DNA from: a virus | Reading direction: 5' to 3' (one strand) | Virus record (IMG/VR): IMGVR_UViG_3300027907_000053 | Span: 1 to 24,708 of that record | Length of the DNA: 24,708 nucleotides | Shown: one piece after another, positions 1-24,708 of the stretch | Layout: every line of letters begins with the position of its first letter | How positions within the stretch are numbered: position 1 is the stretch's first letter | Notes under the pieces: generated by a model | Seen by the model: the letters and a program-made list of their open reading frames with translations, nothing else | What the model was told of the DNA's origin: nothing | Database searches by the model: none | Program-made: the position numbers and the translations under genes

Positions 1-42
1 CCGCGCGTCGGACAGGTTTCGACGTTGCAAGTGTCGGCCGAG

Positions 43-53
43 CCGATAGGAGC
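43..53 (+). promoter_or_regulatory. SAS-like GATAGG element, copy 1 (no adjacent start)
   Basis: The sequence CCGATAGGAGC is the only copy with A instead of C after GATAGG, so it matches the GATAGGAGCC core of the Cluster K mycobacteriophage start-associated sequence, as I recall that consensus. Where the other copies have ATG or GTG, this one has CAG at 59-61. The next gene starts 36 nt downstream of GATAGG with its own GAGGGGAG Shine-Dalgarno, and a TGA in that gene's frame at 69-71 lies between. It is either a relict site or one acting at the DNA/RNA level on the gene at 87. Confidence 0.55.
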
Positions 54-86
54 CGCCGCAGAATCAACTGAGGGGAGCGGCGGTTC

Positions 87-899
87 ATGGGGAAGATGCG
101 TGCGTTCGTGGTCGCAGCGATCGTTGTTCTGGTCGCGGCGGCCGTTGCCAGTGCCGAAGATACGCCGGAGAAGGTGTTCGTCTGTAAGTACGTCGGGACT
201 CCCGGCGTCGACGAGATCTTGCAGACCGGAGACAACCCGATCAGCGTCTCGACGAGCTCGATCCCGGAGGGAGCTGCCGTCGGTGCGTTCTTCGCCGACG
301 CGCAGGGTCGTTCGTTCGTGCTTGCGTTCGACGTCGGCCAGGAGGAACCGTCGGCCGACGAATGTCCGCAGCCAGAGCCTCCGCCTCCGCCGCCTCCACC
401 CCCGCCGCCTCCGCCTCCGCCGCCCCCGCCGCCACCGCCGCCTCCCCCGCATGTGGTGGTGGGGACGGCGACGGTGATCTGTGACCTGGGCGCCCAGCTC
501 TACCGGACGAGCGGAACGATCGACGGGTTCGCGGCCGACAGCGTGACGCCGGCGACGATCGCCGGCACGACGACGGGCTCGGTCAACGTGACGGTGACCC
601 GTGGCGACACGTCGTTCCGCGCGGCGGTGACGGTGAACGGTGACTGCGCTCCGCCGTCGACGGTGGCGCCGCCGCCGGTGACGGTCACGGTGATGGTGGC
701 GACCGCGTCGCCGCCGGCCGCCAAGCCGCCGGTGAAGGTGAAGCCGAAGGCGCCGAAGCCGAAGCCGAAGCCGAAGGCGAAGAAGCCGCCGCCGCGGAAG
801 CACATCTGCCTGCCGTTGAAGGACGGCACCAGGCGTGTCTGGGTGGGCGGCATGTGCCACAACGTGAAGTCGCCGGAGCCGAGCCACCTGACCGGCTAG
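87..899 (+). CDS. Secreted protein with 24-residue polyproline run and Lys-Pro tail
   Basis: The product is a 270-aa protein of unknown function. Residues 1-24 form a signal peptide: basic start, hydrophobic stretch, then ASA before Glu-Asp. A small domain follows (about residues 30-95) with two cysteines and a GTPGVDE motif. Then comes an uninterrupted run of 24 prolines (codons 378-449, mixed CCG/CCT/CCC/CCA). Next is a Val/Thr-rich, probably beta domain (about 120-200), and then an alternating Lys-Pro segment before a C-terminal part with two cysteines. The start is supported by GAGGGGAG at 70-77. Export and surface attachment or wall spanning are inferred from the signal peptide and the Pro/Lys-Pro spacers. 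It lies directly upstream of the terminase genes and could be a phage-encoded exported protein or the end of a neighbouring module. No catalytic motif is visible. Confidence 0.75.
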   Translation: MGKMRAFVVAAIVVLVAAAVASAEDTPEKVFVCKYVGTPGVDEILQTGDNPISVSTSSIPEGAAVGAFFADAQGRSFVLAFDVGQEEPSADECPQPEPPPPPPPPPPPPPPPPPPPPPPPPHVVVGTATVICDLGAQLYRTSGTIDGFAADSVTPATIAGTTTGSVNVTVTRGDTSFRAAVTVNGDCAPPSTVAPPPVTVTVMVATASPPAAKPPVKVKPKAPKPKPKPKAKKPPPRKHICLPLKDGTRRVWVGGMCHNVKSPEPSHLTG

Positions 900-900
900 G

Positions 901-911
901 ACGATAGGCGT
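901..911 (+). promoter_or_regulatory. SAS-like GATAGG element, copy 2 (before 917)
   Basis: ACGATAGGCGT lies two bases after the TAG of the upstream gene. GATAGG ends 8 nt before the ATG at 917, and no other Shine-Dalgarno is present. Confidence 0.75.
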
Positions 912-916
912 CGGGG

Positions 917-1207
917 ATGCCTGACTTCGACCCTGCCGAGCGTGCTCGCGAGACGTACGAGCTCGCGTACGAACGCGTCGTGCTTGCGCGTTCCAAGTGG
1001 GTCGAGGCCGGGCGTCCCCTGACGCTTGAGCAGTCGAATCATGTGGTCGGGATCCACCCGCTGTGGAAGGCGTTGCGCGAGGCGGAGCAGGACTCGTCGA
1101 AGTACCTCGAGCTCGCGCGCGTGAAGCACCGCGGCCCGCAGCCGAAGGCGGTTGTGCAGACGTCGATCGGCGAGTCGCCGGCGGCGAAGCTCCGCTCGGT
1201 GAAGTGA
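917..1207 (+). CDS. Probable terminase small subunit
   Basis: This 96-aa, mostly helical, charged protein sits one tiny gene upstream of the large terminase, which is where siphophages place TerS. TerS binds the packaging initiation site on concatemeric DNA and hands it to TerL. The segment around residues 48-75 (HPLWKALREAEQ and following) resembles the helical central/oligomerisation region of P27-like small terminases, but I see no clear N-terminal helix-turn-helix. The start follows a GATAGG element at 8 nt spacing. The stop TGA overlaps the next GTG as GTGA, implying translational coupling. The assignment rests mainly on position and size. An unrelated small head protein is the alternative. 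Confidence 0.5.
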   Translation: MPDFDPAERARETYELAYERVVLARSKWVEAGRPLTLEQSNHVVGIHPLWKALREAEQDSSKYLELARVKHRGPQPKAVVQTSIGESPAAKLRSVK

Positions 1208-1320
1208 ACGACGACGACGATGGGGCCATCGTTGCCGCGTTCCTCGTCGTCGCGCTCGTGGCCGGCGCCATGGGTGCGGCGATCACGGCGGCGCTCTTCC
1301 TGTTCTGGGACATGATTTGA
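1204..1320 (+). CDS. 38-aa single-pass membrane peptide
   Basis: A GTG start overlaps the preceding stop (GTGA) and the TGA overlaps the TTG start of the terminase (TTGA), so this tiny frame exactly fills the gap between two packaging genes. The product begins with an acidic patch (NDDDD), followed by one hydrophobic helix of about 25 residues rich in Ala, Val, Leu and Gly, and ends in a short FWDMI tail. That is an N-out or N-in single transmembrane segment with no other domain. A holin-like or membrane-anchoring role is possible but unproven. Overlapping junctions on both sides support it being translated. Confidence 0.5.
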   Translation: MNDDDDGAIVAAFLVVALVAGAMGAAITAALFLFWDMI

Positions 1321-2822
1321 GCCGGCCCTGGGAGGCATACGCGGAGGGCTCGGAGGTCGACCACTTCGCCGAGTTCTGCGACGAACACCTGATCCAGTCG
1401 GTCGACCAGTGGGACGGCAAGCCGTTGGCGCTCGAGCCGTTCCAGCGCGAGCTGATGGGCGAGGTGCTGGCCTACGACACGGACGGCTGGCCGGTGTGGC
1501 GCTCGATCGTGATCGTGATGCCGCGCAAGAACGGCAAGACGATGCTGCTCGCCGCCTACGCGGTCTACCGGCTGCTGACGTCCGGCGGTTCGCCGGAGAT
1601 CCTGCTCGCGGCGAGCTCGGACAAGCAGGCCGGCCGGCTGTTCGACGCGTGCGCGACGTTCGTGCGACGCTCGCCGGTGCTGTCGCAGCTCTGCCGGGTG
1701 CGCGACTACGTGGGCGAGATCCGGCGCGAGGACGGCGCCGGCGTGATCTACCGTGTCGCGTCCGACCCGGCCCGGCTGCACGGCTACAACCCGACGCTGG
1801 TGATCCCCGACGAGCTGGCGCAGTGGGTGACGCCGTCGCTGCGGCGCGCGTTCGCGGCGCTGACGACGGGGGGAGGCGCGCGCTCGGCGCCGCAGGTGGT
1901 GTCGATCACGACCGCGGGCGAGGCGCGCGACCGGGAGTCGTCGATCCTCGGCGAGATCCTCGACGCGGCGAAGAAGGATCCGTCGCTCGACGTGCGGCCG
2001 GGGCTCGAGGTGTCGCGGCTGACCGAGGCGCGGATGCTGGTCTACAACCACGAGGCGCCGACGAACGACCCGTACGACGTGAAGGCGATGAAGCTCGCGA
2101 ACCCGGCCTCGTGGATCACCGAGGAGTACCTCGAGCGCCAGGCGAACAACCCGGAGCTGTCGGACGCGGACGTGTTGCAGCTCCACGGCTGTGTGTGGGC
2201 GGCCGGCCGCACGGCGTGGCTGCCAGCGGGCGCCTGGGCGGCGTGCGCGGACGAGACGCGTGAGGTCCCCGACGGCGAGTCGATCGTGCTCGGCTTCGAC
2301 GGCTCCTACAACAACGACTCGACGGCGCTGGTGGGGACGCTGCTCGGCGAGGTGCCGCACATCTTCGTGGTGAAGGAGTGGGCGCGGCCGGACACGCGCG
2401 AGCAGTGGGTGGTGCCGCGGCGCGAGGTGGAGGAGACGATCCAGGAGTGCTTCGACCGCTGGTACGTCGTCGAGCTCGACTGCGACCCGCCCGGCTGGCA
2501 TCGGGAGATCGAGGACTGGGAGGAGCGGTGGGGGGCGCCGCCTGTCGTCCGCTACGAGACGACGCAGCGCAAGCGGATGTCGGCGGCCTGCTCGAAGTTC
2601 TTCACGGCGGTGGTGAACCGGCAGTTGACGCATGACGGCAACCCGCGGCTGGCGGAACACATCGGCAACGCGATCGTGAAGGAGACGACCGACGGCGCCT
2701 ACATCACGAAGGAGTCGCGCTCCTCGAAGCGCAAGATCGACCTGGCGATGGGCGCGGTGATCTCGTACGACCGCGCCACCTCGGAGGAGCTCGCGGTGGC
2801 GCCGGACATCACGTTCCTGTAA
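1317..2822 (+). CDS. terL: Terminase large subunit (HK97-type, Terminase_1)
   Basis: This 501-aa packaging motor cuts concatemeric DNA and pumps it into the prohead through the portal. The N-terminal ATPase has a Walker A-like motif at residues 69-75 (PRKNGKT) and Walker B LVIPDE at about 161-166 (D165, E166). The C-terminal RNase H-like nuclease shows the expected acidic residues: D328 in GFDGS, D388/D390 in LDCDPP and D475 in KIDLAMG. Length is normal for the family. The only in-frame start compatible with the full ATPase is TTG at 1317, overlapping the previous stop; the next Met is at residue 47, inside the domain. A strong hairpin follows the stop codon. The downstream neighbour is a convergent operon rather than the portal, which is unusual for this gene order. 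Confidence 0.95.
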   Translation: MSRPWEAYAEGSEVDHFAEFCDEHLIQSVDQWDGKPLALEPFQRELMGEVLAYDTDGWPVWRSIVIVMPRKNGKTMLLAAYAVYRLLTSGGSPEILLAASSDKQAGRLFDACATFVRRSPVLSQLCRVRDYVGEIRREDGAGVIYRVASDPARLHGYNPTLVIPDELAQWVTPSLRRAFAALTTGGGARSAPQVVSITTAGEARDRESSILGEILDAAKKDPSLDVRPGLEVSRLTEARMLVYNHEAPTNDPYDVKAMKLANPASWITEEYLERQANNPELSDADVLQLHGCVWAAGRTAWLPAGAWAACADETREVPDGESIVLGFDGSYNNDSTALVGTLLGEVPHIFVVKEWARPDTREQWVVPRREVEETIQECFDRWYVVELDCDPPGWHREIEDWEERWGAPPVVRYETTQRKRMSAACSKFFTAVVNRQLTHDGNPRLAEHIGNAIVKETTDGAYITKESRSSKRKIDLAMGAVISYDRATSEELAVAPDITFL

Positions 2823-2825
2823 CGC

Positions 2826-2854
2826 GAACGGCCCCCGTTTTCCGAGGGCCGTTC
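2826..2854. terminator. Hairpin between convergent terL and the reversed operon
   Basis: A perfect 9-bp inverted repeat (GAACGGCCC / GGGCCGTTC) surrounds an 11-nt loop in the 58-bp gap between the stop codons of the two convergent transcripts. There is no U-tract on either side, which is common for high-GC actinobacterial terminators. It could serve both directions. Confidence 0.75.
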
Positions 2855-2880
2855 TGGCCGTGGCTAGAGGCAGGGACTTG

Positions 2881-3168
2881 TCACGGTTCCCGCATAGCCG
2901 CGGCGTCCTGTGCGCGCGTCTTCGCGCGCTCGACGACGGCGGTCGCGCCACGCTTCGTCTTGCGGGTCGCGATGCGCCAGCCGTCGTGGTAGATCTGGTA
3001 GCCGGCGTTCGGGTGAAGGTAGACGTTGATCGGGCGGCCGGCGTTGTCCTCGGTTTCGATCACGAGCTCGCGTCGAGCGATCCGCCAGGTCACGTCCGGA
3101 TGGCGCTCGCGCAGGATCTGCAGCCATGCCCGCTCTAAGCCTGCCCGCGCTTCCGGTGGCAGGGTCAT
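2881..3168 (-). CDS. 95-aa basic hypothetical protein, last gene of reversed operon
   Basis: I do not recognise this small protein. It starts with a helix (residues 5-22), followed by an Arg/Lys-rich beta-looking core containing HPDVTWRI and a Tyr/His/Trp-rich stretch (YQIYHDGWRIATRK), then a basic helical tail. The ATG at 3168 overlaps the TGA of the upstream gene as ATGA and is preceded by a good AAGGAGG Shine-Dalgarno at 3173-3179 on the minus strand, which fixes the start. It is the third gene of the 4126-2881 unit and ends 27 bp from the shared hairpin. The basic character could suit nucleic-acid or acidic-partner binding, but this is a guess. Confidence 0.65.
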   Translation of the reverse strand: MTLPPEARAGLERAWLQILRERHPDVTWRIARRELVIETEDNAGRPINVYLHPNAGYQIYHDGWRIATRKTKRGATAVVERAKTRAQDAAAMREP

Positions 3169-3692
3169 CGCGCCTCCTTCGGGTCGGGGCACGGCTGCCA
3201 GTCGAGGTGGACGTGTCCGCAGATGCGGCAGGTGGCGCAGGTCGCGCAGAGCTGCTCGTCGTCGCGGAAGATCGTCGCGGTCTCTCCGCAGCCCTCGTCG
3301 CAGAGGTCGAGGGGGAACGGGTCGAAGTGCACCTCGCGGAGCACGCGCGCCTTCGCGCAGATCGCCTCGGCGGCGGCCTGCGAGTGCTGCTCGACGGGCC
3401 GGTCGAGCTCGACGGGCTCGACCTCGTAGACGGCGATCCCGCCGGCCGGCATCTTCCGGATCTCGGACGGGAGCGCCTTCAGGGTCGAGTGGTGCGCCCA
3501 GTCGATCGCCTCGTCGAGGTCGGAGGTGATCCAGACGACGTCGCCCATCGCGATGACGCGTCCGGACTCCAGCTTGCGGGCGTAGTTCTCGGAGAAGACC
3601 GACCAGTTGGAGTTCTGCCCGACCTTGCGGCCGGGGACGACGATCTGGCCGGGCTTGAACCGCTTGTGGGTGGTGCCGTGATACCAGGGCAT
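3165..3692 (-). CDS. Arr-like ADP-ribosyltransferase-fold protein with Cys-rich C-terminus
   Basis: This is a 175-aa protein. Residues 3-7 (WYHGT) match the His-containing first motif of rifampin ADP-ribosyltransferase (Arr)-type proteins. They are followed by FKPGQIVVPG, then VVWITSDLDEAIDWAH (52-67) where Arr has its Tyr motif and AxxWA helix, VYEVEP at 88-93 and ARVLREV at 115-121, like the Arr motif that ends the fold. The Tyr position appears to be Trp54, so catalysis may be altered. Residues 131-168 hold seven cysteines (CxxxC, then CxxCxxCxxC, then a late Cys) plus two His, probably one or two zinc sites. The ATG at 3692 is coupled to the upstream stop (TGATG) without its own Shine-Dalgarno. 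Transfer of ADP-ribose from NAD is the family activity; the target here is unknown. The fold match is by eye. Confidence 0.6.
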   Translation of the reverse strand: MPWYHGTTHKRFKPGQIVVPGRKVGQNSNWSVFSENYARKLESGRVIAMGDVVWITSDLDEAIDWAHHSTLKALPSEIRKMPAGGIAVYEVEPVELDRPVEQHSQAAAEAICAKARVLREVHFDPFPLDLCDEGCGETATIFRDDEQLCATCATCRICGHVHLDWQPCPDPKEAR

Positions 3693-4126
3693 CAGTACGA
3701 GGCGCGGTCGGCGGGGGTGGAGCCGTCGTTGACGGCGCGGACGGCGGCGGCGCGCTCTGCCTCGGGGACGGCGTTGATCTCGGCGAGCATCTTGGCGAGG
3801 AAGTACGGGTCGAACCGCTCGACCTCGACGTCGACGCCGAGCCGGGCGGCCTCGGCGAGGAGCTGTGCCGGCACGGCGTGCTGGGCGAGGAAGTCGTCGA
3901 CGGCGGCGTCGACGGCCTCGTCGGTCTCGGGGGTCTCGTCGAGCCCCCAGGCGTAGAAGTCCTCGCCCCAGTGGTCGAGGACGAAGCCGACGACGTCGTC
4001 GCGCTCGCCCTCGATCTGGACGAGAGGGATGCCGCAGTAGTCGCCGGCGATGTGCCAGCGGACCTTCTCGGTCGGCGCCGGCAGCTCGTCCGGGGCGTGC
4101 GCCTCAAGCTGGATCGTGGTGCTCAC
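3692..4126 (-). CDS. Acidic 144-aa protein, first gene of reversed operon
   Basis: This is a strongly acidic protein of unknown function. The N-terminal half (to about residue 60) looks beta-rich (VRWHIAGDYCGIPLVQIEGE, then FVLDHWGEDFYAWGL). A Glu/Asp-rich helix (TDEAVDAAVDDFLAQ) and further amphipathic helices follow. The GTG start at 4126 is fixed by an AAGGAGGT Shine-Dalgarno at 4132-4139 on the minus strand, 5 nt away. A sigma70-like promoter lies about 30 nt further upstream. Its stop overlaps the start of the ART-fold gene, so the two are made together. An acidic partner encoded just ahead of a possible ADP-ribosyltransferase suggests an antitoxin, inhibitor or specificity factor. That is inference only. 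Confidence 0.7.
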   Translation of the reverse strand: MSTTIQLEAHAPDELPAPTEKVRWHIAGDYCGIPLVQIEGERDDVVGFVLDHWGEDFYAWGLDETPETDEAVDAAVDDFLAQHAVPAQLLAEAARLGVDVEVERFDPYFLAKMLAEINAVPEAERAAAVRAVNDGSTPADRASY

Positions 4127-4156
4127 TTCCTACCTCCTTGAATCGGGAACCGTGAC

Positions 4157-4175
4157 ACCTGCAGTGTACCTGCAG
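4157..4175. promoter_or_regulatory. Candidate operator: two CTGCAG-containing half-sites at the reversed promoter
   Basis: ACCTGCAG occurs twice, at 4157-4164 and 4168-4175, 11 bp apart (about one helical turn). The copies abut and partly overlap the -10 hexamer of the minus-strand promoter. A regulator bound here would block RNA polymerase. No regulator gene is recognised in the window. Confidence 0.45.
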
Positions 4176-4191
4176 CGGCGGACGTGTTCAA
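4163..4191 (-). promoter_or_regulatory. Sigma70-like promoter of the reversed accessory operon
   Basis: Read on the minus strand, TTGAAC (4191-4186) is followed after exactly 17 nt by TACACT (4168-4163), fitting the vegetative -35 and actinobacterial TANNNT -10 patterns. The predicted transcript begins near 4156, giving a leader of about 30 nt with the AAGGAGGT site before the GTG at 4126. This would let the operon be expressed independently of the late plus-strand transcript. Confidence 0.65.
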
Positions 4192-4204
4192 GCGGGCGAG
4201 CTTT

Positions 4205-4215
4205 CCGATAGGCGC
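4205..4215 (+). promoter_or_regulatory. SAS-like GATAGG element, copy 3 (before 4223)
   Basis: CCGATAGGCGC is followed by CGCCGATGTG. GATAGG ends 8 nt before an out-of-frame ATG (4221) and 10 nt before the in-frame GTG (4223). No other Shine-Dalgarno is present. Confidence 0.75.
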
Positions 4216-4222
4216 CGCCGAT

Positions 4223-4441
4223 GTGTTTCGCGGTAGCGCGCTCAGGCGACTCACCAGAGAGACGGCGGTCGTCACGACCTCGGACGGGCACACCTTCCGG
4301 GGCGTCGTGATCGGCGTTTACGACGACGCGCTCGCGCTCGCGCACGCTCGAGCTCTGCTCGGCGAGGCGGAGCAGGAGCTGTCGGGCGAGATCCTGATCC
4401 CGCTCGCGAAGGTGGCGTTCATCGTGAGGGCGTTGCCGTGA
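4223..4441 (+). CDS. 72-aa small beta-rich protein upstream of portal
   Basis: The product is a small protein with the pattern VVTTSDGHTFRGVVIGVYDD, a short Ala/Leu helix, then GEILIPLAKVAFIVRALP. That strand-turn-strand arrangement with a final hydrophobic strand is reminiscent of an Sm-like small barrel, but I cannot confirm it. An upstream in-frame GTG at 4184 would overlap the reversed promoter and lacks a ribosome site, whereas GTG 4223 sits just behind a GATAGG element, so 4223 is preferred. The overlapping ATG at 4221 opens only a 29-codon frame. Its TGA overlaps the portal GTG (GTGA), so it is coupled to the portal gene. Confidence 0.65.
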   Translation: MFRGSALRRLTRETAVVTTSDGHTFRGVVIGVYDDALALAHARALLGEAEQELSGEILIPLAKVAFIVRALP

Positions 4442-5709
4442 CGGTGTACGTGACGCCGCAGGGCCAGAAGGCGTGGCCGCTGGCCGGCACGAACGCCTAC
4501 TCCGGAGTGGAGGTCGTCGAGGACCGGACGATCGATCTGGTCGGCACGCTCGGCGCGACCGCCTACGAGACGCTCTATCGGACGCAGCCGTGGGTGTACA
4601 CGGTCGTCAACAAGATCGCGAAGGCGTTGGCGCGGCTGCCGCTGAAGGCGTACGAGCTCGACGAGGCGTCGGGCTCGCGGCAGCGGCTGCGCGAGCACCC
4701 GCTCGCGTCGCTGCTGCGGACGCCGTGGCCGGGCGGCTCGCAGTACTCGATGGTCGAGTTCGTGATGATCCAGAAGCTCGTGCACGGCAACGCGCTGCTG
4801 GTGCAGGAGCAGTCGCAGCAGATGGGAGCTCCGCCGGTCGCGCTGTGGCCGGTCGACTGGGCGCAGGTGAAGATCCTGCGCGGCAAGACGACCCCGATCG
4901 CCGGCTACCGGGTCGAGACGGGCGCTGTCCGCAAGACATGGCTGCCCGACGAGGTGCTCCACTTCCGCGCCGCCTCGATCGATGGGATCGCCGGCATCAG
5001 CCCGCTGCAGCCGCTGGCGCGGACGCTGACGCTGGAGGACGCGGCGCAGCGGGCGTCGATCTCGTCGTTCCGTAACGGGATGCGGCCGGCGACCGCGTAT
5101 GTCGTGCCGGGCCGGTTGCAGCCGCAGCAGCGCAGCGAGCTCGAGGCGAAGCTGCGCCAGCAGAACACGGGTGTTGACACGCGTGGCGGCAACATGCTGC
5201 TGGAGGGCGGCGCGGACCTGAAGTCGGTGACGCACACCGCGCAGGAAGCCGAGCTGGTGATGAGCCGCAAGCTGAATCGCGAGGAGGTGGCGGCCACCTA
5301 CAACGTCGACCCGACGCAGATCGGGATCCTCGATCGGGCGACGTTCTCGAACGTGGAGGAGGCGCACCGCGGCTTCTACATGGACACGCTCGGGCCGGAG
5401 GCGACCCAGGTCGAGGACGTGTTCTCGACGCAGCTCATCTCCCGCTTCTTCGACTTCGAGGGCACGTTCGTCGAGTTCGACATGGCGGACGTGCTGAAGG
5501 GCAACCTGGAGTCGCGCTTCCTGGCGTACTCGCAGTCGCTGGTGGCGGGCTGGATCACCCGCAACGAGGTGCGCGCGTTCGAGAACCTGCCGCCGGTCAA
5601 CGACCGTGGCGCCGACGCGCTCTACGCGCCGCTCAACATGGTGGCGCTCGACGGGCGGATCCCGTCGAACGAGTCGACTCCGGTCGGAACGCCGCCGCTC
5701 GCTGGCTAG
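4438..5709 (+). CDS. Portal protein (HK97-like)
   Basis: This 423-aa protein would form the dodecameric ring at the capsid vertex through which DNA enters and leaves and to which the terminase and connector dock. Recognisable HK97-portal features are the N-terminal VYTVVNKIAKALARLPLKAY helix (about 60-78), the VEFVMIQKLVHGNALL segment (about 104-119), PVDWAQVKIL and the later LNREEVAATYNVDP (about 279-292), where portals have the RxEIAxxFxVPP-type motif. Length fits the family. The GTG start overlaps the stop of the small upstream gene. The C-terminal 50 residues are Pro/Asn-rich and probably disordered. The gene ends before a 144-bp hairpin-containing gap. Confidence 0.93.
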   Translation: MTVYVTPQGQKAWPLAGTNAYSGVEVVEDRTIDLVGTLGATAYETLYRTQPWVYTVVNKIAKALARLPLKAYELDEASGSRQRLREHPLASLLRTPWPGGSQYSMVEFVMIQKLVHGNALLVQEQSQQMGAPPVALWPVDWAQVKILRGKTTPIAGYRVETGAVRKTWLPDEVLHFRAASIDGIAGISPLQPLARTLTLEDAAQRASISSFRNGMRPATAYVVPGRLQPQQRSELEAKLRQQNTGVDTRGGNMLLEGGADLKSVTHTAQEAELVMSRKLNREEVAATYNVDPTQIGILDRATFSNVEEAHRGFYMDTLGPEATQVEDVFSTQLISRFFDFEGTFVEFDMADVLKGNLESRFLAYSQSLVAGWITRNEVRAFENLPPVNDRGADALYAPLNMVALDGRIPSNESTPVGTPPLAG

Positions 5710-5853
5710 CGGCCGAAGCGGGGAGCGGTCTGCCAAGCCGCGACCTAGGGCGCTCCCCTTGCTCTTCTGCTCCCCGGACAACCTTCGGCGCCGTTGGGTG
5801 CCGGATCGTAGCTGGCGTCTGAGCTATCCCCGCTCGGCCGATCCTAGCGCGAG
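5710..5853. other. Intergenic gap after portal
   Basis: This 144-bp non-coding stretch lies between the portal and the 3' end of the reversed gene at 5854. It holds two inverted repeats (listed separately) and no convincing promoter, Shine-Dalgarno or start codon. It is among the longest gene-free segments in an otherwise tightly packed region. Confidence 0.6.
5720..5758. terminator. Weak inverted repeat after portal gene
   Basis: GGGGAGCG at 5720-5727 pairs with CGCTCCCC at 5751-5758 across a 23-nt loop, 11 bp after the portal stop. It could be a weak terminator or attenuator for plus-strand reading. The long loop lowers confidence. Confidence 0.35.
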
Positions 5854-5862
5854 CTAGATCGG
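5838..5862. terminator. GNRA-capped hairpin at 3' end of reversed gene 5854-6105
   Basis: CCGAT + bulged C + CTAGC pairs with GCTAG + ATCGG around the tetraloop GCGA (5849-5852). That is a 10-bp stem with a single bulge, and the reversed gene's TAG stop lies inside it. It lies where two convergent transcripts meet, as the hairpin at 2826 does for the first reversed cassette. Confidence 0.55.
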
Positions 5863-6105
5863 CAACGGGTCGTCGGTGACCGAGTTGTCGTCCTGAATGC
5901 CGTGGATCGCACCGGTCTTCTTCCAGATCGCGTAGCGGTGGTGCGCCCACGCCTCTGACCCGTCCTCGGAGCGTTGCCCAAGGACGACGATCAGCCACGG
6001 ACTAACGAACATCCGGTCCTCGGGCGTCATCCAACTCACACGGATGAGATCCCAGTCGGGGTGAGCGGCGAGTAGCCGGTCGAGCGCCTGACGCTCGGTG
6101 GTCAC
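5854..6105 (-). CDS. 83-aa hypothetical protein, reversed between portal and protease
   Basis: I do not recognise this small protein. The chosen GTG at 6105 gives an N-terminal helix (TTERQALDRLLAAHPDW), then beta-looking segments (LIRVSWM, SPWLIVVLG), a His/Tyr/Trp-rich stretch (WAHHRYAIWKKTG) and an acidic tail. AGGA on the minus strand about 7 nt before GTG is a plausible ribosome site. The frame stays open upstream to 6396, but that extension is antisense to the protease and looks like shadow sequence. The gene interrupts the portal-protease junction, is followed by a GNRA hairpin and is divergent from the protease. It looks like a single-gene moron. Confidence 0.6.
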   Translation of the reverse strand: MTTERQALDRLLAAHPDWDLIRVSWMTPEDRMFVSPWLIVVLGQRSEDGSEAWAHHRYAIWKKTGAIHGIQDDNSVTDDPLPI

Positions 6106-6138
6106 GGCGGGATCCTGACACGCCCGACGGATGGCCCG

Positions 6139-6149
6139 CCGATAGGCGC
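6139..6149 (+). promoter_or_regulatory. SAS-like GATAGG element, copy 4 (before protease)
   Basis: CCGATAGGCGC ends within the 49-bp divergent gap between the reversed gene (start 6105) and the protease (6155). GATAGG ends 8 nt before the ATG. No other Shine-Dalgarno is seen. Confidence 0.75.
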
Positions 6150-6154
6150 GGCCG

Positions 6155-6913
6155 ATGGAGACGAAGGCATTTCCGCTGAGTGAAGTGAAGGCGGCGGGCG
6201 CGAAGGGCGAGTTCGAGGCGCTGGTCTCGGTCTTCGGCAACGTCGATCGCGTACGTGACCGTGTCCATGAGGGCGCGTTCACGAAGGCGATCGAGGAGCA
6301 GCCGCCGCCGCCGGTGGTCTGGTTCCACCAGTGGAAGATCCCGCCGATCGGCGAGACGATCGACTGGGGCTCGACGTCGAAGGGGCTGACCGTCAAGGGC
6401 CGCCTGTTCGTCGACGAAGAGGACGACCACGAGTACGCGCGGATGGTCTACACCGCGATGAAGTCGCGGGAAGGGCGTCCGCCGGCGCTGCGCCAGTTCT
6501 CGTTCGCCTACGACGTCGATGACGCCGAGGAGTCGTTCGAGAAGGGCTCGAGGATTCGCGAGCTCAAGTCGCTCTTCCCGATCCACGAGGTCGGCCCGTG
6601 TCTGCGAGGGATCAACGAGGAGACGGGGCTCGTCCAGGCGCCGAAGGCCACGTCGGGCTTCGAGACGTTCAACGGCATCTACGTGCCGGCGACGTGGGCG
6701 TCGTCGGGGAACAGCGACTCGTACACGTTCACGGTGACGAAGTCGACCACGACGCCGGAGCCCGATCCGCCGGCGCCCGACCCTGAGCCCGAGCCGGCCC
6801 CGCCGGCGCCGGAGCCAACCCCCTCAGCAGAAGCCAAGGCGATCCCGGCGTGGCGGTTCCCTCCGCGACACGCCACCCAACCCCCGGTCCCGAGCGGAGG
6901 AGAGAAGCGATGA
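6155..6913 (+). CDS. Prohead protease (HK97 family, S78/U35)
   Basis: This 252-aa maturation protease would cleave the capsid protein's N-terminal delta/scaffold segment during prohead expansion. The catalytic-type positions are visible: His58 in VVWFHQW, preceded by the conserved region FEALVSVFGNVDRVRDRVHEGAF (20-42), and Ser116 in LRQFSFAYDV (112-121), with KGLTVKGRLF between them. After about residue 165 the chain becomes low-complexity, with a Pro/Glu-rich linker (PEPDPPAPDPEPEP at about 205-220), perhaps a tether or self-cleavage zone. The ATG follows a GATAGG element. The TGA overlaps the capsid ATG (ATGA), which is standard for protease-capsid pairs. Confidence 0.88.
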   Translation: METKAFPLSEVKAAGAKGEFEALVSVFGNVDRVRDRVHEGAFTKAIEEQPPPPVVWFHQWKIPPIGETIDWGSTSKGLTVKGRLFVDEEDDHEYARMVYTAMKSREGRPPALRQFSFAYDVDDAEESFEKGSRIRELKSLFPIHEVGPCLRGINEETGLVQAPKATSGFETFNGIYVPATWASSGNSDSYTFTVTKSTTTPEPDPPAPDPEPEPAPPAPEPTPSAEAKAIPAWRFPPRHATQPPVPSGGEKR

Positions 6914-8196
6914 ACGCGACGCTCAAGAAGCGTTACGAGGAGTCGAAGGCCGACGTCCAGAAGCTCTGGGCGCAGTTCAGCGACGAGAAGGCGCGGGTCG
7001 AGGAGGCCGGTTCCGAGGCCGAGGCCGTCGACAAGCTGAAGGCGGAGTTCTACGACCCGTACCTGAAGGCGGTCGACGAGCACGGCAAGAACGAGGACGC
7101 CTACCGCAAGGCCGTCGAGATGGAGGCCGGGCCGAGGCTGAACGGCAACAGCGACCCCGGCGACGAGGACGACCACGAGAACAAGGCGGACGGCGGCGAC
7201 GAGTCGATCAGCGCCGGCGAGCGCGTCACCTCGAGCGCGCAGTACAAGGCGATGCGCGCGAGCTGGGACCCCGGCTCGGAGAGCGCACGGCCGCACCTGC
7301 CCCCGATCCGGGTGCTCGACAACACCGAGCTGAAGACGCTGCTCACCGGGGGCGGCGCTCCCGGCACGCAGCTCCTCCGCAACATCCGTCTGCCCGGCTT
7401 CCTGCCGGTGCTGCGGCAGAACCTCCAGATCGCGCAGCTCGTGACGGTGCGCGAGGTGTCGGACGGCAGCACGGTCGAGTGGGTCCGCCACTCGGCGACG
7501 ACGAACAACGCGGCCGAGGTCGCGGAGGCGACGGCGACGACCGGCACGTCCGGCACGAAGCCCGAGTCGGCCATCACGTTCGTGGTCGAGAACACGCCGA
7601 TCCGGACGATCGCTCACTGGATCCCCGCGACCCGGCAGGCGCTCGCCGACATGCCGATGCTCCGCGGGATCATCGACGACGAGCTCGTCGACGGCGTCCT
7701 GCGCCGCGTCAACACCCAGATGATCAACGGCGACGGGATCGCCCCGAACCTGGCCGGGGTCCTGAACACGGCCGGCATCGGCACGCAGGCGATCGGCACC
7801 GACTCGGCTGCCGACGCGGTGTTCAAGGCGATCACCGTTGTGCGGACGGCGTTCTTCGAGCCGACCGCGATCGTGATGAACCCCGCCGACTGGCAGGACA
7901 TCCGGCTCTCGAAGTCGGCGACGAGCGGCGACTACTTCTTCGGGCCGCCCTACGCCTCCGGCGAGGACGCGCTCTGGGGACTGCGGGTCGTGCTCGACCA
8001 GACGATCGCCGCGGGCACCGCGCTCGTCGGCGACTGGCGCCGGGCCGTGCTCTACGTCCGCGACGGAGTCTCGGTGCTGACGTCCGACAGCCACTCGGAC
8101 TTCTTCGTCCGCAACATGATCGTGATCCTGGCCGAGGGCCGGTACGGATTCGCGGTCGAGCGGCCGACGGCGTTCGTCAAGGTCACGGGTATCTAG
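6910..8196 (+). CDS. Major capsid protein (HK97 fold)
   Basis: This 428-aa protein is the shell subunit. Residues 1-85 are charged and helical and form the delta-domain-like scaffold expected to be removed by the protease; an acidic Asp/Glu/Gly linker follows. From about residue 145 the HK97-fold body is recognisable: GTQLLRNIRLPGFLPVLRQN, then SDGSTVEWVRHSATTNNAAEVAE, ITFVVENTPIRTIAHWIP, INGDGIAPNLAGVLNTAGI, TAIVMNPADWQDI and the C-terminal ILAEGRYGFAVERPTAFVKV. The ATG at 6910 has the strongest ribosome site in the window (GGAGGAG at 6896-6902, 7 nt away), fitting its need for high expression. An in-frame ATG at 6850 lies inside the protease and lacks such a site. Confidence 0.95.
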   Translation: MNATLKKRYEESKADVQKLWAQFSDEKARVEEAGSEAEAVDKLKAEFYDPYLKAVDEHGKNEDAYRKAVEMEAGPRLNGNSDPGDEDDHENKADGGDESISAGERVTSSAQYKAMRASWDPGSESARPHLPPIRVLDNTELKTLLTGGGAPGTQLLRNIRLPGFLPVLRQNLQIAQLVTVREVSDGSTVEWVRHSATTNNAAEVAEATATTGTSGTKPESAITFVVENTPIRTIAHWIPATRQALADMPMLRGIIDDELVDGVLRRVNTQMINGDGIAPNLAGVLNTAGIGTQAIGTDSAADAVFKAITVVRTAFFEPTAIVMNPADWQDIRLSKSATSGDYFFGPPYASGEDALWGLRVVLDQTIAAGTALVGDWRRAVLYVRDGVSVLTSDSHSDFFVRNMIVILAEGRYGFAVERPTAFVKVTGI

Positions 8197-8202
8197 ACCG
8201 GT

Positions 8203-8550
8203 GTGGACTGTCCTGTCTGCGGAGCCCCCGACGGCACCTGCAAGGGGTACACGCACTACGCCGGGCCAGGGGTCGTGATCGTCCCCGCCGGCGTCGCGGT
8301 TCCGCCCGGCAGTCAGATCGCCTCCGAGCAGATCTGGCTGCCGGACGCCGCGGGCGTGCTCAGGCTCGCCTACCCGATCGGCGCGGTGATCCCCGAGCAG
8401 GTGTGTGTCGAGCTGAAGATCGTGGGCGGTCAGCTCCAGCTCCGCGACAACGCGGATGTCGCCCCGACGGAGAAGGCGCGGCGCCGAGCGCAGGACAAGG
8501 CGTTGCGTGCCCCCGTAGTCGAAGACAAAGCGGAGGTTCCTGATGGATGA
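8203..8550 (+). CDS. 115-aa protein with N-terminal Cys cluster
   Basis: The gene follows the capsid gene by 6 bp, starting at GTG 8203 (an out-of-frame GTG at 8201 overlaps). The N-terminus has CPVCGAPDGTC, a compact zinc-knuckle-like cluster with three cysteines, then a hydrophobic beta-rich middle (VVIVPAGVAVPPG) and a helical basic tail (EKARRRAQDKALR). Proteins of this type occur just after the capsid gene in several actinophages. A role as a head accessory or decoration protein is inferred from position only. The TGA lies 8 bp inside the next gene. Confidence 0.65.
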   Translation: MDCPVCGAPDGTCKGYTHYAGPGVVIVPAGVAVPPGSQIASEQIWLPDAAGVLRLAYPIGAVIPEQVCVELKIVGGQLQLRDNADVAPTEKARRRAQDKALRAPVVEDKAEVPDG

Positions 8551-8824
8551 GGTCAACCAGTACGCGCACGACGGGGGCGACACCGCGCCCGGCACACGCG
8601 AGCAGATCAAGGCCCGTAACGACGCGCACGACCAGCTCGCCGAGGCGGTCTCGGGTGCTAGCGGCGCTGTTGCCGAGGCGCTCGACGCGCAGCGGCAGGC
8701 GGTCGCGGAGGCCGAGGTCGCATACCACGAGGCCGTTCCGGATCCGAGCGTCGTCGGCCCCGCCGAGGGTGCCGCAGCGCCGGCCGCTGCGAAGACGGCC
8801 AGCAAGTCCTCGAGCTCGGGGTAG
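8543..8824 (+). CDS. 93-aa Ala/Glu-rich helical protein
   Basis: The function is not recognised. The first 60 residues are acidic and strongly helical (EQIKARNDAHDQLAEAV, then EALDAQRQAVAEAEVAYHEAV). The last 30 are low-complexity Ala/Pro/Lys/Ser, ending SKSSSSG. The ATG has a good GGAGG site at 8532-8536, and the gene overlaps its upstream neighbour by 8 bp. Its position behind the capsid suggests a head-associated or scaffold-like role, not demonstrated. Confidence 0.6.
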   Translation: MDEVNQYAHDGGDTAPGTREQIKARNDAHDQLAEAVSGASGAVAEALDAQRQAVAEAEVAYHEAVPDPSVVGPAEGAAAPAAAKTASKSSSSG

Positions 8825-9213
8825 TGGACTGGCCGCCTGTCGAGCGGCTGGAGTACATCGGCTACCAGGAGTTCGCCTGCTCGGAGGGGCTCGCACGCGA
8901 GCTCCTCTCGGGCGGGATGACGCACGTCAACGAGGTGCCGGTCTACCTCCAGCACGTCGACACGATGCGCGACGGACGCTGGATCCTTCACGTCTGGGCG
9001 CGCGTCGTCGAGACGGCCGATAGGCGCGACCGTGGAGCTCCTGAGCGAGTCCCCTGGCACGATCGCGCTCCCGACCAGCGAGGTGGGGCGCTTCGTGCTG
9101 TTCACGGTCTCGCTGTGCGGGACGCAGCAGCCGCCGAACACCTATCTGTCGGCGATGTGCTCCGCGTCGGTGACCGAGAACCTGAACCAGATCTTCCGCC
9201 AGGTTCGCCCTGA
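8824..9213 (+). CDS. Hypothetical protein; C-terminal half overlaps glycosyltransferase gene
   Basis: The frame opens with GTG 8824, sharing one base with the preceding stop (TAGTG). Residues 1-66 look like a genuine protein (ERLEYIGYQEFACSEGLARELL, VNEVPVYLQHVDTMRDGRWILHVWARVVE). Beyond residue 66 the frame runs straight through the GATAGG element and 182 bp into the glycosyltransferase gene. There its composition turns into Arg/Ala/Asp-rich sequence typical of out-of-frame reading. A natural gene of about 66 residues may have lost its stop, or a frameshift may be involved: a TAG at 9021-9023 inside the GATAGG element would close one alternative frame. Function is unknown. Confidence 0.5.
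   Translation: MDWPPVERLEYIGYQEFACSEGLARELLSGGMTHVNEVPVYLQHVDTMRDGRWILHVWARVVETADRRDRGAPERVPWHDRAPDQRGGALRAVHGLAVRDAAAAEHLSVGDVLRVGDREPEPDLPPGSP
9017..9027 (+). promoter_or_regulatory. SAS-like GATAGG element, copy 5 (before glycosyltransferase)
   Basis: CCGATAGGCGC is followed by GACC and GTG. GATAGG ends 7 nt before GTG 9032. This is the only copy lying inside the apparent frame of an upstream gene rather than at or after its stop. Confidence 0.75.
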
Positions 9214-9778
9214 GGACCGCTGGCTGTGGATCATGGGCGACGATCACGTCTGGCCGGGCGACACGCTGATGCGGATGCTCGGGGTCATGGACGAGCATCC
9301 CGAGATCGACGTGCTGGTGCCGCTCTGCGTGAAGCGGAACCCGCCCTGGTCTCTCGTCCTCTTCGATGAGCTCGAGGCGTTCGACGAGGACGGCAACCCG
9401 CTGTTCGACCCGATCAAGTGGGAGAACGTCCCCGAGACGGGCGTGTTCGAGGTCGACGCGGCCGGCAGCGCCGGGATGCTGATCCGGCGCCATGTGATCG
9501 ACGAGGTCGAGGACCCCTGGTGGTTCTCGACGATGGACTGGAAGGGCCGGCAGGTGGTTCTCAACGAGGACGTCACCTTCTGCACCCGGATCCGCAAGCA
9601 CCACAACTTCCGGATCTTCGCGACCTCCGACGTGACGATCGGCCACCTCGGGATCTTCAACGTGCGGCCGATGTTCCACGAGGGCCGCTGGGGCGCGCTG
9701 ACCGAGTTCACGACGATGGACGAGCGGTTCCGACACATGTTCATGCCCGTCGAGGAGCAGGAGCCCGCCGGTGTCTAG
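9032..9778 (+). CDS. GT-A-like glycosyltransferase in the head module
   Basis: This 248-aa protein looks like a compact family-2-type glycosyltransferase. It has an N-terminal strand (FVLFTVSLCG), then LWIMGDDHVWPGD with the acidic D70-D71-H72 triplet where GT-A enzymes bind the nucleotide-sugar metal. A middle DVLVPLCVKRNPP follows, then EVDAAGSAGMLIRR (acceptor-site-like Gly/Ala loop) and LNEDVTFCTRIRK with the ED dyad, then a His-containing strand (TIGHLG). Transfer of a sugar from a nucleotide donor onto a phage structural protein is inferred from its position between capsid and decoration genes. Lipid or wall modification is an alternative. The GTG start is set by the GATAGG element. The end overlaps the next gene by 8 bp. 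Confidence 0.72.
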   Translation: MELLSESPGTIALPTSEVGRFVLFTVSLCGTQQPPNTYLSAMCSASVTENLNQIFRQVRPEDRWLWIMGDDHVWPGDTLMRMLGVMDEHPEIDVLVPLCVKRNPPWSLVLFDELEAFDEDGNPLFDPIKWENVPETGVFEVDAAGSAGMLIRRHVIDEVEDPWWFSTMDWKGRQVVLNEDVTFCTRIRKHHNFRIFATSDVTIGHLGIFNVRPMFHEGRWGALTEFTTMDERFRHMFMPVEEQEPAGV

Positions 9779-9968
9779 CGTCCTGGAGATCCAGGGGCAC
9801 CCGGACGCGCCACTGCTCGACGAGCGCGGCGAGCTGATCTCGATGGTCACCGTTTGCGCCCACTGCGGCAACACGCGCTCGATCCTGTTCCTGACGAAGG
9901 ACCGCTGGTTCTGCTTCCGCTGCCGCGTCGAAGGGGCGGCCCCACCGAACCTGTACCCCGTCGCCTGA
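9771..9968 (+). CDS. 65-aa zinc-ribbon protein
   Basis: The product is a small protein with two CxxC pairs (CAHCG at about 29-33 and CFRCR at about 48-52) spaced for a single zinc ribbon, with short strands between (RSILFLTKDRWF). GTG 9771 overlaps the glycosyltransferase stop by 8 bp, so expression is coupled. Its biochemical role is unknown. It may bind nucleic acid or a protein partner of the glycosyltransferase. Confidence 0.7.
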   Translation: MSSVLEIQGHPDAPLLDERGELISMVTVCAHCGNTRSILFLTKDRWFCFRCRVEGAAPPNLYPVA

Positions 9969-9980
9969 GGAGGCGCTGAG

Positions 9981-10415
9981 ATGGCTGAGATCTTCCCGAA
10001 CGAAGGATTGGACCTGATCTACGCTGGCTACCCGAAGGGCGCCACGGGGCCGGCGAACACCTGGCTCGGACTGTTCTCGGCCTTCACCGCCTCCACGGTC
10101 GGCACCTCGGCCGCGGTGATCGCGTCATGGTCGGAGTTCGCCGCGACCGGCGCGTACGTCCGCCAGACGATCTCGAGCTCCTCGTGGGGCACGGTCGGCA
10201 CCACCCAGTCGGGCCGAGGCTCGGCGGCGGCGCAGGTGACGTTCGCGACCGCGACCGCGCAGTGGGGCACCGCGAACGGCTTCATCATCTGCTCGGGCGC
10301 GACCGCCCAGGCGGGCGTCGTCTGGTTCGGCGCGAACTTCGACGACACGACCGCGGTGCAGATCAACACGAACGACGTGATCAAGGTCACGCCGTCCTGG
10401 GTCCTGACGGGCTAA
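9981..10415 (+). CDS. Virion structural protein, possible decoration protein
   Basis: This 144-aa protein is rich in Thr, Ser, Ala and Gly, with few charged residues. It shows a pattern common in phage structural proteins: WLGLFSA near residue 30, then WSEF, AYVRQTI, SSWGTV, a hydrophobic QVTFATATAQWGTANGFIIC core and a C-terminal VIKVTPSWVL strand. The ATG has a strong GAGGAGG ribosome site at about 9967-9973, suggesting high expression and a multi-copy virion component. It lies in the block between capsid and connector, so a head decoration role is favoured over tail fibre. The exact family is not certain. Confidence 0.65.
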   Translation: MAEIFPNEGLDLIYAGYPKGATGPANTWLGLFSAFTASTVGTSAAVIASWSEFAATGAYVRQTISSSSWGTVGTTQSGRGSAAAQVTFATATAQWGTANGFIICSGATAQAGVVWFGANFDDTTAVQINTNDVIKVTPSWVLTG

Positions 10416-10449
10416 GGGCTAGGCGGCTCGTCGGCAGCTTCGGGCACTG

Positions 10450-11160
10450 ATGCCGACCAACTGGTCGTTGACCCAGTCGAAGGCGCAGATCGGCGCGGGC
10501 ACGCTGGCGTTCGACTCGAACGTCGCGGCGGGCTCGTTCCTTGCTGTCGCGCTCGAGGTCGACGGTGCGACCAACCCGACGATCCCCGCGCCGACGGATT
10601 CGCGCGGCACCGTCTACAGCGCGCTCCGACCTGCGTTCCTGACGACGAACCAGCAGAAGTTGAGCCTGTGGGGAGGCGTTGCACCAACAAGCGGCGCGAA
10701 CACCGTCAGCACGTTCGACACCGGCAGCTTCGACGCCGTGGTGATCGCGGAGTTCGCGTACGCGCTCGGGCTGGGCGGTGGCTTCACGATCGACGACAAC
10801 GACGACAACTACCTGGACCCGATCCCGACCGGGGCGAACGGATGCGCGGGGGACGCGATGACGCCCGTCAAGGACGACGAGCTGGTCTTGATGATGGTCG
10901 GCACCGACAACGGCGGCGCGATGACGTTCGGCAACGGCTCGACGATGGTGATCGCCGCGCAAACAGTCCTCTCCGGCGCGGGCGGCGACTGGTGCGTGCT
11001 GGCCTACGGCACCGTGCTTGGCGTCCCCGGATCGTTCACGCCGACGCTGACGGGAACAGGAGGCACGGGGACGAGTGGCGCAATCCTTGAGGCTCTTGTC
11101 TCAGCGGTAGCGGAAGGCCAGAGCTTCTACACATCCCGCCGGCGGAGGGTGGGACGATGA
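10450..11160 (+). CDS. Beta-rich virion surface protein
   Basis: This 236-aa protein is rich in Gly, Thr, Ser and Ala and looks like one or two beta-sandwich domains (FLAVALEVDGATNPTIPAPTD, LSLWGGVAP, AVVIAEFAYALGL, ELVLMMVGTDNGG, WCVLAYGTV). The C-terminus ends in a basic RRRRVGR. Such repeated strand patterns occur in phage surface proteins that bind sugars or decorate heads, but no specific family is identified. There is no good Shine-Dalgarno before ATG 10450. Its TGA overlaps the next ATG (ATGA). Confidence 0.6.
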   Translation: MPTNWSLTQSKAQIGAGTLAFDSNVAAGSFLAVALEVDGATNPTIPAPTDSRGTVYSALRPAFLTTNQQKLSLWGGVAPTSGANTVSTFDTGSFDAVVIAEFAYALGLGGGFTIDDNDDNYLDPIPTGANGCAGDAMTPVKDDELVLMMVGTDNGGAMTFGNGSTMVIAAQTVLSGAGGDWCVLAYGTVLGVPGSFTPTLTGTGGTGTSGAILEALVSAVAEGQSFYTSRRRRVGR

Positions 11161-11348
11161 CCGACCAGCAACTGCTGCTCTCGCTGAACACGAAGGTCGA
11201 GCTGCTCGAGCGAAAGGTGTCCGATCACGAGCAGCGGTTCGACACGCTGCAGACGCCGCTGTGGAAGCGGCTCTGGTTCCGAGTCGACGGCTGGCCGGGG
11301 CAGCGCAACCTGAACGCGGAGCGACGGGCCTGGAGGCCGTGGCACTAG
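11157..11348 (+). CDS. 63-aa coiled-coil protein
   Basis: ATG 11157 overlaps the previous stop (ATGA). Residues 3-35 form a heptad-like helix (LLLSLNTKVELLERKVSDHEQRFDTLQ). A Trp/Arg-rich tail (LWKRLWFRVDGWPGQ, then RRAWRPW) follows. It probably oligomerises and could be a small membrane-proximal or structural adaptor. Function is unknown. The next gene starts at the base after its stop. Confidence 0.6.
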   Translation: MTDQQLLLSLNTKVELLERKVSDHEQRFDTLQTPLWKRLWFRVDGWPGQRNLNAERRAWRPWH

Positions 11349-13175
11349 ATGGCGACGCAACTATATCTTCGTTCGACGCTCCCTTCTACACATAGGGGAA
11401 CGAATACTGCGAAGTTGGATGGAACTGCATCAGGTTGGACTCCGAGGGCACTGAGTACCTCGATTGGGACTAGCGCTCCCGACAATGCCGACGTGAATCC
11501 TGTGAACGGGCCAACCAACGGTCTTGAAATGCAAATCGCGTCCGTTCCAGTCGAATGGATTTCCGAGCCTGTAGCTGCGGACGTAACCATTTCCGGCACG
11601 GTCACCGCGAACCTCTGGGCGTTTGAGAACAGCATGACCGACAATGCTGCGATCAACGTGATCATCGACATCATTCGTGCGACGGATAACGCGATCGTGC
11701 AGATCGTGAAGAGCACGCGCACTACGGAGCTTGCTACAACGGCAGGCGGGACGGTCCAGAACTTTACGACGGGTATGACTTCGGGCGCTTACACAGCGCA
11801 AACGCTCAATCGTGGCGATCGTTTACGCATCCGGGTCTTTATCGACGATGCAGGAACAATGGCTGCCAATGCCATTGGGCCGACCAGTTTCTATTTCGAT
11901 ACGGTCAGCATTGGGTCTTCGGGCGACAGCTACGTCACGTTCACCGAGAACATCACGTTCGAGTCGGGGGGCGGCGTCGGCGAGGTTGCCTCGATCACCC
12001 AGAGCAGCGCAGCGGACGGCCAGGCGAATATCGGGACCGCGAGCTTCCAGGCGTATCTAGCGCAGTCCTTTACCGCGCTTGGCCCGATCAGTCGGGTCGA
12101 ACTGTGGCTTTCAAAAGGAGGCACCCCAACCGACAACGTCATCGTCGAACTACAGTCGGATGCTTCCGGGGTTCCGTCAGGCACCGTTCTTGCTTCGCAA
12201 AGCATGTCAGCAGCGAGTCTTAGTGCTGTCACACCAGCATGGTGGAGTTTCGCTCTTTCCTATGCGACGACTCCATCGACGCTGTACTGGATCGTTCTTT
12301 CGAGATCGGGTGCGTTTGATGGTGCGAATGTCCCCCGTGCCGGTCGTGCTAGCAACCTCTACGCGGGCGGATCGTCGGCAGTTGGTCAGAGTGGGCCGCT
12401 GCTTTGGATTGAGGACGCCACTAAGGACTTGACGTTCATCGTCTATCAGCCCGTCTCGACCAGGCTCTACCTGACCGACACCGCCTCCGCCGTCGCGACC
12501 GCCTCGGTCGACCGGGAAGCATGGACAAGTCGGGGCAGCGGTGTCGTCAACGACGTGACGAACACGGCGGCCGGGTTCACCACCCCGAGGCAGGTGACCG
12601 ACACCGCTGGGGGCACCGTTGTCGACTGGTTCACCAGGCCACTCCAGGCGGTGACGCTGACCGGACTGGCAGAGGCGAACATCCGGGCGCTCGAGTCCGC
12701 GATCGCCGCGAACGCCTCGCTCCGCGTCGAGATCGCCCGTGTCGCGGGCGACGGCACCAGCCCGACGGTGTGGGCGTCGTGGTGCGCGAGCGCCAACAAC
12801 GGGCGTACAGGGGAGCTCAACACGGCCGAGGCGGCCGAGACGGTCAACGTCTCCGGGGACGACCTCGCGATCACGAACGGGCAGCGGCTCCGGATCCGGC
12901 TCTACATCGATGACATGCCGACGGCGGCGATGGGCGCCTCCCAGACCGTCACGACCTACTACGGCGGCACCAGCGCCGGCGCCTCGGGGGACACGTACAT
13001 CACCTTCCCGGTGACGCTGACCGAGTACGCCACCGGGCCGTTCGTCTACACCGACACGGGCGCCGGCGTCGCTGGTCTGGTCGGCTCCGGGGCGTCCGCG
13101 AAGGTCTCTGGCGCCGCCCCCGGCCCTGTCCTCCGTCGCCAGCGTCGCGCGAGCCGCTTCCTCACGTTCCGCTAA
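11349..13175 (+). CDS. Mosaic three-domain virion surface protein with duplicated domain
   Basis: This is a 608-aa protein. Domain A (about residues 3-200) and domain C (about 372-560) are homologous: both begin with an LYL strand and end with a matching block (GDRLRIRVFIDD / NGQRLRIRLYIDD, then SSGDSYVTF / ASGDTYITF). Domain B (about 205-370) resembles the beta-sandwich choice-of-anchor type (QAYLAQSFTALGPISRVELW, VPSGTVLASQSM, TLYWIVLSRSG). Residues 565-588 carry one 20-residue repeat of the kind that makes up the protein at 13691. The DNA for A, and partly B, is markedly AT-richer than that for C, pointing to recombination. A host-surface or sugar-binding fibre/decoration role is inferred. 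ATG directly follows the upstream stop (TAGATG) without a ribosome site. Confidence 0.7.
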   Translation: MATQLYLRSTLPSTHRGTNTAKLDGTASGWTPRALSTSIGTSAPDNADVNPVNGPTNGLEMQIASVPVEWISEPVAADVTISGTVTANLWAFENSMTDNAAINVIIDIIRATDNAIVQIVKSTRTTELATTAGGTVQNFTTGMTSGAYTAQTLNRGDRLRIRVFIDDAGTMAANAIGPTSFYFDTVSIGSSGDSYVTFTENITFESGGGVGEVASITQSSAADGQANIGTASFQAYLAQSFTALGPISRVELWLSKGGTPTDNVIVELQSDASGVPSGTVLASQSMSAASLSAVTPAWWSFALSYATTPSTLYWIVLSRSGAFDGANVPRAGRASNLYAGGSSAVGQSGPLLWIEDATKDLTFIVYQPVSTRLYLTDTASAVATASVDREAWTSRGSGVVNDVTNTAAGFTTPRQVTDTAGGTVVDWFTRPLQAVTLTGLAEANIRALESAIAANASLRVEIARVAGDGTSPTVWASWCASANNGRTGELNTAEAAETVNVSGDDLAITNGQRLRIRLYIDDMPTAAMGASQTVTTYYGGTSAGASGDTYITFPVTLTEYATGPFVYTDTGAGVAGLVGSGASAKVSGAAPGPVLRRQRRASRFLTFR

Positions 13176-13184
13176 CCGGGCGGG

Positions 13185-13195
13185 CCGATAGGCGC
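13185..13195 (+). promoter_or_regulatory. SAS-like GATAGG element, copy 6 (before 13200)
   Basis: CCGATAGGCGC occupies the 24-bp gap between the TAA at 13173-13175 and GTG 13200. GATAGG ends 7 nt before the start. No Shine-Dalgarno is seen. Confidence 0.75.
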
Positions 13196-13199
13196 GGAC

Positions 13200-13673
13200 G
13201 TGCCTAGCGTCTTCACGGTCGAGGTCGAGAACCAGACGATCGCCACGGCCGACGGCGACGTCGACCTGCTCGAGCTCGACGCTGGCACCGACAAGCCGAT
13301 CGAGCTGATCGGGATGGGCATCTACGTCACCTCCGAGGTGCAGGAGGCACAGGAGGAGTGGGTGCGCTGCCGGGTGATCCGCGGCCACACGACGACGGGC
13401 AACGGCACCACGACGACACCGCAGCCGTGCACCCTGGGCGACTCCGCCGCCGGTTTCACCGCGAAGGTCTATGGCGCGACGATCGCCTCGGCGGGCACCC
13501 CGACCAACCTGAAGTCGTTTGGCTTCAACGTCCGCGCTGGCTACGAGATCTTCTATCCGGAGGAGTGCGGGTTCATCACCACAGGCGCGTCTCTGCTGGT
13601 CGTCCGGATGATGGCGGCGCTCGCTGACGTGGCGAGCGTGAACATGACGTTCTGGGTTCGCGAGTTGCCGTAG
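13200..13673 (+). CDS. 157-aa virion-associated hypothetical protein
   Basis: The product is a beta-rich protein of about 16 kDa. It starts with VFTVEVENQTI, then an acidic segment (DGDVDLLELDAGTDKP), IELIGMGIYVTSEVQ, and a C-terminal half rich in Thr/Gly ending MTFWVREL. The pattern of a short strand-rich domain with a final aromatic strand is usual for small phage decoration or adaptor subunits. It sits between two surface-protein genes. The start is set by the GATAGG element. I cannot name a family. Confidence 0.62.
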   Translation: MPSVFTVEVENQTIATADGDVDLLELDAGTDKPIELIGMGIYVTSEVQEAQEEWVRCRVIRGHTTTGNGTTTTPQPCTLGDSAAGFTAKVYGATIASAGTPTNLKSFGFNVRAGYEIFYPEECGFITTGASLLVVRMMAALADVASVNMTFWVRELP

Positions 13674-13679
13674 ACAGCT

Positions 13680-13684
13680 AGGGG
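13680..13684 (+). promoter_or_regulatory. Shine-Dalgarno-like AGGGG before repeat protein
   Basis: AGGGG ends 6 nt before ATG 13691 and selects this start for the long repeat protein. It lies 6 bp after the previous TAG. Confidence 0.5.
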
Positions 13685-13690
13685 ATCGGT

Positions 13691-15718
13691 ATGCGCTACC
13701 CGATCCGAGCCCGTAAGCGCCCAGGTCGCGTCGGTCTCTACCGCTCGGTCGCGGTCGTCGGCGGCGCGGTCACTGCGGGCGCGAACGTCTACACCAAGGC
13801 GGGCTACGGCGCGACCGGTCTCGTCGGTTCCGGGCCGAGCTCGAGCGTCTTCGTCGAGTCCAGCTTCGCGACCGTAGGCCACGTTGGCGCGGGCGCGGGC
13901 GCTTCCGTCTTCGACAAGCGGGGCTTCGGCGCGGCGGGCCTGGTCGGCTCCGGGCCGAGCGCGAGCATCGTCCAGAAGACCGGCGCCGGCATCGAGGGGT
14001 TCGTCGGCGCGGGCGCCAGAGCGTCGCTGGTACAGAAGAGCGGCGCGGGCATCACGGCGCTCGTCGGCGCGGGGAGCTCCGAGTCGATCGCGCAGGAGAC
14101 CGGCTTCGGCACGGTGGGCGGCGTCGGCTCGGGCGCGAGCCAGTTCGTGTCTGGGGCGGGCGCCGTCTACACGAAGAGCGGCTTCGGCACCGTCGGCTTC
14201 ACCAGCACCGGCCCCAGCGTCTCCATCGAAGACCAGACCGGGGCTGGTGTCCTTGGCCTCGTCGGGTCGGGGGCGAGCGCGTCCGTCAACCAGGAGGCGG
14301 GCGCCGGTGTCGTGGGCCATGTTGGCTCCGGGGCGAGCTCCTCCGTCTTCCAGAAGAGCGGCTTCGGCACCGTCGGCCACGTCGGCTCCGGCCAGGACGC
14401 GTTCGTCGCCAGCGAGACTGGCTTCGGCGCCGTCGGCCACGTTGGCTCCGGGGCGAAGCAGGTCTCCGGCTTCCAGCTCTACGCGAAGTCCGGCTTCGGC
14501 ACCGTCGGGTTCATCAGCACCGGGCCGAGCGTTTCGGTCGAGGTTCAGACAGGCGCCGCGACCGTTGGCTTCGTCGGCTCCGGCGCAGACGTCGTCGTCT
14601 CGCAGGAGACGGGCACCGGCACCGTCGGGTTCGGTGGCTCCGGCGCGAGGGCCGCCGTCAAGCAGAAGACGGGTTCTGGTGTCATCGGACACGTCGGCTC
14701 GGGGGCGGGCAGCTCGGTCGCGCAGGAGGCCGGCGCAGGTGTCGTCGGGGCGGTCGGCTCCGGCTCGAGCGCCAGCGTCTTCGTCAAGGCGGGCGCCGGC
14801 GTTGTCGGCCATGTCGGCTCCGGACCCAGCGAGTCGTTCACCGCCAAGACCGGCGCAGGCGTCGTCGGCCACGTCGGGGCGGGCGCGTCGGCACGCGCGG
14901 GCGTTCAGACCAAGACCGGCGCGGGCGTCCTCGGTCTCGTCGGCTCCGGCGCCGATGTCGATGTCGCGCAGGAGCGAGGCGCCGGCGTTGTCGGGTTCGT
15001 CGGCTCTGGAGCTCGCGCGCGGATCATCCAGAAGAGCGGCTTCGGGAGCGTCGGCCACGTCGCCTCCGGGGCGGGCGAGTCGTTCACCGCCAAGAGCGGC
15101 GCCGGCGTGCTCGGCGCGGTCGGCTCGGGCGCCGCGTCGAAGGCGAGCACTGCCGGCAAGAGCGGCTACGCGACCGTCGGTCTCGTCGGCTCCGGTCGTC
15201 GCAACAGCGTCACCACCAAGCGCGGCACCGGTGTCGTCAGCGGGATCGGCTCGGGCGCTGGCGCGAGCGTCTACGCGAAGCGCGGCTCCGGCAGCGTCGG
15301 CGCTGTCGGCTCCGGGTCGCGCTCGACCCTGTACACGAAGACCGGGTTCGGTCTCGCAAACCTGACAGCTTCCGGCGGCCGGATCCTCGAACACCCGCGC
15401 TCCGGCTACGGCACCGTCGGCACCGCTGGCTCCGGCACCGTCACCCGCGCGGTCATCGTCAAGACCGGCTACGGCCAGCTCGGCACGGTCGGGTCGGGTC
15501 GGCGGCAGAGCAGCGCCCCGAACCCCGGCAAGCTGACGACGACGAACGGGAGCCTCGACGGGCTCGAGCTCGGGATCAGCCGCTCGCGCGGCAGCCTCGT
15601 CGTCACCGCCGGCGCCGGCACGCTCGGAGTCTCGTCCGGTTCCACCTCGAAGGACCGGGTCGGGCTGCGCGACTACCCGCCCGGCGAGGTGGAGCCCGAG
15701 ACGATAGGCGCGGCGTGA
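13691..15718 (+). CDS. 675-aa repetitive Gly/Ser/Val-rich fibre-like protein
   Basis: A basic N-terminus of 33 residues is followed, from residue 34 to about 610, by about 28 tandem 20-residue repeats with consensus QKTGAGVVGHVGSGASASVF. Some units are extended by 1-5 residues (for example about residues 154-160 and 258-262). The strict period, Gly-Ser-Gly turns and alternating small/hydrophobic residues suggest a repetitive beta structure such as a beta-helix or fibrous stalk. A non-repeat tail of about 65 residues ends the protein. One identical-style repeat closes the gene at 11349, so the two may share an assembly interface. Position between capsid and connector suggests a head fibre or capsid stalk. 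A tail-fibre role is possible. The TGA overlaps the connector GTG. Confidence 0.8.
   Translation: MRYPIRARKRPGRVGLYRSVAVVGGAVTAGANVYTKAGYGATGLVGSGPSSSVFVESSFATVGHVGAGAGASVFDKRGFGAAGLVGSGPSASIVQKTGAGIEGFVGAGARASLVQKSGAGITALVGAGSSESIAQETGFGTVGGVGSGASQFVSGAGAVYTKSGFGTVGFTSTGPSVSIEDQTGAGVLGLVGSGASASVNQEAGAGVVGHVGSGASSSVFQKSGFGTVGHVGSGQDAFVASETGFGAVGHVGSGAKQVSGFQLYAKSGFGTVGFISTGPSVSVEVQTGAATVGFVGSGADVVVSQETGTGTVGFGGSGARAAVKQKTGSGVIGHVGSGAGSSVAQEAGAGVVGAVGSGSSASVFVKAGAGVVGHVGSGPSESFTAKTGAGVVGHVGAGASARAGVQTKTGAGVLGLVGSGADVDVAQERGAGVVGFVGSGARARIIQKSGFGSVGHVASGAGESFTAKSGAGVLGAVGSGAASKASTAGKSGYATVGLVGSGRRNSVTTKRGTGVVSGIGSGAGASVYAKRGSGSVGAVGSGSRSTLYTKTGFGLANLTASGGRILEHPRSGYGTVGTAGSGTVTRAVIVKTGYGQLGTVGSGRRQSSAPNPGKLTTTNGSLDGLELGISRSRGSLVVTAGAGTLGVSSGSTSKDRVGLRDYPPGEVEPETIGAA
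13790..15520 (+). repeat. About 28 tandem 60-bp coding repeats
   Basis: Degenerate direct repeats with a 60-bp period encode the 20-residue units. The most conserved bases are in the stretch coding GFGTVGHVGSG. Units differ at most third positions, so the array is old or diversified rather than freshly expanded. Two pairs of longer units recur about 300 bp apart (units 6-7 and 11-12), hinting at a higher-order duplication of about five units. Confidence 0.8.
15701..15711 (+). promoter_or_regulatory. SAS-like GATAGG element, copy 7 (before connector)
   Basis: ACGATAGGCGC lies within the last codons of the repeat protein, reading ThrIleGlyAla. GATAGG ends 6 nt before GTG 15715, the shortest spacing of the set. 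Confidence 0.72.
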
Positions 15719-16650
15719 CCGCCACGATCTACGACGTCGGCGATGTCGCGCGGATCGAGGCGCCGTTCCGCGATGTCGACAACCAGCCGGCCGACCCGAC
15801 CACGGTCACCGCCAGCATTCGCAAGCCGGACGGGACGGTCACCGACTACACCGTCTCGCTGGGCGAGATCGTGCGCGACGGGGTCGGCCTCTACCACCTC
15901 GACGTGGCCGTCGACATGGCCGGCGACTGGTTCTACCGCTTCGCTGGCACGGGCACCGTGTCCGTCGCCGACGAGAAGACGTTCGTCGCGCGCGAGCCGC
16001 TGACGAGCCTGCTCGGGCCGCTCGACGCGAATGCGCTGACGACGCTCGGCGAGACGCGCGAGTACGTGCTGCGCGACGCGACCGACGACTCGCAGGACCG
16101 TAAGCTGATCACGCTGATCAACGCCTACTCGCGCGCGGTCGAGAAGTACACGCGGCGCGAGTGGCTGCCGATCACGCTCGCGGCGACGCGCAGCTTCCAC
16201 TACGACGGCGCCGGCTTCATGTCGATGGAGCCCTACGACCTTCGTTCGGCGACCGAAGTCGTCGCGAACACCCAGTACCCGGCGGGCTATCAGGAAATCC
16301 TGATCGCGGGCACTCCAACCGTAGTCGGCAACTACTGGCCGAAGCCCGCCGGGGCAACAGCCGAAGGCACCTACTGGTGGCTGGAGCTCCCGACCTACCG
16401 GCAGACGGGAAGCTACGAGGTCTCGGTCACCGGCGACTGGGGGATCGGCACCGTCCCCTCCGACGTCGAGCTCGCGCTCTGGATCGCGATCGACGACGCG
16501 TACAAGAACCCGACCGGGTTCGCCGGCGGCGAGGTGGGCGGGCTCGGGTTCGCCGAGATCGCAGAGACGTCGCTTGAGCCGGACAACCGGGCGCGCAACC
16601 TGCCGATCGAGTCGCGCTCGCTGCTGGCGCCGTACCGAAGGTCGACGTAG
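15715..16650 (+). CDS. Head-tail connector (gp6-like) fused to N-terminal Ig-like domain
   Basis: This is a 311-aa protein. Residues 1-95 form an Ig-like beta domain (YDVGDVARIEAPFRD, PADPTTVTASIRKPDGTVTDY, GLYHLDVAVDMAGDWFYRFAGTG). Phages often encode this domain as a separate small protein. From about residue 100 the chain matches head-tail adaptor proteins: a helical LTTLGETREYVLRDATDDSQDRKLITLINAYSRAVEKYTRREW start, central strands, then a helix with ELALWIAIDDAYKNPTG. The adaptor ring seals the portal and docks the neck. The fusion may expose an Ig-like knob at the neck. GTG 15715 overlaps the upstream TGA and is preceded by a GATAGG element. Confidence 0.82.
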   Translation: MTATIYDVGDVARIEAPFRDVDNQPADPTTVTASIRKPDGTVTDYTVSLGEIVRDGVGLYHLDVAVDMAGDWFYRFAGTGTVSVADEKTFVAREPLTSLLGPLDANALTTLGETREYVLRDATDDSQDRKLITLINAYSRAVEKYTRREWLPITLAATRSFHYDGAGFMSMEPYDLRSATEVVANTQYPAGYQEILIAGTPTVVGNYWPKPAGATAEGTYWWLELPTYRQTGSYEVSVTGDWGIGTVPSDVELALWIAIDDAYKNPTGFAGGEVGGLGFAEIAETSLEPDNRARNLPIESRSLLAPYRRST

Positions 16651-17058
16651 ATGCCGACGATCCGCTCGACCGTCGACGTCACGAACAACTTCCCGCAGAT
16701 GCGGAAGGGCTACAGCGACCTCGCCCGGCGCGCGGTCGGCGAGGCGGCGGTGCGGGGAGGGGCTGTCGCGGCGGGACTCGCCTCGCAACGCTCGAAGAGC
16801 GGTCAGATGGCAGACATCCGCGTCTGGCCGGCGAGCGGCTCGGCGGACGGCTGGCAGTCCTCGTTCCTGAGCCCCGTCTACTACGCCTGGTTCCAGAACT
16901 GGGGCACGCTTGGGAACCGCACCCGGCCGCTGAAGCAGGCTCCGCGAGGCACGCGCTCGCGCGAGCCGGGCACGGGGATCAAGCCGCTCTACTTCGCTGA
17001 CGCCGGCCTGCGCGCCGGGCGCAAGCACATGCGCGACGTGATCAAGAAGGGGATCTGA
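16651..17058 (+). CDS. Neck protein, HK97-gp10-like
   Basis: This 135-aa protein is placed right after the connector, as HK97-gp10-type tail-component proteins are. It has an N-terminal helix (MRKGYSDLARRAVGEAAVRG), then a strand with RVWPASG, the aromatic YYAWFQNWGTLGNRTR block typical of the family (YAxxxExGT in many members), and a C-terminal PLYFADAGLRAGRKHMRDVI helix. It joins the head to the tail tube. The start directly follows the connector stop (TAGATG). Its TGA overlaps the next start (TGATG). Confidence 0.8.
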   Translation: MPTIRSTVDVTNNFPQMRKGYSDLARRAVGEAAVRGGAVAAGLASQRSKSGQMADIRVWPASGSADGWQSSFLSPVYYAWFQNWGTLGNRTRPLKQAPRGTRSREPGTGIKPLYFADAGLRAGRKHMRDVIKKGI

Positions 17059-17498
17059 TGTCGAGCGTGCTGCTGCCGACCTCGCGGACGGTGTTCCGCG
17101 AGACGCTCCAGGCGCTGCTCGCCGAGGAGATCTCGACGCCCGAGCGGCCGGTGCGCTTCGTCGGCGGCAAGCTTGAAGGCCCGCAGGAAGAGAACGACAT
17201 CGGCTGCGTCTGGTGGGAGGGCAAGCGTCCGCACGCCCGCGACGGCAACGAGGAAGAGAACTACTACCGGATCCGCTACTTCAAGCTCTACCGCCAGAAC
17301 CAGGGCACCACGCCGCGGATGAACGTGCAGCCGCTCGAGGAGGCGACCGAGGAGATCGAGGTGGCGCTGCGCGCGGTGCTGACCACCATCGGGCACCACT
17401 TCTTCAACGTGACGGAGATCACCGCCGACTACGAGACGCAGGTGGTCGAGATCCAGCTCCTCGCGTACGACCGGAACCGCTCCGCCCGCGGCGGCTAG
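17058..17498 (+). CDS. Tail terminator protein
   Basis: The 146-aa size, position between the gp10-like protein and the tail-tube genes, and layout fit a tail terminator/completion protein. It has an N-terminal helix (VFRETLQALLAE), then WWEGKRP, YYRIRYFKLYRQN, a long helix (EEATEEIEVALRAVLTTIG), then a strand-rich end (VVEIQLLAYDR). Such proteins cap the growing tail and attach it to the head. Sequence similarity in this family is weak, so the call leans on gene order. It is translationally coupled to the preceding gene. Confidence 0.7.
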   Translation: MSSVLLPTSRTVFRETLQALLAEEISTPERPVRFVGGKLEGPQEENDIGCVWWEGKRPHARDGNEEENYYRIRYFKLYRQNQGTTPRMNVQPLEEATEEIEVALRAVLTTIGHHFFNVTEITADYETQVVEIQLLAYDRNRSARGG

Positions 17499-17507
17499 CC
17501 GGGCGCG

Positions 17508-17518
17508 CCGATAGGCGC
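17508..17518 (+). promoter_or_regulatory. SAS-like GATAGG element, copy 8 (before 17524)
   Basis: CCGATAGGCGC fills the 25-bp gap after the TAG at 17496-17498, with GATAGG ending 8 nt before ATG 17524. The stretch from CCGATAGG to ATG is nearly identical to copies 3 and 4. Confidence 0.78.
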
Positions 17519-17523
17519 CGCCG

Positions 17524-17724
17524 ATGGCTACCAAGGGCAAGTTCAAGGTCGAGCTGAAGTCCGGCGTCGACGGGGCGCAGTTCCAGGCCGACGACAAGCA
17601 CATCGAGCTCACGTCGGACAACCCGACGTTCGAGACAGACGACCCGGCTCTCTACGCAGGACTCAGCCAACTGCCGTTCCTGAAGGGCTCGGCGGCACCC
17701 ACATCCGAGAAGGCAGGAGGCTGA
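17524..17724 (+). CDS. 66-aa small tail-region protein
   Basis: The product is a small protein with two short strands (KFKVELKSG, IELTSDNPTFETDD), one helix (ALYAGLSQLPFL) and a Ser/Ala/Lys/Gly tail. It lies between the tail terminator and the major tail protein, where many actinophages have a short accessory gene. No catalytic motif is visible. The start is set by the GATAGG element and the gene ends one base before the tail-tube ATG. Confidence 0.6.
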   Translation: MATKGKFKVELKSGVDGAQFQADDKHIELTSDNPTFETDDPALYAGLSQLPFLKGSAAPTSEKAGG

Positions 17725-17725
17725 G

Positions 17726-18703
17726 ATGGCCGTAACCCCCGGCAACACCAGGGTCATCTACGGCGCTGTCCAGTCCGCCAAGGGGACGCCGGCGACGGCG
17801 CCGACCCACAAGTTCTCGCTCAACTCGGACGGCGCTGGCAACCCCGGCCGCGAGATCATCACGCTCCCCGAGACCGACGCCACGATGCAGCGGCCGGACA
17901 ACACGGTCGTCGGCTCCTCGCCGGTGCTCGAGTGGTCGAACTGGGTGCGCGGCAGCGAGTTCGCGTTCCTCGCGAAGGGGATCCAGGGTGCCAACGCCGA
18001 CGCCGGCACGTTCACGCACACGGCGACGCCGGTGCAGACGCTGCCCTACTACACGTTCTGGGACGTCGTGCCGGGCTCGCAGTGCACACGCTTCGACGAC
18101 TGTCGCTTCTCCAGCCTCGCGGTCTCCGGCGAGGCGCTCGCCGGCATCGCCTACACCGTCTCGATCGTCGGTCTCTCGGCGACGCTCGGCGTGACCGAGC
18201 CGATCGTGCCGGCGGCGCAGGCGACCGACCAGAAGTTCTCCTACCCGATGGTGACGGTCACGATCGGCGGCGTCGCGCCGGGCACGTTCGACGCGTTCTC
18301 GCTCACGATCAACCGCAACGTGACCGTGCTGCGCGGCGACCTCGGGCTCGCCTCCTACGACTCGGTCGCGGGCATCTACGCGGTCGAGGGGACGGCGCGG
18401 AAGATCTACACCGGCGACGCGGACTTCCGGAAGTTCCACGGCGGCTCCGCCGCAGCGACGACGCTGACGACCGCGATCTTCAGCGAGACGTTCTCGCTCC
18501 AGGTCGCAGCCTCGGCCACGAACAAGGTCGTCTTCACGAGCAGCTCGGTCGAGTACACCGAGACGACGGTGCCGGTCAACGTCGACGGCGCGCCGATCCT
18601 CTCGGAGCTCGCGTTCTCGACCAAGCGCCAGCCGGTCTGGGCGAACAACCTGACGATCGTCACGACCAACTCGCTCGCCACGGCGGACACCTCGCCGACC
18701 TAG
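17726..18703 (+). CDS. Major tail (tube) protein
   Basis: This 325-aa protein is rich in Thr, Ser, Ala and Gly with many strands, placed before the chaperones and tape measure as in other siphophages. It begins TRVIYGAVQSAKGTPATAPTH, a common opening of actinophage and related major tail proteins. It continues with beta-rich segments (SFTLxx-like FDAFSLTINRNV, GDLGLASYDSV), an IYTGDADFRKFHGG loop and a C-terminal strand NLTIVTTNS. It polymerises into the tail tube around the tape measure. A short GAGGCTGAG before ATG 17726 is a weak ribosome site. Confidence 0.85.
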   Translation: MAVTPGNTRVIYGAVQSAKGTPATAPTHKFSLNSDGAGNPGREIITLPETDATMQRPDNTVVGSSPVLEWSNWVRGSEFAFLAKGIQGANADAGTFTHTATPVQTLPYYTFWDVVPGSQCTRFDDCRFSSLAVSGEALAGIAYTVSIVGLSATLGVTEPIVPAAQATDQKFSYPMVTVTIGGVAPGTFDAFSLTINRNVTVLRGDLGLASYDSVAGIYAVEGTARKIYTGDADFRKFHGGSAAATTLTTAIFSETFSLQVAASATNKVVFTSSSVEYTETTVPVNVDGAPILSELAFSTKRQPVWANNLTIVTTNSLATADTSPT

Positions 18704-18705
18704 GC

Positions 18706-18930
18706 GTGAGCGATGAGCAGCTCCTCCGCGCCTTCCGCGACGAGGTCTATCTCGCCAAGGCGCTGGTGCGCTCGACCCGCAACCACACCAAGACGACGGC
18801 GGCAGCCCTCCAGGACTCCGAGGACCGCATTGACGCGCTGATCGCCGAGCTCGAACAACGGATCCCCCACGCCCGAGGAGGCCCAGGGACAAATGGAAGA
18901 GCGCAAGACACCACCGAAGCCAAACGGTAA
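18706..18930 (+). CDS. 74-aa helical protein between tail tube and chaperones
   Basis: The frame opens with GTG 18706 just after the tail-tube stop (TAGGCGTG) and ends at TAA 18928-18930, overlapping the chaperone gene by 38 bp. The product is helical (DEQLLRAFRDEVYLAKALV, then LQDSEDRIDALIAELEQRI) with a Pro/Gly/basic tail, possibly a coiled coil. No family is recognised. It may act with the chaperones in tail assembly. It is less certain than its neighbours because it is short. Confidence 0.55.
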   Translation: MSDEQLLRAFRDEVYLAKALVRSTRNHTKTTAAALQDSEDRIDALIAELEQRIPHARGGPGTNGRAQDTTEAKR

Positions 18931-19465
18931 GGCCGCCTGGGCCGCACGCTCCGACCGCGGCCCACACACAGCGGAGCTGCCGTCCGGCCAGATCGTGCGG
19001 TTCATCGTTCCCAACTCGAACGAGCTGCTGCGCGCGAACAAGATCCCCGACCACCTGACGGAGATCGCGCTGATGGCGACCGCGTACATCGACGGCGCCG
19101 ACGGCTACATGGGCGACCTCGCGATGCGCGCGGCCGTCGACCCGGAGCAGATGAACCGCGTCGCCGATGTCGTGCGCGCCGGCCTCGAGCTCCGCGAATG
19201 GCTCGTCGCGACGATGCTCCTTGAGCCGGAGATCGAGCCGAGCGACGTTCGCGAGCTGCCCGAGGCGGACGTGCGGATGCTCCTGGACTTCGCCGAGCGC
19301 AAGCGCAACGAGGACGCGAAGGGGGTGCGGCTCCCGATCGTCCTGCTCGAGGAGTACGAGCGGTTTCGTAACGAGCCGAGCAGCCGTCCGGATGATGGAG
19401 ATGGCGGGGGAGACGGTGCAGGGGTTCCTGGCGCTGACGCCCCGGCTGACGTGGGTGCAGTGTGA
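18893..19465 (+). CDS. Tail assembly chaperone (gpG-like)
   Basis: This 190-aa protein lies directly upstream of the tape measure, where lambda gpG-like chaperones sit. After a basic start it has HTAELPSGQIVRFIVPNSNELLRANKIPD (strand plus helix), then long helices (ADVVRAGLELREWLVATMLLEPE, ADVRMLLDFAERKR). The last 30 residues are Asp/Gly/Pro low-complexity, as expected when a frameshift normally diverts translation before the stop. GAGGAGG at 18875-18881 plus AGGG at 18885-18888 support ATG 18893. It keeps the tape measure soluble and recruits tube protein during tail assembly. Confidence 0.78.
   Translation: MEERKTPPKPNGKAAWAARSDRGPHTAELPSGQIVRFIVPNSNELLRANKIPDHLTEIALMATAYIDGADGYMGDLAMRAAVDPEQMNRVADVVRAGLELREWLVATMLLEPEIEPSDVRELPEADVRMLLDFAERKRNEDAKGVRLPIVLLEEYERFRNEPSSRPDDGDGGGDGAGVPGADAPADVGAV
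19364..19411 (+). other. Candidate programmed frameshift region (chaperone G to GT)
   Basis: The downstream chaperone frame is +1 (equivalently -2) relative to the upstream gene. Two slippery candidates lie in the overlap. One is TTT-C at 19364-19367, where Phe-tRNA could move +1 from TTT to TTC. The other is GGGGGA at 19406-19411, where slipping back two bases re-pairs Gly-tRNA and continues in GAG; this resembles the -2 G-run used by phage Mu. I cannot choose between them. Confidence 0.5.
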
Positions 19466-19622
19466 GTGCTGCGGCCGGGTCGAGGACGACGGCGTCGCGC
19501 ACCTCCTCATCGCGGAGGCGGTGCTGATGTACATGCTCGCGCGCCGCGCCAAGCGGGACCGTGACGACCGGGCATACCGCGACGCGCAGGCGCAGATCGA
19601 CGCCGTGAGGGCCGGCCGCTAG
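19392..19622 (+). CDS. Second tail assembly chaperone frame (gpT-like, frameshift product)
   Basis: This frame continues to TAG 19620-19622, directly before the tape-measure ATG. From ATG 19392 it encodes 76 residues (MMEMAGETVQGFLALTPRL, then WVQCECCGRVEDDGVAHLL, helix LIAEAVLMYMLARRAKRDRDD). It overlaps the gpG-like gene by 74 bp in another frame. In siphophages this arrangement normally makes a fused GT protein by ribosomal frameshifting. Alternatively ATGs at 19392, 19395 or 19401 could start a free protein, although none has a clear ribosome site. The Cys cluster CECC is unusual for a chaperone and could bind metal. Confidence 0.65.
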   Translation: MMEMAGETVQGFLALTPRLTWVQCECCGRVEDDGVAHLLIAEAVLMYMLARRAKRDRDDRAYRDAQAQIDAVRAGR

Positions 19623-22600
19623 ATGGCGATCCAGTCGAACCTCGCCGGCGTCGCCAGGGTCGCGTTCGAGGCCGAGACCGGCGAGTTCAACCGCGACATC
19701 ACTCAGGCGGAGCAGCGGTACAAGCAGGCGACCGAGCACATGTCGGACTCGTCGATCCGGCTGGAGCTCGCGCAGAACCGACTGCACCGGGCTCTTGCAA
19801 AGGGTCCAGGAAACTATCAGGCGATCGCACGCGCCGAGCTCGCGGTGCGGCGCGAACAGGACGCGCTCTCCCGCTCGGTGAACAAGAGCACCGCCTCGAT
19901 GGATCGCGAGGAGCGTTCGCTCGGCCGGCTGACGCGCGGCATGATCGTCGGCTCGGGCGCCGCCGGCCGCTTTGGCCGCTCGGTCGCGTTCGCCTCCTCG
20001 TCGTTCCTCGGCGGCGCTGGGTTCGCGTATGCGCTCAAGTCAACGCTCGACGTCGCGGGGCAGTTCCAGCGGTCGTTGAACGTCATGCAGGTCGTCACGC
20101 ACGCGACCGCGGCGGAGATGGGCCGGGCGTCGGAGGAGGCGAAGCGACTCGGCCGCGACATCACCCTGCCCGCCACCTCCGCGAAGGACGCGGGCGACGC
20201 GATGACCGAGCTCGGCAAGGCGGGCCTCAACGTGCAGCAGTCGATCGCCGGCGCGGAGGGCGTTCTCCGCCTCGCCGCGGCTGCGGGCATCGAAGTCGGG
20301 GACGCCGCCAAGATCACGGCCCGCTCGCTGAACGCGTTCAGCCTCAGCGGGGAGAGCGCGAGCAAGGTCGCGGACGTCTTCGCGGCCACCGCGAACGCCG
20401 CCTCGGGCGAGATCCCCGACGTCGCGCTCGCGATGCAGCAGGCGTCCAACGTCGCCCACTCGTGGGGGCTGTCGCTTGAGCAGACCGCCGCGATGCTGGG
20501 CCTGCTGGCGAACAAGTCGATCATCGGCTCGGACGCAGGCACGTCGCTGCGCGTCATGCTCACGCGGCTCATCCCGATCTCGAAGGCCGCGGCCGACAAG
20601 ATGAACGAGCTCGGGTTGTCCGCGACCGACTCGGCCGGGAACATCAAGCCGCTGCGGCAGATCCTCAAGGAGTACCACGACCGCCTGGTCACGCTCGCGC
20701 CGGCCGAGCAGAAGCTGGCTGTCCAGACGATCTTCGGGCAGGACGCCCAGCGCGCCGTGTTCGCCACGATCCTCGGCGGGCTTCCGGCGTACGACCGGAT
20801 GCTGAAGAAGGTCTCCGAGCTCGACGCCGCGCAGAAGAACGCAGCCGCCCGCAACAAGGGCTACTCGGGCGCGCTGGACGCCTTCAAGTCATCGATCGAG
20901 ACGCTCCAGATCACCATCGGGACGGCCCTCCTGCCGCAGTTCACCGAGGCGCTTCGGGCGGCGACGAACTGGGTCAACAAGATGGAGTCAAGCGGTGAGG
21001 CGACCGAGCAGGCGAAGACCGCCATCCATGACGCTGCGGTCGCGCTGAAGATCCTGAAGGAGGTCTTCGGCGGCATCAAGGCTGTCCTCGACCCTGTCAT
21101 CGAGGCGGTCGGCGGGCTCACGCACGCGCTGGAGATCGCGATCGGCGCACGGTTCATCTACAAGATCCTGCGCTCGTTCGGGATCCTGGCAACCTCGAGC
21201 TCGGCTGCCGCGACGAAGGGTGCCGCCGACGCGCTCCGCTTCGAGGCGGCCTGGGATGCCGCGACTCGGAACCGGACGATGGTCGTCACCACCGTCACCG
21301 AGGGCGTCCCTGGTGGCGGAGGTGGCGGAGGTGGTCGGGGGCGAGGCACGCCGACTCCGGTGCCGACCGGACGCCGTGGCCGCATCCCCACGATCTCGGG
21401 GCGCGGGCTCGTGGGTGGCCTCATCGCAGGCGCCGGCGCGGCCGTCGTGATCAACGAGACGCTCGGCGGCGTCATGGGGCCGCCGCCGCTGCGCCAGCAG
21501 CAGCTCAACATCGCGGACATGTCTCGCGTCGACCCAAAGCGGGCGCGCGAGCTGGCCCGCGAGTACAACCGCAAGTGGGGGACGCCGATGGGGCAGCTCA
21601 CCTCCGGCAACCCGCTGCTGATGTCGCAGGGCGACTACCAGGCTGTGGTTGGCCGGCAGAAGCTGCCGACCGAGATCGTCGCACCAGGCGAGGGGCGCCC
21701 GATTCCGGGGCCGGTCCCTGGGAAGAAGCCCCCGCGCCGGAGGACCGGCAGCGGTGCCGGTGGTGACGGTCTCTCGCCGCTCGATCGCGCGGAGATCGCC
21801 GCAGCGAATGCCGGGACGCCGCAGCAAGAGCTCGCTGCCGAACGGCAGATCCTCGCGATCTACGAGCGCGAGCTGAAGACCGGTCACCTCACCGGGGAGA
21901 AGCTGAAGGACCTCCGGATCAAGATCGGCAACCAGCGCCAGACGGTCAGGGGGATCGAGGAGGGAATCGAGAGGGACGCGGAGCAGGAGCGCGACGAGCG
22001 GAAGCGCAGGCAGAAGGAGCGCGCCGACGCGCGCAAGGCCCGGTACCGCGAGCGGATCGACACCGCCGAGCAGGAGCTCCGGAACCTCTTCGACGAGGCG
22101 CTCGAGCGGCCCGGACGTGCCGGCGATCGACGCCGGTACCTGGCGCTCCGCAAGTTCCTGATGGCGCGCGTGAACGACGCGAGGCTCACCGCGAAGGAGC
22201 AGGCCGACGCGCAGAAGCGGATCAACCTCCTCGACAAGCAGTGGGTCGCGTCACGCAAGGCGGAGACGAAGAACGAGCTCGAGGCGCGCGAGGAGGTGCT
22301 GCAGAACAACGTCGCAGCCGCAGAGCTGACCGAGAAGAACGAGAAGGACGACATCAAGGCGCACCGCCGGCTGCGCGACTTCTACAAGCGCCAGGAGCAC
22401 AACCGGAAGCTGGACGCCGCGGCACGGCAGGAGTTCCGCGGCAAGCGGATCGCCGAGCAGAAGGAGATCAACCAGCTCCTCAAGGGCGACGACGCGAAGC
22501 GCGACGCAGAGACGATCCGCAGGGAGACAGAGGCGGCGTTCTCCGACTTCGCGGGCTTCCAGCACCAGTTCCTGACGGGGATGATCTCGCAGTTCCTCGG

Positions 22601-22748
22601 CGGAACCGGATCGGGCAACGCGCTCCAGACCCACGCGCTCGAACAGTTCACGCTGCAAGGAAACGCGCACCTCGCGGAGCAGACCCGCTACCTGCGCGTG
22701 ATGGCCGGCCGGCATCGCCGCGAGCTCGACGAGGCGTTGATGCCCTGA
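19623..22748 (+). CDS. Tape measure protein
   Basis: This 1041-aa protein sets tail length; at the rule-of-thumb 1.5 angstrom per residue the tail would be about 150 nm. The N-terminal 110 residues are helical and charged. A Gly/Ala-rich hydrophobic stretch (about 105-140) leads into a TP901-type tape-measure core (about 160-400: AAEMGRASEEAKRLGRDITL, ASGEIPDVALAMQQASNVAH, IIGSDAGTSLRVMLTRLIP, LAVQTIFGQDAQRAVFATIL). There is a Gly-run near residue 562-570 and a hydrophobic segment near 595-615. The last 350 residues are a highly charged Lys/Arg/Glu coiled coil. ATG abuts the chaperone stop (TAGATG). No peptidase or lysozyme domain is visible. The stop overlaps the next ATG (TGATG). Confidence 0.92.
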   Translation: MAIQSNLAGVARVAFEAETGEFNRDITQAEQRYKQATEHMSDSSIRLELAQNRLHRALAKGPGNYQAIARAELAVRREQDALSRSVNKSTASMDREERSLGRLTRGMIVGSGAAGRFGRSVAFASSSFLGGAGFAYALKSTLDVAGQFQRSLNVMQVVTHATAAEMGRASEEAKRLGRDITLPATSAKDAGDAMTELGKAGLNVQQSIAGAEGVLRLAAAAGIEVGDAAKITARSLNAFSLSGESASKVADVFAATANAASGEIPDVALAMQQASNVAHSWGLSLEQTAAMLGLLANKSIIGSDAGTSLRVMLTRLIPISKAAADKMNELGLSATDSAGNIKPLRQILKEYHDRLVTLAPAEQKLAVQTIFGQDAQRAVFATILGGLPAYDRMLKKVSELDAAQKNAAARNKGYSGALDAFKSSIETLQITIGTALLPQFTEALRAATNWVNKMESSGEATEQAKTAIHDAAVALKILKEVFGGIKAVLDPVIEAVGGLTHALEIAIGARFIYKILRSFGILATSSSAAATKGAADALRFEAAWDAATRNRTMVVTTVTEGVPGGGGGGGGRGRGTPTPVPTGRRGRIPTISGRGLVGGLIAGAGAAVVINETLGGVMGPPPLRQQQLNIADMSRVDPKRARELAREYNRKWGTPMGQLTSGNPLLMSQGDYQAVVGRQKLPTEIVAPGEGRPIPGPVPGKKPPRRRTGSGAGGDGLSPLDRAEIAAANAGTPQQELAAERQILAIYERELKTGHLTGEKLKDLRIKIGNQRQTVRGIEEGIERDAEQERDERKRRQKERADARKARYRERIDTAEQELRNLFDEALERPGRAGDRRRYLALRKFLMARVNDARLTAKEQADAQKRINLLDKQWVASRKAETKNELEAREEVLQNNVAAAELTEKNEKDDIKAHRRLRDFYKRQEHNRKLDAAARQEFRGKRIAEQKEINQLLKGDDAKRDAETIRRETEAAFSDFAGFQHQFLTGMISQFLGGTGSGNALQTHALEQFTLQGNAHLAEQTRYLRVMAGRHRRELDEALMP

Positions 22749-23173
22749 TGTGGAGCGAGGTGCAGACGCTCGTCACGCCCGGCCCGGACATCGTCTTCAA
22801 CGCGACGTCGGGCGACTGCTACTACCTGATCACCAGCGAGTGCCGCTGGGTGCCGGACATGCGCGTCACCGCCGACCCGGCGCCGCGCGCCGACGGCGCG
22901 ATCATCTTCCCGACGCTGAAGGGCGCCGGCCATCTCTTCCTCGGCGGCCTGCTCTACCCCTCGACCGACTCGGCAGCGGCGCGTGACGCGATGGCCTACA
23001 ACCTCGAGGCGGCGTTCGACGCGCTGACCGGATCGTCCGGCACCTACCAGCAGCCGTCGGGGCGCGGGAACCTCGCCGTCACCGGCGAGGTGTTCCCCGG
23101 CTTTGCCGACTGGAACAGCGCCTACCGCAAGTCGTTCTCGCTGGTCCTCATCTCGGCCGGCGACTGGACGTGA
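22748..23173 (+). CDS. Distal-tail-like minor tail protein
   Basis: This 141-aa protein follows the tape measure, where the distal tail (Dit) protein is expected. It begins with strand-rich sequence (MWSEVQTLVTPGPDIVFNAT), has an early Cys-Tyr-Tyr (CYYLITSECRW), then a central GAIIFPTLKGAGHLFLGGLLYP segment and a C-terminal strand (KSFSLVLISAGDW). Dit N-terminal domains have this size and beta content and form a hexameric ring at the tube end. It is shorter than a full Dit, so the second galectin-like domain is missing or fused elsewhere. It starts at TGATG, coupled to the tape measure. Confidence 0.65.
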   Translation: MWSEVQTLVTPGPDIVFNATSGDCYYLITSECRWVPDMRVTADPAPRADGAIIFPTLKGAGHLFLGGLLYPSTDSAAARDAMAYNLEAAFDALTGSSGTYQQPSGRGNLAVTGEVFPGFADWNSAYRKSFSLVLISAGDWT

Positions 23174-23176
23174 GCG

Positions 23177-24436
23177 GTGCCGTTTGCGACCTCGCCGACC
23201 TGGGAGTTCCTGATCCAAGACAACGCCGGCGGCGACGTCGCCGACCTGTCGGCGTACGTCATGAGCCCGTCGGTTGGCCCCAGGCTCTCGCAGCCGTCGC
23301 TTCAGACGTGGCGGCTGCCGCTCATCCCCGAGGTGCTGGCGCTCGGCCCGTTTGAGGCGGGCCTGCACCGGGGCGTCGCGATCCGCAACGGCGACGTCGT
23401 CGCGAACGACATCCTCTGGCGGGTCAAGCCGCAGGGCGGCCCGAGCGACGCGTACGCCGACCTCGAGTTCATCGGCCCGATGCAGCGGTGGGCGACCCGC
23501 TACTGCCAGGACGCGGACGCGCAGATCTTCGATGGTGTCTCCGCCGACGGCTCCGACCGCGGGATGGATCTGCCGGTCGGGATCGTCGCGAACCCGCTGA
23601 TGTCGTTCGCCGCTGCGGACATGCTTGAGCAGGCGCTCGCGAACACGATCGCGATCGACGGTGATCTCGGCATCGCGCTCGGCACGTTCTCCACGACGCC
23701 GAACACCCAGAACGCGTTCATGTTCGCGATGCGAAACCTGGCCCCGTGCCGCATCTCCGAGCTGATGTCAGCGATGCGCGAGGCGGGCGCCTGCGACGTG
23801 ATGATCACCCCGAGCTCGGGCGCGACGATGGGGACGGTCTCGGCGCTCGACCGGATCGGCATCGACCTTCCCGGTGTCCACTTCGACTACGGGACGGGCG
23901 CCAACAACGTCGCCTGGGCGTACCCCGAGACGTCGATGGACGAGTTCTGCGACAAGCTCTGGTACGAGCTGCCGCCGCGGATCGACACGAACCACTTCGC
24001 GAACAACGTGACCGAGGACGCGCCCGGCACGACGACCAATCCGTCGGCCGCGCAGGCGGCGTTCGGCGTCTACCACGACATCATCGTGCACTCGGGCTGG
24101 TCGGGCTCGATGTACACGCGCCTGCCGTCGGGACCCGGTGACACGCTGCCCTACGGCGGCGCGATCAACCCGCTCTACCAGATGTACGTGACGCGCTGGA
24201 ACGCGGAGCTCGCGGCGCGGATGGCACCGCGGCAACTGATCCGGATCGTGCCGCAGCCGGGCGTCGCGCCGGCGCCGTGGGACGACTACAACCTGGGCGA
24301 CACGCCGCGCCTCAACCTCGGGAACCTCGGGCTCGACGTGTCGGGCGCCGCGTTCCGGATCATCGGCTGGGACGCAAAGCCGCAGGACGACGGCGGCGAG
24401 CAGGTCGATCTGCTGATCGGGTGGGCGCCCGAATGA
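23177..24436 (+). CDS. Tail hub / ReqiPepy6 Gp37-like minor tail protein
   Basis: This 419-aa protein is encoded after the Dit-like gene, the usual place of the tail hub or Tal-like protein. The first 95 residues are beta-rich (WEFLIQDNAG, AIRNGDVVANDILWRVKPQG, ADLEFIGPMQRWATRY). The middle has PFRAxx-like helix FMFAMRNLAPCRISELMSAMREAG and a long Asp/Thr-rich segment (HFANNVTEDAPGTTT). The end (PWDDYNLGDTPRLNLGNLGLDVSGAAFRIIGW, then LLIGW) matches the closing motif of phage hub proteins that set a coordinate frame at the tip. The pattern recalls ReqiPepy6 Gp37-like proteins. GTG 23177 lies 4 bp after the previous stop, without a clear ribosome site. No lytic domain is seen. Confidence 0.7.
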   Translation: MPFATSPTWEFLIQDNAGGDVADLSAYVMSPSVGPRLSQPSLQTWRLPLIPEVLALGPFEAGLHRGVAIRNGDVVANDILWRVKPQGGPSDAYADLEFIGPMQRWATRYCQDADAQIFDGVSADGSDRGMDLPVGIVANPLMSFAAADMLEQALANTIAIDGDLGIALGTFSTTPNTQNAFMFAMRNLAPCRISELMSAMREAGACDVMITPSSGATMGTVSALDRIGIDLPGVHFDYGTGANNVAWAYPETSMDEFCDKLWYELPPRIDTNHFANNVTEDAPGTTTNPSAAQAAFGVYHDIIVHSGWSGSMYTRLPSGPGDTLPYGGAINPLYQMYVTRWNAELAARMAPRQLIRIVPQPGVAPAPWDDYNLGDTPRLNLGNLGLDVSGAAFRIIGWDAKPQDDGGEQVDLLIGWAPE

Positions 24437-24708
24437 GCCCGCGGATCCCGATCGCCGGAGGCTGGGGCGCGCGCCGGCTGGGCCGTGCGGAAGAGCAGAT
24501 CCGCGAGGTGCAGAAGCAGGGGCCAGGCCCGTGGGTGTGGGTCGGCGACTTCCCCAGCGACAGCTACACGACGTACTGGTCTCCGCAGTGGGAGAACGGC
24601 TGGGATCGACCGCCGCCGCCGTACGGCCTGCCTGCCTTCCGCCACTCGGTCGACGGGCGCATCGAGTTCGCCGGCATCCCCGACGGGACCGCCGCCGTCT
24701 CCGGCACA
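24433..24708 (+). CDS. Minor tail protein, N-terminal part (cut by window end)
   Basis: ATG 24433 overlaps the hub gene's TGA (ATGA), and 92 codons run open to the window edge. The start is helical (LGRAEEQIREVQKQG), then an aromatic-rich stretch (WVWVGDFPSDSYTTYWSPQW) and a beta-rich segment FRHSVDGRIEFAGIPDGTAA, a pattern seen in phage baseplate or receptor-binding proteins. Its position behind the hub supports a tail-tip or receptor-binding role. The 3' end, and thus any catalytic or binding domain, is outside the window. Confidence 0.6.
   Translation, partial: MSPRIPIAGGWGARRLGRAEEQIREVQKQGPGPWVWVGDFPSDSYTTYWSPQWENGWDRPPPPYGLPAFRHSVDGRIEFAGIPDGTAAVSGT

Follow-up and report, generated by a model that had tools for sequence, protein, structure and literature searches.

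The tail assembly chaperone genes of tailed phages are a well-described setting for programmed frameshifting (Xu, Hendrix and Duda 2004, cited in PMC5009743). In lambda gpG/gpGT, as in the locus described here, two overlapping small genes lie between the tail tube and tape measure genes, and the second frame is expected to be fused to the first. Most tailed phages shift by -1 on a slippery heptamer, whereas the locus described here has a candidate +1 site on UUU_C and no heptamer. Phage Mu gpGT involves tail chaperone genes and the same +1/-2 frame as this locus, but Mu gets there by a shift of -2 (PMC5009743, PMC3498833).

Forward shifts have been annotated in actinophage tail genes, but the authors of PRFect state that a general motif of forward shifting is yet to be identified (PMC10885494). 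A +1 shift at TTT-CGC was proposed for the tail chaperone genes of the HF1-group haloviruses (PMC7230728), which are archaeal myoviruses represented by six related genomes. In influenza A PA-X, UUU_CGU is an experimentally mapped +1 site with the context UCC_UUU_CGU (PMC3498833) and, as at the locus described here, no evident downstream structure (PMC5009743). For plant amalgaviruses, UUU_CGN has been put forward as the +1 motif (PMC5052127), and in bacteria UUU_Ynn shows a particular tendency towards +1 shifting (PMC5009743). In the part of the literature that we covered, we found no published description of UUU_CGN in bacterial phage tail genes.

Results

A putative tail chaperone gene pair with a +1/-2 offset

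We analysed a stretch of 24,708 bases (the window) from the uncultured virus record IMGVR_UViG_3300027907_000053, which carries siphophage head and tail genes for terminase, portal, prohead protease, capsid, tail tube and tape measure. The features of the tail region are as follows.

17726-18703, + strand: major tail tube protein gene (PF18906 Phage_tube_2, E 4e-10; phrog_290, E 8e-21)
18706-18930: small ORF between the tube gene and the gpG-like gene
18893-19465, + strand: putative gpG-like tail assembly chaperone gene (G), frame 0, 190 aa, assigned by position, GC3 and a strong Shine-Dalgarno (SD) sequence
19155-19622: second open frame, offset +1/-2 relative to the gpG-like gene, with its stop directly before the tape measure ATG
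19361-19369, + strand: CGG_TTT_CGT, proposed +1 shift site, from the rarity of TTT-C in the window and its conservation in 25 of 26 relatives
19368-19622, + strand: putative gpT-like extension (T) in the +1 frame, VTSRAAVRMMEMAGETVQG..., from GC3 and codon log odds
19392-19394, + strand: ATG, possible independent start of T in a rival reading (weak anti-SD duplex, -2.2 kcal/mol)
19406-19411, + strand: GGGGGA run, a -2 site in the sequence-only reading, alternatively a candidate GGG_G +1 site or a candidate SD sequence for GTG 19416
19623-22748, + strand: tape measure protein gene (PF10145, E 4.7e-45; phrog_1533, E 4e-81)

The G/T pair thus occupies the position of a gpG/gpGT chaperone pair, flanked by tail tube and tape measure genes that were recognized with Pfam and PHROGs. 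The anti-SD duplex of the gpG-like gene has -11.8 kcal/mol and that of the tube gene -10.3 kcal/mol. The sequence-only reading had placed the downstream frame at +1/-2 relative to the gpG-like gene, with both TTT-C and GGGGGA in the overlap and a Gly/Asp-rich end to the upstream protein, and the sequence bore out each of these points (frames at 18893-19465 and 19155-19622; TTT-C at 19364-19367 in the G frame; GGGGGA at 19406-19411). The Gly/Asp-rich C-terminal end of G looks like a shadow, that is, an out-of-frame reading of GC-rich DNA that codes for T, and would need no function of its own.

Elsewhere in the window, two long ORFs between the capsid and head-tail adaptor genes (11349-13175, 608 aa; 13691-15718, 675 aa) are without a strong family match. 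The end of the prohead protease ORF (6913) overlaps the capsid ORF, which runs from GTG 6850, by 64 bases in a different frame (6850-6913).

A TTT-C site near the switch of coding frame

The gpG-like gene keeps a GC3 of ~0.95 as far as ~19370. Coding moves out of the G frame and into the second frame at ~19378, as judged by GC by codon position and by a Viterbi codon-usage path trained on the tape measure gene. TTT CGT lies in the overlap at 19364-19369 with the T frame at +1, as expected of a UUU_CGN site, and its in-frame TTT-C is 14 bases upstream of the switch. None of the 5489 other codons tested in the main genes of the window forms an in-frame TTT-C, and phenylalanine is encoded there by 6 TTT versus 170 TTC codons. 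By chance, an in-frame TTT-C would fall no more than 21 codons from the switch with p ~0.006, and anywhere in the 104-codon overlap with p 0.027. A programmed +1 shift at UUU_CGU (19364) is, from these sequence features and the relatives described below, the probable source of the second tail chaperone frame.

Codon usage between the site and the G-run bears on three other routes to T. Over 19367-19392, neither frame is clearly coding (log odds of -4.1 for T and -1.5 for G); over 19392-19411, the T frame scores +9.3 and the G frame -4.7. T becomes clearly coding exactly from 19392, which fits a separate protein started within the end of G, with no frameshift, at ATG 19392 (N-terminal MMEMAGETVQGFLALTPR) or at one of the other in-frame ATGs, 19395 and 19401. 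In contrast to the gpG-like and tube genes, 19392 has no Shine-Dalgarno sequence (-2.2 kcal/mol); 19395 reaches -3.3 kcal/mol and 19401 pairs only at zero spacing. A separate start also leaves the unique TTT-C without explanation. ATG 19392 is a real alternative, but we consider it unlikely, mainly because of the missing ribosome-binding site and the layout of the relatives.

The same coding signal counts against the G-run. A -2 shift on GGGGGA in the style of Mu gpGT, favoured by the sequence-only reading, would give the peptide PDDGDGGGETVQG; it would reach the correct frame, P-site re-pairing from GGA to GGG is possible and Mu offers a precedent. However, because T is coding-like and G is not over 19392-19411, a shift at 19406-19411 would come too late, and coding in the 0 frame does not continue to the run as it would for a Mu-type -2 shift. 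Slipping +1 on GGG_G, at 19406 or at 19421, would have perfect re-pairing in the P site, GGG to GGG, and PRFect counts four identical bases as a +1 motif (PMC10885494), but codon usage speaks against it in the same way. GGGG is moreover frequent in the overlap, with in-frame copies also at 19322 and 19421, and the run is not conserved in the relatives: GGGGG occurs in the overlap of only 3 of the 25 that have TTT-C. We therefore regard the -2 shift as very improbable and the +1 shift on GGG_G as equally so. GTG 19416, for which the run could act as an SD sequence, has an anti-SD duplex of -8.6 kcal/mol. The earlier proposal of a programmed shift in the tail chaperone genes thus stands as the best reading with TTT-C as its likely site, whereas the G-run, and with it the parallel to Mu, was not upheld: T is coding-like before the run, and TTT-C is the conserved element.

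TTT-C recurs in +1-offset chaperone pairs

An alignment of the tape measure core yielded 80 viral and 52 genome loci. Pairs with a -1 offset predominate upstream of the tape measure gene in these loci, 53 of them with an overlap, and their overlaps hold an XXXYYYZ heptamer in 31 of 53 cases and an in-frame TTT-C in 3. Among the +1-offset pairs, with the window counted, TTT-C is present in 6 of 9 and XXXYYYZ in none. Of the three +1-offset loci without TTT-C, two (L098 and L120) are unlike chaperone pairs and one (L101) is chaperone-like, with CCC-A instead. This last is a Mycobacterium palustre prophage pair with CCC AAA AGT in its overlap (L101, 2845-2913), a possible CCC-A +1 site.

The TTT-C pattern was first noticed in the +1 overlaps of these loci, and further relatives were then fetched with G-protein profiles; the site itself was not part of the search patterns that selected them. 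This gave 26 distinct relatives of the +1-offset chaperone pairs, and in 25 of them the overlap contains an in-frame TTT-C. Including the window, the count is 26 of 27 against 0.67 expected. The nominal P of 6e-44 ignores kinship between loci and is to be taken as a sign that chance is a very unlikely cause, not as an exact figure. The sole +1-offset relative without TTT-C (L157, 1501-1836) has a frame overlap of merely 11 bases. TTT-CGN is found in 22 of the 25 TTT-C relatives, and the preceding (E-site) codon is TCC in 8 of 25; in the window it is CGG.

All 25 encode the Phe of the site by TTT, whereas elsewhere in these genes Phe has 37 TTT and 39 TTC codons (p 5e-7). At GC-rich loci the contrast is sharper, with TTT at 9 of 9 sites versus 1 TTT and 24 TTC elsewhere (p 2e-7). 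The exclusive use of TTT, even where TTC dominates, points to selection on the nucleotides and not on Phe-Arg alone. By this and by its presence in 25 of 26 relatives, the TTT-C site is under selection in the relatives. A separate start for the second frame is no general solution in these loci, as the first 25 codons of that frame lack ATG, GTG and TTG altogether in 7 of the 25, and ATG in 17. We found no downstream RNA structure common to the loci (mean z 0.13) and no consistent upstream SD-like element.

Identity of the window's proteins

G had no match at a meaningful E-value in PHROGs, Pfam or NCBIfam, and none in phages, in a set of 4 chosen genomes or among 396 genomes from a single phylum; T had no match in searches of phages or viral contigs. 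Searches of viral contigs with G, T, the tube protein and the single-sequence tape measure protein gave no usable homologue, and these homologue searches returned no close relative of the window's phage. PDB sequence and fold searches yielded nothing useful. The AlphaFold2 model of G had low confidence (pLDDT 43.5). It predicts a helix, two strands, a helix and long helices, an order that may resemble that of the model of family F1.

Neither hmmsearch nor hhalign nor profile alignment against shuffles detected homology between the window's G or T and the TTT-C families, so that conservation of the site, as applied to the window, rests on analogy of layout and kinship of the tape measure proteins and not on demonstrated descent. 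Family F2 matches the phrog_344 tail assembly chaperone (E 3e-10), and the F1 model has a weak fold resemblance to a phage chaperone (E 0.018).

Isolated phages and an apparent switch of direction

The site also occurs in isolated or completely sequenced phages, namely Bacillus phage BSP7 (TCA_TTT_CGT), Weizmannia phage Youna2 (CCC_TTT_CGT) and Dulem virus 36 (AAC_TTT_CGT). Microcystis phage Mae-JY09 has CGA_TTT_CCT, and its G continues for ~30 codons rich in Gly, Asp, Ala and Pro beyond the site, as the window's G likewise does. In BSP7 (L143, 1864-2140) and Youna2 (L144), an open +1 frame for the second chaperone follows TTT-CGT, and the GenBank records list no gene for it in the interval from the first chaperone gene to the tape measure gene.

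Relatives of phrog_344 among the G proteins are found at both offsets, -1 (L146-L149 and L185-L187) and +1 at TTT-C (L151-L158). Those with a -1-offset second frame include proteins of Streptomyces, Thermobifida and Rhodococcus phages. The direction of the shift seems to have switched within this family.

Discussion

The analysis shows the two frames, the site, the switch of codon usage and the conservation of the site in relatives; from these we infer that a shift occurs in the window's chaperone genes, as well as its rate and the chaperone roles of G and G-T. In the mechanism that we propose, the majority of ribosomes would make the 190-residue gpG-like protein. On a minority of ribosomes, the Phe-tRNA that occupies the P site would slip one base forward, from UUU (19364-19366) to UUC (19365-19367), while CGU stands in the A site, and reading would continue with GUA (19368) ACG AGC and so on to the stop at 19622. 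The product would be a gpG-T fusion of 158 + 84 residues that ends just upstream of the tape measure gene. Like lambda gpG/gpGT, G and G-T would coat the tape measure protein and recruit the tube protein.

The PA-X and amalgavirus sites share with the window the same P-site/A-site cassette and direction, but they are read by eukaryotic ribosomes in RNA viruses and belong to unrelated proteins, so the likeness is one of mechanism and not of kinship. A +1 shift is also what was proposed for the HF1-group haloviruses, whereas the window and its TTT-C relatives are bacterial siphophages of many kinds.

Taken together, we consider it quite likely that +1 tail chaperone frameshifts at (UCC_)UUU_CGN, the cassette of influenza A and amalgaviruses, form a large class in bacterial tailed phages that annotation has mostly missed, that a single P-site slip serves bacterial, archaeal and eukaryotic ribosomes, and that changes between -1 and +1 shifting have taken place within the phrog_344 family. 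The conserved UUU_CGN in phage tail genes would then be a forward-frameshift motif, with which annotators could recover missed gpT genes such as those of BSP7 and Youna2. The phage UUU_C sites would also be natural bacterial +1 sites, in which slippage in the P site may be studied without a stop codon or RNA structure.
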